From Corynebacterium glucuronolyticum DSM 44120 (GTDB lineage Bacteria; Actinomycetota; Actinomycetes; Mycobacteriales; Mycobacteriaceae), in contig NZ_CP047452.1 of assembly GCF_030440595.1 (NCBI RefSeq), positions 2,604,001-2,668,000 on the forward strand: DNA of 64,000 nucleotides. The letters run 5' to 3'. Shown here piece by piece: positions 1 to 64,000 of this stretch; the stretch's first letter is position 1, and the number at the start of each line of letters is the position of its first letter. The notes below the pieces were generated by a model that searched no databases, had not been told where the DNA came from, and worked only from the letters and a program-made list of their open reading frames with translations. Position numbers and translations under genes: made by a program.

Positions 1-1041
1 TACACCAAGATTTACGAGAAGTTCAATGCCCTCGGGCCCCTCTCCGCACAGGCTGGGATGAACACGAAGGGCATCCCCTACAGGCCCGACCGAGAGGTGG
101 AAGAACTCGCCCAGATCAACGGAACGCTGGACACAGCGATCGGCCCCCGACCGTCGTTGGCCACCGACAAGAAGGCGTGCGAAGCGGTTCTGCGCCTGTC
201 CGGCACCTCCAACGGCCGCCTCGCTACGCAAGGCTTCCGTGAGCTGGACAAGCGGGTCGGTTCCGATAAACCTACCGCTGACCTTTCCATCGAGGAAGAG
301 GGCAAGCGGATCACGTGGAAGGACGTCTCCGAGAAACCCGTTGGCGTGATCACGTCACCGGAGTGGTCCGGGTCGGAGCATGGTGGCCGCCGCTACACAG
401 CGTTTGCCATCAACATCGAGCACGACAAGCCCTGGCATACCCTGTCCGGACGCATGCACTACTACCTGGATCACGACTGGATGATCAAGTACGGCGAAGC
501 GATGCCGACATTCAAGCCACCGGTTGACGTGCACGCCCTCTACGGCGAAACCGCGCCGGGAACGGTTGCCGAAGGTTCGCGCGCGGAGGTCACCGTCCGC
601 TACCTGACGCCCCACAACAAGTGGGCGATTCACTCCCAGTACTTTGATAACCTCCACGTCCTCTCGCTGGCCCGCGGTGGCCAGGTGGTGTGGATGAGTG
701 ATAAGGACGCGGAGAAGATCGGTGTTCGCGACAACGATTGGATCGAGGCGCGGAACCGCAACGGCATCGTCTCAGCTCGCGCGGTGGTATCCCACCGTAT
801 CCCGGAGGGAACCGTGTTCATGCACCACGCCTCAGAGCGTACGGTAGGCACACCGCTGAATGAAAAGACGGGTCGGCGCGGTGGAACGCACAACTCGCTG
901 ACCCGCATCATGATCAAGCCGACCCACCTCATTGGTGGGTACGGCCAGTTCACCTATTCGTTTAACTACATCGGGCCAACCGGCAACAACCGCGATGAAG
1001 TCACCACCATTCGTCGCCGCTCGCAGGAGGTTGAATACTAA
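1..1041 (+). CDS. narG: Respiratory nitrate reductase alpha subunit, C-terminal part (5' end outside window)
   Basis: The frame is open from the first base and encodes the last 346 residues of the molybdopterin catalytic subunit, which reduces nitrate at the cytoplasmic face of the membrane. The segment has the usual NarG C-terminal features: a stretch around TPHNKWAIHSQYFDN and a region with VWMSDKDAEKIGVRDNDWIE typical of the molybdopterin dinucleotide-binding barrel. The stop TAA overlaps the narH start (TAATG), so translation is probably coupled. The order G-H-J-I that follows confirms the assignment. The Asp-ligand and Fe-S part of the protein lies outside the window. Confidence 0.95.
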   Translation, partial: YTKIYEKFNALGPLSAQAGMNTKGIPYRPDREVEELAQINGTLDTAIGPRPSLATDKKACEAVLRLSGTSNGRLATQGFRELDKRVGSDKPTADLSIEEEGKRITWKDVSEKPVGVITSPEWSGSEHGGRRYTAFAINIEHDKPWHTLSGRMHYYLDHDWMIKYGEAMPTFKPPVDVHALYGETAPGTVAEGSRAEVTVRYLTPHNKWAIHSQYFDNLHVLSLARGGQVVWMSDKDAEKIGVRDNDWIEARNRNGIVSARAVVSHRIPEGTVFMHHASERTVGTPLNEKTGRRGGTHNSLTRIMIKPTHLIGGYGQFTYSFNYIGPTGNNRDEVTTIRRRSQEVEY

Positions 1042-2666
1042 TGAAGGTTATGGCACAGATCGCCATGGTGATGAACCTGGACAAGTGCATCGGGTGTCAC
1101 ACCTGTTCGGTCACGTGTAAGCAAGCGTGGACGAACCGCGAAGGCACCGAATATGTGTGGTTCAACAACGTGGAGACCAAACCCGGCATCGGCTATCCAC
1201 GCCACTGGGAGGATCAGAGCAAATGGAAGGGTGGCTGGCAGCGATCCAGCTCCGGCAAGCTCAAGCTCCGGTCCGGCGGGCGGTTGAAGAAGCTCGCCAG
1301 CATCTTTGCTAATCCGGATCTCCCGGAGATTTCGGATTACTACGAGCCCTGGACCTACGAGTATGAGAAGCTCCTGTCTGCTCCCAAGGATCAAAAGACA
1401 CTCCCCACGGCCCGGCCGGTGTCGCAGCTCGACGGTAGGCCGCTGGACAAGATTGAGTGGTCTTCTGCGTGGGACGATGACCTCGGTGGTTCGAAGGAGA
1501 CCCTGCACGAGGATCCGATTCTCCAGCAGATGAACCTCAAGGTGCGCACGGAGATCGAGGATTCCTTCATGTTCTACCTCCCTCGTATCTGCGAGCACTG
1601 CCTCAATCCTGCGTGTGTGGCAAGCTGTCCCTCCGGCGCGATGTATAAGCGCTCCGAGGATGGGATCGTGCTCGTCGATCAGGATCAGTGCCGTGGTTGG
1701 CGCATGTGTGTATCTGGGTGCCCGTACAAGAAGGTGTACTTCAACCATGCGTCGGGCAAGGCGGAGAAGTGTACTCTCTGCTACCCGCGTTTGGAGGTCG
1801 GGCAGCCGACCGTGTGCTCGGAGACGTGTGTGGGTCGCCTCCGTTACCTCGGTGTTGTGCTTTACGACGCGGACCGGGTTCCGGAAGCTGCAGCCGTCAA
1901 GGATGAGCACGAGCTTTACGACGCGCAGCGGTCCGTGCTCCTCGATCCGCACGACCCGTCTGTGGTTGAGCAGGCCAAGAGGGACGGTGTCCCCCGCACC
2001 TGGATCAAGGCCGCGCAGGAGTCACCGATCTGGGAGCTCATCTCCCGCTATGAGGTAGCGCTCCCGTTGCACCCCGAGTACCGCACCCTCCCGATGGTCT
2101 GGTACATCCCGCCACTGTCCCCCATCGTCGATGAGGTGACCGCATCCGGTAACGATGGTGAGGACCACAAGATTTTGTTCACGGCGATTTCCCGCATGCG
2201 GATTCCGCTGGAGTATCTCGCTGGCCTCTTTACTGCGGGCGACACCGTGCCCGTCGAAAAGTCCCTACGGCGACTCGCAGCCATGCGTTCCTACATGCGG
2301 GACCTGTCGCTCGGCAACGACCCACAGGAGGACATCGCGGCGGCCGTCGGGATGACGGGGAAGGATATGGTGGCGATGCACCGACTGCTGTCGATTGCCA
2401 AATACGACGACCGGTACGTCATCCCGACCACCTCTTCCGAGATCCCCCGTGGCATGTCGCAGCTGGGGTTGACGCGGGAGGATGTTGCGCAGGACATGGA
2501 ATGCGCGATCTCTGCGCGGTCGACGAATGCCACCGGTGCGGAATTCGGCGGAGCCACCTCCGTGAGCCTGAAATCGTGGCCCACGGGCACGACCCCCCAC
2601 GACATGTTCCCGCCACGACCGAGCCGTACCACCACGGTGACGAGGGAAGGCCGGTCCGATTCCTAA
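1041..2666 (+). CDS. narH: Nitrate reductase beta subunit (Fe-S)
   Basis: A 541-residue electron-transfer subunit that passes electrons from NarI haem to NarG through four Fe-S clusters. The cysteine pattern is clear: CIGCHTCSVTC at residues 16-26, then CEHCLNPACVASCPSG, then CRGWRMCVSGCP, then CTLCYPR and CSETCVG. In the third group a Trp sits where a Cys is expected, the known NarH substitution that makes a [3Fe-4S] cluster. The ATG overlaps the narG stop, and the stop overlaps the narJ start (TAATG). The length is close to the family norm and no defect is visible. Confidence 0.97.
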   Translation: MKVMAQIAMVMNLDKCIGCHTCSVTCKQAWTNREGTEYVWFNNVETKPGIGYPRHWEDQSKWKGGWQRSSSGKLKLRSGGRLKKLASIFANPDLPEISDYYEPWTYEYEKLLSAPKDQKTLPTARPVSQLDGRPLDKIEWSSAWDDDLGGSKETLHEDPILQQMNLKVRTEIEDSFMFYLPRICEHCLNPACVASCPSGAMYKRSEDGIVLVDQDQCRGWRMCVSGCPYKKVYFNHASGKAEKCTLCYPRLEVGQPTVCSETCVGRLRYLGVVLYDADRVPEAAAVKDEHELYDAQRSVLLDPHDPSVVEQAKRDGVPRTWIKAAQESPIWELISRYEVALPLHPEYRTLPMVWYIPPLSPIVDEVTASGNDGEDHKILFTAISRMRIPLEYLAGLFTAGDTVPVEKSLRRLAAMRSYMRDLSLGNDPQEDIAAAVGMTGKDMVAMHRLLSIAKYDDRYVIPTTSSEIPRGMSQLGLTREDVAQDMECAISARSTNATGAEFGGATSVSLKSWPTGTTPHDMFPPRPSRTTTVTREGRSDS

Positions 2667-3361
2667 TGAAGAAAGCTACGTTTAACGGCCCGGCGGTGGA
2701 GACGCTTACTCCACCTGTCGATGTCACGGCGGAGCAACAAGCCATTGTTGCCATGGCTGCATCCCTCCTCTTGGATTACCCGGAGGTCTGCGCTGAGGAC
2801 GAATGGAACACGCGACTTACTGCCATCGAGGATGCCTTAGCCAGCCTTCCAGAGACGATCGCGGACGACCTGCGAGCCTTCCTCGATGCCGCACGGGCAC
2901 GGGGCGCGCGCAGATTAGCGCAGCACTACGTCGACATCTTCGATCACAAACGCCGCTGCTCGCTTTATCTCAGCTACTACGCCGTGGGAGATACCCGACA
3001 GCGCGGCACAGCGATCCTCGCGTTCGGGGATGCGCTCCGCGCGTCTGGCTGCGAGCTGGCTCGGCGGGAGCTACCGGATCATCTCTGTGTTGTCCTCGAA
3101 GCGATTGCGAGCGTGGACGATCCGTCGACCCTCGTCGACCTCTTGCGCGCACACCGCGACGGCATCGAGGTCCTCCGCGCGTCGCTGGAAAGCTTCGATT
3201 CCCCCTACCATCACGTGATCGCAGCCATCACTCAGATGCTTCCGCTCATGGATGACGAAACAACGCACCGCTTCCTTTCCCTGGTGCGCCAAGGCCCACC
3301 CGCAGAGCTCGTGGGCATCGCAGATACCACTCTCCCCCTAGCTGAGGTGACACACTCATGA
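2666..3361 (+). CDS. narJ: Nitrate reductase assembly chaperone (delta subunit)
   Basis: A 231-residue soluble chaperone of the TorD/NarJ family, needed for cofactor insertion into NarG and not part of the final enzyme. The ATG at 2666 is chosen because it overlaps the narH stop; a longer frame upstream would run inside narH. The protein is helical and carries the family-like segment ARRLAQHYVDIFDHKRRCSL, with acidic and aromatic residues as in TorD chaperones. Its stop overlaps the narI start (ATGA), so H, J and I form one tightly coupled unit. Identification rests mainly on operon position plus that motif. Confidence 0.93.
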   Translation: MKKATFNGPAVETLTPPVDVTAEQQAIVAMAASLLLDYPEVCAEDEWNTRLTAIEDALASLPETIADDLRAFLDAARARGARRLAQHYVDIFDHKRRCSLYLSYYAVGDTRQRGTAILAFGDALRASGCELARRELPDHLCVVLEAIASVDDPSTLVDLLRAHRDGIEVLRASLESFDSPYHHVIAAITQMLPLMDDETTHRFLSLVRQGPPAELVGIADTTLPLAEVTHS

Positions 3362-4143
3362 GTACGTTTTCACTCTTCTTCTGGACAGTACTTCCCTGGA
3401 TCAGCGCCGTTGTTTTTGTCGCCGGACTGATCTGGCGGTGGCGCTACGACCAGTACGGCTGGACTACACAGTCCTCGCAAATCTACGAATCAAGGATTCT
3501 CCGGCTCTCGTCCCCGCTGTTTCACTACGGCATGCTCGGTGTGATCGTCGGGCACGCCGCTGGGTTGCTCGTGCCCAAGTCGGCCACTGAGGCGTTGGGG
3601 ATCCCAGAGCACACGTATCATCTCATGGCGGTGGTACTTGGATCGATCTTCGGTCTCGCCGCAATCCTCGGTCTGCTAGGCCTGCTCTATCGCCGCTTCG
3701 TGGTGAAATCGGTGCGGCTGGCGACATCGGGAAACGATATCCTCATGTACGTCCTCCTCACCGCAGCCATCTTCCTCGGTGGCTGGGCGACACTGTCAAC
3801 GCAGATCCTTCGGGGAAGCGACGGCTACGACTACCGTGAGACCATCTCTCCCTGGATCCGCGGGGTGTTCACCTTCAATCCGCAGCCCGAGCTCATGACC
3901 AACGTTCCGGTGGAATTCAAACTCCACATTATCGCCGGTCTCATTCTCCTCCTCGTGTGGCCATTCACGAAGTTGGTGCACGTCGTATCCGTGCCGCTGG
4001 GCTACACCACACGCCCCTATGTGGTCTACCGCTCCCGCGAGGCCACTACGTCGGAACACGCACGTCGCGGATGGGCTCCTGTGAGCAGGGAAGCGCGGAT
4101 GGTGAAGAAGAACAAGACTGAGGCAACGTCACGGGGTGCATAG
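3358..4143 (+). CDS. narI: Nitrate reductase gamma subunit (cytochrome b)
   Basis: A 261-residue membrane subunit that oxidises menaquinol and carries two b haems. About five hydrophobic segments are visible. The conserved histidines lie in SPLFHYGMLGVIVGHAAGL and in the late segment FKLHIIAGLILLLVWPFTKLVHVVS, as expected for haem ligands. The ATG overlaps the narJ stop. It closes the narGHJI operon; about 70 bases separate it from the regulator gene downstream. The C-terminal tail is basic and cytoplasmic. Confidence 0.96.
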   Translation: MSTFSLFFWTVLPWISAVVFVAGLIWRWRYDQYGWTTQSSQIYESRILRLSSPLFHYGMLGVIVGHAAGLLVPKSATEALGIPEHTYHLMAVVLGSIFGLAAILGLLGLLYRRFVVKSVRLATSGNDILMYVLLTAAIFLGGWATLSTQILRGSDGYDYRETISPWIRGVFTFNPQPELMTNVPVEFKLHIIAGLILLLVWPFTKLVHVVSVPLGYTTRPYVVYRSREATTSEHARRGWAPVSREARMVKKNKTEATSRGA

Positions 4144-4214
4144 GCGATTTGGGCTGGTATCCGGTTCGGTAGACTTAGTACCCCCATTTACGCGAAAACA
4201 GGACGAGGTTCTAC

Positions 4215-4841
4215 ATGCCCAACAAGCCACCCCGGTCATCCGCTGAGATGACCGCCGATCACTTCGCGCTGAGTCCGAAGCAGAAGATCGTCCTCGATGT
4301 TCTGCAGGATTTTCCCGACGGCGCTCGCGCAAGTGATATCGCGGAGCTCCTGGGTGTCCACATCAACACGGTCAGAGGGCACCTCGACGAGCTCGTCGAA
4401 AGCCGTGCCGTGGAAACGATCACGGCTGCGGCCTCCGGCCGTGGCCGCCCCTCTCTTTTGTTTAGGTCCCGCGTACCCAACTCCGATGACCTCAATGCGC
4501 AACACGTGGCTCTCATCGAAGAGCTCACCCACAACATGTCCTACGAGGATGGCCTGGAGCTCGGGCGCTCGTGGGCAAAACGCCTGGGTCTTGCGGGGAG
4601 CACAGACGAGGACAACCTCATTGCCCTGCTGCACCGGCTAGGGTTCACTCCACAGCGACGTGGCGAGACCATCCACCTGAACTCGTGCCCCTTCGTTCAC
4701 GATGGCCACATGCCGGGAATCGCAATCTGCGCCATTCATGAAGGCTTCATCCGCACCTCACTGCGTATGGCAGACGAAAGCATTGACGTCACCCCGCTGG
4801 GTGGCGATGGGTACTGTACCCTCCGGGTGATCCAGGACTAG
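4215..4841 (+). CDS. arnR: ArnR-type repressor of nitrate respiration
   Basis: A 208-residue protein with an N-terminal winged helix (residues about 20-85: ASDIAELLGVHINTVRGHLDEL, wing SGRGRPSLLF) and a C-terminal domain with exactly three cysteines at 158, 172 and 201. In C. glutamicum the repressor ArnR lies directly downstream of narKGHJI, binds an Fe-S cluster through cysteines and represses nar transcription. Position, size and the cysteine count fit that protein. The gene ends in a four-base convergent overlap (CTAG) with the VanW gene. It could also be another ArsR/NsrR-like regulator, but the context makes ArnR by far the likeliest. Confidence 0.85.
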   Translation: MPNKPPRSSAEMTADHFALSPKQKIVLDVLQDFPDGARASDIAELLGVHINTVRGHLDELVESRAVETITAAASGRGRPSLLFRSRVPNSDDLNAQHVALIEELTHNMSYEDGLELGRSWAKRLGLAGSTDEDNLIALLHRLGFTPQRRGETIHLNSCPFVHDGHMPGIAICAIHEGFIRTSLRMADESIDVTPLGGDGYCTLRVIQD

Positions 4842-6475
4842 GAGCAGCGGACGATGGGGACCGGGTCGTAGACCGTGGTGGTGGAGGTCCGCGACAACTC
4901 ATTTCCGGCGAGGTCAGTCACTACCCGTGTATCCGATGTGGTGAAGCCGGGGGCACCGTTTGAGGGCGAACAACTCGACCCGCTGACGCTCATCGGCTGG
5001 GGCTGGGTGTAGCTCCACTTGCCGCCGGGGATGGACTGGACGTTCGTCGTCTTTACGCCCTTGAAAGTGACGGTGACCTCGTTGCCGCTCACGCCCGCCT
5101 CGATGAGGACGGGGTTCGGGGTGTCGTTGCGGAAGACGAGGTCGATGGCACCCTCGTAAACGGTGGCCTCGCGGCCCGCGGGGTAGCGGGAGATGTAGTA
5201 GCTGTGCGGGGTGTGGGCGATGTCGGTCATTGCCGAGAAGTACGAGGCGTTGTAGAGGGTTGTCGCAAATTGCGAAATACCACCACCGACGGCGGTGTCG
5301 GCGTGGCCGTTAAGAATCACGCCGGACGAGACATAACCCTGGGCGGTGCCGCGGGGGCCTGTATATCCATTCAACGAGAAGGTCTCGCCGGGGGCGACGA
5401 TGGCACCGTTGACAGTCTTCGCTACCAGGGCAATATTCGTACCCGACGGGCCGGAGAAGCCGCCGGTGGTGAAGGAGCCCACGACGTCGTTAAAGGTGGC
5501 GGCGTTAGCCTGCTCCGTGGTGAAGGTGGCGGGGTCGGGTTTGTAGGTGACGTCGAATTCCTTCTCGTCGCCTAGAACGCGCTCGGGGAAGCCTTCGAGG
5601 GTTTTCTCCCAATCGATGACGGTGCCGTCGACGTGCGGGGTGACGGAGCGGCCGCCGCCGGTCAGGGTGAGGGTGGCGTTCTTGTGGGCGACGTCGGTGG
5701 TCTGCAAGTTCTCGTTCAGGATCTCGCGGGCGCGGTCAACGTTGACCTCTGGCCGGAGAACTCCGTTCTCCGGCGCGAAAGTAAGAATCTCACCCATCCG
5801 GGTGCGGGGGATGATGCCATCAACCTTGTCGTTGCCGTGGGCGACAATGTCGGCGGCCAGGGCCTTCTTGGCGGGTCCCTTCTCTGCGGCGTCGATCTCC
5901 TCGTCGCCGATGGCGGGCGGAACCTCGGTCACCTCGACGATGACGCCGTCGGGGTTGAGCCAATTGTGGAGGACAGCATCGGAAACGGACTCCTCGGTAG
6001 CAGTCTGACCGATGACGGGAGGAATGCGGTTCACGGAACCGTCGACAAGCGAAAGACCACCGTCGACGGGCTCGCGGGTGAGCTCCGTGGCGACCGCCCG
6101 CATGGCAGGTGAAAATGCATCACTAACGTGGGACTGGATCGGGACCTCGGTGGTGGTGAAGAAGGAGGTGAGCTTGGTGATCGGGTTGAGCGACGGCGTG
6201 CCCGCGGATTCGATGGTCGCGTCCCAGTCGGGGGCCAGCCCCGCGGCCTGCGGATCGATGGTGGTGCGCATGTCGTTCGCCGAAACCTCGACGGGGCGGT
6301 AGGTGAAGGTGGAAGTTAATTTATTTTTAGCATCGGCGGGGTTCATCCCACCGATTGCGACCCCACCCACAGTGGTGCCACGGGGAACGGTGCCCTGCGT
6401 GAGGACCGTATCCACGCCATACAGGCCCAAGAGGAGCAACACAAACAGGCCTACGGCAAGTCCGATGCGTTTCAT
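4838..6475 (-). CDS. VanW-domain cell-wall protein
   Basis: A 545-residue protein anchored by one N-terminal membrane segment (residues about 4-25), outside the membrane. Two repeats typical of peptidoglycan-binding-4 domains (VGGVAIGGMNPADAKNKL and the later TLTLTGGGRSVTPHVDG region) precede a VanW domain at about 335-470, with TVNGAIVAPGETFSLN, GYVSSGVI and GGGISQFATTLYNASYFS. Proteins of this build are often labelled vancomycin resistance protein, but their reaction is not established. The ATG follows the stop of the GH3 gene without a gap, so the two are co-transcribed and probably act together in wall turnover. No resistance function should be inferred. Confidence 0.85.
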   Translation of the reverse strand: MKRIGLAVGLFVLLLLGLYGVDTVLTQGTVPRGTTVGGVAIGGMNPADAKNKLTSTFTYRPVEVSANDMRTTIDPQAAGLAPDWDATIESAGTPSLNPITKLTSFFTTTEVPIQSHVSDAFSPAMRAVATELTREPVDGGLSLVDGSVNRIPPVIGQTATEESVSDAVLHNWLNPDGVIVEVTEVPPAIGDEEIDAAEKGPAKKALAADIVAHGNDKVDGIIPRTRMGEILTFAPENGVLRPEVNVDRAREILNENLQTTDVAHKNATLTLTGGGRSVTPHVDGTVIDWEKTLEGFPERVLGDEKEFDVTYKPDPATFTTEQANAATFNDVVGSFTTGGFSGPSGTNIALVAKTVNGAIVAPGETFSLNGYTGPRGTAQGYVSSGVILNGHADTAVGGGISQFATTLYNASYFSAMTDIAHTPHSYYISRYPAGREATVYEGAIDLVFRNDTPNPVLIEAGVSGNEVTVTFKGVKTTNVQSIPGGKWSYTQPQPMSVSGSSCSPSNGAPGFTTSDTRVVTDLAGNELSRTSTTTVYDPVPIVRCS

Positions 6476-7627
6476 CTACATCCCTTCGTGGTTGAGCTGG
6501 GCGACCCGCACCGCCGAGTCATACATGCGCTCACGACGGTACGCGCCCGAATCGACGGCCGCATTGACCGTATCAATCGTCTCCACCAATGTATCGGTGG
6601 AAACCCACAAAGCGTTATCAGCCCCCGCCTGAAGTGCGGCAAGAACGGCCTCCGGAACGGAATGCTCCGCCGAGACCGCCTTCATGCTGGAGAGGTCATC
6701 GGTGTAAATGACACCGTCGAAGGGGGTTCCGCGCGTGTACGCGCCGGAGCGGATGAGTTCGTAGACCTCGGGGTTCAGCGACGCCGGCGCGTCGCCCATC
6801 CCCGGCACCGTCACGTGACCGACCATCAGCCCCGCTGCGGGAAACTCCGTCAACGCCGGGCCGTACGGGAGGAGATCCAGCCTCTCCAGCTCCTCCAGCG
6901 GCGGTGTCTGCACGGAACCCGTGTGCGTGTCCCCCGTCGCGCGGCCGTGGCCAGGGAAATGCTTGAACACGGGGGTTACGCCCGCGTTGCTGAGCCCCCG
7001 GGCGAAGGCGATGGCGTACTCCGTCGCGCGGCCCGCCTCCGCTGAGAACGAACGGTCTCCGATGGCACCGTCCGCCGGGCCCGCGTCCGTGTCCAGGACC
7101 GGGGCGAAATCGACCGTGATACCAAGGTCAGTGAGTTTTTGGCCGAGGTCGTAGGCCACCTGCTCCACCTGCTGGGTGGACATCGTCTCCGCCATGACGC
7201 GCGGGGAGGGGATATCGCCGAGGAGGGCGGGCTGGCGGACGACGCGGCCGCCCTCGGCATCGATAGTGACGGCGAACGGCCGACCGATCTCCCGGCGCAG
7301 CGTGGCGATGTTCCGCTCCGGATCCGTGAGCAGCGCCGGATCCGTCCAGCTAGCGATGAAAATGCCACCCACGCCCTGGTGCAGGGCGAACAGCGCATCG
7401 TCGTAATCTTTCACGCCCACCGTCATGAGGGAGGCAACCTGCGCCCGCTGATCAGCAGGGACAGGGACGGGCATCGGCTCGGTGTGGGTTTCCGTTTGAG
7501 TGGTGACCTCTGTGCTCGTGGCGATGGATGTTACCGTCTCCGGCTCCGGGGTGAAAGAACAGGCAGAAAGGACACCTGCACACCCCAAAGCGACGCACGC
7601 CAGCGCTGCGGATGCTCGTCCTGCCAT
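6476..7627 (-). CDS. Glycoside hydrolase family 3 lipoprotein (NagZ-like beta-N-acetylhexosaminidase)
   Basis: A 383-residue predicted lipoprotein. The start ATG at 7627 is chosen because it gives a clean lipoprotein signal, MAGRASAALACVALGCAGVLSAC cut before Cys, and a ribosome binding site (GAAAGGG); a longer frame upstream has no such features. GH3 signatures are visible: a substrate Asp region VTIDAEGGRVVR, KHFPGHG followed by DTHTG (the Asp-His dyad of NagZ enzymes), and the nucleophile region YTDDLSSMKAV. It probably removes N-acetylglucosamine from wall fragments outside the membrane. It forms a two-gene operon with the VanW-domain gene, whose start abuts its stop. Confidence 0.88.
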   Translation of the reverse strand: MAGRASAALACVALGCAGVLSACSFTPEPETVTSIATSTEVTTQTETHTEPMPVPVPADQRAQVASLMTVGVKDYDDALFALHQGVGGIFIASWTDPALLTDPERNIATLRREIGRPFAVTIDAEGGRVVRQPALLGDIPSPRVMAETMSTQQVEQVAYDLGQKLTDLGITVDFAPVLDTDAGPADGAIGDRSFSAEAGRATEYAIAFARGLSNAGVTPVFKHFPGHGRATGDTHTGSVQTPPLEELERLDLLPYGPALTEFPAAGLMVGHVTVPGMGDAPASLNPEVYELIRSGAYTRGTPFDGVIYTDDLSSMKAVSAEHSVPEAVLAALQAGADNALWVSTDTLVETIDTVNAAVDSGAYRRERMYDSAVRVAQLNHEGM

Positions 7628-7744
7628 GAGAAAATCGGCCCTTTCGTGATACCTGGAAACGTCAACCAGAATACGCGGTGGTTCGACCAACGGCTCAACG
7701 CGGTATAGGATTGTACCCACATTAGAGATGTTAAGGGGATTTAC

Positions 7745-7942
7745 GTGCCATTTACGTATCATTCGCTGACGCGCCGCACCGCGGGCCCGGCCGTGGCCTC
7801 CGCCGTCGTGGGGCTTGTCGCCGGTGTCGCCGCCGTCATCGGTGTGGTCTCCCTGACATCCGAGGATGGGAGCACGGTTGAGCACACGGTTAGTACCGAC
7901 GACGCCGTCCTTGGCAACCCGGATTACGGTTCGAGAGAGTAG
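7745..7942 (+). CDS. DUF2613 small membrane protein
   Basis: A 65-residue protein with one transmembrane segment at about 16-40 (ASAVVGLVAGVAAVIGVVSL) and a short polar tail. The start is GTG at 7745, with the ribosome binding site AAGGGG seven bases upstream. Small DUF2613 proteins accompany the AftD gene in corynebacteria and relatives, and here the reading frame overlaps the beginning of that gene. The function is unknown; the overlap suggests coupled translation and a role with the arabinosyltransferase in the membrane. Confidence 0.82.
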   Translation: MPFTYHSLTRRTAGPAVASAVVGLVAGVAAVIGVVSLTSEDGSTVEHTVSTDDAVLGNPDYGSRE

Positions 7943-10640
7943 CGTAATAGCCCTCCTGGGCATCCTCTGCTTCCTGCAGTCCCCCGGCCTGACCGCCGCC
8001 GATACCAAGCACGACCTCGCCGCGAACCCGTGGGGTTTCCTAGCCGGTGCCACCCAGCTTTTCGCCCCGTGGGGCCTGCAAAACCAGGCCTACGGCTATC
8101 TCTGGCCCCAGGGCCTCTTCTTCGCCCTCACCGATTTTCTCCCCGACTGGGTCGCGCAGCGCCTGTGGTGGTGGCTCCTCCTCGCCATCGCCTACACGGG
8201 CACAACAGCTCTGCTCAGGAACCTTGGCTACAAAAAGACACTTTTACCAGCGCTCCTCTACGCCTTCTGCCCGCGCATCCTCACCACCATCGGCGCCATC
8301 TCCTCGGAGGCGTGGGTCGTGGCGCTCGTGCCGTGGACGGTGGCTCCCCTCCTCAAAAACAAACCGTTTGCAAGCCTCCTCGCCGTCGCCTGCATGGGCG
8401 CAGTCAACGCCACCGCGACACTCGCTGCCCTCGTCCCCGCAGGTCTCGTCCTCCTCGCCCGGCGCGCGTGGAAGGCGCTAGCCATCTGGTGTGTCGGTGT
8501 CGTCGCCGTCTCCGCGTGGTGGATCGGGCCGCTCCTCATCCTGGGGAAATACTCCCCGCCGTTCACCGACTACATCGAGTCCGCCTACGTCACCACGCGC
8601 TGGCTCAATCCCCTGGAAATTCTGCGCGGCACGACGAGCTGGTCGCCCTTCGTCGATGATGAGCGCACCGCCGGGTTCCTCCTGGTCACCGTGCCACTCC
8701 TCGTCCTCGCCACGGTCGCCGTCGCGGCGCTCGGCCTGCGCGGCATCGCGGGATCGCCGTGGGTGATGATGTTGCTTGTCGGGCTTGCGGTGCTCTCGTT
8801 TCAGTCTCCGCTTCTCGACGGCTCGTTGGCCGCGTTTCGCAACCTCCACAAGTTCACTCCCCTGGTCACGATTCCCCTGGTCATCGGCGTTGCGTGGTTA
8901 TGCGACCGGGCAGATAGGACATCCCTCGTGGCCCTGGCACTTGTCACCTGCGTGGCGATCTCCCCGGCGCTGACGGGGCAGCTCGCGCCCAAAGGCGCCT
9001 ACCGGGAGGTTCCCTCGTACTACCAGGAAACTGCGGACTTTTTAAACGCCCAGGGCAAGGCCGTCCTCATCGCGCCCGAACGGTCCTTCTCGCGGGAGGA
9101 CTGGGGCTGGACCCGCGACGATCCCTTGCAGCCGCTGCTGCGCGTTCCCTGGACCGTCCGCGATGCGATCCCCATTGCCTACCCCGAATACATCCGTGGC
9201 CTCGACGGGCTCATGGCGAACATGAGCGAGGAAGCTCTTGCGGGCTTCGGGTTCGGCTACGTGGTGAGAAATGGGCAAGACGTAGAAAAGGTAGACCGGA
9301 CCCTCAACCGCGGCGCGCCAGTGAAGGTCGCTGGGGGTGGCGAATCTATCGCTTTATTGGACACCATCCACGGCGCCGCCATGTGGCAGCTAGTGGACAA
9401 AGACGCGACGATCGTCACCGACACCCCCACCCTCGTGGAGCGCAACTACGGCACGCTGGAGAATCCAACGTCGGGCATCCTCGCGCCCGGGGAGACGACA
9501 GGCGTGAAGAACAAGGTGAAGGACTACGCGTCCGTCGGGCCCAAAACCGCAGTGGAGGAGCTCGGCGGGCACGTCACGCACGGCCCGGATGTCGCCGATC
9601 CGACACGGTTTGGTGGCGCGGAGCCCGAGCATTCCATCACCGCTGCCGTCGACGGGTTTGAGGACACGGCCTGGTACGGCACGTGGCTGGAGCTCCACCC
9701 GGACACGCCGGGGAAGGAGCTGAAGCTCGTCCTCACCGAGGGTGAGGCGGAGGTCACTGCGGGTGGCCGCACGTGGACGATGGGAAGCGGGACGGTGACG
9801 CTTCCGGAGCCCGTGGACAGTGTCCACGTGCGCCCAGCGGAGGGGATCGCAGAGGTGGAGTTGAGCGATGCCCCCATCCGCAGAGTAGTGACAGTGCCCG
9901 ACACCTCCCCTGACGTGCAACAATTCGTCTTCGCGGGCGAGGGCCGCGTGACCCGCGCGTTCACCGCACCGCGCGACATGGATGTCATCGTGGACGCGGA
10001 GGCGACGCTCGACGGCGAGGAGGTGCAAGCGGGCGACACCGTGCACCTCACCGCGGGGCGACACGAGGTGAGCACCCTGAGCCCGCAGATCACGCTCACC
10101 GTTCCCGGGTTTAAGCTGCCGAGCGGGGACAGTATCATCGCCACGGCCCGCAGCTTCAACCCCGGGGTGCAGGGCTTTATCGACGGCACGGAGCTCCAGC
10201 CGATCCGCATCCGCGCTGGCCAGCAGGGCTTCATCGTGCCCGCTGGTGTCGATGGGACACTCACCCTCGAATTCGTGGCGGAGGATGCCTACCGGTGGTC
10301 GCTGATCCTCGGATTCTTGCTGCTCATTGTCACTGTTGGCGTGTGCATTGCTTTGCGACGCCGGACCTTCCCCGCGCAGCCCGCTCGCGCACTGCCCTGG
10401 GTGGGCCTCGCCCTCGTTGGCCTAGCACTGGGGCCGTGGGCGCTCCTGTCTGCGGTGGCCGGGTGGTGTCTCACCCGCTACGTCTCCCCCAGCCTCCTCA
10501 TTGGCCTCGGCCTCGGCGTCCCCGGCGTGTGGCTGGCGCTTGCCCCGTGGCCCTCCCCCGACTACCCCGCGAGTAGCCTCGCCGTCACGATCTTCATCGC
10601 GGTGGCGCTGGGTGCTTCCCTGCAGATACGGAAGGAGTAG
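7866..10640 (+). CDS. aftD: AftD-like alpha-(1->3)-arabinofuranosyltransferase
   Basis: A 924-residue integral membrane glycosyltransferase of the GT-C fold that adds arabinofuranose from decaprenyl-phosphoarabinose to wall arabinan. The N-terminal half (DUF3367-type) has many membrane segments and the typical entry AADTKHDLAANPWGFLAG, with an acidic loop early in the chain. A carbohydrate-binding-like stretch follows at about 590-700 (HSITAAVDGFEDTAWYGTW). Two or more membrane segments close the protein. It is shorter than mycobacterial AftD. Start uncertain: ATG 7866 or TTG 7878, both inside the DUF2613 frame; no start codon lies just after that frame. Confidence 0.85.
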   Translation: MGARLSTRLVPTTPSLATRITVRESSVIALLGILCFLQSPGLTAADTKHDLAANPWGFLAGATQLFAPWGLQNQAYGYLWPQGLFFALTDFLPDWVAQRLWWWLLLAIAYTGTTALLRNLGYKKTLLPALLYAFCPRILTTIGAISSEAWVVALVPWTVAPLLKNKPFASLLAVACMGAVNATATLAALVPAGLVLLARRAWKALAIWCVGVVAVSAWWIGPLLILGKYSPPFTDYIESAYVTTRWLNPLEILRGTTSWSPFVDDERTAGFLLVTVPLLVLATVAVAALGLRGIAGSPWVMMLLVGLAVLSFQSPLLDGSLAAFRNLHKFTPLVTIPLVIGVAWLCDRADRTSLVALALVTCVAISPALTGQLAPKGAYREVPSYYQETADFLNAQGKAVLIAPERSFSREDWGWTRDDPLQPLLRVPWTVRDAIPIAYPEYIRGLDGLMANMSEEALAGFGFGYVVRNGQDVEKVDRTLNRGAPVKVAGGGESIALLDTIHGAAMWQLVDKDATIVTDTPTLVERNYGTLENPTSGILAPGETTGVKNKVKDYASVGPKTAVEELGGHVTHGPDVADPTRFGGAEPEHSITAAVDGFEDTAWYGTWLELHPDTPGKELKLVLTEGEAEVTAGGRTWTMGSGTVTLPEPVDSVHVRPAEGIAEVELSDAPIRRVVTVPDTSPDVQQFVFAGEGRVTRAFTAPRDMDVIVDAEATLDGEEVQAGDTVHLTAGRHEVSTLSPQITLTVPGFKLPSGDSIIATARSFNPGVQGFIDGTELQPIRIRAGQQGFIVPAGVDGTLTLEFVAEDAYRWSLILGFLLLIVTVGVCIALRRRTFPAQPARALPWVGLALVGLALGPWALLSAVAGWCLTRYVSPSLLIGLGLGVPGVWLALAPWPSPDYPASSLAVTIFIAVALGASLQIRKE

Positions 10641-10760
10641 GCCTGCAACCCTCAACGATGTGCTCCAAAGGAGACGTTGTTGGAGACTCGTACATTTCGC
10701 GTCGTTAGCTTAAGGGAGGCCTATTCAGTTGAACTTTCGAGATTTCGGCAATTCATTGTG

Positions 10761-10842
10761 AGAATAGAGGGGGTCTAATCTAACAATCTTTCGCAGTTTT
10801 GGCTAAAATAAACAGAATAGAGGGTAGCTAATCTAACAATCT
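10761..10842 (+). promoter_or_regulatory. Paired 29-bp direct repeats, operator candidates for the AlbA_2 gene
   Basis: Two 29-base copies at 10761-10789 and 10814-10842 match at 26 of 29 positions. Both start AGAATAGAGGG and end CTAATCTAACAATCT. They lie 53 bases apart, about five helical turns, and just upstream of the start at 10866. The CTAATCTAA core recurs as a perfect inverted repeat just after the gene. This looks like autoregulation by the encoded protein; that link is inference. Confidence 0.7.
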
Positions 10843-10865
10843 CGTATCCGTACAAGGAGCGCGCC

Positions 10866-12566
10866 ATGACACGCAACCAAGGCCTACAGGAACGTCGGGA
10901 CGTTCTACTCACACAGGTTGACCAGATCCTGGACTCCGCGAGCATGGGGCGTGTGCAGAAAACCACGGAGACGCAGGATGTCAACTTCAAAGAAGAGGCC
11001 GGTCGTAGGAACGGGCCCAACATAGAGCCGGGTAAGAAACAGAACACTGAGGCTGCCAACAAGCTTGCCGACGAGGTTGCATGCATGGCAAATACGCCTG
11101 GCGGTGGTGCGCTTATTGTTGGCATTGAGGGTAAGTCTGGGACGATCATCGGCACGGAGCTAGACATCGATTGGCTCCGGCAAAACATCTACACCCGGAT
11201 CGATGTTGCACCGGATATTTCCGCGCGGACGGTTGCCGGGCAAAGGGTTCTCGTCATTCTCGTTGCTGCGGCACGCGAACCCATTCCCAACACCAGCGGT
11301 GCGCTTCGCTGGCGCGTTGGCGACTCGTGTCGCCCAGTGGACCGAGCCGAATGGTGGGACTACCAGCGCCGACAGTCAGGTTTCGATCCGATGGCGCAGG
11401 AAACTACCTTGACGGTTAAAGACGTTCGGCATGGTGCGCTTGCCATCGCACGCAAGCAACAGGATTACTTCCAGGAACTCTGCGGCGAGGAGATCCTCCG
11501 CGGTATCGGTGCTATCAACGCTACGGGGCATCTCACGGAGGCAGGCAGGAACGTGTTCACCTCAGCAGGGCGGACACTTATCGAGCTGACCATTTTCGAT
11601 GTGCCAGGAGGAAACGTGGTCAACCGCGTCTCGGGCGAACCAGAGTTCTCCGCACTTGAGCAGTTGGAGCAGATGGAAAGTGCGCTGCGCGTAGTTAACG
11701 GAAACAACACCGTGATCGAAGGGTTAGCGCACCGATCGGTTCCGCAGGTTCCACACAGTGCGGTGCGCGAATCCATGCTCAACGCCATGATTCACAGGGA
11801 TTGGAACCGCACAGAGATTATCGAGGTCCGCTGGTACGCTGTGGATTCCACACTCGAGGTTCGCAGCCCTGGCGGATTCATGCCGGCGATCACGACGTAC
11901 AACGTCTTGAGCAACCGGGCTGCCCGCTACCCGGCTCTCGCGGATCTGTATCGGGCGATCGGCTTTGTGGATAAACAGGGTGTAGGTGTGGATCGCATGT
12001 ACCAGTCCATGATTGTGCTCGGACACAGGCCTCCGATATTTGAGGAAGTTGAGGGGCCATTCATCTCCGTCACGTTGAAAGGTGGCAAGCCGGTTCTTCC
12101 GGTGATGCAGCTCGTCTCTGCAATTGTTCCAGAACCTCGGCAACGCGACTACCGCATCGCGATCATTTTGTACCTGCTGCTGAACCGACCTTTCGTGACT
12201 GTAAAGACGGTGGCACAGGAACTGCAGACGAGCGAAGAATCAGCACAGATTGCCATCGAAGCGGCAACCCAGACGACCGTCGGCGGTGAACCGATCATCG
12301 CACCGCACGGCCCGACCTGGTTTTTGGGGGAATCGGCCCGCACGATCTTGGAGAAGGTGCCTGAGTACCTCACCACAGAACCGGAGGTACTCCGCGGGGT
12401 AGCGGATCTGTGGTTTGAGGAGATCGGCGATCTACGCACCGCAGACCTAGTAGCGCTCTGCGGCATTTCGCGTTCGACAGCCAAATCGTTTATCGATTCC
12501 CTCCTCAGCGAGGGCAGCATAACTGCCATCGGTGGCGGTAGGTCGACGCGTTACCGCAAAGCGTAA
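10866..12566 (+). CDS. AlbA_2-domain putative regulator / ATP-binding protein
   Basis: A 566-residue protein. The N-terminal part holds a Schlafen-type AlbA_2 domain (about 35-150: TQDVNFKEEAGRR, GGGALIVGIEG). A GHKL-like ATP-binding C-terminal module follows (about 300-390: VRESMLNAMIHRDWNRTEI, LEVRSPGGF, KQGVGVDRMY). The last 150 residues look like winged-helix DNA-binding units (LRTADLVALCGISRSTAKSF). The ATG has an AAGGAG site. Direct repeats upstream and an inverted repeat downstream share one core sequence, suggesting it binds its own locus. It stands alone between aftD and tmaT. AlbA_2 proteins are also found in antiphage contexts; no activity can be assigned here. Confidence 0.8.
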   Translation: MTRNQGLQERRDVLLTQVDQILDSASMGRVQKTTETQDVNFKEEAGRRNGPNIEPGKKQNTEAANKLADEVACMANTPGGGALIVGIEGKSGTIIGTELDIDWLRQNIYTRIDVAPDISARTVAGQRVLVILVAAAREPIPNTSGALRWRVGDSCRPVDRAEWWDYQRRQSGFDPMAQETTLTVKDVRHGALAIARKQQDYFQELCGEEILRGIGAINATGHLTEAGRNVFTSAGRTLIELTIFDVPGGNVVNRVSGEPEFSALEQLEQMESALRVVNGNNTVIEGLAHRSVPQVPHSAVRESMLNAMIHRDWNRTEIIEVRWYAVDSTLEVRSPGGFMPAITTYNVLSNRAARYPALADLYRAIGFVDKQGVGVDRMYQSMIVLGHRPPIFEEVEGPFISVTLKGGKPVLPVMQLVSAIVPEPRQRDYRIAIILYLLLNRPFVTVKTVAQELQTSEESAQIAIEAATQTTVGGEPIIAPHGPTWFLGESARTILEKVPEYLTTEPEVLRGVADLWFEEIGDLRTADLVALCGISRSTAKSFIDSLLSEGSITAIGGGRSTRYRKA

Positions 12567-12575
12567 AGGCCCATT

Positions 12576-12601
12576 GTTAGATTAGGGGTGCCTAATCTAA
12601 C
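12576..12601 (+). promoter_or_regulatory. 11-bp inverted repeat with the AlbA_2 operator core
   Basis: GTTAGATTAGG, loop GGTG, CCTAATCTAAC: a perfect dyad beginning ten bases after the AlbA_2 gene stop. Each arm contains the same CTAATCTAA word as the two repeats upstream of that gene. It could fold as an RNA hairpin, but no T run follows, so an operator or boundary site is as likely as a terminator. Confidence 0.65.
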
Positions 12602-13072
12602 GGCATTTCCGGTTTTCCGACAAACCTCGTTGGAATACGGGTCCCCTTTCCTGTTGGACGTTGTGAGGTTGCACCACTGCGGGACTCATCCCCTTCCAGC
12701 GGTCGCTAGCAGTGAGAATCCTCCTGCATGTGCATGGTTTAGAAACGCCAGACTAGCCCTGGAATCTTTGACATTTTCTGGCGGCAACGGCAGCCCGCAT
12801 CAGGCTCAGCGTCCCAGGCGCTAGTCGCATCTACCCTGCAGGTGTAGAAAAGGCTAAACCCATTCAGTCTGTTTTCCATCGGGGCTCCCAGCCCCCAAAG
12901 ATGCTCATGCCCCGGCGAGAATACCTGTTTCCAGATAGCGCTCCACCGGGGCTCCGCAGTCATTCTATCACGTTGAAGCCTCAATGCAAGGATCTCAAGC
13001 AACCTACCGCTTAAACTCGGAGAACACGCCCTCGTAACGCAAGGCGATCACACCGATGAAGTAACTGTCGCT
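12602..13072. other. Gene-free interval between AlbA_2 gene and tmaT
   Basis: About 470 bases with no credible coding frame, tRNA cloverleaf or known repeat on either strand. A short near-palindrome, CTACCCTGCAGGTGTAG, lies near 12831. I see nothing else to name; it may be residual sequence from loss of a gene or contain the 3' ends of both neighbours. Confidence 0.5.
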
Positions 13073-14098
13073 TTAGCTTGGGCGGATATCTACTCTGTAA
13101 AGTTCATGGGACCGCGCCGCCACGCTTGTATGGAAGGGCTTCTCGGTCCACTCGTAGCTGACGTAGCTGACGGGGATGGTGAAAGCGAAGGTGAGGAGCC
13201 AGACGAGGAGGAAGTGACCGCTAAAAAGCGTGATGGTGGTGAGGGCATAGACGGCGGTGAGGACGGGGAGGTGCCAGAGGAAGATCGAGTAGCTAATGCG
13301 GCCGAGGAAGGCGAGCCAGTCGGGGACGCGGGGCTGCCAGTCGACAACCAGGTAGAGGAGGGCGAGGGCGAAGACAGCGCCGAAGAAAATGCGGATGGCG
13401 AACTCGGTGGGGGTTGGGTGGGTAAGTCCCGCTGGGCCGAGGCAGGTGCCGGCAACGAGTGCGGCGATGGCGATCGGGGGCCAGATCCACCAGGGGAAGC
13501 GAGGCACCCGTTCAGCGGAATGGAGCTCTGCGAGGAGGATGCCGACGGCGTACCAGGAGCAGTAGGCCGGCGGGAAAATCTGGGAATTGGCTTCGAAGTT
13601 GAGGGGGAGGTAGGCCCAGCCGAGGGAGGCGAGGGCGATGAGGATGATAATTGCGATGCGCCAGGGTTTCGCAATACGGCCGAGGATCTCGCGGAGGAAC
13701 GGAAAGATGATGTAGAAGGCGACTTCGACGCACATCGTCCACAGGTGGGTAAGCCCCGTCATGAGGGCACCGGGGACGTAGAGCTGCACGAAGAAGACAT
13801 TTGCGAGCAGGGCGTTTACACCGGCGGAGTTGAAGGCGACGAAGCTAATCACCACCACGGCGAGATACGCCGGGACGATGCGACCGAAACGGTTGCGAGC
13901 ATACGTACCCCAGGGCGTCGAAAAGCTAGGGTAGCGCCACCAGAGGAGGAAGCCGGAGAGAGCGAAGAAGACGGCGACGAAATAGTCGAATCGGTCGAGA
14001 CCCGGGGTGCCGGTTTGGAAGGCGACGTGGGTGGTCATGATGCCGAGGGCCGACACGGCGCGCAGGGCGTCGAGGGCGGGAATGTACGATCGATTCAT
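13073..14098 (-). CDS. tmaT: Acyltransferase family 3 membrane protein, probable trehalose mycolate acetyltransferase
   Basis: A 341-residue polytopic protein of the acyltransferase-3 (OafA-like) family. The N-terminus has the family layout IPALDALRAVSALGIMTTH with the catalytic-type His in the first membrane segment, then FFALSGFLLWWRY and an RFGRIVPAYL loop. About ten membrane segments follow. In C. glutamicum TmaT acetylates trehalose monocorynomycolate before MmpL transport and sits near the MtrP methyltransferase gene; the same set of neighbours (DUF3068, membrane protein, glycosyltransferase, methyltransferase) is present here, which is why I prefer TmaT over a generic O-acyltransferase. 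Divergent from the DUF3068 gene with only 29 bases between starts. Confidence 0.78.
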   Translation of the reverse strand: MNRSYIPALDALRAVSALGIMTTHVAFQTGTPGLDRFDYFVAVFFALSGFLLWWRYPSFSTPWGTYARNRFGRIVPAYLAVVVISFVAFNSAGVNALLANVFFVQLYVPGALMTGLTHLWTMCVEVAFYIIFPFLREILGRIAKPWRIAIIILIALASLGWAYLPLNFEANSQIFPPAYCSWYAVGILLAELHSAERVPRFPWWIWPPIAIAALVAGTCLGPAGLTHPTPTEFAIRIFFGAVFALALLYLVVDWQPRVPDWLAFLGRISYSIFLWHLPVLTAVYALTTITLFSGHFLLVWLLTFAFTIPVSYVSYEWTEKPFHTSVAARSHELYRVDIRPS

Positions 14099-14127
14099 AG
14101 TTACACCACATCATATGGGAGCCTGTC

Positions 14128-14769
14128 TTGGTTAGGAATCTGTTCATCGGCGTCGGCGCGGCGCTGCTCGTTCTGCTGTGGCTGCTGCAGAGCCTCATCA
14201 CCCCAACCATGGCTAACTACCAGGCGCAACTCGTGGGCGATGGGCAGACGCGAACCGTGTCGGTGGTGCGCCACGGCAAGACCGTCACCGCCACCGACGT
14301 GTACACGGGACACCTGGACCGCGACGTCTCCGGCACCTATCTCATCGACCCGAAGTCCGGCTTCCCCGCCAAGAAGGCGACGCACACGGGACTGACCTAC
14401 TACTTCCCCATGCCGACGGAGGAACGCTCCTACGTCATCTACGATCCGCTCACCGGCGATGCCGACACCGTGGACTACGTGGACCCGGAGCAGCGCGACG
14501 GGATGAAGCTGTACGTGTTCAGGGAAAACACGCCCCGCCTGCGGGAGGTGACGATAGAGCCGCATTCGGGAATCGTCGTGGACGCGCGGGAGGATGTCGA
14601 CGGCACGGTGATCGCGTTCGACGAGGCGACGCGTACTGACGCGCTGGCGCGAGCTGAGGCCGCCTACCGGCAGCACCGTTCCCTAGAGGTTGCCCGCTTC
14701 CTGCTCACCGTCGCCGGCGGCGGGTGCATCATCGTTGGGCTGTGGCTATGGACAAAACGCGTGTTGTAA
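14128..14769 (+). CDS. DUF3068 (PorA-family) membrane-anchored protein
   Basis: A 213-residue protein with one membrane segment at each end (about 4-25 and 188-208) and an extracytoplasmic middle region rich in Asp and Thr, the plan of DUF3068 proteins found across mycolate-bearing actinobacteria. The start is TTG at 14128, preceded by GGGAG seven bases upstream. It overlaps the next gene by 22 bases, implying coupled translation. The function is not known; the neighbourhood suggests envelope glycolipid handling. Confidence 0.82.
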   Translation: MVRNLFIGVGAALLVLLWLLQSLITPTMANYQAQLVGDGQTRTVSVVRHGKTVTATDVYTGHLDRDVSGTYLIDPKSGFPAKKATHTGLTYYFPMPTEERSYVIYDPLTGDADTVDYVDPEQRDGMKLYVFRENTPRLREVTIEPHSGIVVDAREDVDGTVIAFDEATRTDALARAEAAYRQHRSLEVARFLLTVAGGGCIIVGLWLWTKRVL

Positions 14770-16013
14770 TCCGCGTCGCTGCGGCCACGTTCCTCATCGG
14801 CTGCGCATTGTGGTTTTTGGTGTTCCCCGGTGTGCTTGTGCACCGCGACATGGTCATCGTGGATACTCCTGCGCTGTCCGCCTGGAATTTTGGCACCGCG
14901 CCAGGCCACGCCGCCCGCAACGCCCCGCAGGATGGTTTCCTCGCGCTTGCTGGTCTCCTTCTCCCCGCGAGTTGGGTCGCACGCCTCATCCTCGTGGGGT
15001 CAGCGGTGGGCGGGTGCATCGCGTCTTGTCGCTTCGCACAAGGCGCCATAAACGAGGTGGCGGCCATGGCCGTGCTCCTATGGAACCCCTTCGTGGTGGA
15101 GCGACTCCTCCAGGGGCACTGGACGGTCGTCGCCGCGTTTTGGCTGTTACCGCTGGTGGCGTCTCTCAAAAACCGGCCCGGGTTTCAAGCAATCACCATG
15201 TGGGCGACATCTCTCACACCGACGGGCGCGATCGCGGGTGCTGCTGTGGGCATCGCCACCGGGCGCAAGAAAATCATGGTGCCCGTCGCCGTGGCCATGA
15301 GCGTGCCCTGGCTCGTCCCCTCCCTCCTCCACCGCCCCGTCGCCGCCGCCACGGACGTCTTCCGGCCGAGCTCCCTCTGGGAACTCGTCGGGCTCGGCGG
15401 CATCTGGAACGCGCAGGCCACGCCACACATCTACCTCCCGCTCGCAGGCATCGCCCTCCTCGCCTTCCTCCTTCCTGCGCTTCCTCGCGCCGACCGCTCC
15501 CTCCTCGTCCTCGCCGGAGTGGGCTTCGCCCTCGCCACCGCATCCCTCCTCCCCTTGGGCGACCTCTACGCCACCATCCCCGGCGCGGGGCTCCTCCGCG
15601 ACGGCCAAAAGTGGCTGCTCCTCGCCTCCCCCGCCCTGTGTCAGCTCGCCGGAAATGTCCGCTGGCCAGCGCTTGTCATCGCGCTCACGATCCTCCAGGT
15701 CCCCTCCCTTCCCCAGGATGTCGCGGCACTGCGCCCCGTCCCCGAGGACGCCTCCTGGTACGAGGCCACCGCCCCCGTCCCCACCATGACGCTTGTCGAC
15801 GGCCACCCGGCACTCAATCCGGCACTGAAAGCATCCCCCATCCCACCCTCGGGGGAGCTCGTCGTCGACGGAGTCGCCGTTGAGAAGGCCCCCGACGCCC
15901 CACCACCCAGCCAGGCAGATTGGGCCCTCGGCCTAGGACTCACCCTGTGGTGGATGGCTTTACCTGCGGTAATTATGGCGTTCTACAGGCGACCATCGGA
16001 CCCGGGGCACTGA
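14748..16013 (+). CDS. Polytopic membrane protein of the mycolate locus, intact copy
   Basis: A 421-residue hydrophobic protein with about ten membrane segments and no cytoplasmic domain. ATG 14748 (MDKTRVVIRVA) is preferred to an upstream ATG because it gives a positively charged N-terminus directly before the first membrane segment. An early acidic pair (VLVHRDMVIVD) and a large loop could suit a polyprenyl-phosphate-dependent GT-C enzyme, but no family signature is certain. It is translated from within the end of the DUF3068 gene. A second, decayed copy lies at 22.1-23.3 kb, so this is the functional one. Confidence 0.75.
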   Translation: MDKTRVVIRVAAATFLIGCALWFLVFPGVLVHRDMVIVDTPALSAWNFGTAPGHAARNAPQDGFLALAGLLLPASWVARLILVGSAVGGCIASCRFAQGAINEVAAMAVLLWNPFVVERLLQGHWTVVAAFWLLPLVASLKNRPGFQAITMWATSLTPTGAIAGAAVGIATGRKKIMVPVAVAMSVPWLVPSLLHRPVAAATDVFRPSSLWELVGLGGIWNAQATPHIYLPLAGIALLAFLLPALPRADRSLLVLAGVGFALATASLLPLGDLYATIPGAGLLRDGQKWLLLASPALCQLAGNVRWPALVIALTILQVPSLPQDVAALRPVPEDASWYEATAPVPTMTLVDGHPALNPALKASPIPPSGELVVDGVAVEKAPDAPPPSQADWALGLGLTLWWMALPAVIMAFYRRPSDPGH

Positions 16014-16172
16014 TGCTTCTCGGGGAGGGCGTGACATTTTATGGGCATCTGTTACATAGCAGATGTGACCACCTGGGGTACATGGTTTGCTACATTCACA
16101 GACACCCACAAACTGTCAGGATGCCAATTTGAAAGCAACTTTTCGCGAGCATCAAGCTTGTAACCCCACTCA
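16014..16172. other. Intergenic junction at the left edge of the island
   Basis: About 160 bases between the membrane-protein gene and the first glycosyltransferase fragment. It contains a small inverted repeat, CATCTG/CAGATG, near 16043-16062. No coding frame is supported. Confidence 0.4.
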
Positions 16173-16540
16173 CTAGGAAACGATCCGCCGCAATAACTCT
16201 TCCCAGGCTTTACCCGTCGCCTCCCAGGAGAACTGCGAGGCGAATCCTCGTGCATTGCGCCCCAGCTCCGCACGCTTTTCTTTGTTCGCGCGAAGCTCAT
16301 CGAGGGCGCTAAACAGATGGGCTTTATCATCGACAAGCACACCGGTGCGACCGTGACGAACCGAATCGGTGAGCCCCGAACGTGCGGTAGCCGACCGCCG
16401 GGACAGAGGGAAGGACGTGGATGCCGGCGCTGGAAAGCAGCTCATTCTTGCGCCCTTCTGACAATTGACCATGGAAGATAACCTGCGACTCGACGCCGAG
16501 TTCCCGGGCGTAGGCGCGCAGGTTCGCCCCAGTGAACAAG
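16173..16540 (-). pseudogene. Glycosyltransferase family 4 fragment 1 (degraded 3' end)
   Basis: The minus strand encodes recognisable pieces of the C-terminal half of the glycosyltransferase at 24.6-25.6 kb: NLRAYARELGVESQVIFHGQ, then a jump from IHVLPS to VPAVGYRT that loses about 15 residues, then a frame change before the ending SVRHGRTGVLVDDKAHLFSA and FSWEATGKAWEELL. The wording is closer to fragments 2 and 3 than to the intact gene. It ends abruptly against the stop of the NYN gene. It cannot make a working enzyme. Confidence 0.85.
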
Positions 16541-16542
16541 AA

Positions 16543-17310
16543 TCAGAGCTCTTCCTCGTCATCGTCTGCCAAATTGGCCTTACCAAAATTAGTGGCATGC
16601 AGAGGATCCTCTAAATTCTTCGGCTTATCAGCCACGCACTCACGTATGCCATCGATATGCTCACTCAAGCTCTCAGTGATATTTGCCCACATCGGATCCA
16701 AAATAAAATCGATTCCCGAGCGTCTGGCATGCTTAGCAGCCGGAACAAAATCACTATCGCCTGATATCATAATTATCTGGTTAACTAACTTTCGTTCAGC
16801 CAGAGCTGCGATATCAAGACCTATTCTCATATCTACGCCTTTTTGAGATATGGCTAGATAAAAGTCGTCCTCGGTTAGATCATCGATTCCGATCTTCTTT
16901 CGACAAAGCTTTTTAAGCGGGGCATCTTTAAGAACATAGCCACCTTGAGATTCAAGGGGCTCACCTCGCCGTATCGCAACCTTCCGCTTTTTTGCCAAAG
17001 CAGAAAAGAAGGAATTGGTCCAGCTGAATTGCTCGGACCGCCCCAGGTTAATCTGTCTCTGAAGTAAGGGGTGATAAACAACCTTGTCCGAAGGTGGACA
17101 GTCGTAGTAGAAAATCCGATAAAGTCCCGCTTTCGATTCCCGAATATGCCGGTGACAATACTTTACAAGCTCAGTTGCGCGGTCCTCTGCAGATTTGTGC
17201 CCGAAAAGAACGGAGGCACGCTTCCTATAGAATCCCCCATCGACCAGGATTGCCGTTGTAATTTGCCGAAGTGGAATCTGTTGCCTGCTATTTCGATGTT
17301 TGCTACGCAT
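16543..17310 (-). CDS. NYN-domain ribonuclease-like protein
   Basis: A 255-residue protein with the acidic residues of the NYN (PIN-like) nuclease fold: AILVDGGFYRKRA at about 20-32, KGVDMRIGLDIAALAE in the middle, and MISGDSDFVPAAKHARRSG. The ending is acidic. The start ATG has an AGGAGG site five bases upstream. The segment is less GC-rich than the core genes and is bracketed by glycosyltransferase fragments 1 and 2, so it is cargo of the island. NYN proteins cleave RNA in several settings, including defence and RNA decay; the substrate here is unknown. A long hairpin lies in its leader. Confidence 0.8.
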   Translation of the reverse strand: MRSKHRNSRQQIPLRQITTAILVDGGFYRKRASVLFGHKSAEDRATELVKYCHRHIRESKAGLYRIFYYDCPPSDKVVYHPLLQRQINLGRSEQFSWTNSFFSALAKKRKVAIRRGEPLESQGGYVLKDAPLKKLCRKKIGIDDLTEDDFYLAISQKGVDMRIGLDIAALAERKLVNQIIMISGDSDFVPAAKHARRSGIDFILDPMWANITESLSEHIDGIRECVADKPKNLEDPLHATNFGKANLADDDEEEL

Positions 17311-17330
17311 TACGCCTCCTGGAAAGAGGT

Positions 17331-17382
17331 AACCCCAGTCATCGGCACTCTCCCTATCAGCGGAGGGTCAACGGCTGGGGTT
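17331..17382 (-). other. Leader hairpin upstream of the NYN gene
   Basis: AACCCCAG at 17331-17338 pairs with CTGGGGTT at 17375-17382, enclosing 36 bases that can form a smaller inner stem (CCCTCC/GGAGGG-like). It lies 20-72 bases before the NYN start on the same strand. It may be a structured leader or the end of another transcript; no T run follows. Confidence 0.4.
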
Positions 17383-17591
17383 GATGAATTAGATACTAAC
17401 CAACCGTCACGGATCAGTCAAGGAAGAAAGTGGGACAGAATACATACGCTATATTCTGACCTCGCTCTCACTACGACTAAGCAAAAAATACCACAGTAAG
17501 TAGACTCAGGCCGGTCTCCGGAATTGTGGCATAGATCCATGAAGGTACATTCACCCAGTTTTTAAGTGCTAGGCGAACTCAAGAGGTTCCC

Positions 17592-18143
17592 TTATTTGCT
17601 CGTGAGACCGATCCGCCGCAGTAGCTCTTCCCACTTCTCACCTGTTGATTCCCAGGAGAATTGCGAGGCGAATTCTCGTGCATTGCGCCCCAGATCCGCA
17701 CGCTTTTCTTGGTTCGCGCGAAGCTCATCGAGGGCGCTAAACAGGTGGGCTTTATCCTCGACAAGCACACCAGTGCGACCGTGACGGACCGAATCGGTCA
17801 GCCCGCCCGACGTGCGGTAGCCAACCGTCGGGACGGAGTGAAGGGCGGCTTCGATGACCGCGAGGCCCCACCCCTCCTTGACGGAGGGGAGGACGTGGAT
17901 GACAGCGCGGGAAAGCAGCTCATTCTTACGCGCTTCCGACACCTGACCATGGAAGATAACCTGCGACTCGACGCCAAGCTCCCGGGCGTAGGCGCGCAGA
18001 TTCGCGTCCCACCAGCCGGAGCCGATGACGTCGAGGCGGGCGTCGGGACGCGCGGCAAGATAATCAAGAACGTGCTCGATGCGCATGTGAGGAACGAGCT
18101 GCGACAGAGTGACCAAATGATCCGAATGATTGTTCGACACCAT
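17592..18143 (-). pseudogene. Glycosyltransferase family 4 fragment 2 (C-terminal half)
   Basis: An open frame of about 183 residues equal to the C-terminal half of the intact glycosyltransferase: HSDHLVTLSQLVPHMRIEHV, GSGWWDANLRAYARELGVES, the nucleotide-sugar binding region SVKEGWGLAVIEAALHSVPT and the end FSWESTGEKWEELLRRI. The N-terminal acceptor domain is missing, so it is a truncated gene although the retained part is open. It begins just after the microcin exporter gene. It resembles fragments 1 and 3 more than the intact gene. Confidence 0.88.
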
Positions 18144-18191
18144 CGAAAGGTTGGCGAATCGATATTGCCTGGACGCCTGCTGAATACTTAG

Positions 18192-19433
18192 CTACTTTTG
18201 ACTCGTGGCTAAGCTCCTCACTCCTCTACGCACCCAAAGCCAAAGCAAAGACAGAATTAGAAGGACGGTAAAGCCTGTGCCAACAACTTGAGACGGGGAA
18301 TAGACCCGAATTGGTATCGCCGAAACCAACAGCACGACAATTGCGCCGACCCTACTACTGAGACTGACAAGTGAAGTGACAGCTCCGATCCTTGCAACTG
18401 AAGCCGACTTGCGAATTCCGACAACACAGTAGTTTCCCACTAGGGTTAATACAAACACCAGCGTACAATACGCCAGCAAATACCATAAATTCGGAAGTAC
18501 GATAACCAGCCCGGAACATGCAAAGAAGATAGCAGCAAGGCTCCAAAAAAGGGCCCGGTGAACAAAAAGAAATTCGACAGGTATCATAGATGCCATTAAA
18601 GACATTGCAATAAAAACCAAGTATAGAAAAAGCAAATACTTTTCTTGTACTCCCTTTTCCAAAGCCGTCGCCTGCCAAAGCTGAAAGTGTAGCTGCATAA
18701 AGGCTTGAATCAGAACCGCCAAGGAAAGATAATTCTTAAGTTGCGGAGACTCCTTCAATTCACTAAGTGTCTCCCCTACGTGCTCCTTTAGCTGACTAAT
18801 TAGCCCTCCAGAGGCTTTGCCTTGTGTATTATACTGCTCCGGGATCTTGAAGAATACTATAATTGAAAAGACAGCAACTAAAGCCGAAAGTACCGAAATG
18901 TAATATATATTTACACCGATCTGTAGGTACGAAAAAGCGCCTACACTACTGCCAATCATCATCCCTAAGAAGTTGCTTTGTTTTTCTCTCCTTACCAACC
19001 ACGAAAGGCGCTTTTCAAGATCTTGTTTTCCATCCGATGCCTGCGCTTTTGCATTGTTTACCAAAGCAGCATCAAGCGTGCCGGAATCTAATGCGCTTGC
19101 TACTCCGTAAAGTCCCCATGCAATGGAAAGGACTAGGAATCCAGAGCCATGCACGACCAGCAGGAAATACAAGACCAACAGGAGGCGAGAAGAGAGGTAA
19201 ATATACCTTCTACTGATCATGTCCGCCAATGCACCGCTCGGCAGCTCGAAAGAAAGTACCGCCAGGCTATAAATAGCCTGCATTGTCAAAATTTGGGATA
19301 AGGTCAATCCTTTAGAGAACAAAATTGGCGTTAGGATCGCATGCGGAATTGAAAGGGCTAGCCCTGTCAAAATTTGCGCAAGGAAATAAGGGTTCGCGGG
19401 TTCTTTAAGATCGCCGATGCGCAGCTTCGCCAT
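18192..19433 (-). CDS. mccC: MFS exporter of the microcin C-like operon
   Basis: A 413-residue, 12-segment major facilitator protein with the loop motif GALADMISRR. Its ATG at 19433 follows the mccB stop by one base and has GGAGAG upstream inside mccB, so the two are translationally coupled; a frame starting earlier would overlap mccB. In microcin C systems MccC is an MFS pump that exports the peptide-nucleotide and so gives the producer immunity. No second immunity gene (MccE acetyltransferase or MccF peptidase) is visible nearby, so this pump may be the sole protection. The DNA is AT-rich compared with flanking genes. Confidence 0.85.
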   Translation of the reverse strand: MAKLRIGDLKEPANPYFLAQILTGLALSIPHAILTPILFSKGLTLSQILTMQAIYSLAVLSFELPSGALADMISRRYIYLSSRLLLVLYFLLVVHGSGFLVLSIAWGLYGVASALDSGTLDAALVNNAKAQASDGKQDLEKRLSWLVRREKQSNFLGMMIGSSVGAFSYLQIGVNIYYISVLSALVAVFSIIVFFKIPEQYNTQGKASGGLISQLKEHVGETLSELKESPQLKNYLSLAVLIQAFMQLHFQLWQATALEKGVQEKYLLFLYLVFIAMSLMASMIPVEFLFVHRALFWSLAAIFFACSGLVIVLPNLWYLLAYCTLVFVLTLVGNYCVVGIRKSASVARIGAVTSLVSLSSRVGAIVVLLVSAIPIRVYSPSQVVGTGFTVLLILSLLWLWVRRGVRSLATSQK

Positions 19434-19434
19434 T

Positions 19435-20478
19435 TTATCTCTCCAAAAAGCCACACACTGCGCACATAGGATCCCGATTCAAAGAGATTTCCACGCGATT
19501 AAAAGTCGGATTGACCAAACCAATTCGCTTATTTAGAGAAACAACGCGGTTCAAATCGCCACTCCAGAAATTAAACAAATCGGAAACCGCCATAGCCCCT
19601 GCAAAAGAATTATTTACCATACACGACGGCGCTTCGTAGGCATCAAAGAACGCACTAAGACTGTCATGCGCAGTGCCAGCCTCTATGCCTAATCGATTCC
19701 CACAGAACGGGCAGGCATCGTTCTTCGACGTCCAAAATGGTCCGATGATCGAGATATCGTTGAGATACCCCACATTTAAGAATGGAACACCGGCCTTCAT
19801 GAGACTTGGACAGATTGATTTTAAGATGCCCCGACTATCAGCGGAAATAATTGCAACAGCGGACCCGCCGATTTGTTCCAGAATTTGCTCAATACTTTCG
19901 CGACTTACATATTCGCTGATGCACGTTATATTGAGCTCAGGGCGTAGCTCGTTCAGGCGCTCTTTGAGGACACTAGCTTTGGAAAAACCGAGGTCTTTCC
20001 TGGAAAAGAGGAACTGCCGGTTTAAATTGCTTTCCTCCACTATGTCACCATCGACGAGAACTATGTTGCTCACCGGTGACGATGCGAGACTATACGCAAC
20101 CTGATTCCCAATACCACCGCACCCAAGGATTAACACTGTTGTACTCTGTGCAGCTTCTTCCACCTTTTTCGAATCCAAAGGTAAAGACTCGATATACAAT
20201 TTTGTCTTATATGTGACGTCTTGTGAATTGAAATTCGTCGTGTCCACGTCCGAAATTACGCCTGATTGCAGCAGGTCTTCATACGCTCCCTTTAATTCAG
20301 GTATTTCACTGAAAGAATGTTCCGGCACTCGAACACCCCTGCGTTCTGCCATTTCTTTCAGAATCGCTAAATAAAGATCTTTCCGATCGTTTGGTACGAT
20401 CACCTGCCTGCTGCCGATTCCGAGAAAAATTTTATCTGAAGCTTCAAGAATTTTTCCCGTAGCGGAAATAGAACACAT
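19435..20478 (-). CDS. mccB: MccB-type ThiF-family adenylyltransferase
   Basis: A 347-residue E1-like enzyme expected to use ATP to convert the C-terminal Asn of a short peptide into a nucleotide-linked isoasparagine. The nucleotide loop LILGCGGIGNQVA is at about 116-128, the E1-type acidic/Arg segment EESNLNRQFLFS follows, and two zinc Cys pairs are at CPFCGN and CAVCGF. The stretches NVGYLNDISIIGPF and SLNKRIG closely match what I remember of E. coli MccB, more than MoeB or ThiF. ATG 20478 is chosen for its GAAAGA site; a longer TTG frame would run through the intercistronic hairpin. Length matches MccB (about 350). Confidence 0.9.
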   Translation of the reverse strand: MCSISATGKILEASDKIFLGIGSRQVIVPNDRKDLYLAILKEMAERRGVRVPEHSFSEIPELKGAYEDLLQSGVISDVDTTNFNSQDVTYKTKLYIESLPLDSKKVEEAAQSTTVLILGCGGIGNQVAYSLASSPVSNIVLVDGDIVEESNLNRQFLFSRKDLGFSKASVLKERLNELRPELNITCISEYVSRESIEQILEQIGGSAVAIISADSRGILKSICPSLMKAGVPFLNVGYLNDISIIGPFWTSKNDACPFCGNRLGIEAGTAHDSLSAFFDAYEAPSCMVNNSFAGAMAVSDLFNFWSGDLNRVVSLNKRIGLVNPTFNRVEISLNRDPMCAVCGFLER

Positions 20479-20500
20479 TTTTATTGATCTTTCACATAAC

Positions 20501-20527
20501 CCTGTTGGGGACAACGCCGCCAACAGG
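20501..20527 (-). terminator. Hairpin between mccA and mccB
   Basis: CCTGTTGG and CCAACAGG form a perfect 8-bp stem with an 11-base loop, 15 bases after the mccA stop on the minus strand. No long T run follows, so termination would be partial. In the E. coli microcin C operon a hairpin at the same place keeps mccA transcript in excess over mccBC; the arrangement here suggests the same role. Confidence 0.65.
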
Positions 20528-20541
20528 TATCTTCTACGTTC

Positions 20542-20565
20542 TTAGTTTGAAAGTCCGCCGAACAT
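20542..20565 (-). CDS. mccA: Microcin C-like precursor heptapeptide MFGGLSN
   Basis: Seven codons, ATG TTC GGC GGA CTT TCA AAC, then TAA. The peptide has the two features that define MccA: it is a heptapeptide starting with Met and ending in Asn, the residue that MccB modifies (E. coli MccA is MRTGNAN). AAGAGG lies five bases before the ATG, a good ribosome binding site in an AT-rich leader. A possible -10 (TATAAA) lies about 30 bases upstream on the same strand. It is followed by a hairpin, then mccB and mccC. So short a frame could arise by chance, but the site, length, last residue and gene order together make it convincing. Confidence 0.85.
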   Translation of the reverse strand: MFGGLSN

Positions 20566-20800
20566 GACTACCTCTTTTTACTCAAATCGATTTTTATACG
20601 TTGCAATCTACTCTTGGTAGTTTTTTTTGTCATTGTGTTTTAGGTCTTTATTGTTCACTGTTCTAAAACGCGTTTCATGTCTCAAGCTGTTTTGACTTGA
20701 TTAAAAAGAGTAATCAAAGTGGAAAACATGTCCCACGCAAGCAGAACGGCGTAAGGAATACAACAACAAGAAACCAGAACTGAACAGCATTTGGTTGTTA
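20566..20800 (-). promoter_or_regulatory. AT-rich upstream region of the microcin operon
   Basis: About 235 bases with low GC and no coding frame. On the minus strand TATAAA lies near 20598-20593, and a short dyad CTACCAAGAGTAG lies 10-20 bases before it. This is the likely promoter region of mccABC; the exact -35 is not clear. The region ends at glycosyltransferase fragment 3. Confidence 0.45.
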
Positions 20801-20801
20801 C

Positions 20802-21156
20802 TTACAAAGATTTCAGTAACTCTTCCCACTCCTCACCTGTTGCTTCCCAGGAGAACTGCGAGGCGAATTCTCGTGCATTGCGCCCCAGCTCCGCGCGCTT
20901 TTCTTGGTTCGCGCGAAGCTCATCGAGGGCGCTAAACAGGTGGGCTTTATCCTCGACAAGCACACCGGTACGACCGTGACGAACCGAATCGGTCAGCCCA
21001 CCCGACGTGCGGTAGCCAACTGTTGGGACGGAGTGAAGGGCGGCTTCGATGACCGCGAGGCCCCACCCCTCCTTGACGGAGGGGAGGACGTGGATGACAG
21101 CGCGGGAAAGCAGCTCATTCTTACGCGCTTCCGACACCTGACCATGGAAGATAACC
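20802..21156 (-). pseudogene. Glycosyltransferase family 4 fragment 3, cut by an ISL3-family end
   Basis: The minus strand encodes VIFHGQVSEARKNELLS through FSWEATGEEWEELLKSL, the last 115 or so residues of the glycosyltransferase. Upstream homology stops exactly where the ISL3-type terminal sequence begins at 21157. The retained sequence is almost the same as the matching part of fragment 2. Confidence 0.87.
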
Positions 21157-21889
21157 GGCTCTTCCGGTTTTAGAGTGCGTTGATTTTGTTGGTGAGGCCT
21201 CCGGAGTGGATGAGGCACCGCAAGATGTAGTGGTTGAGGCTTTTAAATCCGAGGGCGATGCCGCGGAGGTGTTCGAGGCGTCCGTTGATTGCTTCGACTG
21301 GCCCGTTGGATACACCCCGGTCGAAAAACGGGAGGACATCCCGGCGCCGCTTATGAAGGCTGCGTCCTAGTTGGGCTATCTCCTTATGCGCCTTGCCTTT
21401 CATGACACGCAGTTGGTCGATCAGGTGGCTCATTGCCTTTTTGGCTTGCCGTCGGTTTTTCATCTCGTAGGCGTCGATAACACGCTGATAAACCAGGTAG
21501 GCCTGATATAGCGGCTGGTAGTCCTCATCGAATGCCCACAGGTCATCCAAACGCGCATTTTGCCCATCAGTTAAAAGGCTATCCCTGGTCAACAATGTTT
21601 TACGGTTTTTATACAACGGATCCCCACGACGCCCTCGTCTACCGGTGGTTTCTATTTGTAGCCTCTGGCGACATTTTGTCACCTTGTCGCTTGCCAAACG
21701 CACCACATGGAAGGGATCCATGACACGAGTTGCCTTCGGTACCGCAGCTTCAGCAGCACTGGCGTAGCCGGCAAACCCATCCATGGACACAACCTCAATG
21801 CGATCCCGGAAGCTGTGGTCACGCTGGTTTAACCAGGACTGTAACGGACACACAAAATGGCCAACCCACACGACACGCCGAAAAGACAC
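21157..21889 (-). mobile_element. ISL3-family insertion sequence remnant (IS31831/IS1207-like)
   Basis: The left boundary GGCTCTTCCGGTTTTAGAGTG resembles the terminal repeat of corynebacterial IS31831/IS1207 elements. The minus strand then encodes about 220 residues of the transposase C-terminal part, with IEVVSMDGFAGY, VMDPFHVVRLASDKV, and the DDE-type end GPVEAINGRLEHLRGIALGF. The N-terminal third and the other terminal repeat are missing; sequence homology fades near 21840-21890. The element is dead. Confidence 0.85.
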
Positions 21890-22126
21890 ACGTTTTGGCG
21901 CTTAACCCTACTACGCCGAATATGAACACCGCCGACGAAAGCTCAAGAAAGAACACGATGGGTTTTGGCAAAAACAAGAGCCGCCCACTTGGTGAACGGC
22001 TCCAGATACTCCTTCAACACCTGGTTGATGAGCTGCCCTGATCCTAGCATCAAAATCCAAAAGGATGTTAGTGATTTAGGCAACAGTAATGTCTTACGTT
22101 AGAAAAACACCTATACCCATGGAGCG
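21890..22126. other. Scrambled junction sequence after the ISL3 remnant
   Basis: On the minus strand about 30 residues read sensibly (LINQVLKEYLEPFTKWAALV) before frames close, so this may be a scrap of another gene or of the element. I cannot name it. No other feature is visible. Confidence 0.35.
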
Positions 22127-23337
22127 TTGAGCATTTTAAACTTCGCCCAGTGGTTCCTCTTTCTCCCCGGCGTGCTCGTCCACCGTGACATGGTGGTGGT
22201 GGATCATCCGGCGCTCTCGGCATGGAACTTCGGCACCGCGCCGGGGGTCGCCGCCCGCAACGCCCCGCAGGACGGGGTGCTCGCACTGGTGGGCCTCGTT
22301 TCCCCGCCTCGTGGCTCGCCCGGTTCATCCTTGTGGCCTCCGCGATCGCTGGTTGCGTAGCTGCTACAAAGAATGCAAAAAGCCTCACCGGCTAGGTGGC
22401 CGCCATGGCGGTTCTCGTGTGGAATCCGTTTGTGGTTGAGCGGCTGCTCCAGGGGCACTGGACTGTGGTGGCGGCGTTTTGGCTGCTCCCGCTCGTGGCC
22501 TACCTTGGCCGCCGACCCGGCACGCAGGCCATCGCCATGTGGGCCGCCTCGCTCACGCCCACTGGCGCCATCGCCGCCGCCGCGACGGGCCTTGTCACCA
22601 GCACCAACCGGCGCTTCACGGCGCTATTTTCCTTAGGCATGAGCTTGCCGTGGCTCGTGCCGTCGCTTATCCACCGGCCTGTGGGTTCTGCCACCGACGT
22701 GTTCCGCCCGAGTTCCGTGCTCGAGCTCGTGGGCCTTGGTGGCATGTGGAACAGCGAGGTCACGCCCGGAATCTACGTTCCGCTCGCGGGTATCGCCCTC
22801 GCTGCCTTCCTGCTCACTGCCCGCGCCGAGAAAAAGCTCCTCGCCTTGGCAGCGGTGGGGTTCGCCCTCGCCCTGGTGTCCCTCCTCCCACTCGGCGGGC
22901 TGTACGCCACCGTGCCTGGATTGGGACTCCTCCGCGACGGCCAAAAGTGGCTGCTGCTTACCTCCCCCGCGCTCACCCAGCTGGCAGGAAGCGTCCGCTG
23001 GTCGGCCGTCGCCATCGCGTTTGCGGTGCTGCAGGTCCCCTGCCTCCCCGCCGACGTTGGGACGCTTCAGCCCGTGGCCGAGCAGCACTCCTGGTACACC
23101 GCCACGGCCTCGGTTGACACGATGACGCTTATCGACGGCCACCCCGCGCTCAACCCGGCCCTCAAGGCTTCGTCCATCCCGCCGTCCGGTGAGCTCGTGG
23201 TTAGCGGAGAAACGGCAGAGGAAGCCGCCCCCGCGCCACCGCCCGCGCGGGCCGACTGGTGGCTAGGGTTAGGACTTACCGGCTGGTGGATCTGCCTCGG
23301 CACGGCAGTGGCTTCGCTCAGAAAGCCGTCACGCTGA
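22127..23337 (+). pseudogene. Decayed second copy of the polytopic membrane protein
   Basis: The translation follows the intact gene at 14.7-16.0 kb: LPGVLVHRDMVVVDHPALSA, NFGTAPGVAARNAPQDG, then a frame change near 22308 (SWLARFILVASAIAG continues in another frame), then an in-frame TAG at 22393-22395, and then an open frame from 22396 (VAAMAVLVWNPFVVERLLQG onward, about 313 residues) to 23337. The first 20 or so codons are also missing. The open 3' part could in principle be translated from GTG 22396, but the protein would lack its first membrane segments. Confidence 0.88.
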
Positions 23338-23388
23338 CGTGTTATTGCGATAAAATCACAGGTAGTGATTCTTTGGAGCGAGGTTTTC

Positions 23389-24603
23389 ATGAGCTACACC
23401 AAGATCGGCTACATCGTTTTGGCAATCTTTTTTGTGCCGTTGCTTGTTATTCTCGGTTTTGCGTTTCTCACCGATGCCACAGATGACTACGCCACGCGAA
23501 ACGAATCGAGTGCTACTATTCCACTCCTTCCGGATAGCGTTGCAGTGTTTGGATCTGCCTCTTCCGCCAGCGACACGTCAGCGTCCAATATTTGGTTTCA
23601 GACCAACAGTGATGGACAGTTTCGCACCGAGCTCACCGACCCGGTGTACAACCCAGTGTTCACCCGTCTTGACCGGAATCGCTTTGGAATAATGAGGGGC
23701 AAGGAGCTACTCGTAAGAGACATAGAGACGGTCACCACCACGACACTTTCCGGCACAGTTGATACGAATGGAATGATGCACGGTGCTACGTCAGATGACG
23801 GCAGCGAGGCCCTGTTGGTGAGTTATTCGGGCGGGGTGGGAACTAGCTACACTTTGACCGATGGAACCCGGCTGAAATCGCAGTATATTCCCCACACGGG
23901 ATTCGGCCCCGCCGTGTCAAACGATGGATACGCGCTCGATATTTCTGTGGCAAATGACGAGGACTCTCGAGTAATTTGTACAAATTCTTTCTCTTACCTT
24001 CACGATCTATCCCAGGATTGCATTGACCTGCCCGGCGAACGTCGGGCAAGTTTTCCGATGGTCTCCTTCCACCGTGGTACCCCGGAGCTCTTCCTCCAAT
24101 GGAATACCGATAGCGAGCAAGGCTGGAGCCTCTACCGCCTTGAGGCTAGTGGCTGGACGCTGACAAATGACCAATCAACGTGGGATTACGATAGTTCTAC
24201 CTACAGCGTAGTCACAAACTATTTCACCAGAGACGGAAAGATCTACTTTATAACCTCAAAGAAGCGCGGCATCGTCAGCTTTCCCTTCCCCACCACAGAC
24301 ACCACCGAAATACACATGGATTACCACGATGTGAGCGATCTCATCCCCGGCGATCTCGTTTCCGTAACGTTTGACGGCCCGATAGCTAACTACGTGTTCT
24401 ACCGGGACGACAACGTTGGGGCAGGACAGTACCTCACCTCCGTAAACATTGATGATCCGACGAAGCACGTCGGCCCTTGGTTGATCCCCAGAGAATTGCT
24501 GAAGGGAACCGGCTACTACTCGTTCCAAGCCATCGATTCCATTTTCCTCAACGACGATGCCACGCTCATCTCGTTAGGAATTGATCCCACCACGTTCAAG
24601 TAG
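23389..24603 (+). CDS. Membrane-anchored extracytoplasmic protein, unknown function
   Basis: A 404-residue protein with one N-terminal membrane segment (about 8-28, IGYIVLAIFFVPLLVILGFAF) and a long outside region rich in Ser, Thr, Asp and Tyr with repeating short beta-like units, which may form a propeller. ATG 23389 is chosen for the GGAGCGAGG site. The 3' end overlaps the convergent glycosyltransferase gene by 30 bases, so the two have been neighbours for long and this gene is probably part of the native mycolate locus, not cargo. I do not recognise a family. Confidence 0.7.
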   Translation: MSYTKIGYIVLAIFFVPLLVILGFAFLTDATDDYATRNESSATIPLLPDSVAVFGSASSASDTSASNIWFQTNSDGQFRTELTDPVYNPVFTRLDRNRFGIMRGKELLVRDIETVTTTTLSGTVDTNGMMHGATSDDGSEALLVSYSGGVGTSYTLTDGTRLKSQYIPHTGFGPAVSNDGYALDISVANDEDSRVICTNSFSYLHDLSQDCIDLPGERRASFPMVSFHRGTPELFLQWNTDSEQGWSLYRLEASGWTLTNDQSTWDYDSSTYSVVTNYFTRDGKIYFITSKKRGIVSFPFPTTDTTEIHMDYHDVSDLIPGDLVSVTFDGPIANYVFYRDDNVGAGQYLTSVNIDDPTKHVGPWLIPRELLKGTGYYSFQAIDSIFLNDDATLISLGIDPTTFK

Positions 24604-25647
24604 CAACCCTTCCCACTTCTTACCGGTGGCATCCCAGGAAAACTGGGCCGCAAAAGACCGCGCGTTAGCGCCGAGTTCCGCCCGCAGGTCGGGGTTGGCG
24701 CGCAGGGTGTCGATGGCGGAAAAGAAGTGCGATTTATCGTCGACAAGCAAACCGGTGGAACCGTTGCGAATAGAATCGGTGAGCCCTCCGGCCCGTGTGT
24801 AACCGACGGTGGGGACGCCGTGCAGGCCTGCCTCGATGACGGCGAGCCCCCAGCCCTCTTTGACGCTCGGCATGACGTGGATGCCGGCCCGGTCTAAAAG
24901 CTCCCCTTTGCGGTCCTCTGTGACCTGGCCATGGAAGATGACCTGGCTTTCCACCCCCAGCTCACGGGCGTAGGAACGGAGCTTTGGGTCCCACCAGCCG
25001 GAACCGATGACGTCGAGGCGGGCGTCGGGGCGCGCGGCAAGATAATCAAGAACGTGCTCGATGCGCTTGTGCGGGACGAGGCGGGAGAGGGTGACCAAAC
25101 GATCCGAATGCCTGTTCGATCGAGGGGCTAGTGCGGGCCCACCGTTGTGGATGACGCGGATGTCCTTCTCCCGTACCCCCAGCCGCACGAGCTCTCGCTT
25201 GGAGGATTCCGATACCGTCACGTACGGCGCGCCCCGGTACACGCGCGGTGCCACGCGGGATTCCAGGAACCACCCGAGCCTGCCGAGCAGCGGGCCCGCG
25301 ACTGGCCACTGTTCCCTGTGACAGTGGTGCGTGAGGAGGACCGTCGAGCGCGGGTGCGTAAGACGCGCGAAGAACGGAATGCCGTTTTGGGTGTCCACCA
25401 CCGCATCGTAGTGGTGCGTCGCCGCGTGGAGGAGACCCGCGATGTAGACCGTCATCTTCCCGCCGTGACGAATGTGCTTCACGCCCTTTTTGGTGGAGTG
25501 GGCGGGCATCCCCTTCGCGCGGGCGGAGAAGTACGTCACCGAATGCCCGCGCGCGGCCAGGTAGGCGCCGACGTGCTCAAGGTAGCGCTCGGAGCCGCCA
25601 CCTTGGGGGTGGTCGGTGTCGCGCCAGCACAGCAGGAGGATCTTCAT
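24574..25647 (-). CDS. Glycosyltransferase family 4, intact copy
   Basis: A 357-residue cytoplasmic retaining glycosyltransferase with two Rossmann-like domains. N-terminal: MKILLLCWRDTDHPQGGGSERYLEHV, the glycine-rich acceptor loop. C-terminal: VTLSRLVPHKRIEHVLDYLA and SVKEGWGLAVIEAGLHGVPT, with the E-x7-E type donor-sugar motif. ATG 25647 is chosen because the longer frame upstream only translates a 23-bp tandem repeat. Three truncated relatives of this gene lie at 16.2, 17.6 and 20.8 kb. Donor and acceptor are unknown; context suggests an envelope glycolipid. Confidence 0.88.
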   Translation of the reverse strand: MKILLLCWRDTDHPQGGGSERYLEHVGAYLAARGHSVTYFSARAKGMPAHSTKKGVKHIRHGGKMTVYIAGLLHAATHHYDAVVDTQNGIPFFARLTHPRSTVLLTHHCHREQWPVAGPLLGRLGWFLESRVAPRVYRGAPYVTVSESSKRELVRLGVREKDIRVIHNGGPALAPRSNRHSDRLVTLSRLVPHKRIEHVLDYLAARPDARLDVIGSGWWDPKLRSYARELGVESQVIFHGQVTEDRKGELLDRAGIHVMPSVKEGWGLAVIEAGLHGVPTVGYTRAGGLTDSIRNGSTGLLVDDKSHFFSAIDTLRANPDLRAELGANARSFAAQFSWDATGKKWEGLLLERGGINS

Positions 25648-25730
25648 GCACTCGGTTTCTCTTGTCGGTTTCTTGCCAAACAACCATCCTAACGGTGCCG
25701 CAGTTGGGGGCCTGCGGGGAGGTGAAAGGA

Positions 25731-25822
25731 GGGTGGTAAATCTTCGAGCAGGTGGGTGGCAAATCTTCGAGCAACCGGGTGGTAAATCTTCGAGGAGAAG
25801 GGTGGCAAATCTTCGAGCAATC
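25731..25822. repeat. Tandem repeat, four 23-bp units
   Basis: Units start at 25731, 25754, 25777 and 25800, exactly 23 bases apart. Each begins GGGTGG(T/C)AAATCTTCGAG and has five variable bases at the end; the sixth-seventh position alternates T, C, T, C. The array lies between the divergent glycosyltransferase start and the DUF4143 ATPase start. It is too short for CRISPR and looks like an iterated protein-binding site. Confidence 0.9.
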
Positions 25823-25901
25823 CACATTACTTGCTGGTCAGAGAGTTTTTATTCGTTGAGAAGAAATAGACTCTTTTGGCTTCAAAAAGTAAGGTGAAAA
25901 T

Positions 25902-27203
25902 ATGTCATCACTTTCCGGAGAAGTCCCACGGCATACTCGCAGTCTCGCGCGTGAAATCCTTTCGGACACGCCACTCCTTGTTGTGCAAGGAGCTCGCCAG
26001 GTAGGCAAATCAACGCTTCTTCGTCAGGTACTTAGCCCAGATGATTCCGTTTTTGTGACGTTAGACGACCCGACTACACGTCGATTCGCGGAAGAAGATC
26101 CCGTGCAGTTTCTTCGACAGGCACCAGGAAAGACTCTTGCCATCGACGAGGCTCAACGTGTCCCAGATTTAGCACTCGCGCTCAAGCTTGTCATAGATGA
26201 ACAGCGAATCCCCGGCGCGTACGCGATCACAGGTTCAGCCGATTTGTTAAGACTCAAAGGAACGGGCGACTCCCTCGCTGGTCGAGCCAGTTCGCTCACC
26301 GTGCGACCGCTTAGCCAAGGCGAAATTAGCCAGAGGAGCGATCCGGAAGACTTCATTTCATGGGTTGCGAATGGCTGCGCGGGGAATCTAGATAGCTCCG
26401 CTTCCCCAAGTGACATACGAGAGAGAGTAACTGCGGGTGGTTACCCAGAGCCGCTCAAACGGTCAACTTTCCGGGCACGTAGCCGCTGGTTTAGAGACTA
26501 CGTTGACCAGCTACTTCGGCATGATGTACCGCAGCTTGCTGGCGAAAGCAGTCAAATGTTGCACTCCTTCGAGCCGCTCATTCGACTACTCGCTTCTCAA
26601 GGAGAATCTGAATTAGTAGTTGCGCGCTTGGCTGAGCGTCTTGGAATAGTCGGTTCTACGCTGCGCATGTACCTTGACACGCTGGACACGATGTTCCTGA
26701 CGGAAACCCTGCCTTCATGGGGCCGGGGCTACAGCGGTCGCGTTGTCCGACGCCCCAAACTGTCGCTTGTGGACACCGGTTTAGGAAGCAGTCTCACCGG
26801 CTTTACGCCCGAGGCTTCACACCAGGCCGACGGGTTTGAATTCTTCGGCGCACAGCTAGAGGCTTTCGTTTCCTCCGAACTCAAGAAGCAACAGACCTGG
26901 TCAGAAACCATTTACCGGCTCTATCACTATAGGCAGAGAAACGATGAGGTAGACATCGTGGTTGAGCTGCAGGACGGGTCGGTCATCCTGATCGAAGTGA
27001 AATCTACCTCCCAGGTGCGTCGCGATTCGTGGACCTCCTTGCGGCGCATCAGTGAAAAACTTGGCACCCGTGTTCGCGCCAGCGTCGTTTTATACACGGG
27101 CAAAAAGGGCTACTGCATCGACGAATCGCGTTCTCTCTATGTTCTACCAGTGGGACTCTTGTGGGAGCACGCGAGTATACCCACCCCGTTCCCTTCACAG
27201 TAA
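25902..27203 (+). CDS. AAA-type ATPase with DUF4143 domain
   Basis: A 433-residue protein. Walker A is GARQVGKST near residue 32, Walker B is LAIDEAQRV near 80, and a sensor-like TGSADLLRL follows. The C-terminal DUF4143 part contains DEVDIVVELQDGSVILIEVKST, which has the E-x-K pattern of PD-(D/E)XK nuclease-like folds. Such ATPases are common single-gene accessory modules; the physiological role is not established. RBS AAGGTG precedes the ATG. The four-unit 23-bp array lies about 80 bases upstream and may regulate it. Confidence 0.85.
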   Translation: MSSLSGEVPRHTRSLAREILSDTPLLVVQGARQVGKSTLLRQVLSPDDSVFVTLDDPTTRRFAEEDPVQFLRQAPGKTLAIDEAQRVPDLALALKLVIDEQRIPGAYAITGSADLLRLKGTGDSLAGRASSLTVRPLSQGEISQRSDPEDFISWVANGCAGNLDSSASPSDIRERVTAGGYPEPLKRSTFRARSRWFRDYVDQLLRHDVPQLAGESSQMLHSFEPLIRLLASQGESELVVARLAERLGIVGSTLRMYLDTLDTMFLTETLPSWGRGYSGRVVRRPKLSLVDTGLGSSLTGFTPEASHQADGFEFFGAQLEAFVSSELKKQQTWSETIYRLYHYRQRNDEVDIVVELQDGSVILIEVKSTSQVRRDSWTSLRRISEKLGTRVRASVVLYTGKKGYCIDESRSLYVLPVGLLWEHASIPTPFPSQ

Positions 27204-27257
27204 TGAATAAAGACTGTGAACTGCATTGACCGATATACAGGCCAAAAAACACGTTTT

Positions 27258-27282
27258 AGGGTAATAGAGCCCCAATTACCCT
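27258..27282 (+). terminator. Inverted repeat after the DUF4143 gene
   Basis: AGGGTAAT and ATTACCCT, perfect 8-base arms with a 9-base loop, 55 bases after the ATPase stop. No clear T run follows. A weak terminator or a binding site. Confidence 0.4.
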
Positions 27283-27325
27283 TTGCAACAGAAGTTTGAT
27301 TATCTCTATTTTTCTTTTTAAGATC

Positions 27326-27356
27326 TTGACACCCCCCCCTTTTTAGGGAATATTAT
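27326..27356 (+). promoter_or_regulatory. Promoter with a C8T5 spacer tract
   Basis: TTGACA at 27326-27331 and TATTAT at 27351-27356 flank a 19-base spacer that contains eight C then five T. It precedes the secreted-protein gene at 27392. A spacer two bases longer than ideal with a homopolymer tract could vary in length by replication slippage. Confidence 0.55.
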
Positions 27357-27391
27357 TTACGGCACGTCATAGTTACGTAGGAGATACGACG

Positions 27392-28147
27392 ATGAGAAAG
27401 AGTTTTGCAATCCCCGCACTCACAATTCTCACCAGCTTACTTCTGCCGGTTAGCGCACATGCTTTAGTGAACACCTGGTTTAAAGATGTGGTCTCACCAG
27501 GTACAACTCGGTGGGAAAGCGGAAGCTCCACCGGTTTCCTTCGCACATCAAGTAACGCCGAGAGTGGCTTAAACAGCAATCCTTTTACCAAAATGACGTG
27601 TTACTTAGGTAACTACCCAACGGTAGGAGGGGACACGTGTTCAGTCTCAACGACAAAACTCAACAACGAAAGGGCGGGCTTCACATACGATTGCGCTTAT
27701 TCCGCTCAAGAAGCGCGCGTCCGCGCTTGGATCGACGGGATCCCATCGAACGGTGGCATGCAATCGATACATACAGAGGTTTCAGAAACTAAAAAAGAAA
27801 GCTCATCGCTATGGAGTGACGGTACGTGGGCGGTTCAATATACACGTGAACCACAGAACATTGTGAAGGTTAGCGTAGTTGGCTCCGATATTGTAGCCAC
27901 AACTACTGGCAGCGTGGAAAGGTTTAAATCTCAAGGTATTCCGATTCGAGTAAGTGACGGAATGAGAGAGATAAGTCTTGTAGTTTTTGAGCCAAGCTCC
28001 AATCGGTTTGATGCAGCTACACTCAGGGATAAGCGAGTTGAGTTGGTAGCTCCTGGTGTCCTAAAAAGAAGCGTTTTAGACGACGAAGAATTTTCAGTGA
28101 ACATCTTGGAAGAGGATTCACTGTGGAGTCAGACAGTAGTTTATTAA
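27392..28147 (+). CDS. Secreted protein of unknown function
   Basis: A 251-residue protein with a classical signal peptide (MRKSFAIPALTILTSLLLPVSAHA, cleavage after AHA). The mature part has four Cys in its first half (positions in MTCYLGNYP, DTCSVST, YDCAYSA), suggesting disulfides outside the cell, and no membrane segment. RBS GTAGGAG. It overlaps the downstream lipoprotein gene (TAATG), so the two form an operon. I do not recognise a family. Base composition is lower in GC than in the core genes. Confidence 0.7.
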   Translation: MRKSFAIPALTILTSLLLPVSAHALVNTWFKDVVSPGTTRWESGSSTGFLRTSSNAESGLNSNPFTKMTCYLGNYPTVGGDTCSVSTTKLNNERAGFTYDCAYSAQEARVRAWIDGIPSNGGMQSIHTEVSETKKESSSLWSDGTWAVQYTREPQNIVKVSVVGSDIVATTTGSVERFKSQGIPIRVSDGMREISLVVFEPSSNRFDAATLRDKRVELVAPGVLKRSVLDDEEFSVNILEEDSLWSQTVVY

Positions 28148-28572
28148 TGAGAAAAGAGAAGTTTTGGTTGTTCGTATGCGCCACCGCAGTTGCTTTTGGA
28201 TGCACATCTTGTAGCACCGGTGACACGTTAGAACAGGCTCTCTCCCAATCGGATACGTTTGCATGGGTGGATTTCACAGAGCTGTATAACTCCCCTGAAC
28301 AACCGGTTGTGGTTTGTGACTCCGCTTTCGCAGAGATAGCGTCCCACAAGCTTGGGGTGAATATTCCCAAATTCACTACAGGCAAGGAGAACATACTGGT
28401 CACACCAGAGAAAACAGTGGAGAAGTACCCAACCTCCAAGATTAACCTGTGCTCTGCACCCAACCTGCGGCCAGCGGGCAAACTCCGCGATGTGCCACAG
28501 CGATTTGAGCGAAACGGCACCACATGGAGGCTGGACTCCTCAGAGACAGAGAAGCTTGACCTATATAACTAA
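28147..28572 (+). CDS. Small lipoprotein-like exported protein
   Basis: A 141-residue protein. ATG 28147 overlaps the stop of the preceding gene. The N-terminus RKEKFWLFVCATAVAFGCTSC is a lipoprotein-type signal with two possible lipidated Cys. The remainder is polar, with two further Cys (VVVCDS, INLCSAP). It is probably a partner of the secreted protein before it, held on the outer face of the membrane. No family recognised. Confidence 0.65.
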   Translation: MRKEKFWLFVCATAVAFGCTSCSTGDTLEQALSQSDTFAWVDFTELYNSPEQPVVVCDSAFAEIASHKLGVNIPKFTTGKENILVTPEKTVEKYPTSKINLCSAPNLRPAGKLRDVPQRFERNGTTWRLDSSETEKLDLYN

Positions 28573-28700
28573 CTGATTGTTGTCGCTCGGTTTGCGCGAT
28601 GTTTGGGACACAGTTCTCAACACGAACGATGCAGTCTTGGTCACACTGGAGTAAATATCCCACCGTGGCGACTCTTATAGAAGAGGCATACGATGTATTA

Positions 28701-30419
28701 TCACACTGTCTCATACGTAGTCGAACGAGCCCCCTGCCTGCCGTTCATGACGATGAGACCCTCTTTTAGCAGCGATTGAAGCGCATAGCGCACCTGGTTG
28801 TCTGATAGCCCTGTGCCTGCAGAAAGGTCTCTCACTGTGGCACTTCCCTGCGCGGAAATCTTTTTGTACACCGCAGGAGCATTAGGCCCGAGACTCTCCA
28901 ATAACCCGGTCGGCAATGCAGGAGGGGCGTCGACAGGTAGTGTTTCAGCCAGCGAGATAACTCCACCTTCCACTCTGATTGCGCCGATATCTTCTAAATG
29001 CCCAAGCATCCGCTTGCATGCGGCATGGGAAAGTTCTGAGTAGGTTCGCTCAACCTGAGTGACGGACAGTTCGCCGAAATCGCGCAGCATGACAAGAAGG
29101 TCTTCTTCCAATGGCGCAAGGTTTTCCGAGAAGGTTTGCAGCCACTGCATCTCCTCCTCATTGAAACGAGGACCGCGAGGCAGAAAAACGGTGAACTCAA
29201 CACCGTTATCAATAAACCTTGGAGCCGCGCAACGGGCTTCGCGCAGTGCAGAAATTACCTCTGCGATGCCACCGCCTTCGCCCTCAATTACCCGCTTCCC
29301 ATCCCGTGTCCGCAGGTTACGAACAATCTCATACAACCGACGATTGACAGCAGCTTTCGCCAGAACCGAGCTTTCTAACTGCTCCACCGTCACACCTTTG
29401 AGTCCGCCTGGGTTTTTGATGATGACCATCTTGGGCGTAATCCGGATTTCAACTTTCTTCCCGACACCGAGCGATGCTCCCAAATCTCTATGCACCAGTG
29501 CATTCGCAATAATTTCTCGAAGCGCCCGTGGAGGAAACTCCGGCGAATCGGACATATGCCCATCCTCGCCATATACACTCGCGGTATTGGTATTCCGTAG
29601 TATCCAATCCACGCCCTCGTCCAACATGGCTGGTATCGGCCCCTTGAGTTCAACGAGATTTTGCAGGCGTCCCCGTTCTTCCCGCCCGGGGGTTCTCACA
29701 GCCGCTGTCGCTCCGAGCGCTGGCTCCGTCGCCTGCGGCAAAAATCCAAGCGCATAAAGACCTGCTAAGCGCAGATTGCCACCCTCATCGCACACATTGG
29801 TGATCTGCAGGATACGGTTCTTATCTTCAATTGCTGATAACCGTGATCTGCCAGCGCGTATCGATTCGAGGTATGCTTCCACCGCTGGCTGTTCAAGCAT
29901 CTCAATGCTCGTGCCGGGTAGGATCTCGAAGTCTGATTGAATCCTCTCCGCTTCAGATAACGCAGTCAACGCAAACACTTTGAGGTCATTGCTATTCATG
30001 ACGTAGTTTCCGTCGGCCTGCCGCAGATACGGTTTACCTCTGTACAGAGCTGGCTTCTCACCTGGTAGAAGGGGTTGAATCTCCACTACCATTACTGTGC
30101 CCGATGCAGTACGAACATGGCAGATTTCCAATTGGGGCGCAGGATCCACGGAATTCCTGTTAGCACTAACAAGTGCTTTTTCCAGCTGAGCCGGATGGGT
30201 CACGCCGGTGATGGAAAAGTTTCGCGCCTGGCTAATACCAAACAGGATTGTCCCCGTTCGAGGCATGTTTGCGAAAGCGGCAAGTGTTCTACCGATGTCT
30301 TCCGGTAGCCCGCTCTCAGCAGTTTTGCATTCGACGAGCGTCGTGTCGTCTCCAAATGCGCGCAGTTCAGCCAAAACTCGCTTTAGCTTGCCTTCATTCC
30401 ATTCCGCACCCACAATCAT
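28701..30419 (-). CDS. AlbA_2-domain putative regulator / ATP-binding protein (second)
   Basis: A 572-residue protein with the same plan as the one at 10.9 kb: an N-terminal AlbA_2 domain (TTLVECKTAESGLPEDIGRTLAAFAN, GTILFGIS), a GHKL-like ATP-binding module (ALREIIANALVHRDLG, KMVIIKNPGGLKGV, EGEGGGIAEV) and C-terminal winged-helix segments (GLSDNQVRYALQSLLKEGLI). The two proteins are only distant relatives. Its promoter region contains two copies of a composite palindromic array, so it is probably autoregulated. It lies just before the methyltransferase gene, in the opposite direction. Confidence 0.8.
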   Translation of the reverse strand: MIVGAEWNEGKLKRVLAELRAFGDDTTLVECKTAESGLPEDIGRTLAAFANMPRTGTILFGISQARNFSITGVTHPAQLEKALVSANRNSVDPAPQLEICHVRTASGTVMVVEIQPLLPGEKPALYRGKPYLRQADGNYVMNSNDLKVFALTALSEAERIQSDFEILPGTSIEMLEQPAVEAYLESIRAGRSRLSAIEDKNRILQITNVCDEGGNLRLAGLYALGFLPQATEPALGATAAVRTPGREERGRLQNLVELKGPIPAMLDEGVDWILRNTNTASVYGEDGHMSDSPEFPPRALREIIANALVHRDLGASLGVGKKVEIRITPKMVIIKNPGGLKGVTVEQLESSVLAKAAVNRRLYEIVRNLRTRDGKRVIEGEGGGIAEVISALREARCAAPRFIDNGVEFTVFLPRGPRFNEEEMQWLQTFSENLAPLEEDLLVMLRDFGELSVTQVERTYSELSHAACKRMLGHLEDIGAIRVEGGVISLAETLPVDAPPALPTGLLESLGPNAPAVYKKISAQGSATVRDLSAGTGLSDNQVRYALQSLLKEGLIVMNGRQGARSTTYETV

Positions 30420-30447
30420 AAACTACATTCACCACTTTGAACAGTGG

Positions 30448-30711
30448 TTTTCCATATGTGAGTCCACATTTGGAAAGCGAAATTTACGTTTACATATGTG
30501 AGGCTAGCTCGCCCCATAATGCCAGATCAGGAGTACGTCCAAGCAGTACGTATACACACCGTAAGACGGAATTCACACACAAATTCACCACAATTAGCCC
30601 TACTTTTCCCAAATGTGAAGCCACATTGGGAAACACTTACACACGTTTACATATGTGAGCCCTTTCCAAAAGTGAAAGGCCCAGGCAAAACCCATGGCAA
30701 CATATGTAAAC
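30448..30711 (-). promoter_or_regulatory. Duplicated operator array upstream of the second AlbA_2 gene
   Basis: Two composite units lie 156 bases apart. Each has an imperfect palindrome (30448-30478 with TTTTCC...ATGTG...CCACAT...GGAAA; 30604-30634 with TTTTCCC...ATGTG...CCACAT...GGGAAA) followed 9-10 bases later by CGTTTACATATGTGAG (30487-30503, 30644-30660). An inverted copy, ACATATGTAAAC, lies at 30700-30711. The region separates the divergent AlbA_2 and methyltransferase genes and may control both. Confidence 0.75.
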
Positions 30712-30758
30712 ACTGTTAAACCACATTCACAAACACCCTTCCACCAGGCATTTCACAC

Positions 30759-31517
30759 TTGGACATTCTAGGCAAGGCCACTACCCTTACACTCATGCTC
30801 CTCCACACCCGCCGCCGCGCCACGCTCCGCCGCTCCCTGCGCCTGCTCGCCTCCTTCAAAAACGAGCAGACCTCCCCCGCGGACTTCTACCTCCCGCTCG
30901 CGCGGGACACCGCCGACCTCGTCGCCGCCCTCCACCGCGATGCTGGGCTTTCCTCCCCCTCTTTGCTTGTCGACGTCGGGTCAGGCCCCGGCTACTTCCG
31001 CGAGGCCTTCCGTCCCACCACCTACATCTCGGTCGACCCCTACGAGGACGCCGCCGTCCACGCCGACGGCCGCAACCTCCCGTTTGCCACCGACTCGATT
31101 GACTGCACCATCAGCTCCAACGCTGCAGAACACGTGGCCAACTGGCAGCAGATGGGCGACGAAATGGTGCGCGTCACCAAGCCCGGCGGCCTCATCATCC
31201 TCAGCTACACCATCTGGCTTGGCCCCTTCGGCGGCCACGAAACCGGCCTCTGGCAGCACTACCTCGGCGGCGCCTTCGCCCGCGACCGCTACACCAAAAC
31301 CCACGGTCACCCACCAAAAAACGTCTTCGGCGAATCGCTTTTCGACGTCTCCTGCTCCGACGGTATCCGCTGGGCACGTTCCGTGCGCGATGCCAGCGTC
31401 CTTGGCCTCTTCCCCCGCTACCACCCACAATGGGCCTGGTGGGTCACCCGCATCCCGCTCCTCCGCGAGTTCCTCACCAGCAACCTCGTCATCGTGCTGC
31501 AGAAGCTCAGCAGTTAA
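30759..31517 (+). CDS. mtrP: SAM-dependent methyltransferase, probable MtrP of trehalose mycolate processing
   Basis: A class I methyltransferase of 252 residues from TTG 30759, or 240 from ATG 30795; the second start lacks a strong site, so the choice is open. SAM motif I is LLVDVGSGPGYFREAF; an acidic DPYEDAAV and the post-motif SSNAAEHVANWQQM follow. In C. glutamicum MtrP is required for efficient trehalose mycolate transport and is coded near TmaT and before pck, as here. The island at 16-30 kb separates it from tmaT. A hairpin follows the stop, and a broken copy of its 3' end lies at 35.8-36.0 kb. Confidence 0.8.
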   Translation: MDILGKATTLTLMLLHTRRRATLRRSLRLLASFKNEQTSPADFYLPLARDTADLVAALHRDAGLSSPSLLVDVGSGPGYFREAFRPTTYISVDPYEDAAVHADGRNLPFATDSIDCTISSNAAEHVANWQQMGDEMVRVTKPGGLIILSYTIWLGPFGGHETGLWQHYLGGAFARDRYTKTHGHPPKNVFGESLFDVSCSDGIRWARSVRDASVLGLFPRYHPQWAWWVTRIPLLREFLTSNLVIVLQKLSS

Positions 31518-31522
31518 GGAGA

Positions 31523-31545
31523 AAGGGCTAAGCGATGTAGCCCTT
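31523..31545 (+). terminator. Hairpin after mtrP
   Basis: AAGGGCTA and TAGCCCTT form a perfect 8-bp stem with a 7-base loop, six bases after the mtrP stop. Only a short T stretch lies at its end. Confidence 0.55.
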
Positions 31546-31708
31546 CTGGAACATATAGGGTTAAGTGTGAACTTCGATGTAGCAAGGCCACACAGCGTGA
31601 GCCCACGTTACCTCGATTTACAGAAGTCACTCGACACCTATAGAAAGGAAGCAGGACCTCAATAAGTGCAGTACGCTACCATCGGTGTCAGCGGTGTCTT
31701 ATTGTTGA

Positions 31709-31912
31709 TTACATATCTCTCAGCTGGGATTTTTCATCCCCCTTTACATTCTTCCCCTTATTATTCCAAGTAGTTGTAAGAAAGAGGATAATAGCGGCGA
31801 CACCACACGCCATTCCACCAATGTTGCAGGGATTGCTCACCCCAGGGGCAAAAATGAGGAATAAGCCGACGAAGCCGAGGAAGCAAGCGAGTATGTCAAG
31901 TGTGAGGCGCAT
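31709..31912 (-). CDS. Small two-segment membrane protein, possible immunity partner
   Basis: A 67-residue protein from ATG 31912 (MRLTLDILACFLGFVGLFLIF) with two membrane segments and a charged tail (NNKGKNVKGDEKSQLRDM). It starts ten bases after the stop of the secreted-protein gene upstream on the same strand, so the two are an operon. Size and topology fit immunity proteins of bacteriocin systems, but no family is recognised. Confidence 0.6.
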   Translation of the reverse strand: MRLTLDILACFLGFVGLFLIFAPGVSNPCNIGGMACGVAAIILFLTTTWNNKGKNVKGDEKSQLRDM

Positions 31913-31922
31913 TTTTGAAGCA

Positions 31923-32507
31923 TTATTCGAAGCACGCACTGTAGAGATTCCCAAGGTTGAACAAATCGAGTAGAGCCTGCTTTGCTTCCGGAGCTGCCAT
32001 GTGTGCGCCCGCATTAACCCCCTCCTGCACGGCGTTTGCAAAATCCACCCCTCGACTTCTCTGCTCGTCGTACACCCTCTTGAAAGTCTTCACAAACGTT
32101 GTTGCCCCTCCGGCTTGTTTCAGAGCTTTGCGTATTCTAGCAACTTTAAATGCTGGAAGACTGGTTACTAGTGCAATTCCGATCGCGCTTACGCAACCTG
32201 CAACACCATATGTTGTCATCTCCGGCGGACGCGAATCTCCTTGAAGCTTGTCTTCAAGCCATCTGTGTGTGGACGTATTTCCAGCGGCCAGAACCTCATC
32301 CGGGATTTCTTCGATAGCAGTGAAGATGGGCAGCAATTCAGCTTCCGAGAGCGACGGTGCGAATCCACTTGTCCCGCGTACAACTGCAAGCGATTGTTTG
32401 GCCGATCCTCCACGGGTTGTAGCAGATACTGGTGCCACTGTCGACAGGCACAAGGTTAGAGCACACATGCTTGCAGTAGTGCTTTTTATTTTCGATCGGA
32501 AGGTCAT
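31923..32507 (-). CDS. Secreted hydrophobic protein, candidate toxin or bacteriocin
   Basis: A 194-residue protein from ATG 32507 with a signal peptide (TFRSKIKSTTASMCALTL..., cleavage after VSA). After a polar stretch comes a Gly/Ala-rich hydrophobic segment (TYGVAGCVSAIGIALVTSLP) followed by a basic amphipathic region (FKVARIRKALKQAGGATTFV). It is paired with a tiny membrane protein, the arrangement of secreted antimicrobials and their immunity proteins. The insertion-sequence cluster starts about 190 bases upstream. The function is inference; no known family is recognised. Confidence 0.6.
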   Translation of the reverse strand: MTFRSKIKSTTASMCALTLCLSTVAPVSATTRGGSAKQSLAVVRGTSGFAPSLSEAELLPIFTAIEEIPDEVLAAGNTSTHRWLEDKLQGDSRPPEMTTYGVAGCVSAIGIALVTSLPAFKVARIRKALKQAGGATTFVKTFKRVYDEQRSRGVDFANAVQEGVNAGAHMAAPEAKQALLDLFNLGNLYSACFE

Positions 32508-32681
32508 AGGGATATTAACTCCGTTCGATATTGGTTTTAGGAAATGGAGACTAGGAAAACAATCGCCGCTTAATCGACAATCTACTCTCCCCAACTGTCA
32601 GTCGCAAACCATTTCGGCAACTGGTGTATACAGTCAAACTCGATACTCTCACCAGCATTCAGCTAGTCCATCAGTTTCGCC

Positions 32682-32696
32682 CCTTCAGCGGTCAAG
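32682..32696 (+). repeat. 15-bp target duplication, left copy
   Basis: CCTTCAGCGGTCAAG, identical to 35729-35743. The two copies border the IS481-like element and mark its insertion. Confidence 0.8.
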
Positions 32697-32799
32697 TGTT
32701 ATGTCCCAGTAGTTGTTGGACACGGAGTCCCGAGACTTTTTGGACACGGAGTCTCGGGACTTTTTGGACTGGGAGTCTCACTACTTTTTGGGCAGGTCC

Positions 32800-33657
32800 C
32801 TAGCAGTGGAATTTGCGGGCTTTCTTTCGACTTTTACCTCGTGGCGGGCGGGGGCCTTCCAAGTTCTTCATCACTGTGGGTGGCTGTCGGTGCCACATGC
32901 CTTGGATATAGTTGATGTTGATCTGACTGGTGGGCTTTTTCAAGCATCTGATCGGCAACGGGAAGGAGAAGAGCAACTCTCCGTCGTGAATGGTGTAGAA
33001 CTCGGCGATGGTGTCCTCGGTAATGTTGGTTGCCAGGCGCCGGTTTTTAAACCTCATCCCCACATACACGCGAGTGCCACACACAGATACGACCCCATTG
33101 TTGTCGATGGTGGTTTCTGCGGGTAATCCCCACGGGTTTTGCCCGGGGATTGTAGGAAGACTGGGCGATACACTTGGAGGTGCAGTGCTTATAGTGTCCT
33201 GGTGGGATGCTGGCGTGGTGCTGTGGGGGTCGGTGGGAGTGGCTGCTCCTGCCGGTCCCGCACTATCGGCGATGGTGTCCTTGTAGTAGGTGGCGATCTT
33301 GTTCCACAACACATCCGGATTCACGGGGCTGGTCGGTGGCTCAGCCTTCGGGAAAGCCTCCCAGGCTTCTTGGGGTGTCAGATGGAAACGGCCCTTAACA
33401 AGGCCTTGGTGGCGCCGTTTGGTGTTGTAGTGGTGGCGGTAGTCCACCAAGAATCTGGTGACTTCCTGAAGGCTGGTGGGGTGTCGGGCATCCAAAAACG
33501 CGGTCAGCGTCTTGTGGGAGCGTTCATCTTTGCCCTGGGTGGTTGGTGCAAAACCAGCAATGGAGACAACCCCCAATGAAGCCAGCCACACCTCCGTCTG
33601 GGAGAGGTATCCCCGGTGGTAGGTTGCAAACGCATCCCCAGGACCCGACCCCATGGA
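32800..33657 (-). pseudogene. IS481-like transposase, C-terminal part
   Basis: About 285 residues of the second half of an integrase-core transposase. After a junction with the inner element it reads GDAFATYHRGYLSQTEVWLA, then TTQGKDERSHKTLTAFLD (the Glu-bearing third catalytic region) and FLVDYRHHYNTKRRHQGL. The first half lies at 34955-35609. Joined, they would give one protein of about 500 residues. Confidence 0.8.
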
Positions 33658-33708
33658 TGTGGACACCTGGGGTGAAAAATTAATTGAGTTTGATCTTAGC
33701 AGACGCGG

Positions 33709-34542
33709 TTAGGCGACACGGTACATCTGTTTCTCCTCGAAAGTGTTCGGGGCTTGACAGCCACACCAACTGTGGCGCCTGGATGTGTTGTAGCGGGCAC
33801 ACCACCGGAACACTTGTCTGCGGCATTCAAGCTGGTTTGCAAAGGTTTTCCGATCCTGAAGTACCTCTCTTTTCAACGTGGAGTCAAACGACTCCGCAAA
33901 CGCATTATCGGCACTGGTTCCCACAGACCCCATCGATTGGGTGACGCCCAGTTCCGTACATGTTTTCTTAAACTCATCCGAGGTATACACACTGCCGTGG
34001 TCGGAATGAAACACCGATCCTGCAAGGCCTCTACGGGTGGCGCATGCATTGTTCACGGCCTCAATCACAAGCGAGGTTTTCATATGATCCGCGATAGCAA
34101 AGCCCACAAGCCTGCGAGAACAACAATCCAATACTGTCGCCAGATACATGTTCGACCCGTCAGCAATAGGCAAGTAGGTAATGTCACCAACATAAAGCTT
34201 GTTGAGTCTATCGGCGTAAAACCTGTGGCGTACAAGGTCAGCAAACACATGTCGGCCCTTAGCCCGCACGGTGGTTTTCACTCTTCGTCGCCTCGTATAC
34301 CCGTAAAGGCCCACATTCTTCATGATCCTGGCCACACGCTTGTGGTTTAGAGGAGTAGAACCTGGATCATCATTAAGTTCTGCCGTGATGCGTTTTGCAC
34401 CGTAGCAGCCGTTTTCTTGGCGGAAGACCTCCGTGATACGCACCCCAAGAAGTGCATCTGACAAAGCCTTGTGATCCCGCCTGTCGCGTCTACTACGCCA
34501 GGTGTTGTAGCTACTGCGGTGGATCTTCAAAACGGCACACAT
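33709..34542 (-). CDS. IS3-family transposase OrfB
   Basis: A 277-residue DDE integrase-core protein. The N-terminal part has the HTH_21 segment (FRQENGCYGAKRITAELND); the core shows LYVGDITYLPIADG (first Asp), VFHSDHGSVYTSDEF (second Asp) and DNAFAESFDSTLKRE (Glu). In IS3 elements it is made mostly as an OrfAB fusion by -1 frameshifting. It looks intact. Confidence 0.88.
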   Translation of the reverse strand: MCAVLKIHRSSYNTWRSRRDRRDHKALSDALLGVRITEVFRQENGCYGAKRITAELNDDPGSTPLNHKRVARIMKNVGLYGYTRRRRVKTTVRAKGRHVFADLVRHRFYADRLNKLYVGDITYLPIADGSNMYLATVLDCCSRRLVGFAIADHMKTSLVIEAVNNACATRRGLAGSVFHSDHGSVYTSDEFKKTCTELGVTQSMGSVGTSADNAFAESFDSTLKREVLQDRKTFANQLECRRQVFRWCARYNTSRRHSWCGCQAPNTFEEKQMYRVA

Positions 34543-34593
34543 CCGCTTGACCGAGTATTCGGTGCAGTGGTCGCGGGCAAACCTTCAAGCGGA

Positions 34594-34900
34594 TCACCAG
34601 TTTGTCTCTTCCGCGAAATATTTCGCGGCCTTGACCAAAATATCCCGCTCCTCACGAAGCCTGGTGTTTTCCTTTTTCAGACGGCGGTTTTCATCTTCTA
34701 GATTGCGGTCATCAGAAGGCTTTTCCACAGCTACAGGTGCTGTTTTCTTACCAGTTCCAAACTGGTCGATCCAATAACGCAGTGTGGCTCGATTGATCCC
34801 CAAATCCTTGGAGACCTGGTTCATCGACACATCGGGGTCGTTCTCATACATCGCGACCGCATCGCGCTTGAACTCCTTAAGAAAAATTTCTACGCGGCAT
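34594..34900 (-). pseudogene. IS3-family transposase OrfA, frameshifted near its start
   Basis: From ATG 34900 the frame reads MPRRNFS and stops; removing one T from the T run just after would give MPRRNFLKEFKRDAVAMYEN and the full HTH_Tnp_1 protein (MNQVSKDLGINRATLRYWID, then a Leu-rich coiled coil). So an extra base in a T tract near 34882-34886 probably breaks it. Initiation from another upstream codon in the correct frame cannot be ruled out. Confidence 0.65.
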
Positions 34901-34954
34901 GACAGTAGACTACCTTTCCCCCGACCCAACAAGCCGGGAATCAGGGTGTCCACA

Positions 34955-35609
34955 CAAACGGGGTCAGCTCCCCATTATCACTCAGGATCTCTTGCGGCAC
35001 GCCGTAGTTCTTCATCGCTTGGTCCAGCACTGTTCTGGCATCTGTGCCGTTTTCATGGGTGGCGAAGGCTTGTGTCCCCACGTCCAACCTGGTGGCATCA
35101 TCAATAACCTGGTAGATCGTTATTTGTGTATGGTGCAAATCAAACAGGCGGTAGATCATCGCATCGATTTGCCACAACTCATTGGCCGCACCCCGAGCAA
35201 ACCTTTTAAGCGAGGAACGTGGCCGTTTCCTCGCGTTTTCTTCTGTCACCCCATGCACACTCAAAACCCGGGCAATCGTAGACCGCGACGGCCCATCCAA
35301 CCTGTTATTCTCATCCACCAACGCGTAGTAGATCGACCAAGGACCATAGTCAGACCCAAACTTCTTCAACCGTTCACGAGTCTCAAGGATGAGCCTATGG
35401 TCATCATCATCGAATGTAGTGTGCGGAGTGTGAGGAGCCGTGGAGTCAGTGATAATCCCAGCCTCCCCACGCTCCTTCACCCGTTTCTTGATGTTGTAGT
35501 AGGTCTGCCGGGAACAACCAACCTCCCGACAAAACTGGCGGACAGTTTTACCATCGCGAACCGGATCGAAAGACGCGATCCGCTTACGCAAAGAAAGTGA
35601 AATACTCAT
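34955..35609 (-). pseudogene. IS481-like transposase, N-terminal part
   Basis: About 218 residues with an N-terminal helix-turn-helix (GKTVRQFCREVGCSRQTYYN), then the integrase-core start ANELWQIDAMIYRLFD (first catalytic Asp) and EILSDNGELTPF (second Asp). The frame is broken there by the IS3-like element. The third catalytic residue is in the other part. Confidence 0.82.
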
Positions 35610-35728
35610 CTAGCCATTGCACACAAAAAGTGTCCAAAAACTATTAAGACACAATGCCCACAAACCCCTTAGACTCCATGTCCAATAAGTCATTGGACTC
35701 CGTGTCCAAAAACTAGTGAGACATCACT

Positions 35729-35743
35729 CCTTCAGCGGTCAAG
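35729..35743 (+). repeat. 15-bp target duplication, right copy
   Basis: CCTTCAGCGGTCAAG, the partner of 32682-32696. Confidence 0.8.
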
Positions 35744-35751
35744 CAACCGAC

Positions 35752-36001
35752 TTGCAGCAGCACTACCTCGGTGACGCGAATCGCCGGCGACTGCTAAAAC
35801 AGGATATTCCTATACGAACAGTTTTTCGAAGTTACCTCTACTGAAGGCATCCGCTGGGCACGTTCCGTGCGCGATGCTAGCGTCCTTGGCCTCTTCCCCC
35901 GCTACCACCCACAATGGGCCTGGTGGACCACCCGCATCCCGCTCCTCCGCGAGTTCCTCACCAGCAACCTGGTCATTGTGCTTCAAAAACACACTCACTG
36001 A
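35752..36001 (+). pseudogene. Broken duplicate of the mtrP 3' end
   Basis: From 35752 the sequence first follows mtrP poorly (CAGCACTACCTCGG), then from about 35846 nearly base for base (GIRWARSVRDASVLGLFPRY to the end), and ends with QKHTH instead of QKLSS. It lacks the SAM-binding half. It duplicates about 155 bases of the gene that ends at 31517, so the 31.5-35.7 kb segment is framed by two mtrP 3' ends. Confidence 0.88.
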
Positions 36002-36005
36002 GTAA

Positions 36006-36034
36006 TGTATGTGCATTGGACATACAATGTACGT
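36006..36034 (+). promoter_or_regulatory. Promoter and operator dyad of the relB-like gene
   Basis: TGTATG at 36006-36011 and CATACA at 36021-36026 form a dyad; TACAAT at 36023-36028 is a good -10 only seven bases before the ATG. The mRNA would be leaderless, and the dyad would let the antitoxin repress itself. The -35 is weak. Confidence 0.5.
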
Positions 36035-36319
36035 ATGCCTGCAAGCACTCTTACCATTCGACTCAACCAGGATCTCAAGGACCAAGCAGCCGAAGTAGCC
36101 GAATCGTACGGCCTAGACCTATCCACGGTCGTACGCGCGTTTTTCACAGAGATGGTGCACACCAACTCGATTCCGCTCTCGCTGGACTACCGGCAGCCGA
36201 ACGCGGAAAGCGAAGCGGCTCTCCTCGAAACGAAGCGAATGATTGCCGCTGGCAGCGGCTCGACGTTTACAAGCGGCCGAGAAATGATCGAAGCCGCGCT
36301 GTCGCAGGGTGAAGACTGA
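36035..36319 (+). CDS. RelB/DinJ-family antitoxin, orphan
   Basis: A 94-residue protein with the ribbon-helix-helix start of RelB/DinJ antitoxins (STLTIRLNQDLKDQAAEVAE, SYGLDLSTVVRAFFTEMV). The second half would wrap a toxin, but no RelE/YafQ-type gene follows; the next gene is on the opposite strand and unrelated. The ATG 36035 lies directly after a -10 sequence, so translation is probably leaderless. It may control another locus or be left over from a toxin loss. Confidence 0.82.
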   Translation: MPASTLTIRLNQDLKDQAAEVAESYGLDLSTVVRAFFTEMVHTNSIPLSLDYRQPNAESEAALLETKRMIAAGSGSTFTSGREMIEAALSQGED

Positions 36320-36333
36320 GCGGTCCGTTGCTG

Positions 36334-36762
36334 TTACGACCGCTTGAGATATTGTCTGCGGTCGAATTCCGCGAAAGACTGTAACCGATCCAGAAGATCG
36401 CTCCGATTCCCGTCTGCGGAAACGATGTCCTCCACGGCAGTTACCAGCGGAGTGAATGAGCCATCACTTTCACGGGCAACACCTATCCCGAACCTACTGG
36501 AATAGGGCGTATCTTCTAGCGGGCCAACCTCCCACACACTTCCGGTATTAGTGTTCGACCACGTCCCAACGATGGCCGTCATCCGCGCGATCTTTTCTGT
36601 GTCATCGGAACCGGCCGCCACCTCCTTTTCGAGCATTGCTCGGGGAAATGACTCCCCCTCACGGGTCAGAATCTCTCTCTCCGCGACCGACAGACGTGCC
36701 AGAATGTCCTCTACCTCAGATCCGTCTTCCCGGCCGTCGTTTTGTCCCCACATCGGTACCAT
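36334..36762 (-). CDS. Hypothetical protein
   Basis: A 142-residue acidic soluble protein from ATG 36762 (AGG five bases upstream), with no signal or membrane segment. It reads EVEDILARLSVAEREILTRE, MTAIVGTWSNTNTGSVWEVG and FTPLVTAVEDIVSADGNRSD. No family is recognised. It is convergent with the antitoxin gene. Confidence 0.55.
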   Translation of the reverse strand: MVPMWGQNDGREDGSEVEDILARLSVAEREILTREGESFPRAMLEKEVAAGSDDTEKIARMTAIVGTWSNTNTGSVWEVGPLEDTPYSSRFGIGVARESDGSFTPLVTAVEDIVSADGNRSDLLDRLQSFAEFDRRQYLKRS

Positions 36763-36848
36763 CACCTCGCATCTTTCCTATACAGTCGCTTATGGTACTG
36801 TCGATGGTCCAGTCCCAAAACCCTAAACTACGCCGTAAGGAAACGTCG

Positions 36849-37043
36849 ATGACGACCACAAAACGCATCATTTTGACTATCTTTGTCATTTGCATGACTG
36901 CGCTGAACATCACCGTGGAATCCCGGTGGATGGGAATCGTCGCACTTGTCATCTTCCTCGTGCTTCTTTTCTCTCCGTGGGGCGAAAAGCGCAACGATTC
37001 CCGCGATGCTGGCAATGAGCATCGCAGATCGGGTGCCGTTTAG
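36849..37043 (+). CDS. Small two-segment membrane protein
   Basis: A 64-residue protein (TTTKRIILTIFVICMTALNI, then WMGIVALVIFLVLLFSPWG and a charged tail). Start ATG 36849 has AAGGAAA eight bases upstream. No family recognised; the layout resembles the small proteins at 37.4 and 40.6 kb. Confidence 0.6.
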   Translation: MTTTKRIILTIFVICMTALNITVESRWMGIVALVIFLVLLFSPWGEKRNDSRDAGNEHRRSGAV

Positions 37044-37079
37044 TCCAGCGTCCACATATCACAGGCGGGGAGTCACTGT

Positions 37080-37194
37080 CGGCAGACGGATTCCCAGCCC
37101 CACTCTCCTCCTCGACATGCTGGGCGGCAAAACCGACATCCCCCGCAGCCTGCCCATGCCACTCGTGGAGCGGGACTCCGTGGCCACGATTTAA
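37080..37194 (+). pseudogene. Possible remnant of a LacI-family regulator C-terminus
   Basis: The frame ending at 37194 reads PTLLLDMLGGKTDIPRSLPM then PLVERDSVATI, which looks like the last residues of LacI-type repressors. No ligand-binding or DNA-binding part is found upstream. Weakly supported. Confidence 0.35.
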
Positions 37195-37429
37195 ATCTCA
37201 GGAGCTCGGACCAAAACAATCCGCTGCTGGGGAACTCTCCCAATCAGTGGATTGCCCTTGCCAGTGAAAGGCGCTAACTCACCTATGCAGGCCGCCTTTC
37301 AGCCGACGCTATCTCGCGCCACGACAAGTAAAATCGACTCAGCTACATTTCTTGTTGCCACGATCCCGCCACATACGCCCGCGCCCTTACTGTTTGTCGT
37401 TCATCACAATTTTTGCGCAGCCATCATTT
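37195..37429. other. Gene-free interval
   Basis: About 235 bases between the LacI-like remnant and the small membrane protein; no coding frame, repeat or hairpin of note is visible. Confidence 0.4.
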
Positions 37430-37657
37430 TTAGGCTTTTCTTTCTCGATGCCTGGCCGCGATCACTGCGACTCCAAAGACGATGGCTCCACCGATTAGTT
37501 CTAGGGCGACACCGAAGAGAAAATGGGAAGCGGTTGGCTCTCGAACCACCATCGGGACGACTCCGATGCCGATCAAGATCATCGCGATGATTGCGTACCA
37601 CATACCCAGTTTGGCAGCATTAGGCTGCTGATCTTTACTTTCTCGTTTTACAGACAT
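37430..37657 (-). CDS. Small two-segment membrane protein
   Basis: A 75-residue protein from ATG 37657 with GAGGAA seven bases upstream. Membrane segments are GMWYAIIAMILIGIGVVPMV and FGVALELIGGAIVFGVAVIA, with a basic end. The function is unknown. Confidence 0.65.
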   Translation of the reverse strand: MSVKRESKDQQPNAAKLGMWYAIIAMILIGIGVVPMVVREPTASHFLFGVALELIGGAIVFGVAVIAARHRERKA

Positions 37658-37943
37658 GGGATTCCTCCGTCGAGGCGTATGGACTTTACTTTTCCGCCGG
37701 GACGTATGCAGCAAACCTGACCACATTTAAGCCAACGGTCAAGAGTTACCTTAAGCAGACTAGACCGAAGGGAACAAGCGTTTTACTGATTCCTTTATCT
37801 ATTTATTAGTATTTTTATTTCGGCAATGAAATTTCCTCGTCTCTACTTAGCCCGAACAGTGTGGCAAGGATCAGTCGATGCCACCTAAGCAACCACCGAT
37901 GAACGAGTGAGTGCTAGTTTCAGGGAAAGGCATGTGAACAGGA

Positions 37944-38117
37944 TTGAACTCACAGCAACGGAGAGACTACTTTTTATCGATTGCGAGCTTTCTTCTTCTT
38001 TGCGCCGCCTTGGGCGGCAACCTTGCTTCCGAATTCTCGTATGTGACCGTCGTTATAGCCCTCTCAATCAATGCTTTCCGCCGAATCAGGGCGATTCAAA
38101 AAGAACTCAGCAAATAG
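37944..38117 (+). CDS. Possible small membrane protein (57 residues)
   Basis: From TTG 37944 the frame reads NSQQRRDYFLSIASFLLLCA, a first membrane segment, then EFSYVTVVIALSINAFRRIR and stops at 38117. GGGAAAGG lies 14 bases upstream, rather far. The pattern resembles other short corynebacterial membrane proteins, but the start codon is weak. The rest of 37658-38151 holds nothing else I can support. Confidence 0.4.
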   Translation: MNSQQRRDYFLSIASFLLLCAALGGNLASEFSYVTVVIALSINAFRRIRAIQKELSK

Positions 38118-38151
38118 CAGCTCAGACTTCTATTCGAAGAGCTCGACACCA

Positions 38152-39624
38152 CTACCCCACCGCTACACTCTCTCGAGAACGTTGGTGACGCTTCGAGACC
38201 TGCCACACCCGGACGGATCCAATAAGCCCCAGTACGAGGAAGACGAGGGCGACGAGGATCGACGTGGAGGCGGCGTGGGCGAAGGCAGTGGCGATGGAAT
38301 CGGCACCCGGGAATGCGTGGATCGCGCCCCCGGCGGAGGAGGCGACGGGACCGGCGATGCTCGGGGGAAGCGTGGCGTTCAGGCGGGCGGCGAGGACCGC
38401 ACCGGCGACGGCGGCCCCGAGGGCGGAGCCGAATTGGCGGACGGTGGACTGGGTTGCGGAACCGATGCCGGATTGGGAGGGGGAGACGTCGGCAAGCACG
38501 AGGGAGGTGAGCTGGGCGGAAGCGATCCCGAGACCGATGCCGTAGACCACCAGCGCGAGGGTGAGCCAGCCGGTGGCGCGCTCGCCGTGGACGACCACGA
38601 CGGCGGCAGCGACACCTGCGACTTCGAGAGAGAGGCCGAGGATGACCGCGCGGGCGGCACCGAGGGCGGCTGCGAGGTGGCGGGCGGAACCGCCGGCGAC
38701 GAGCGCACCGATGGCCATGGCAGCGAGCACCCAGCCTGCCTGCATGATCGTGAGCTCCCGGACGTTGACGAGGTAGAGCGGGAGGATGAAGATCATCGCG
38801 AACTCGCCGGTGGCGACGGCGCCGGCGGTGAGGTTTCCCCAGGCGAAGGTGGGGAGGCGGAAAAGGCGCATGTCGAGGAGCGCGGTGTCGGCGCGGCGGG
38901 ACTCCCACCAGGCGAAGATGGCGAGGAGGACGACGCCGACGAGGACGGCAAGGCGCGCGGAATCCTCGATGAGCCCGTAGACGACCGCGCCAGAACCTGC
39001 GGCGCTGAGGACGAAGCCGAGGAGGTCACGGGGCATGTCGCCACCGGCCTTTGACGTGGGAACGAAGAGGACACCGAGGGCGATGATGATGAGCCCCAGG
39101 GGGATGTTGACGAGGAAGATGTAGCGCCACGTAAACGCGGTGGTCAGCCAGCCGCCGAGGAGCGGGCCGACGGCGGCCATGCCCGCCATGACCGCGCCCC
39201 AGACACCGAAGGCAATGGCGCGGTCCTTCCCGCGGAAGGTGGCGTTGACGATGGACAGCGTCGTGGGCAGGACCATCGAGCCGCCGAGGCCTTGGACGGC
39301 GCGGGCGGCGATGAGGAGGCGTGCCGTTCCGGCACACGCTGCAAGCAGGCTGCCGAGGATGAAGATGGCGACGCCGGTGAGGAAGATGCGGCGGCGGCCG
39401 TAGATATCGCCCAGCTTGCCGAAGGAGAGGAGGAAGGCGGCGAAGACGACGGAGTAGAGGCTGGTGACCCACTGGGCGTCGGTAAGTGTGAGGCCGAGGG
39501 ATTCGATGATGCGGGGAAGGGCGACGCCGACGATGGTGCCGTCGAGGACGATGAGGCTCAGTCCGGCGGCGAGGACGCCGAGGGCGATCCACTTCTGCCC
39601 GCGCACATTTTTACGTAACATCAT
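38152..39624 (-). CDS. DHA2-family MFS multidrug exporter
   Basis: A 490-residue proton-coupled efflux protein with 14 membrane segments. Family motifs: LDGTIVGVALPRIIESLGLT in segment 1, FGKLGDIYGRRRIFLTGVAI, and RAVQGLGGSMVLPTTLSIVN. Divergent from a TetR gene with a perfect palindrome between them, so its expression is probably controlled by that repressor. The substrate cannot be told; QacA/EmrB-like dyes, cations or antibiotics are typical. Intact. Confidence 0.92.
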   Translation of the reverse strand: MMLRKNVRGQKWIALGVLAAGLSLIVLDGTIVGVALPRIIESLGLTLTDAQWVTSLYSVVFAAFLLSFGKLGDIYGRRRIFLTGVAIFILGSLLAACAGTARLLIAARAVQGLGGSMVLPTTLSIVNATFRGKDRAIAFGVWGAVMAGMAAVGPLLGGWLTTAFTWRYIFLVNIPLGLIIIALGVLFVPTSKAGGDMPRDLLGFVLSAAGSGAVVYGLIEDSARLAVLVGVVLLAIFAWWESRRADTALLDMRLFRLPTFAWGNLTAGAVATGEFAMIFILPLYLVNVRELTIMQAGWVLAAMAIGALVAGGSARHLAAALGAARAVILGLSLEVAGVAAAVVVVHGERATGWLTLALVVYGIGLGIASAQLTSLVLADVSPSQSGIGSATQSTVRQFGSALGAAVAGAVLAARLNATLPPSIAGPVASSAGGAIHAFPGADSIATAFAHAASTSILVALVFLVLGLIGSVRVWQVSKRHQRSRESVAVG

Positions 39625-39652
39625 GTCTTACAAAATAGCGCGTTTATCGATG

Positions 39653-39669
39653 CGTGACAAGTTGTCACG
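39653..39669. promoter_or_regulatory. Operator palindrome between the exporter and TetR genes
   Basis: CGTGACAA, central G, TTGTCACG: perfect 8-base arms. It lies 28 bases before each start codon region (exporter start 39624, TetR start 39696), the classical spot for a TetR operator serving both promoters. Confidence 0.8.
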
Positions 39670-39695
39670 TAAGGGGGCGGGGTACAGTGTTCTGT

Positions 39696-40271
39696 ATGCC
39701 GAAGATCAACGCACCTACCGTCGCCGAACACCGGGCGGGCGTTCTGGACAAACTCATCACCGCCGCCGAGGAAACGCTGCGCACTGATGGAATTGCCGGA
39801 CTGACCGCCAAGGTGGTGTGCGAACGCGCAGGGATCGCGCGCAACGGGCTGTACCGGTACGTCTCCTCCGTGGACGAACTGCCCGGCCTGGTCATCGGGC
39901 GCTACCTGCCGCAGTGGAACGAGGCGATCACGACGGCGGTGGCTGAACACTCCTCGCCCCGCGAGAGGCTGCTCGCCTGGGTGAGCGCATCGCTCGAGCA
40001 GGCCGCAACGACCGGGCACGGGTGGCTTATGAACTTGCCGGTAACTCCCCACACCAGCGATGCTGTGGACCAGGCGCACGGGGAACTCATGGGGACGGTG
40101 CGCACAGAGTGGGAGGCGCTGTGCCCTTCGCACGCTGACGGGTTGACGTCTGCGACGATCGCCCTGGTGAGCAACGGATTCACGCAGCTGGAGCGCGGCG
40201 TCCCCGCTACCGAGGTGGAGGCCGTCATCCGGGGCAGCGTGGAGGCCATGGTGGAGGCGTTCGGCGCGTAG
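39696..40271 (+). CDS. TetR-family regulator
   Basis: A 191-residue repressor from ATG 39696. The HTH lies at about 25-60 (GIAGLTAKVVCERAGIARNG, LYRYVSSVDELPGLVIGRYL); the C-terminal ligand domain is variable as usual. An upstream ATG at 39654 would start within the operator and is rejected. It most likely represses the divergent exporter gene and its own gene until a ligand binds. Confidence 0.9.
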   Translation: MPKINAPTVAEHRAGVLDKLITAAEETLRTDGIAGLTAKVVCERAGIARNGLYRYVSSVDELPGLVIGRYLPQWNEAITTAVAEHSSPRERLLAWVSASLEQAATTGHGWLMNLPVTPHTSDAVDQAHGELMGTVRTEWEALCPSHADGLTSATIALVSNGFTQLERGVPATEVEAVIRGSVEAMVEAFGA

Positions 40272-40590
40272 TACTCCACGGTCGCCGAAGCGCACGCAGA
40301 AGTACGTATACGTTTTCCACACTTACCCAGTCGGCTAATTTCTCTTTCCAGGTAGTTCCCATTTTGTTGCCATAAGGCAAGGTCATTTTTTCTACGATAA
40401 ACAAAACCGTTAACAGTTTCATAGCAATCTAGATATTTAATGGGAAAAAACATCGGCGTCTTCTTATCGTGGAATTACGAAGGAAAACTATTTGTCCATT
40501 GCGCTAGGCCACGCCCGGGTGGGTCCCGCGAATAATCGCTACCCGAGCTTTAGTTCGTGTGCAGCGCGCATTTTGCTTTAAGGAGACGAA
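40272..40590. other. Intergenic interval after the TetR gene
   Basis: About 320 bases of lower GC without a supported frame. A short TTGCC/GGCAA hairpin lies near 40370-40380. The promoter of the following small gene must be in its last part. Confidence 0.4.
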
Positions 40591-40803
40591 ATGAGACAGA
40601 CCGTTCCAATCCTCCTGGCGATCATTTGTATCATCGGAGTCGTATGTTCCGGATTCATGAGCGTAACCGATACCCAACCTGCAATCGCTGTGTACGGGGA
40701 GCTCGCGGGGAAGATCGCTTTCCCCATCTTTTTCCTTATCTTCCTCTTTGATTACCTCACCGTTAAAAAGGAAAACGCCCGGCTCAAGTCCGAAATCGCA
40801 TAG
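40591..40803 (+). CDS. Small two-segment membrane protein
   Basis: A 70-residue protein with AAGGAGACGAA directly before the ATG. Segments: VPILLAIICIIGVVCSGFM and GKIAFPIFFLIFLFDYLTV, then a charged helix (KKENARLKSEIA). No family recognised. Confidence 0.65.
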   Translation: MRQTVPILLAIICIIGVVCSGFMSVTDTQPAIAVYGELAGKIAFPIFFLIFLFDYLTVKKENARLKSEIA

Positions 40804-40834
40804 CGATCTTCCAGCGGGTGGGGCGTTTCCGACT

Positions 40835-41479
40835 CTAAAAGAGCTTGATATCTACGTAGAAATCAGGACACAGCGTTTCCACCGCACACACCATTGCCAT
40901 GAGCACAGGTGGCACACTGCCCAGCTCGAAGCGCGGGCGCAAGAACGAAAAGCGAAAAGTCTGTGTGCTCTGCCCGAGCAGATTGTCGACGAAACTGCCC
41001 GGATTGCTCGGTGCACACGGGGTGAGGCTCACGTTTGCGCACAGGCCAGTTTGTTCCGCCATCGCCAGCGCCTCTTCGAGTTTCCCGCCCATCTTCTCTT
41101 CAGACGAACACGTGAAAGTGCCAACAGCCGGGACACAGCACGGGCCCCACGCAGGGGTTAGGGCAAGACCTAGATCGGTGGACGAGAATACTGGCACCAC
41201 CAGCTCCCTTTTCCCCTCTACCCCGGAAAAGTCCTGGTAGGCGGCGAGTAGCTGGAGCATCTGCGCGATGGGGTAGCCGCTGTCGATCCCCACTTGAAAC
41301 CAGACCGCAGGCTTGTCGCCGTGGTGTTCGGAGAGGTCTGTGGCAAAGCCGGCGTCGTTAAGATCCCACTGAAAGCCCATCAGCTCGGTGTACTGCTGGA
41401 TGAACAGGACAGGATCCGGTACATCTATGTGCTCTTCTAGGTACAGGTTAGCCAAGGCCGGACGCGCATAATGTGCCAT
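40835..41479 (-). CDS. Hypothetical protein
   Basis: A 214-residue soluble protein with no signal peptide; AGGGTGAT precedes the ATG. It contains several Cys (AWGPCCVPAVGTFTCSSEEK, TLCPDFYVD) and a Trp-rich N-terminal part (LMGFQWDLNDAGFATDL). No family recognised. The pckG terminator lies just upstream on the same strand, so it has its own promoter or reads through. Confidence 0.6.
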   Translation of the reverse strand: MAHYARPALANLYLEEHIDVPDPVLFIQQYTELMGFQWDLNDAGFATDLSEHHGDKPAVWFQVGIDSGYPIAQMLQLLAAYQDFSGVEGKRELVVPVFSSTDLGLALTPAWGPCCVPAVGTFTCSSEEKMGGKLEEALAMAEQTGLCANVSLTPCAPSNPGSFVDNLLGQSTQTFRFSFLRPRFELGSVPPVLMAMVCAVETLCPDFYVDIKLF

Positions 41480-41500
41480 ATCACCCTGCCTTACCGTGAA

Positions 41501-41529
41501 AAAAGGGAGGTCCTTGGCGGACCTCCCTT
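41501..41529 (-). terminator. Terminator of pckG
   Basis: AAGGGAGGTCC and GGACCTCCCTT pair over 11 bases with a 5-base loop; on the minus strand seven T follow. It lies just after the pckG stop. Confidence 0.9.
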
Positions 41530-41536
41530 CGCGTGT

Positions 41537-43360
41537 TTACTTATTCAGGCGAGCTTTTTGCTTCTCCCACTCGTCCCATAGTTCCTTGGGCACGCGGTCA
41601 CCGAGGTGCTCGAGCCACTGCTCGTTGTCCTCGATGTCGGCACGCCACTTTTCGACGGGAGCGGCCAGGGACTCGCGGATGTCGTCCTCCTCGTAGTCCA
41701 GGCCGGTGAGGTCCAGGTCCTCGAAGCGGGCGGTGAGACCTGCCGGGGTCTCGTCGGCCTCGACCTCGCCCTCGATGCGCTGGGTGATCCACTTGAGCAC
41801 GCGGGAGTTGTCGCCGAAGCCGGGCCACAGGAAGCGGCCGTCCTCGCCGCGGCGGAACCAGTTAACAAGGTAGATGCGCGGTAGGTTGGCACCTTCCTTC
41901 TTGCCGATCTCCAGCCAGTGAGCCAGGTAGTCGCCGACGTTGTAGCCGATGAACGGGAGCATCGCCATCGGGTCGTGGCGCAGCGCACCAACCTCGCCCT
42001 CGGCAGCGGCGGTCTGGCCGGAGGCCAGCAGCGCGCCGGTCAGGACACCGTGCTTCCAGTCGCGGGTCTCGGAGACGAGCGGGACAGTGTCGGGGCGGCG
42101 GCCACCAAAGAGGATGGCGGACACCGGCACGCCCTTCGGGTCATGGAATTCCTGCGCCGCCACCGGGCACTGATCCAGCGGGACGGTGTAGCGGGAGTTC
42201 GGGTGGGCGGCGGCCACGCCGGATTCGGGGGTCCAGTCGTTACCGTGCCAGTCGATAAGGTGGGCCGGCGGCTCCTTGGTCATACCCTCCCACCAGACGT
42301 CGCCGTCGTCGGTAAGCGCAACGTTGGTGAACAGCGTGTTGCCCGGCTCCATCGACTTCATGGCGTTGGGGTTGGACTCGTAGCTCGTGCCCGGCGCGAC
42401 GCCAAAGAAGCCGTTTTCCGGGTTGACGGCGTAGAGGCGACCGTCCTCGCCGAAGTGCATCCAGGCGATGTCATCGCCGACGACCTCGGCGGTCCAGCCC
42501 TCGAGCGTCGGGGTGATCATGGCGAGGTTGGTCTTGCCACATGCCGACGGGAAAGCGCCGGTGATGTAGTAGTCCTTACCCTCCGGGGAGGTGAGCTTCA
42601 AAATGAGCATGTGCTCTGCCATCCAACCCTCATCGCGAGCCATGACGGAGGCGATGCGCAGCGCGTAGCACTTCTTGGCCAGGATGGCGTTGCCGCCGTA
42701 GCCGGAGCCGAAGGACCAGATCTCACGGGTATCCGGGAACTGCGTGATGTACTTGGTGTCATTGCACGGCCACGCAACGTCCTCCTCGCCCTCCTCGAGC
42801 GGGGCGCCGACAGAGTGGAGGCAGTGGACGAAGTCGCCGTCGTCGCCAATCTTCTCCAGCGCCTCGGCACCCATGCGGGTCATGATGCCCATGGACAAGA
42901 CGACGTAGGCGGAGTCGGTGAGCTGGACACCGAGCTTCGGTGCCGGATCCGTGATCGGGCCCATGCAGAACGGCACGACGTACATCGTGCGGCCCTTCAT
43001 GGAGCCACGGAAGTGCTCGGTCATCTCCTCGCGCATCTGCTTCGGGTCGACCCAGTGGTTGGTGGGGCCGGCGCCGTCCGGATCCTCCGTGCAGATGAAG
43101 GTGCGTGACTCGACGCGAGCGACATCGCTGGGGTTGGAACGGGCGAGGAAGCTATTCGGGCGCTTTTCCTCGTTCAACTTGGTGAGCGTTCCTTTTTCCA
43201 CCAGCTCGCTGGTCAGACGATCCCACTCCTCGCGGGAACCGTCACAGAACTGGACCTCGTCCGGCTCGAACAACTTCACGGCCTCGACGATCCACTGGAT
43301 GAGATCGACATTGTTGGTAGGGGCTGTCCCCTTAAGCCCTGGGATGGTGGGTGCAGTCAT
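41537..43360 (-). CDS. pckG: GTP-dependent phosphoenolpyruvate carboxykinase
   Basis: A 607-residue enzyme that converts oxaloacetate and GTP to phosphoenolpyruvate and CO2 in gluconeogenesis. Signatures: the P-loop [12 protein letters not shown] with the hyperreactive Cys typical of the GTP form, the kinase-2 segment [20 protein letters not shown], and the substrate Arg region [12 protein letters not shown]. Length is normal. It ends in a strong terminator. In C. glutamicum pck sits next to the mycolate transport locus, as here. Confidence 0.98.
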
Positions 43361-43422
43361 CTACATCTCCTAAATCCGGTAACACTTTATAACCCCAACA
43401 CTACCACCTGTCATAACCAGTC

Positions 43423-43626
43423 TTAGGCACCGTCCCACATCTCTTTGTTCCACACCCTGGAATGCCCCTCAAAATCGGTATGTGCCACCTGATCTACTGT
43501 TCCGTCCCCGTCCAGATCTGCAAAAACTAGGATGCCGTCATCGGAGTAAAAAGTCGCCTCACCACCGAAAGCATTCGGAATTTCGAAGTGATCCCCATCC
43601 ATGAAAAAGTCTAAGATATCGTCCAT
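43423..43626 (-). CDS. Small acidic protein with an EF-hand-like Asp loop
   Basis: A 67-residue protein, AGGGG before the ATG. It contains DGILVFADLDGDGTVDQVAH, a DxDxDG loop that could bind calcium. It is probably co-transcribed with the gene upstream, whose stop lies five bases before its start. No certain family. Confidence 0.6.
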   Translation of the reverse strand: MDDILDFFMDGDHFEIPNAFGGEATFYSDDGILVFADLDGDGTVDQVAHTDFEGHSRVWNKEMWDGA

Positions 43627-43630
43627 TTGG

Positions 43631-44596
43631 TTACCCCTGTACTAGGTTCTCCGCCCAGGCCCTCCCCGGGCTTTTTGCTTGTCGACGACTCCGTCTCACC
43701 CCGTACAACACTCCCGCGAGCGCTGCCGCCACGGCGACGGGCAGCATCCGAGACAGGCCGACGGCCACGATGACGCTGACAATGATCGGCTCCCACAGCG
43801 TGCGGCGGCGAAACCGCGCCGTGGCCACGCGCGACACCGGCACCGGTGGCAGCGGCACGGCCGGGGGGCGCTGGCACGCCTGGGCAATCGCCTCGGGCAG
43901 GCCGTGACGCGCGACAACCACCCAGTCATCGAGGCCCGGCGGCGGCGGGGCGGTGACAACAAGGCGCCCGATGGCCGCGAAACACTCCGCGAGGATCTCG
44001 CGATCACCGGCCTCCCAGCCGTTCGGACCAGCGACGGCGACGCAGACATCCGCGCCCTTGTCCGGCCCCGCGACGACATCGAAACCGGGGAGGTCAACGC
44101 GGCCGTGGCCGACGACGCACACGCGCACGCCCACGCTCGTTCCTCGCGCCCACGCTCGTTGCTCGCGTGGGCGTGGGAGGTGCGTCGCTGGCACATTAGC
44201 ATGCGGATATTGACGGGCGGTGTGGGTAACCTCGCGGGCCAAGGCTTGCTCGCGGGCGCGGGGGAGGTTGACCGCATCGATGGCCTGCTGGACGTCGGCA
44301 ATGCTCGCGCAGACGACAATGGGAAACGGACCGACCTGCATCCGCGCGCGCATGCGACCCGTGACGCGCTCGGTGACGAGAACCCCCACATCAATGCCCG
44401 GCTGAGTGAGCGGCCAGGCGGCGTGCACCACGGTGGCACCGCGGACTGGAACCTCCAGTGCCGCCACCGGCGAGGTGACCGCCACCCGCGGCGGACCCGA
44501 CAGGCGCGCCAACGAACGCTCCACCGCGCGACGCGCCGGACACCCCGGCGGACGGGTGGCTAACCAGGCACGACAGGTGCTTTCCAGATCCCCCAT
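43631..44596 (-). CDS. Hypothetical membrane protein
   Basis: A 321-residue protein from ATG 44596 (AAAGGGGG upstream). The N-terminal region is soluble (LESTCRAWLATRPPGCPARRA, then VAVTSPVAALEVPVRGATVV), while two membrane segments sit near the C-terminus (LWEPIIVSVIVAVGLSRM and LPVAVAAALAGVLYGVRR). Starting further upstream would approach the divergent trmB start. Function unknown; conserved position before trmB suggests a corynebacterial core gene. Confidence 0.65.
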   Translation of the reverse strand: MGDLESTCRAWLATRPPGCPARRAVERSLARLSGPPRVAVTSPVAALEVPVRGATVVHAAWPLTQPGIDVGVLVTERVTGRMRARMQVGPFPIVVCASIADVQQAIDAVNLPRAREQALAREVTHTARQYPHANVPATHLPRPREQRAWARGTSVGVRVCVVGHGRVDLPGFDVVAGPDKGADVCVAVAGPNGWEAGDREILAECFAAIGRLVVTAPPPPGLDDWVVVARHGLPEAIAQACQRPPAVPLPPVPVSRVATARFRRRTLWEPIIVSVIVAVGLSRMLPVAVAAALAGVLYGVRRSRRQAKSPGRAWAENLVQG

Positions 44597-44692
44597 CGAC
44601 AACCCCCTTTGTAGCTTTCCCCCATTGTCCGTCAGGCCACAGCCGCGCGCAAATTGAAAAATCACCCCCAGACAGGAACAATAAACTGCGCT

Positions 44693-45421
44693 ATGACTGA
44701 TTTTGATAGGAAAATGCAGTCCACCTTTGACGATGGACTAGACTACCCGCGGCTCGGCTCCGTCAGCTTCCGCCGCGGCACACTGACAGACAACCAGGCC
44801 GCCACCTGGGAGACACACTGGCCCACCTACGGGCGCGAATTGGCCGATGAAGAGATCGATATTGAGGAATGGTTCGGGCGGAAAAACCACCCCACCATCC
44901 TCGAGATCGGCTCCGGCACCGGCACCTCCACCGCCGCCATGGCGCCGCTGGAACCCTCGTACAACATCATCGCCGTGGAGATCTACAAGCCGGGGCTGGC
45001 GAAGCTGTTGGGCGCCATCGTGCGGGAAGACATCCCCAACATCCGCATGGTGCGCGGCGACGGCGTCGAAGTGCTCAACCGGATGATCCCCGACGGGGCG
45101 CTCGCCGGCGTGCGCATCTTCTTCCCCGACCCGTGGCCCAAAGCCCGCCACCACAAGCGTCGCATCATCCAATCCGGCACGCTGCGGCTTTTGGCCGACA
45201 AGCTGCGCCCCGGCGGCGTGCTCCACGTCGCCACGGACCACGCGGACTATGCTGCCTGGATTTCCGAACTGACTAACGTAGAACCAAGCCTAGAATTCAT
45301 GGGCTGGCCGTGGGAGGATGCCCCCATCCTCACCGACCGACAAGTAATCACAAAATTTGAAGGTAAAGGCCTCCGCCAGGAGCACACCATTACGGAATTC
45401 CTGTGGAGGAAACGTTCATAA
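44693..45421 (+). CDS. trmB: tRNA (guanine46-N7)-methyltransferase
   Basis: A 242-residue class I methyltransferase that makes m7G46 in the tRNA variable loop. Motifs: [16 protein letters not shown] for SAM, the catalytic/substrate region [20 protein letters not shown], and the C-terminal [14 protein letters not shown] 44693 is chosen over an upstream start with no site. Its stop overlaps the next gene (TAATG). Confidence 0.95.
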
Positions 45422-46098
45422 TGCACGATATCGAAATTCCACACCATTACACCCCCGGCGCTGAGCCCGGCCCGCCCGACTACCTGCTCGTCTGGGATGC
45501 CCCCAACGTGGACATGGGGCTGGGCTCCATCCTCGGCGGGCGGCCCACCTCGGCGTACCGGCCACGGTTTGATGCGATCGGCCGGTGGCTCCTGAAGCGG
45601 GCAGAGCAGCTGGGTGAGGACATCGAGCCTGAGGCGACTGTGTTCACCAACGTCGCACCCGGCGGCGCGGAAGTCATGCGCTCGTGGGTGGAGGCGCTGC
45701 GCAACGTCGGCTTCGCCGTGTTTGCCAAGCCCAAGTCCGAGGAAGACTCCGACGTCGACCCGGACATGCTGGCACATATCCGCCGCCGCCACACCGAAGG
45801 CGTGCTGCGTGGGGTTGTCGTCGCCAGCGCCGACGGCCAGAACTTCCGCGAGCTCCTTCTTGAGCTTGCCGACGAAGGCATCCCCGCCACAGTGATTGGT
45901 TTCCACGAGCACGCATCGTGGGCTGTCACGGCCGAGAACATCGAGTTTGTCGACCTGGAGGAGATCCCCGGCGTGTTCCGCGAACCGCTGCCGCGCATCT
46001 CCCTCGACGCGCTGCCGGAGGAAGGTGCCTGGCTGCAGCCATTCCGCCCGCTTTCTGCGCTCCTCACCGGACGCAACGCACACCACGCGGAGGATTAA
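45421..46098 (+). CDS. NYN-domain protein of the core locus
   Basis: A 225-residue PIN-like protein. Acidic positions are visible in YLLVWDAPNVDMGLG near the start and in GVVVASADGQNFRELLLELA. It is translated from the trmB stop and followed three bases later by the MmpL gene. The function is unknown; it probably acts on RNA. It is not related closely to the NYN protein of the island. Confidence 0.78.
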   Translation: MHDIEIPHHYTPGAEPGPPDYLLVWDAPNVDMGLGSILGGRPTSAYRPRFDAIGRWLLKRAEQLGEDIEPEATVFTNVAPGGAEVMRSWVEALRNVGFAVFAKPKSEEDSDVDPDMLAHIRRRHTEGVLRGVVVASADGQNFRELLLELADEGIPATVIGFHEHASWAVTAENIEFVDLEEIPGVFREPLPRISLDALPEEGAWLQPFRPLSALLTGRNAHHAED

Positions 46099-46101
46099 CG
46101 C

Positions 46102-48291
46102 ATGTTCTACCGCTGGGGACTTTTCGCATACAAGCATCGGCGCGTGGTGCCCATCGTCGTCGTCGCTTTCATCGTGCTTCTGTTCGCGCTTGTAGGCACG
46201 CAGCTCGGCGAGCGGATGAGCCAGGAGGGCTGGGACGACCCGAACTCCTCGTCCACGCAGGCCGCCGTCGTCGAACAGGAGATCTACGGGCGCGACAACC
46301 AGGGCGACGTGATCCTGCTCGTCACCGCACCGGAGGGGAAGACCGTCGACGACCCGACGCTGTACAAATCCATGGCGGCGGAGGTGGAAAAGCTCAAGGC
46401 CAACCCCGAGGTGGAGACGGTCACCAGCTACTTCACCACGCTCAACCCGAACCTCGCCACGAAGGACAAGTCCCTCGCGTTTGTGGCCATCGGGCTGGCC
46501 GGCGACGGAGAACAGACCCTGAAGGACTTCCGCGCCATCGCCGACCAGCTGCCCACCGAGGTCGCCGGCGCCGATGTGCAGGTGGCCGGTGCCACTGCTG
46601 TTGCCGACGCTTTGGACAAGGGAATGAGCAGTGACATTTCCCGCGCCGAGGTTGTGGCGCTGCCCGCCGTCGGCGTGCTGCTCCTCATCGTGTTCGGCTC
46701 CGTCGTCGCCGCGTCCATGCCCCTGCTTGTTGGCATCTTGTCCATCATGGGCTCACTCGGCATCCTCTCGCTCATCGCCACCGTGGCGCAGGTCAACGTG
46801 TTCGCGCAGTCCGTGGTCACGCTGCTGGGACTCGGCCTGGCCATCGACTACGGCCTGTTCCTCGTGTCACGCTTTAGGGAAGAAATGGCCGACTCCGTCG
46901 GCCATGACGAGGATCGAATCGAACATGCGGTAGGCATCACCGTGTCCACGGCGGGCAAGACCGTCGTCTTCTCGGCGGCCATGGTTGCTGTCGCGCTGAG
47001 CGGACTGTTCATCTACCCGCAGGCGTTTTTGAAGTCCGTGGCCTACGGCGCGATCTCCGCCGTCGGGCTCGCCGCGGTGCTGTCGATTACGGTGTTGCCG
47101 TCGATCTTCGGCATGCTGGGGAAGAACATCGACAAGTGGTCGATCCGGAAGACGAAGGACTCCACCACACACTGGTCGCAGACGTTTTGGGCGCGGATCC
47201 CCACGTGGGCGATGAAGCACTCCAAGCTCGTCACCGTCGCCATCGTCGCCGTGCTGCTGGGCCTCACGCTGCCGCTGGGCGGCATCAAATTCGGCGGCAT
47301 CAACGAAACGTACCTGCCGCCGAACAACTCCGTGCGGGCCGCGCAGGAAGAATTCGACGAGACGTTCTCCATGCGCACCGACCCCGTCAAACTCGTGGTA
47401 GAAAACGCCACACCGCAACAGCTCGCGGACGTATTCGTCCAGGCCAATAAGGTAGAGGGGCTGACGGGAAGGTTCGGGGCCAAACCGACCGTCGACAAGA
47501 CGACCGTACTAACCGCAGGGATAGCCGACCGCAAGGATAATGCCTACGTCGTTGACCAGCTGAGAAACATTGACGTGCCGGAGGGCGTGACCGTCCACAT
47601 CGGCGGAACCCCCGCGCTCGAGGTCGAATCCATCGAAGCGCTGCTCGGCAAACTGCCCTGGATGGCGCTGTACATCGTTGCTGCGACGTTCATTTTGCTG
47701 TCTTTGATTTTCGGATCCGTCATCCTGCCCGCCAAGGCCGTCATCATGAACATCCTCGGGCTCGGCGCCACACTGGGCATTTTGACGTTGATGTTCGTCG
47801 ACGGGTTCGGCGCGGGACTGCTCGGCTACACGCCGGGGCCGCTCATGTCGCCGGTGCTCGTGCTGATCGTCGCGATCGTCTACGGCCTATCCACCGACTA
47901 CGAGGTATTCCTCCTGTCGCGCATGGTGGAAGCGCGCGAAAACGGCTCCGACACCGACACCTCCATCCGGTACGGCACCGCCCACACCGGCTTCATCATC
48001 ACCGCCGCCGCCGTCATCATGATCGTCGTCTGCGGCGCCTTCGGATTCTCCGAAATCGTCATGATGAAATACATCGCCTTCGGCATGATCGCCGCCCTCT
48101 TCCTGGACGCGACAATCATCCGCATGCTGCTCGTCCCCGCCGTCATGCACATGCTGCGCGACGACTGCTGGTGGGCGCCCCGCTGGGTGAAGAAAGCCTC
48201 CGCTGCGCTGGGGCACAACAGTTCCGCCGGTGGTCCCCCGACCCAGCAGCTCAACGTCGCCGACCTCATCGCCCGCCTTGAAAACGAATAA
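46102..48291 (+). CDS. cmpL1: MmpL-family RND transporter, CmpL1-like
   Basis: A 729-residue transporter with 11-12 membrane segments in two halves, each preceded by a periplasmic porter domain. Segment 4 has the GLGLAIDYGLFLVSRFREE proton-relay motif (Asp-Tyr), and the second half has IVYGLSTDYEVFLLSRMVEA. In corynebacteria CmpL1 and CmpL4 export trehalose monomycolate; position before accD3-pks13 fits CmpL1. Its end overlaps the next gene by 14 bases. Confidence 0.9.
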   Translation: MFYRWGLFAYKHRRVVPIVVVAFIVLLFALVGTQLGERMSQEGWDDPNSSSTQAAVVEQEIYGRDNQGDVILLVTAPEGKTVDDPTLYKSMAAEVEKLKANPEVETVTSYFTTLNPNLATKDKSLAFVAIGLAGDGEQTLKDFRAIADQLPTEVAGADVQVAGATAVADALDKGMSSDISRAEVVALPAVGVLLLIVFGSVVAASMPLLVGILSIMGSLGILSLIATVAQVNVFAQSVVTLLGLGLAIDYGLFLVSRFREEMADSVGHDEDRIEHAVGITVSTAGKTVVFSAAMVAVALSGLFIYPQAFLKSVAYGAISAVGLAAVLSITVLPSIFGMLGKNIDKWSIRKTKDSTTHWSQTFWARIPTWAMKHSKLVTVAIVAVLLGLTLPLGGIKFGGINETYLPPNNSVRAAQEEFDETFSMRTDPVKLVVENATPQQLADVFVQANKVEGLTGRFGAKPTVDKTTVLTAGIADRKDNAYVVDQLRNIDVPEGVTVHIGGTPALEVESIEALLGKLPWMALYIVAATFILLSLIFGSVILPAKAVIMNILGLGATLGILTLMFVDGFGAGLLGYTPGPLMSPVLVLIVAIVYGLSTDYEVFLLSRMVEARENGSDTDTSIRYGTAHTGFIITAAAVIMIVVCGAFGFSEIVMMKYIAFGMIAALFLDATIIRMLLVPAVMHMLRDDCWWAPRWVKKASAALGHNSSAGGPPTQQLNVADLIARLENE

Positions 48292-49174
48292 GTACCTCCA
48301 GCTGGTCATCTCGCTCGCGGTCCTCGCCGCAGCCGTGTGGTTTTTCCGCGACCAGCTGGGGTTCTTCCGCTCAGGCATTGCCTCGCTGCGCACGGCCTCC
48401 CCGCTGCCGCTGGTGCTGGCCGTCTGCTCGGCGCTGCTCACGCTCGTGGCGATGGGGCTCGTCATGCACACACTGCTCAGATCCGCAGGCGTTGACGTGC
48501 GACGACGCGCCACCGTTGTGTTGACGTTCATCGGCAACGCATGGTCCACCACCTTCCCCGGCGGCGGGGCGCTATCGGCCGCCTACCAGTACAACACGCA
48601 ACGCTCCTGGGGGGCCTCGCGGCTCGTGTGCGGCTGGTTCATCGTCTTCTCCGGCACACTGTCCAATGTGTGGCTCGCCGGCCTCGGCATCGCCGCCATC
48701 GTGTTGACAGGTGCCTCCATCTCCCTGACCTCGCTGTTTGTCACCCTCGCGGTGCTCGTGGCGTTGTCCGTGGTGGTTTATGTGGTCTCGCTCAAGCACC
48801 CCCGGCTTGCCGACGTCCGCATCTCGGCGTCTTCTTTCTTCCTCGCCGCCGGCCTGTCCCTGGTCAACCGGCTTTTCGACGTCCTCACGCTCACCCTGTG
48901 CCTGTGGGCCGTCGACGCCACCCCCAGCATCTTCGGCGTGCTGCTTGCCTACGCCGCCGCGAAAATCGCCGGCGCCGTCCCCGTCACCCCCGGTGGATTG
49001 GGCCCTGTGGAGGCGGCCATGGTGGCCGCGTTTGTGTCCACGGGCGTGGATGCCACCACCGCCGCCGCGGCCGTGGTGGCCTACCGGATCATCAGCTTTG
49101 CGCTGATGACCGTCATCGGCTGGATTATCTACATCCCCAAAAGCTGGGGCTGGTGCTCACGCACCCAGCCGTAG
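48278..49174 (+). CDS. UPF0104 / MprF-flippase-like membrane protein
   Basis: A 298-residue protein with about eight membrane segments. Family features: STTFPGGGALSAAYQYNTQR early and PVTPGGLGPVEAAMVAAFVS late (the PGGxGxxE motif of lysylphosphatidylglycerol synthase-type membrane domains). TTG 48278 is the likely start because it lies just before the first membrane segment; earlier codons run within the MmpL gene. It may flip a lipid-linked compound of the mycolate pathway. Confidence 0.78.
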   Translation: MKTNKYLQLVISLAVLAAAVWFFRDQLGFFRSGIASLRTASPLPLVLAVCSALLTLVAMGLVMHTLLRSAGVDVRRRATVVLTFIGNAWSTTFPGGGALSAAYQYNTQRSWGASRLVCGWFIVFSGTLSNVWLAGLGIAAIVLTGASISLTSLFVTLAVLVALSVVVYVVSLKHPRLADVRISASSFFLAAGLSLVNRLFDVLTLTLCLWAVDATPSIFGVLLAYAAAKIAGAVPVTPGGLGPVEAAMVAAFVSTGVDATTAAAAVVAYRIISFALMTVIGWIIYIPKSWGWCSRTQP

Positions 49175-50022
49175 GCGATGGTAAGAAGCATCGCCAAGCC
49201 CGTCACACCCGCGAAAATGTAGGCTATCGGGCGGATGATCTCCATGTCCTCCGAGGAGCCCGTCTGGCGCTCGTCCTCCGGGTCCTTGCCCTGGGACAGG
49301 TACTGGCAGTTCTCCAGCGCCGTCTTCAGCGAGTGCGTGCCGAGGGCCTTGGAGGCGCGGTCGCGCTCCTTCTCGGCGTTATCCTTGAGCGTCTCCGAGA
49401 CGGCCTTGACGGAATCGGAGTAGAAAGCCCCGAGGTTGTCGAGGTCCGCTGTCTCCTCCTTGTAGTGCTCGTCGATTTTCTTCTTCAGCTCGGCGTTTTG
49501 GGGAGCAACTGAGGAGACGTCTCCTGACGAGAGAACCTCAGCCACCTGGGCGTCGGAAAGCGAAATAGGATCGAAAGTCACAGGTTCGGTGGCCTTTTCG
49601 GGACCCTTGACGAACCAGCGGGCATCGCCGCCTTTGAAGGTGAGACCCTCGTAGGTGAGCCCACCGACAGCCTTGATGAGGTCCTGCTTCTTGTTCTCGA
49701 GGGGGACACCACCGCGGATCAACGTCAAACCGAGGATGGCATCTTCAGGGTACTTGGCGCGGTATTCCTCCAGCGCCTTAATGTTCTCGGCCTGGTCCGG
49801 CTTCTCTTTAAGCAGAATCGCCTGCAGCGCCTTCGCGAGATTATTCGCACTATCGGTGGGACTTGCCAAATACGCATTAATAGCGTCCTGATCCGCCTGC
49901 TTCACCTGGATGGTGCAGGTGCCATTCGAATACTGCTCCGTGTACTCCGCTGCAGCCTGCGGCGCCACCAGCGCGGACAAACCAAGAGCCGCAACCGTAG
50001 CAGACGTGACAATCTTTTTCAT
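49129..50022 (-). CDS. Exported protein with C-terminal membrane anchor
   Basis: A 297-residue protein from ATG 50022, giving a signal peptide (KKIVTSATVAALGLSALVAP, cleavage after AAA). The exterior is helical and charged (EELK-rich, KKKIDEHYKEETADLDNLG). One membrane segment near the end (IAYIFAGVTGLAMLLTIAYG) anchors it. Its 3' end overlaps the convergent gene by 46 bases. No family recognised. Confidence 0.7.
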   Translation of the reverse strand: MKKIVTSATVAALGLSALVAPQAAAEYTEQYSNGTCTIQVKQADQDAINAYLASPTDSANNLAKALQAILLKEKPDQAENIKALEEYRAKYPEDAILGLTLIRGGVPLENKKQDLIKAVGGLTYEGLTFKGGDARWFVKGPEKATEPVTFDPISLSDAQVAEVLSSGDVSSVAPQNAELKKKIDEHYKEETADLDNLGAFYSDSVKAVSETLKDNAEKERDRASKALGTHSLKTALENCQYLSQGKDPEDERQTGSSEDMEIIRPIAYIFAGVTGLAMLLTIAYGWVREHQPQLLGM

Positions 50023-50052
50023 AAGCCTAACAATAGCGGGTACACTTTTCGC

Positions 50053-50412
50053 ATGTCTAACTCTAAAGCCCTGGCCGCAGATATCGCCTCCATCCTCGCC
50101 TTTGCACTGCTCGCGCGCATCGCCCACAACTCCCCCGAACTGCCGCTCAGCTTCGTCGGCTGGCTCGACACCGCCTGGCCGTTCGTCACCGGCATCATCC
50201 TCGGCTGGATCCTGACGCTGTGGCGCTCCTGGGCACCATTGAAGGTGACACCCGGCGGCGTGGCGATCTGGCTGGTCACCGTCGTGACCGGGCTTGGCAT
50301 TTGGGGCATCCGGCACGCCGCGTTCCCCCACTGGTCATTTATCGTCGTGGCAAGCTCCATGTCCGCACTGTTCCTTTTGGGGTGGCGCGCTGTGGCTAAG
50401 CGATTCTTGTAA
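50053..50412 (+). CDS. DUF3054 membrane protein
   Basis: A 119-residue protein with four membrane segments. Typical of the family: an early acidic residue in the first segment (ALAADIASILAFALLARIAH), a WPFVTGIILGWILT segment, and TPGGVAIWLVTVVTGLGIWG. It is divergent from the exported-protein gene. The function is unknown. Confidence 0.8.
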   Translation: MSNSKALAADIASILAFALLARIAHNSPELPLSFVGWLDTAWPFVTGIILGWILTLWRSWAPLKVTPGGVAIWLVTVVTGLGIWGIRHAAFPHWSFIVVASSMSALFLLGWRAVAKRFL

Positions 50413-50477
50413 TTTCGGGGGTAGTGTACCCCCTATTTGTCATGCGATGTCTCCTGCCCCGCGTTAGTGTGCGGGGT

Positions 50478-51614
50478 ATGGAAACATTTCGGGGGGATTA
50501 TTTACGCCTCTACGCTGATTCGATGAACACCATCCTTGGGGTGTACCAAGGCTGGTCTGTTGCAAAACTTGTTCGCGGTGGTGCCGACCCGGCACACGCC
50601 CGGGTGATTAAGAAACTATCCGGCATCTACTTCGGCACCACCAGCGCCACCGTCAAACAAGAACGCTGCCGGGCGCGGTCTAGTGCTAACCACCACACAC
50701 TGGAATCACTGCGGGAAATCGAACGCCACGTAGCCAAACTGAAAAACAAAAACAACGCCTGGCAGCTCCGCATCGGCCTTTTGCAACAACCCGCCGACCA
50801 AGCGGCAATAAGCCACCGCGCCAAAGAACTGTTGGCCGCGATCAATGGCACGGGGGCGGAGAACCCGAAGAAGGCGGTGTCGACGAGGCGGGTGAAAAAC
50901 TCCACCATGAAAGACCTGTGCGTACGCACCTCCAGCCACCTGGTCACCCAGGCTATAAACGCCGCCAAAGCCTACGCCGAAAAGGAACACCTCGACCTGG
51001 CAGACGCCATCTGCCAGTTGATTCTGGGCAATGCCACCGGCAAAGTCGCAACCGTTACCCCCGCTGTCATCGTGCCGCTTAACCCCGACGTGTTGGGGGT
51101 GACCCCCGCAGAACGCGCACACGCCGTCTTATCGCTTACCGACGGGTCGGTGATGCAAGTCAAAGACTTCACCCAAGTCCAAATCACCGCCTTCGGTTTA
51201 GCCCTGACTGTCAACCACATCACTGGTGAGGACCTGGGGTTGTTCCGCCTGGATCCAGAGGATCCGGATGCCCGGTTTGCTGATGCGTATCAGCGTCAGG
51301 TGCTCCGGCTTATCAACCCGGTGTGTGTGGCCGATGGGTGCGGGGTCGGTGCAGATTATTGCCAGCCGCACCATGTGGTGGCTTTTAAACACGGTGGGAA
51401 AACCACAACCTCCAACCTGACGATGCTGTGCCCGTATGACAATGGGCGAAACGATGATGATCGGGACCGTCCCCTGCATGGGCATGTGGAGAAAATTGAT
51501 GGGTTGGACATGTGGGTGCCCGCCTTCGGCGGCAACCCCAAACTCAACATGCACCCCTGCGCCCAAGGCGGCGCCATCCGCCTAGCACGAAAAATGGCCA
51601 CACTAAACAGCTAA
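50478..51614 (+). CDS. HNH endonuclease (13E12/DUF222-like)
   Basis: A 378-residue protein from ATG 50478. The N-terminal part is helical. The C-terminal HNH motif is complete: CVADGCGVGADYCQPHHVVA, then KTTTSNLTMLCPYDNGRNDD. Proteins of this group are numerous and often multicopy in actinobacteria; their role is not firm. A hairpin follows the stop. An earlier in-frame ATG at 50424 lacks a site. Confidence 0.85.
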   Translation: METFRGDYLRLYADSMNTILGVYQGWSVAKLVRGGADPAHARVIKKLSGIYFGTTSATVKQERCRARSSANHHTLESLREIERHVAKLKNKNNAWQLRIGLLQQPADQAAISHRAKELLAAINGTGAENPKKAVSTRRVKNSTMKDLCVRTSSHLVTQAINAAKAYAEKEHLDLADAICQLILGNATGKVATVTPAVIVPLNPDVLGVTPAERAHAVLSLTDGSVMQVKDFTQVQITAFGLALTVNHITGEDLGLFRLDPEDPDARFADAYQRQVLRLINPVCVADGCGVGADYCQPHHVVAFKHGGKTTTSNLTMLCPYDNGRNDDDRDRPLHGHVEKIDGLDMWVPAFGGNPKLNMHPCAQGGAIRLARKMATLNS

Positions 51615-51630
51615 ACACTGCTCGAAATAC

Positions 51631-51650
51631 AACCCCCTCAGCAGGGGGTT
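51631..51650 (+). terminator. Hairpin after the HNH gene
   Basis: AACCCCCT, loop CAGC, AGGGGGTT; eight paired bases. Few T follow (CCCTTCG). Confidence 0.6.
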
Positions 51651-51712
51651 CCCTTCGCACGCCTGCGGGCGGGTGACAAGACCGCTGGGGTTGCTTTGGG
51701 GCGTCGGAAAGC

Positions 51713-51740
51713 AAAAAAGCGCACCCCGAGGGGTGCGCTT
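51713..51740 (-). terminator. Terminator of the 35-residue peptide gene
   Basis: AAGCGCACCCC and GGGGTGCGCTT pair tightly; six T follow on the minus strand. It lies 14 bases after the small gene. Confidence 0.85.
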
Positions 51741-51754
51741 GATTGGGGCTCTGC

Positions 51755-51862
51755 TTAGGAAGAGCCGAGGGGGATACCGAGAGCCGGAGCGATGTAGTTC
51801 GGCCACAGCGTCCCAATGAACGTCAGGATGTCTCCGACGATGTCAAGAGCGGTGCTCAGCAT
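51755..51862 (-). CDS. 35-residue hydrophobic peptide downstream of accD3
   Basis: The peptide begins MLSTALDIVGDILTFIGTLW and ends NYIAPALGIPLGSS. GAGGAG lies eight bases before the ATG, an almost ideal site, and a strong terminator follows. It has no signal peptide; it would form one hydrophobic, acidic amphipathic helix. Such features match the very short PorA/PorH-type mycomembrane channel peptides of corynebacteria, which also lack signals and can be O-mycolated on Ser or Thr. It might instead be a PSM-like or regulatory peptide. Co-expression with the mycolate operon is likely. Confidence 0.72.
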   Translation of the reverse strand: MLSTALDIVGDILTFIGTLWPNYIAPALGIPLGSS

Positions 51863-51928
51863 AAGTTTCTCCTCTCAGGGGTGATGAACGCAGGACAGTG
51901 TAATGGTTTTTCGGCGATCCTTCAACCC

Positions 51929-53479
51929 CTACATGGGCGAGATGGAACGCTTCTTGGCGACGCGGACCTCGACCTTGGAATCGAGCTGGCGAACGGCGCG
52001 GCGGAGCTCGAGGCGGGTGTCGCGAGGCTGGATCATGCGGTCGATGTAGCCACGCTCGGCGGCGACGTAGGGGGAGGTCATGTTCTCGTCGTAAAAGTCC
52101 ATGAAGACTTTCTTCATGTGGGCGCGCTGCTTTTCGTCGTCAATCTTGGCGAGCTGCTTGCCCTGGATCATGACGACGGCGGCAGACGATCCCATGACGG
52201 CGACCTGGGCGGTTGGCCAGGCCATGTTGAAATCGCCAGACAGGTTCTTCGAGCCCATGACCGCGTAGGCGCCGCCGTAAGCCTTGCGGACGATGAGGGC
52301 GATCTTGGGGACGGTGGCGTTGACCATCTCGTAGGCAAGCTTCGCGCCGCGGTGGATGAGGCCGACCTTCTCCTGCTGGACGCCAGGCATATAGCCGGGG
52401 GTGTCGACAACGAAGATGAGGGGGATGTTGTAGGCGTCGCAAATCTGGATGAAGCGGGCGCCCTTGTCGGCGGCGTCGGCATCGATGCAGCCGGCGGAGT
52501 GCATGGGATTGTTGGCGACAACGCCGACCGACCGGCCGTCGACACGCGCGAAAGCGGTGATCAGGTTGGGGGCGAAGTTCTCCTGAATTTGCAGGACGTT
52601 GTCGTCGTCGAAAAGCTTGGCGAGGAGATCAGCCATGTCATAGCCGGCGTTCGTGTCGTCGGGCATGAAGGAGTCCAGAGCGGGGGCCTCGAGCTCGTCG
52701 TCGGCCGGGGCGGACCAGCGCGGCGGCTCGTCGAAACACGTCGTAGGGAGGAAATCCAACAGGTCATGGACGTAGTTGAAGGCGTCCTGCTCCGAGGAGG
52801 CGACGTAGGAGACGTTGCCGTTGAGCTCCTGCTGGCGCGCGGAGCCCAGCTCAGAAGAGGTGATGTCCTCGCCGGTGACCTCCTTGATCACGGCAGGGCC
52901 GGTGACGTACATCTCCGCGCGCTCGTCGACGGCGACAACGAAGTCGGTGGTCACCGGGGCGTAGACGGCACCGCCCGCGCACTTACCCATGATGATGGAG
53001 ATCTGCGGGCTGCGGCCGGACAGTGGCAGCTGACGGCGGGAAATCTCCGAGTACATGGCCAGGGAGGTGACGGCATCCTGGATGCGGGCGCCGCCGGAGT
53101 CCTGGATGCCGATGACCGGGCAGCCGGCCTTGATCGCCATGTCCATGACCTCGCAGACCTTGCGACCGAAGGTGACGCCGACGGAACCGCCGTAAACGGT
53201 CTTGTCGTGGGCGTAGATGACGACGGGGCGGCCGTCGATGCGGCCGTAACCGGTGACGACGCCGTCGGAGTACGGGGCGTCGGGATCGCCGGGGGTGCGA
53301 CCAAGGGCTCCGACTTCGACGAAGGAGCCTTTGTCCAACAGCGCGTCGATACGCTGGCGCGGGGTGGTCAGCCCTGCCGCGTCACGCTTGGCGCGCGAAC
53401 GCTCACTGCCCGGATCCTTCGCCTGCTCGAGACGGGCCCGAAGGTCAGCGAGTTTTCCTGCTGTGGTTGAAAGATCCAT
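51929..53479 (-). CDS. accD3: Acyl-CoA carboxylase beta subunit of mycolate synthesis
   Basis: A 516-residue carboxyltransferase that, with AccD2 and AccA3-type partners, carboxylates one long acyl-CoA for the Pks13 condensation. Crotonase-like motifs: VIGIQDSGGARIQDAVTSLA, IIMGKCAGGAVYAPV and FVVDTPGYMPGVQQEKVG. ATG 53479 overlaps the pks13 stop (TAATG); the longer frame runs inside pks13. The operon order fadD32-pks13-accD3 is the conserved mycolate condensation cluster. A short peptide gene follows it. Confidence 0.93.
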   Translation of the reverse strand: MDLSTTAGKLADLRARLEQAKDPGSERSRAKRDAAGLTTPRQRIDALLDKGSFVEVGALGRTPGDPDAPYSDGVVTGYGRIDGRPVVIYAHDKTVYGGSVGVTFGRKVCEVMDMAIKAGCPVIGIQDSGGARIQDAVTSLAMYSEISRRQLPLSGRSPQISIIMGKCAGGAVYAPVTTDFVVAVDERAEMYVTGPAVIKEVTGEDITSSELGSARQQELNGNVSYVASSEQDAFNYVHDLLDFLPTTCFDEPPRWSAPADDELEAPALDSFMPDDTNAGYDMADLLAKLFDDDNVLQIQENFAPNLITAFARVDGRSVGVVANNPMHSAGCIDADAADKGARFIQICDAYNIPLIFVVDTPGYMPGVQQEKVGLIHRGAKLAYEMVNATVPKIALIVRKAYGGAYAVMGSKNLSGDFNMAWPTAQVAVMGSSAAVVMIQGKQLAKIDDEKQRAHMKKVFMDFYDENMTSPYVAAERGYIDRMIQPRDTRLELRRAVRQLDSKVEVRVAKKRSISPM

Positions 53480-56400
53480 TACATTCCTTTGATTCGCCGC
53501 GTAAGGTAAGCACCCACGGTGGCAATTTCTGGTTCGTCTACGACACCCAGGTGATCCCCGTGGAGCTGGATGATCTCCAAATCGTCCACAATAGTAGACC
53601 ACCCCCCGTCGGGGTCAATTTTTGCGTACCGCGGCTCCAGCTCGATGGCGCCGTCGTGCATCCGCTCAGCGCGGAACAGCATGACGGGCGCGGTGACGTG
53701 GGACCAGCGGTTGAAGTCCACCTTGTCCAGGATGCGGTTATCGACAAACGAGGCGCGCTGGTGCTCGAGGACGCCGGCGGCCAGGCCGTGGCTGGAGGCG
53801 TCCGTGGTGGCCAGGAACTCGGTGAGCATGCCGATGACGGCGTCCTCGCCCTGGGTTTCCAGCATCTCGTACGGGACGGGGAATTCGAGCCCGTACGTCT
53901 TCTTGGCAAACTTTGCGTAGCGCTCCCAGCGGGCCTTCGTCTCCTCGAGGGTGTCCGGCACCTTCTCCGAGGGCTGCACCGTATCGAGGAGGACGATCAC
54001 GGCGACGTCGCGATCGAGCTGCGAGGCGACCTCGAAGGCGAGGGCGCCGCCGAAAGACCAACCGCCGAGGATGATCTTGTGGTCGCCGGCGAGCTCTTCG
54101 ATCTCGGGGAGATAGGCCTTGGCGCGGTCCTCGAGGGAGCCTTCCAGGCGCTCGATGCCGTAGACCGGGACGTCGTCGGGAAGCCTGCGGGTCAGGGGCT
54201 GGTAGACGACGGAGGAGCCGCCGGCCGGGTGGAAGAGGAAGACGGCGGGCTCGTCGGAGCCTGCGGGGCGCTCCCGCAGCACGCGGACGTTGCCGGTGAC
54301 CTCGGTTTCCAGGCCCTCGCGGACGTGGTTGGCCAGGGGCTCGAGAGTGCGCGCTGCGCGGACCTCGTCGGCCGTGATCTCGACGTTCGCGCGCTCGGAC
54401 AGGCGCTCGGCGATCTTGGTTGCGGTTTCCTCGTCGATTTCAGGAAGTGTGCTGGTCACGCCGGCGGCAGCGGCGCCGGTCATTCCGGCCCAGGTGGCGA
54501 AGACGAGGCGCTCGGAGGCGTCGCGGGGTGCGACACCAACGCCCTCGCTCCGCTCGGGCGTGGGATGCGGATCGGGCGTGGGCTGTTTGTCGACGGCCTT
54601 GAGTTCGGATTCCTTGCCGGCGACGGCTTCCTCGACCATGGTGACGACGTCGGCGACGGAGGCGTCGCGAAGCGCCTGCACGTTGAGCGGCGGGATCTGG
54701 AAATCGTTTTCCACGCGGTTCTTGATGCGCATGCCCATGAGGGAATCCAGGCCCAGGTCAATGAGGGGGAGCTCCTCGGGGAGATCCTCTACCTCGTAGC
54801 CCATGGACTCGGAAACAATCGAGAGGAGGCGCTCCTTGATGGTCTCCCCGGAGTCAGGCTCCCAGTGGCGCTCTTCAATCTCCACTGGGGGCTCCGCTGG
54901 CGGGGCGCCCGCTGACGCAGACGCGTGAGATGGAAGCGTCGAAAAGCCCTCTGCGAGGAGATGATCGGAGTAAACCTCGACGTTGACGCCACCGATGTGC
55001 TTGCGGGCGAGGACAGTGACCTCGCCGGAGGTGGGCAGGGGCGCGTGATCCTCGGAAGCGACGAGCTCGGAGCCGGGAAGCAGTGCCTGGGCGGCTTCCT
55101 CGAGGAGAGCGTAGGCGCTCGGGCAGCGCTCGGCCTGCGCCGAGAATGCCAGCTGGCCCGTGGGGAGGGTGACCGGGGCGGACAGGAGGGTGCCGGTGCC
55201 GGGCTGCGAGGAGCTCGGGGTGGCGGCCGTCCAGTAGGAGGTGTCCTTGAACGGGGTGTGCGGGAGCGTCGCCGTGGGGCCGGTGCCGTAAACCTCGCCG
55301 AAGGCCACCGGACTGCCGGCGGCGTACAGCTTGGCCAGGAGCTCGGCGATCGTCTGCCCCTCGTCCATCTTCCGCTTGAGGGCGAAGGTGAGCTGCGCGT
55401 CGGGCTTGCCGACGGCGAAGGCCGTGGCCATCATGCCCATGAGGCCCACGGGGTTGGGCGAGATCTCCACGAGGGTGTTGTGGCCGGCGCCGAACGCCTG
55501 CTCGGTGGCGTCCTGGAAGTAGACGGAGCCGCGGGTGCACCGCAGCCAGTAGTCCGCGTCGTGAATCGTCGTCCCGGCCGGGTAGACAACGCCCTGATCG
55601 ACGGAGCTAAACAGGGGGATGGTGAGGGGCTGGGGATCGATATCGCAAATCTCGGCGGCAAGCTCGCCGAGCAGGGGGTCGAGGGCGCTCGTATGGCCGG
55701 CACCCTTCACGTTCAGGGCGCGGGCGAACTTGCCCTCGCCGTCGAGCTTGTCGACGAAGTCCAGCACCAGCTGGCGCGGGCCGCCGACGGTGGTCATGCC
55801 GGGGCCGGCGAAAACGGCGGGCTCGATGCCGTCGGGAAGCTCATCGGCGGGGACCTCGACGACGGCCATGGCGCCCTGGGTCTCCTCGGTGAGCATCGCC
55901 TCGCCCTCGCCCATGAGGCGGGCGCGGTGGCAGGCGATCATCATCGCGTCGTGGGCGGTCAGGCCACCGCAGGCGTAGGCGGCGGCGATCTCACCCATGG
56001 ACATGCCCATGACGGCGGCGGGTTTAGCGCCGAAGTGGGCGAGCAGGTCGGTCAGGGCGATCTGGATGGCGGTGATGGTGGCCTGGGCGGTCTCCGTGTT
56101 GTAGGTCTGGCCGTCGTCGGTGATGATGTCCACCATCGACCAGCCGGACTCGAACGTCACCAGTTCATCGAGCTCATCGATGCGCTGTTTGAACAGTGTG
56201 GACTGGTAGTAGAGGTGCTTCGCCATCTTGCGGTGCTGGGAACCGAAACCCGTGTAGACGAAGACGGGGCCGGCGGTGCTTGGGGCGTCGGAAACCTCGA
56301 TGCCCGGGCCCTTCTTGCCCTGGGAGACGAGCTCCAGGCGGTGGCGCAGCTGCTCCTCGTCGGTGGCGACGATGGCGGCGCGGGAACGGCCGTGGTTGCG

Positions 56401-58119
56401 GCGCGCGGTGGCGCGGGCGACGGCGTGCGGATCGGAAAGGTCGGCGTCGAGCAAGCTCGTCGCGGCTTCGCGACGGCGCGAGGGCAGCAGGCCGGAGACG
56501 GTGACCACGGCCGGGGCGTCGAGCTGCTGCTGGACGTTCTTTGGATCGCCAGCGTAGGAGGAGACGACGACGTGGGCGTTCGTCCCGCCGAAGCCGAATC
56601 CGGAGACGCCGGCGATCTTCTCGCCGGAGTACTCGGGCCACTCGCGGGCGTCGGTGACGACCTCCAGGTGCTGGCCGTCGAAGTCGATGTAGGGGTTCGG
56701 CTCGTCGAAGCCGAGCGACGGCGGCAGGGTGTCGTGCTGCATGGACAGGACGACCTTGGCCAGCGCGGTGGCGCCGGCAGCGGACTCGGAGTGGCCGAAA
56801 TTCGTCTTCGCGGAGCCGATGAGGACCGGATCGGCAGCGTCGCGGCCGACGCCGAGGACGGTGCCGATGGCTTGGGCCTCGATCGGGTCGCCAAGAATGG
56901 TGCCGGTGCCGTGGGCCTCGATGTAGTCCACCTGGCGGGGATCGACGCCGGCATCGGCGTAGGCGCGGCGCAGGACATCGACCTGGGCGTCCGGGTTCGG
57001 GGCGGTGAGGCCGTTGGAGTGGCCGTCCTGGTTGACGGCGGAGCCGCGGATGACGGCGAGGATGTGGTCCCCGTCGGCTTCTGCTTCGGCAAGTCGCTTG
57101 AGGGCGAACAGGCCCGCCGCGTCGCCGCGGACGAAACCGTCGGCGGAGGCGGAGAAGGCGTGGATCCCACCGGAGGGGCTGATGACGCCGAGTTCACCGA
57201 ACGCGGTAGAGATAAACGGCGCGGCCATGACGTTGACGCCACCGGCGAGGACGAGGTCCGCGTCGCCGTCCCGCAGCGCCCGCACACCCTGGTGGATGGC
57301 GACGAGCGAGGAGGAGCAGGCGGTGTCGACGGCCACCGAGGGGCCGCGGAAATCGAAAGTATAGGAAATGCGGTTGGCGATGATCGAGGAGGCGGTGCCG
57401 GTCAGGGCGTAGGGGTGCGCCTCGGCGGGATCCGAGGTGACGAGCATGCCGTAGTCGGAGTTGGAGGAACCGACGAAGACGCCGACGTGCTCCCCGCGCA
57501 GCGTGTTTGCGGGGTAACCGGCGTTTTCGAGGACTTCCCAGGCCAGCTCGAGCATGATGCGCTGCTGCGGGTCCATGTTCGCGGCCTCGACGGGAGACAG
57601 GCCGAAGAATTCGGCGTCGAAGGAGGCGATGTCCTCGAAGTAGCCGCCGGTGAGGTTGACCTCTTCCATTTTCTGCGCCGTGACCGGATCCGCGAGGTAT
57701 TCCTTCCAGCGCCCGGCGGGCTTGTCCCCCACCGTCGAGGTGCCGGTCTCGAGCAGGTTCCACAGGGTATCGAGGTTGTTGTCATGCCGCGAGTCGGCCC
57801 CCGGCACGCGGTTGGCGAGGCCGATGATGGCGACGTCACGGCCTGCGGCGACGTGTCCTTCGGCCACGCCGCTATATTCCGGCTCCGCCGGAGAAGCCGT
57901 GAGGGCGTTGGCGAGCGCCGCGATGGTGGGGTGTTGGTAGACGATTGTCGGGTCGACAGGTTTGTCTAGGAGGTTTTGCAGCTCCCCGGACAGGACGACC
58001 GCGTCGCGGGAGCTAAGTCCCAGCGAGGTGAGGTCCGTGTCCACGCTAATAGTGTCGAGGTCACTGTCGGTAGCTGTCGCTACCCACTCACGAATCCACG
58101 TGATAAGTTTCGTTGACAC
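53479..58119 (-). CDS. pks13: Polyketide synthase that condenses mycolic acids
   Basis: A 1546-residue type I synthase that joins two acyl chains to the alpha-alkyl beta-ketoester precursor of corynomycolate. Domain order by eye: N-terminal carrier (Ser near 36, SLGLSSRDAV), ketosynthase with active Cys near 268 (VDTACSSSL) and His motifs EAHGTGTILGD and KTNFGHSESA, acyltransferase (GMSMGEIAAAYA), second carrier (LGLDSLMGM), and C-terminal thioesterase (LGGWSFGGALAFE). That is the Pks13 plan. It shares an operon with fadD32 upstream and accD3 downstream, which overlaps its stop. Confidence 0.98.
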   Translation of the reverse strand: MSTKLITWIREWVATATDSDLDTISVDTDLTSLGLSSRDAVVLSGELQNLLDKPVDPTIVYQHPTIAALANALTASPAEPEYSGVAEGHVAAGRDVAIIGLANRVPGADSRHDNNLDTLWNLLETGTSTVGDKPAGRWKEYLADPVTAQKMEEVNLTGGYFEDIASFDAEFFGLSPVEAANMDPQQRIMLELAWEVLENAGYPANTLRGEHVGVFVGSSNSDYGMLVTSDPAEAHPYALTGTASSIIANRISYTFDFRGPSVAVDTACSSSLVAIHQGVRALRDGDADLVLAGGVNVMAAPFISTAFGELGVISPSGGIHAFSASADGFVRGDAAGLFALKRLAEAEADGDHILAVIRGSAVNQDGHSNGLTAPNPDAQVDVLRRAYADAGVDPRQVDYIEAHGTGTILGDPIEAQAIGTVLGVGRDAADPVLIGSAKTNFGHSESAAGATALAKVVLSMQHDTLPPSLGFDEPNPYIDFDGQHLEVVTDAREWPEYSGEKIAGVSGFGFGGTNAHVVVSSYAGDPKNVQQQLDAPAVVTVSGLLPSRRREAATSLLDADLSDPHAVARATARRNHGRSRAAIVATDEEQLRHRLELVSQGKKGPGIEVSDAPSTAGPVFVYTGFGSQHRKMAKHLYYQSTLFKQRIDELDELVTFESGWSMVDIITDDGQTYNTETAQATITAIQIALTDLLAHFGAKPAAVMGMSMGEIAAAYACGGLTAHDAMMIACHRARLMGEGEAMLTEETQGAMAVVEVPADELPDGIEPAVFAGPGMTTVGGPRQLVLDFVDKLDGEGKFARALNVKGAGHTSALDPLLGELAAEICDIDPQPLTIPLFSSVDQGVVYPAGTTIHDADYWLRCTRGSVYFQDATEQAFGAGHNTLVEISPNPVGLMGMMATAFAVGKPDAQLTFALKRKMDEGQTIAELLAKLYAAGSPVAFGEVYGTGPTATLPHTPFKDTSYWTAATPSSSQPGTGTLLSAPVTLPTGQLAFSAQAERCPSAYALLEEAAQALLPGSELVASEDHAPLPTSGEVTVLARKHIGGVNVEVYSDHLLAEGFSTLPSHASASAGAPPAEPPVEIEERHWEPDSGETIKERLLSIVSESMGYEVEDLPEELPLIDLGLDSLMGMRIKNRVENDFQIPPLNVQALRDASVADVVTMVEEAVAGKESELKAVDKQPTPDPHPTPERSEGVGVAPRDASERLVFATWAGMTGAAAAGVTSTLPEIDEETATKIAERLSERANVEITADEVRAARTLEPLANHVREGLETEVTGNVRVLRERPAGSDEPAVFLFHPAGGSSVVYQPLTRRLPDDVPVYGIERLEGSLEDRAKAYLPEIEELAGDHKIILGGWSFGGALAFEVASQLDRDVAVIVLLDTVQPSEKVPDTLEETKARWERYAKFAKKTYGLEFPVPYEMLETQGEDAVIGMLTEFLATTDASSHGLAAGVLEHQRASFVDNRILDKVDFNRWSHVTAPVMLFRAERMHDGAIELEPRYAKIDPDGGWSTIVDDLEIIQLHGDHLGVVDEPEIATVGAYLTRRIKGM

Positions 58120-58154
58120 CAGCGTTAACCCTTTCGTCTATATGTGCACACAAA

Positions 58155-58178
58155 AGCGTGCCCCGTGCGGGGCGCGCT
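58155..58178 (-). terminator. Hairpin between fadD32 and pks13
   Basis: AGCGTGCCCC, loop GTGC, GGGGCGCGCT: ten paired bases with one wobble; TTTTG follows on the minus strand. It may reduce transcription into pks13 without blocking it. Confidence 0.65.
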
Positions 58179-58209
58179 ATGTAGTTTATAGTCCCACTCG
58201 CCGGAAACG

Positions 58210-60003
58210 TTACTTTCCAGCGATGTAGTTCTTTTGGTTGAGCTTACGGGCGATCTTGCCCGAGGAGCTGCGGATAATCTCACCGGGGTGGAAGAGCCGG
58301 ACATCGGCGGGCTGCACGCCGTGGGCGGCGCTGACGGCCCCGGTGATGGTCTCGATGATCGTCGCATCGTCGGCGGTCACATCGGTGGCGCGCTCGGCGA
58401 GGATGATGAGCTTTTCGACGTCCTCGCCAGGCACGGCGAAGGCGGCGACGGCGGAGACCTGGTCGGTGGCTTCGGTGACGGTGGATTCGATGTCCGCCGG
58501 GTAGTGGTTGCGACCGGCGATGACGATGAGGTCCTTGCGGCGGCCGGTGATGAACAACTGACCGTCGACAAATGCCCCGAGGTCGCCGGTGGCGAGCCAG
58601 GCGTCGTCGTCGGGGGCGCCGGCGGCGCGGTGGCCGGGGGTGCCGAGGCGGTTGACGAAGGTCTCGGCCGTGTCGTCGGGGCGCTGGTAGTAGCCACCGG
58701 CGACGTTGGAGCCGTGGATGAAAAGCTCACCCACCCGACCGTCGGGAAGCTCATCATGGGTGTCCGGATCGACGACGACGAGCCACTGGGGGCGGACGAC
58801 CTCGCCGACGGCGGTGGCGGTGACCGCGTTGTCGGGCGAGGAAACGGTGACCGCCTGGCCGTCGGCAAGCTTCTCCCGATCGAAGTAGACCGTGTACGGG
58901 CGGTTATCCGTCTGCGGGGTGGTGACCAGGAGCGTTGCCTCCGCCAGACCGTAGGACGGGCGGATTGTCTCGCGACGGAGACCGAAGGGGGCGAACGTGT
59001 CGACGAACTGATTGACCGTGGAGATCGTCACCGGCTCCGAACCGTTGATGATGCAGTCGACGGCGGAGAGGTCGAGCCCCTCAGTGGGCGTGGCATAGCG
59101 GGCGGCGAGCTCGAAGGCGAAGTTCGGCAGGACCGTGTAAACATTTTCGTCGTCGGCGCGGCGATCCAGCTGCGTGAGCCAGCGGGTCGGCTCCTGAATG
59201 AAGGCCTGCGGGGTCATGAGGTCCAGCTCAAAGCCCACGGCGAGGCACATCACGGCGAGGATGATGCCCATGTCGTGGTGCAGCGGCAGCCACAGGACGA
59301 CGCGCGCCGGCTCCTTGATCTTCGCGGCCATGAGGATCTGGATGACGTTGGCGAGCATCGAACGGTGCGTGATGATGACGCCGGCAGGGGTGCGCGTGGA
59401 ACCGGAGGTGTACTGCATGAACGCCGGGGAATCGAGGCCCACGGGGACGGGCTGATAGTCCCGTGCCAGCGCCGCCGGAACCGCGTCGACGGCGATGACG
59501 CGCGTGCGCTCGGCCTGCGGGCGGTCCGACTGCAGCGCGCGCACGGCGCGGGCCGAGTGGCGGTTGGTGAGGATGACAGCAGGCTCGCAGTCCGTCATGA
59601 CGGCGGCGAGGTGGCCGGAGTGGCCCGGCTCGTTCGGGTCATAGAGCGGCACGGGGATGAGCCCGGCGTACATCGCGCCGAGGAAGCCGATGAGGTAGGC
59701 AGGCGAGTTCTCTGCCAGGATTGCCGCGCGGTCGCCGGGCTGCGCCACCTGGCCGAGGCGGACGGCCAGCGCCTTCACGCGGGCGTTGATCTCCGCCGCA
59801 GTGAGCTCCTCAACGACGCCCTCGCGGGAGGTGGAGAAGTCTTGATTCCTCAGCACGGGTCGCGCTTCGCGCGACGCGTCCGAGGAGGCATTCCCACTCA
59901 TTGAGAGGATCAGTTCGGACAGTGCGGGCACACTGAGGGTGGGCGGGAGAGCCAGGTTGCCGTCGGGGCCAACGAACTGCGTAATGGCGGCTGAAATCTT
60001 CAT
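58210..60003 (-). CDS. fadD32: Long-chain fatty acyl-AMP ligase of mycolate synthesis
   Basis: A 597-residue adenylating enzyme that makes acyl-AMP from the meromycolate-type chain and loads the N-terminal carrier of Pks13. Adenylation motifs: FMQYTSGSTRTPAGVIITHR, YGLAEATLLVTTP, WLATGDLGAFVDGQLFITGR and the end KIARKLNQKNY. The FAAL insertion that limits CoA use is part of this subfamily. The gene is directly upstream of pks13. Confidence 0.95.
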   Translation of the reverse strand: MKISAAITQFVGPDGNLALPPTLSVPALSELILSMSGNASSDASREARPVLRNQDFSTSREGVVEELTAAEINARVKALAVRLGQVAQPGDRAAILAENSPAYLIGFLGAMYAGLIPVPLYDPNEPGHSGHLAAVMTDCEPAVILTNRHSARAVRALQSDRPQAERTRVIAVDAVPAALARDYQPVPVGLDSPAFMQYTSGSTRTPAGVIITHRSMLANVIQILMAAKIKEPARVVLWLPLHHDMGIILAVMCLAVGFELDLMTPQAFIQEPTRWLTQLDRRADDENVYTVLPNFAFELAARYATPTEGLDLSAVDCIINGSEPVTISTVNQFVDTFAPFGLRRETIRPSYGLAEATLLVTTPQTDNRPYTVYFDREKLADGQAVTVSSPDNAVTATAVGEVVRPQWLVVVDPDTHDELPDGRVGELFIHGSNVAGGYYQRPDDTAETFVNRLGTPGHRAAGAPDDDAWLATGDLGAFVDGQLFITGRRKDLIVIAGRNHYPADIESTVTEATDQVSAVAAFAVPGEDVEKLIILAERATDVTADDATIIETITGAVSAAHGVQPADVRLFHPGEIIRSSSGKIARKLNQKNYIAGK

Positions 60004-60078
60004 AAAACTCCTTCGGGTGATGTCTTCATTGCTACATATCGAAGTAACTGCGGGCGCGTGTTACTTTTGCATGCAAAA

Positions 60079-60978
60079 TTACCCGTTTATGATTCCATGC
60101 ATCCAATCCACTGTCCACTGATTTGCCGTTGTCCCCGGGATGACATTGGGGTTGGTGGCGTACATGGCGTGGACACCGTTGGCATCGATGAGCGCTTGCG
60201 CGCGGCCGAGGGCGTTTTCGACGTCAATGGGAGCGTCGCAAATCGAATCGTCTGGGGCGCAGATCTCGTTCACCCTGCCATCCAGCTCGCCGAAGCCGCC
60301 CGCACGGGTGCCACGCATGGTGGCCTGCGGGACGATCGGCTGAATGAGGGCATTGACCGGGTGCAGCGCGATCTCCGCGCCGACGCCCGCCACGGGGTTG
60401 CCCACGACCTGGCCGTAGGCGGATTCACGGCGCCCGTCCGCGATGAGGGTGACGCCGGCAATGGACTCCGCAGGAATAGAGGCCCGGCCGTTGCCGATTT
60501 CACTGGCGACATCCCCCATGATCACCGCGCCCTGCGAAAAGCCGGCGAGGATGAAGGGTGTCTGCGGGCACTCGGAATGAGTCTTTTCCATTTCCTTAAG
60601 GAGCGTTGCCGTCCCCTCTTCGCGGGAGGCGTCGTAGCTCTTCTCCCCCATCGACTGAATGTTTTTGAACTCAGCCGTGTAGGGCAGCGTCCACACCTTG
60701 ACGTCGTCCGGGGCGTAGGCCGCCTGGATCGGCTGGGTGATGGACAGCATGAAGCTCTGCGGGTTGAAACTCGGGGTGATCGGGTCGTCATCCTTGGCAG
60801 ATTCCCACGTCCCCGGCGCGGACAGTACCTCATAGCGGGGACACATCGCCTCCGGAGCCGGCGGCGTGGGGGGAGGAGTTGGCCCCTCCTTCTTCTCGCC
60901 GGAAATCCACAGGACTATTCCGGCGATGATGATAGCGAGGACGATGAGGGCGGCGAGGACAGTGAGTATTTTCTTCAT
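60079..60978 (-). CDS. Cutinase-family serine esterase
   Basis: A 299-residue exported hydrolase with one N-terminal membrane anchor (ILTVLAALIVLAIIIAGIVL) and a Pro-rich linker. The alpha/beta-hydrolase elbow FILAGFSQGAVIMGDVASEI holds the catalytic Ser; a later Asp-Asp-Ser-Ile-Cys and HAMYATNPNV carry the rest of the triad region. Cutinase-like proteins in this spot are conserved next to fadD32 in corynebacteria. The natural substrate is probably an envelope ester. Confidence 0.88.
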   Translation of the reverse strand: MKKILTVLAALIVLAIIIAGIVLWISGEKKEGPTPPPTPPAPEAMCPRYEVLSAPGTWESAKDDDPITPSFNPQSFMLSITQPIQAAYAPDDVKVWTLPYTAEFKNIQSMGEKSYDASREEGTATLLKEMEKTHSECPQTPFILAGFSQGAVIMGDVASEIGNGRASIPAESIAGVTLIADGRRESAYGQVVGNPVAGVGAEIALHPVNALIQPIVPQATMRGTRAGGFGELDGRVNEICAPDDSICDAPIDVENALGRAQALIDANGVHAMYATNPNVIPGTTANQWTVDWMHGIING

Positions 60979-60981
60979 GTG

Positions 60982-61434
60982 TTAGCACAGGTGATCGGAG
61001 GCAGCGGCGCGAATCACGTTGGAGGCCTCCTCGGGTGTCAGATCGGTCTTTTTCTGTTCAACGAGCTGACCACCGACGGCAGGGATGATGTAGGAATCCT
61101 TGCCGGCGCGGCAGGCCTGCTGGCCGGCCCCAATCAGCTGATCCTCCATGCCTTGGGTGGTGATCCCCTGCTCATCAAGCTGCGCAAGGTAGTCCACCTC
61201 CCCGTCCGTCCGCTTATCCTGCGGCACGGGAACGGAGGAGACCTCGCTGGCCTCGCCGTCCTGCACCTGGGGGGCGGTCTGACGGGGTGCGGCAGAACCC
61301 GTTGTCGGGTTCACGCTACGCTCAATTTTTGGGATACTCGTGGCAACTGTCTGTGAATCATCGGTGGACTCGCTCGTTGCCGACCCACAGGCTGTGAGCA
61401 AGAAAGCGAGTGCCACCAGGCTGAGTTTCTTCAT
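60982..61434 (-). CDS. DUF732 lipoprotein
   Basis: A 150-residue lipoprotein with lipobox LLTAC after KKLSLVALAF. A Ser/Thr/Pro linker leads to a helical DUF732-type domain with two Cys (AGQQACRAGK and DHLC at the very end) that probably form a disulfide. It lies three bases from each neighbour in the operon mycolyltransferase-lipoprotein-cutinase. Confidence 0.82.
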   Translation of the reverse strand: MKKLSLVALAFLLTACGSATSESTDDSQTVATSIPKIERSVNPTTGSAAPRQTAPQVQDGEASEVSSVPVPQDKRTDGEVDYLAQLDEQGITTQGMEDQLIGAGQQACRAGKDSYIIPAVGGQLVEQKKTDLTPEEASNVIRAAASDHLC

Positions 61435-61437
61435 CGG

Positions 61438-63324
61438 TTACTTCTCCACAATTTTGCCGTTGATCTGAGAGATGGTCCCGTGCTCGAAGACGACCTTCTC
61501 GCCGCCGGCGGGGATCTTCTCCTGGTCCTTGGCCGGGAAGCCGAACTTGCCGTTCTCCCAGCCGGCTTCGCCCCAGGCGTCGCGGATCGGGCCGTTGAAG
61601 ATCACATTCGCGCCGGTTGCCGGGGACCAGTAGATGCTGCCCTCCTCGAAGCGCTGCAGCGCGCCACCGTTGATAAGCTCCTCGTTGCCCACCGGGGCGC
61701 CGAGCTTGGAGTTCACCGTGTCAAGCAGGCCGTACTTCTTGGCGATCTCGCCGCGGACCCAGTAGGCCTTGTCGCTGTTGCGGACGATGAAGCCACGCTG
61801 GAAGGTCTGCACCAGCTTGCCGTCGTGCTCCTTCGGTGCCGACACAGGGTAGCCCAGGTCGCCGGCCTCCCAGCCGTTCTCGCCCCAGGCATCGAACATG
61901 TCCTTGGGGATGGCCTGGGCGTCGGTCTCCGGGGTCCAGTAGATGGAGCCGTTTTGGAAGTGCACGTACCGACCGTGACCGTCCGGGGTTACCTGCTCAC
62001 CGGTCGTCGGGAAGCCGAGCCAGCTTTCGGGACCGCCAGCCTCGGCGTAGACAGCACCGATCCGACCGAAGAGGACGTGGGCGCCGGTGTCGGGCGACCA
62101 GTAGGCGCGGCCGCGGCGGAAGTCCTGTGCCTTGCCACCCTTGACGTCGTACTCGTTGACCGTACAGGAACCGTAATCGCCGCTCGCGGTGGCCTCGGCG
62201 ATCGCACCGACCGTGGCGCAGTCGGCGCCACGATCCTCCTTGGACAGGCCGAGGGAATCGGCGATGTACGGCCAGGCCTGCACCATCTCAAACTGCCAGT
62301 ACGGCCAGGCGTGGACGCCACTTCCACGGAATTGCGAGATGACTTTCAGACCCGCCCGGTTCGCGCGATCGACGAAAGTCTGGGTGGTCATGCGGGAAAC
62401 CACCTCCAGGCCGATGCCCGCCGGATTGGCCGGACCCGTCGCCACCGACCCCGGCTCGCCGAAGTCGTCCTTACCCGAACCGGAGGACACGTAGACCGTC
62501 TTGCCCTTCAGCGCGTCGAGGCCGAGCTTCGGATCGTGATCAATCCACTGCTGGGATCCATCCGGGCCCCACATGGCCGTGGCATCGTAGCCACCAGCAT
62601 CGGAGAGCGCGCCGCGGATGGCCAGTGGCATGCCCGGCGAGGTGGTATCCAGGTAGCCCGAGAACGAACCGACGAAGTTAAACATATCGGGACGGTGCTG
62701 GGCGAGGTTCATCGCCGCCGTGCCGCCCATGGAGATGCCCGTGATGGCGCGCTGGCCGTTGGAACGGTAGCCCTGCTTCAGCACGGCCGGCAGCTCCTGG
62801 GTGAGGAACGTCTCCCACTTGTAGTTTTTGCCGTTATTCTCCTTCAGCCAATCCGAGTAGAAGGAGCTTTCGCCACCAACCGGCAGGATGACGTTGACGT
62901 TCTTATCCGCGAACATCTGCTCAATGTTGGTGTTGATTGTCCAGCCGTTTTCGGTGTCCAGGGCGCGCAGGCCGTCGAGAGCCCACACCTCCGGGTAGGT
63001 CTTGGCCGGGTTGGAGTACCAGTCGCGGGCGAGCAGCATCTGCACCTGGACCGGCTCGCCGGGCATGGCGGCGGACTTGATGAAGACGGCGATGCGGCGG
63101 TCGGTGATCCACTCGACGCGGTCGACGGAGACACCGTCGGGAAGCCCCTTGATCTCCGGGTAGTCCGTGCGGATCGGGGTGCGCTGGGGGACATCGTCCT
63201 GGAGGTAGTCGGAGAGTCCCGGCTGGTTAGGCACGCTCGGGAAGGAGCTTTGCGCGCCGGCGACCGGGGTGATGAGGAGGCTCAGGGCGAGCGGGTAGGC
63301 AAGATAGCGCAGTCGTGAAGACAT
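61438..63324 (-). CDS. cop1: Trehalose corynomycolyltransferase with LGFP repeats (Cop1/PS1-like)
   Basis: A 628-residue secreted enzyme that moves mycolate from trehalose monomycolate to arabinogalactan or another trehalose monomycolate. Start ATG 63324 gives a signal peptide ending VAGA. The esterase domain (to about 340) has the nucleophile motif [16 protein letters not shown] and a His in [10 protein letters not shown]. The C-terminal part has about five LGFP-type repeats ([42 protein letters not shown]) that bind the wall. First gene of its operon. Confidence 0.93.
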
Positions 63325-63515
63325 GTGAAACTTCCTTTTTAACGTTTTTTCGCAGGGCAAATTGACTCAGGAAAAACGCAGGTCCGAAAGTTCCCCTCTT
63401 CCGGCGTCTGGTTTTGACTGCCATTAAGCTTAAGTGAAACTTGAGGGTTTGTAAAAGAGACACGCGGGCGGAGCGGAAGGGGCTGGCGTACGCGGTGTCT
63501 GGCAAGAATCGAGGC

Positions 63516-63713
63516 ATGGAACTGACCTATGACGCTGAGGCCGATGCAGCGTATCTCTTGCCGACAGCTGCGAGTACCCCCTCGGAAAAGCAGGTGGTGT
63601 GTGACGTGCAGGATGGAGAGGTGATCGTGGATATCGATGCGCGGGGCACGATCATCGGGATCGAGTTCGTCTGTGCGTCGCGGATACTGCCCGAAGAGTT
63701 TCAACGGGCGTAG
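63516..63713 (+). CDS. DUF2283-family small protein
   Basis: A 65-residue protein from ATG 63516. The start ELTYDAEADAAYLLPTAAST and the beta strand DGEVIVDIDARGTIIGIEF are typical of DUF2283 proteins. The role is unknown; such proteins sometimes accompany toxin-like genes. The gene after it faces the other way. Confidence 0.75.
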   Translation: MELTYDAEADAAYLLPTAASTPSEKQVVCDVQDGEVIVDIDARGTIIGIEFVCASRILPEEFQRA

Positions 63714-63770
63714 ATTACGCCCCAAGGAAGGGGTTACCAGGTGTTCATGGTCTTTTCCAGCGCAAACCCA

Positions 63771-64000
63771 TCAGCCGAGAAGATCGATGTACTTTGCTCT
63801 GGCTTTCATTGCATGGATGAAAACTTCTTCGCCGTCTACTGAAACAACGACAACGGTTTCAAGAAGTCTGGCATGGGGTATCGAACCCAAGACGTAGTTC
63901 TCCCCACTGCTCCGAACCATCATCCAGTGTTTCGACCCATAGGGAATCCGTTGCAGCCTGAAAAGCATCGCGAGCGCTGATGCCATGCTTAGTTGCAGAT
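63771..64000 (-). pseudogene. Frameshifted toxin-like gene, 5' part at or beyond window edge
   Basis: The minus strand begins in one frame, SATKHGISARDAFQAATDSL, and near 63890-63910 homology passes to another frame, NYVLGSIPHARLLETVVVVS then EEVFIHAMKARAKYIDLLG. Together these resemble small proteins of the type KHG-x-DA...HAM-x-AR-x-K found in toxin-antitoxin pairs. Each frame alone is incomplete, so the gene is probably inactive here unless the break is a sequencing error. The start lies outside the window. Confidence 0.5.

Follow-up and report, generated by a model that had tools for sequence, protein, structure and literature searches.

Three intact minus-strand genes lie within the window, the 64,000-nucleotide stretch of Corynebacterium glucuronolyticum DSM 44120 DNA analysed here, in the order mccA, mccB and mccC. 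The seven-codon precursor gene mccA (20542..20565, minus strand) reads ATGTTCGGCGGACTTTCAAACTAA and encodes MFGGLSN followed by a stop. Five bases 5′ of its ATG stands the ribosome-binding site AAGAGG (20571..20576, minus strand), where GAGGT matches the complement of the anti-Shine-Dalgarno sequence. Both features were read directly, and the re-reading agrees with the original prediction, which had proposed from the letters alone a 24-base minus-strand gene ending in Asn with this site in front of it. The gene is followed by an intergenic hairpin of 27 nt with no T-run behind it (20501..20527, minus strand) and by mccB (19435..20478, minus strand), coding for a ThiF-fold putative peptide adenylyltransferase of 347 aa with an N-terminal peptide-clamp domain. 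One base after the end of mccB comes mccC (18192..19433, minus strand), whose 413-aa product is an MFS protein (Pfam MFS_1). The succession of precursor gene, hairpin, MccB-type ThiF gene and MFS gene that had been proposed is thus the one given by the coordinates. The locus is very probably an mccABC operon of the known microcin C kind.

The MFS protein is, judging from its sequence, likely the exporter of the operon product. It scores 226 bits against the NCBIfam model for HP1165-family MFS proteins, below the model cutoff of 700, and its best described match is MccC of Helicobacter pylori P12, with 37% identity. In 17 of 21 related loci an mccC homologue comes directly after mccB.

Identity of the MccB enzyme

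The motifs on which the assignment to MccB had been based were all located on re-reading the 347-aa protein: GCGGIGN from residue 119, NLNRQ at 151, GYLNDI at 237 and SLNKRIG at 314, together with the two CxxC pairs CPFC (256-259) and CAVC (339-342). Its best sequence match in the PDB is E. coli MccB (E 3e-33), which is ahead of ThiF, MoeB and Cap2 by at least 50 bits, and its predicted fold matches MccB over the whole length, N-terminal peptide-binding domain included. PMC12250964 describes MccB as a peptide-clamp domain, made up of some 90 N-terminal residues, joined to a C-terminal part, and such an N-terminal domain is found in the window protein. In an unrooted tree of 65 rows, a branch with support of 100/100 has four MoeB/ThiF rows on one side and, on the other, 13 rows of MccB proteins that have heptapeptide genes, the window protein among them. 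The grouping with MoeB/ThiF that the original prediction had named as a refutation is thus not observed. The best PDB match, the predicted fold and the tree all favour the proposed identity: the ThiF-fold protein of the operon is MccB.

Within this tree the window protein belongs to a 34-row clade; E. coli MccB, to which it is 24-28% identical, lies outside that clade in a neighbouring group of five rows, and a locus without a nearby heptapeptide gene of mccA form (L090) groups with MoeB/ThiF. The trees drew on 31 of the 120 related proteins listed, themselves part of 232, and on a selection of the loci. The 65-row version leaves out L002, L016, L020, L078 and L080 and includes the re-read L003 as own_L003f. 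An earlier tree of 70 rows included some fragments and a misread frame from the same genome (L002), whose terminal branch was 8.4 long; the heptapeptide label changes twice on the 70-row tree and once on the 65-row tree, and the extra change may be due to the misread row. In the 70-row tree the MccB clade took in L016 and L020, each of which has a heptapeptide, and an unannotated Vibrio protein (L124) joined Klebsiella MoeB; on that ground L124 was counted with the MoeB/ThiF group in the 65-row tree.

Other identities were considered for the mccB product. PaaA (5ff5) was rejected, ranking under MccB both by PDB sequence (E 1.2e-10 against 3e-33) and in Foldseek. A ThiF/MoeB identity was rejected on the 100/100 branch and on the NCBIfam ThiF/MoeB models listed, all of which scored below their own cutoffs, and a defence-type E1 on the lead of MccB over Cap2 and the whole-length fold match. 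The broader proposal that a housekeeping ThiF/MoeB protein or an E1-like defence part happens to lie beside a small chance ORF draws on the bare ThiF label in Pfam, on the ThiF/MoeB models that head the 25 NCBIfam matches listed and on hits of PADLOC E1-E2 models to the nucleotide-binding part (E 1e-16 for the best), but it is already contradicted by the evidence above and by a heptapeptide gene beyond chance (see below), and we give it hardly any weight. Two further ThiF-fold matches occur elsewhere in the genome; by eye, one of these, a frame of 444 aa, has a rhodanese-like end resembling that of MoeZ.

The precursor gene and related clusters

Both strands of the window (128,000 positions) contain 39 ATG frames of seven amino acids, two of which end in Asn. 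MFGGLSN is the sole one of these two with a ribosome-site match, defined as at least four bases of AAGGAGGTGATC placed 3-12 bases 5′ of the start. An Asn-ended ATG heptapeptide gene with a ribosome site also precedes mccB in 17 of the 21 related loci scanned, against a chance expectation of 0.18, and the combination seen here is beyond chance. The scan covered the 16 best MccB-like loci (L005-L020, E 5e-101 to 3e-26, chosen from 80 loci kept out of 148, with L021-L084 outside the scan), two plasmid records and three viral contigs with MccB-like loci. No ATG heptapeptide of mccA form was found within 500 bp in the remaining four (L006, L007, L014 and L090). Two of the viral contigs carry the heptapeptide MHVTPSN together with mccC, and are 95% identical to each other over the 3.5 kb compared.

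According to PMC6495379, mcc precursor genes near mccB have seven, rarely eight, codons, an N-terminal Met, a C-terminal Asn and a strong Shine-Dalgarno sequence, a description that the MFGGLSN gene with its AAGAGG site fits. On the other hand, E. coli MccB requires Thr3 of its precursor (PMC12250964), and the Gly at position 3 of MFGGLSN counts against a microcin C reading.

The hairpin stretch behind mccA (20496-20530), 35 nt picked after the hairpin had been seen, has an MFE of -15.7 and a z of -3.12, while the unbiased test on the 60 nt after the mccA stop gives a marginal z of -1.69. The same 60-nt stretch reaches z <= -2.3 in 10 of 14 relatives, and in three of the 14 the hairpin is no better than chance. 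A search of 18000-21000 against Rfam had no hit with an E of 1 or below. The hairpin is possibly an attenuator or a processing signal; we propose that it probably stops much of the transcription after mccA, which would leave more mccA than mccBC RNA, as in E. coli. Promoter-like sites in the region number eight, only modestly above the mean of 3.8 (sd 2.0) in shuffled sequence, so no promoter is claimed.

The operon had been likened to that of E. coli, and the order of the genes and the length of the precursor bear this out. In the E. coli microcin C7 cluster mccABCDE/mccF (NC_010257.1), as in the window, mccA (MRTGNAN) is followed by a hairpin, mccB and an MFS mccC. The E. coli record has additional methyltransferase, GNAT and S66 peptidase genes, identified as mccD, mccE and mccF in PMC6495379, none of which stands beside the window operon; MccB of E. 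coli is 28% identical to the window's, and a tblastn comparison of E. coli MccC with the window exporter had no match at E <= 1e-3. The closest described layout is not the six-gene E. coli cluster but the three-gene mccABC of the H. pylori P12 plasmid (CP001218.1), annotated as such, in which a 24-bp mccA, mccB and mccC follow in the same order. Its MccA, MKLSYRN, is likewise an Asn-ended heptapeptide with a ribosome site, a hairpin follows mccA there too (z -3.17), and its MccB is 32.6% identical to that of the window. The H. pylori cluster differs in being plasmid-borne, in coming from another phylum and in having Leu at position 3 and Arg at position 6 of the precursor.

A nearer relative is found in Corynebacterium sp. 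NML130628 (NZ_MLAL01000015.1), of the same genus group as the host, where a Shine-Dalgarno sequence, an ATG heptapeptide gene (MLGRVFN) and a strong hairpin are arranged as in the window. Its MccB is 45% identical to the window protein. At its start, the MccC homologue shows 64% identity over 33 residues; its frame is interrupted after about 40 residues, a short way before the end of the contig. Both operons are low in G+C (44% in a 62% neighbourhood for NML130628), and they differ in peptide and genomic place. No printed description of the NML130628 operon was found in the literature searched.

Within the class of the host, a scan at E <= 1e-40 found an MccB-like gene in eight of the 394 genomes drawn, seven besides its own. 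Seven actinomycete loci (L129-L135) encode an MccB-like adenylyltransferase, all with NLTRQ where the window MccB has NLNRQ. An Asn-ended heptapeptide with a ribosome site was seen in one of the seven (MLKLGGN in L131, about 130 bp 5′ of the MccB match), and a 12-codon frame in L129. HIT genes, whose products are described as self-immunity enzymes of mcc operons (PMC7157772), lie behind MccB in L132 and L133 according to Pfam and in L135 by eye; the end portion of the L135 frame, searched by itself, had no Pfam match.

The predicted product, self-protection and spread

Very probably, the locus is a minimal mccABC of the microcin C kind, in which MFGGLSN is predicted to be coupled to a nucleotide, likely AMP, by MccB, and likely exported by the MFS protein, as a would-be antibiotic. 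By analogy with the family, the formyl-Met heptapeptide would be held by the N-terminal clamp of MccB, and its C-terminal Asn would be converted to an isoasparaginyl phosphoramidate at the cost of two ATP. The modified peptide would leave the cell via MccC and enter a target cell through a peptide importer; after trimming by peptidases, the leftover aspartamide nucleotide would block aspartyl-tRNA synthetase, a Trojan-horse mode of action that would shut down translation in competitors.

The nucleotide might be CMP rather than AMP, a minor possibility that gains some credit from the several NTPs taken by E. coli MccB in vitro (PMC12250964). Against it, the two compounds cited for CMP carry a carboxymethyl group, and the window operon has no further gene able to add one; the nearest described architecture, the H. 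pylori mccABC, likewise has a heptapeptide precursor. The product of the H. pylori operon is adenylated. Slightly less probable still is that a modified heptapeptide is made but serves as a signal or has no target among its neighbours, or that the operon is silent. The rarity of mccB in the genus (two of 242 Corynebacterium genomes at E <= 1e-20), the modest excess of promoter-like sites and the failure to recognise a dedicated immunity gene speak for such readings. Against them, all three frames are intact, homologues of MccB with 97% and 92% identity, among the matches listed, are present in other sequence sets, and the E. coli product is an antibiotic directed at aspartyl-tRNA synthetase (PMC6495379).

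If the product is an antibiotic, the question arises of how the producer survives it. The original prediction had seen neither an MccE nor an MccF immunity gene. For MccF this holds throughout the genome, which has no Pfam S66 (PF02016) match at E <= 0.001 in a search that gives matches in six of 14 genomes; for MccE it holds for the surroundings of the operon, where neither mccD nor mccE is seen behind mccC. A single S51 match in the genome reaches 19.7 bits, below the family cutoff of 23.9. No HIT gene adjoins the operon, and the two HIT proteins over the cutoff are encoded about 0.25 and 1.0 Mb away, so that they would be general enzymes at best. One aspartyl-tRNA synthetase exceeds the cutoff, and two weak pieces fall within one other frame of 527 aa, perhaps another class II synthetase. 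As the genome has no MccF-type gene, and neither MccE nor a HIT enzyme is encoded next to the operon, the producer would depend on export, and perhaps on general phosphoramidases, to protect itself. An active antibiotic operon of this kind would offer a clean case for how a producer copes without these enzymes.

No microcin C example from Corynebacterium was found in the literature searched, and the word Corynebacteri- is absent from the main text of PMC6495379, PMC12250964, PMC7157772 and PMC6429109; Table S1 of PMC6495379 could list one. Should the antibiotic reading be right, a seven-codon gene, far smaller than gene callers usually accept, would make a tRNA-synthetase-directed antibiotic in a genus for which that literature holds no such compound. 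A more speculative extension, which we regard as doubtful, is a corynebacterial branch of microcin C with an M-x-G-x-x-x-N precursor, able to cross the mycomembrane of rivals, carried as an exchangeable cassette between glycosyltransferase repeats and made by a producer with no immunity enzyme. In E. coli the peptide part is what is recognised for uptake (PMC6495379), and a peptide that enters corynebacteria would therefore be a lead for bringing a synthetase inhibitor across the mycolic-acid envelope.

The operon was likely acquired. The prediction that it is AT-rich and bounded by glycosyltransferase fragments agrees with a G+C content of 45.4% in 18192-20565, compared with 60.8% in the window outside 16000-21500, and with two copies of a glycosyltransferase 3′ end, one upstream (20814..21159, minus strand) and one downstream (17619..17964, minus strand). 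These 346-bp copies are direct repeats, 96.2% identical over 346 bp and 3,195 bp apart; the downstream one lies 3′ of mccC and is followed by an NYN gene. Adjoining the upstream repeat is the remnant of an ISL3-family transposase (21170..21889, minus strand; Pfam DDE_Tnp_ISL3), of which the C-terminal part only is present (164-370 of the 370 positions of NCBIfam transpos_ISL3).

Gene content of the operon

The operon is read from the window's minus strand, where a ribosome site (AAGAGG, 20576-20571) precedes a seven-codon gene running from ATG to TAA and encoding MFGGLSN (mccA, 20565-20542), both read from the sequence. A hairpin (CCTGTTGG...CCAACAGG, 20527-20501) lies between this gene and the ORF of a 347-aa ThiF-fold protein (20478-19435), the predicted peptide adenylyltransferase MccB, and the ORF of a 413-aa MFS protein (19433-18192), likely the exporter MccC, starts one base past the end of the ThiF-fold gene. 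All the sequence motifs named in the original prediction are present in the window. As judged from its sequence, the operon is of the microcin C kind in a minimal three-gene form. Its gene content and microcin C membership are well supported, while the chemistry and antibiotic effect of its product would follow by analogy with described systems. No described microcin C operon was found for Corynebacterium in the literature searched.

When the window MFS protein was used in tblastn, 17 of the 21 related loci proved to have a homologue immediately following mccB, the best match being the protein annotated MccC in Helicobacter pylori P12 (37%); L015, L020, L087 (E. coli) and L090 gave no match. 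The match in Corynebacterium sp. NML130628, on contig NZ_MLAL01000015.1, covers 33 residues (64%). In that genome (L005, 7029-7301) the mccC frame runs into a stop codon at about 40 residues, a short way before the end of the contig, and the broken frame may reflect either decay or an assembly edge.

The predicted absence of an MccF immunity gene holds for the whole genome, which has no S66 peptidase (the MccF family); there is also no S51 match above the family cutoff in the genome, and no HIT gene near the operon. Like the window operon, the H. pylori plasmid carries only mccA, mccB and mccC in the stretch seen. In three actinomycete genomes (L132, L133 and L135), a HIT-protein gene is found behind an MccB-like gene (identified through Pfam in two of them and by eye in L135), a placement that resembles described HIT self-immunity.

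The heptapeptide precursor and the hairpin behind it

Both strands of the window contain 39 ATG-started seven-residue frames, two of them Asn-ended, and of these two only MFGGLSN has a ribosome site (a match of at least 4 bases, placed 3-12 bases ahead). Asn-ended ATG frames of 3-60 codons with a ribosome site were then sought in the 500 bp upstream of mccB, both in the window and in a set of 21 related loci (the best 16 of 80 MccB-matching loci, 2 plasmid records and 3 viral contigs). One such frame was found in the window and in each of 17 of the 21 loci, always of exactly seven codons despite the range allowed, and H. pylori MKLSYRN and E. coli MRTGNAN, the two known precursors in the set, were both picked up. 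Background sequence from these loci has 7 heptapeptides of this type in 400,292 positions (6 of the 7 from the L088/L089 pair), a rate that predicts 0.184 in 21 upstream regions against the 17 observed, in loci that are partly dependent: L009/L010, L017/L018 and L088/L089 each have a peptide in common, which leaves 15 distinct peptides, window included.

No ATG heptapeptide of the mccA form occurs within 500 bp upstream in L006, L007, L014 and L090. L007 (Streptobacillus) has a GTG-started eight-codon frame, MIFTVVKN, behind aagaggtga; L014 (Cetobacterium) offers only about 470 bp of upstream sequence; L090 falls among the MoeB/ThiF proteins of the tree. In Bifidobacterium ruminantium (L006, 5868-5990), a strong ribosome site upstream of mccB is followed by a frame that opens MRLSAKN with no stop right after, which may be a longer or a decayed precursor.

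Glycine occupies position 3 in 9 of the 15 distinct heptapeptides, including MFGGLSN (binomial P 1.4e-7 at 7% Gly, treating as independent peptides that are not fully so). PMC12250964 describes E. coli MccB as hurt most by precursor changes at position 3 (Thr) and Asn7. Taken together, M-x-G-x-x-x-N may be a recognition pattern of the MccB clade that includes the window protein. Zukher 2019 lists Met and Asn alone as universally conserved precursor residues (PMC6495379).

Hairpin formation in the 60 nt past the mccA stop was tested in 15 loci, the window plus 14 relatives, with a single member taken from each same-peptide pair. The z score was -2.3 or lower in 10 of these 15, -1.7 in the window and -1.5 in L012; in L011, L019 and L088 it was near zero or positive. 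Both Corynebacterium hairpins, in the window and NML130628, start 13-15 nt past the stop and are unlike in sequence. In E. coli, according to PMC6495379, a terminator lies between mccA and mccB, and termination is induced by ribosome binding to mccA; by analogy, the window hairpin may terminate transcription in the same way.

In L131, an actinomycete of another family, AGGAGG and MLKLGGN (reverse strand, 1365) stand about 130 bp before an MccB-like gene of the NLTRQ type, and MLKLGGN is likely a further precursor. In the Borreliella contigs L016-L018, homologues of mccB and mccC accompany the heptapeptides MLGKNFN and MLGKKFN. Two IMG/VR contigs (L088, L089) hold mccA (MHVTPSN), mccB and an mccC homologue, and microcin C operons may thus ride on phages or sit in host flanks of viral contigs.

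Flanking repeats and likely acquisition

The operon has a G+C content of 45% versus 61% around it (44% versus 62% in NML130628), and mccB was detected at E <= 1e-20 in 2 of 242 Corynebacterium genomes, its own included. A glycosyltransferase 3' end stands on either side of it as a direct repeat; the two copies are 346 bp long, 96.2% identical and 3,195 bp apart, and a single crossover between them would remove the whole operon. A truncated ISL3 transposase (21170-21889) adjoins the upstream repeat region. The original prediction held that the operon had been acquired: its AT-richness and its glycosyltransferase bounds are borne out, and horizontal acquisition itself is likely.

Further direct copies of the glycosyltransferase 3' end lie at 16181-16527 and 24609-25119 (78% and 76% identical). 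The four copies (16181-25119) enclose three unrelated cargo stretches, namely an NYN-domain gene, mccABC, and the ISL3 remnant with two genes without a Pfam match, and the region looks like a recombination platform. This region is also enclosed by a second, diverged direct duplication, of a hydrophobic-protein gene, whose copies (14724-16013 and 22141-23337) share 72-75% identity at a distance of about 7.34 kb; Pfam gave no match for either copy as delimited here.

Elsewhere in the window, a 566-aa SLFN_AlbA_2/DUF5635/DIP2311-like putative regulator (10866-12566) shows weak matches to SIR2-Argonaute-associated PADLOC models, and an AAA_14/DUF4143 protein (25902-27203) scores 448 bits against PDC-S01, one of PADLOC's candidate defence families.
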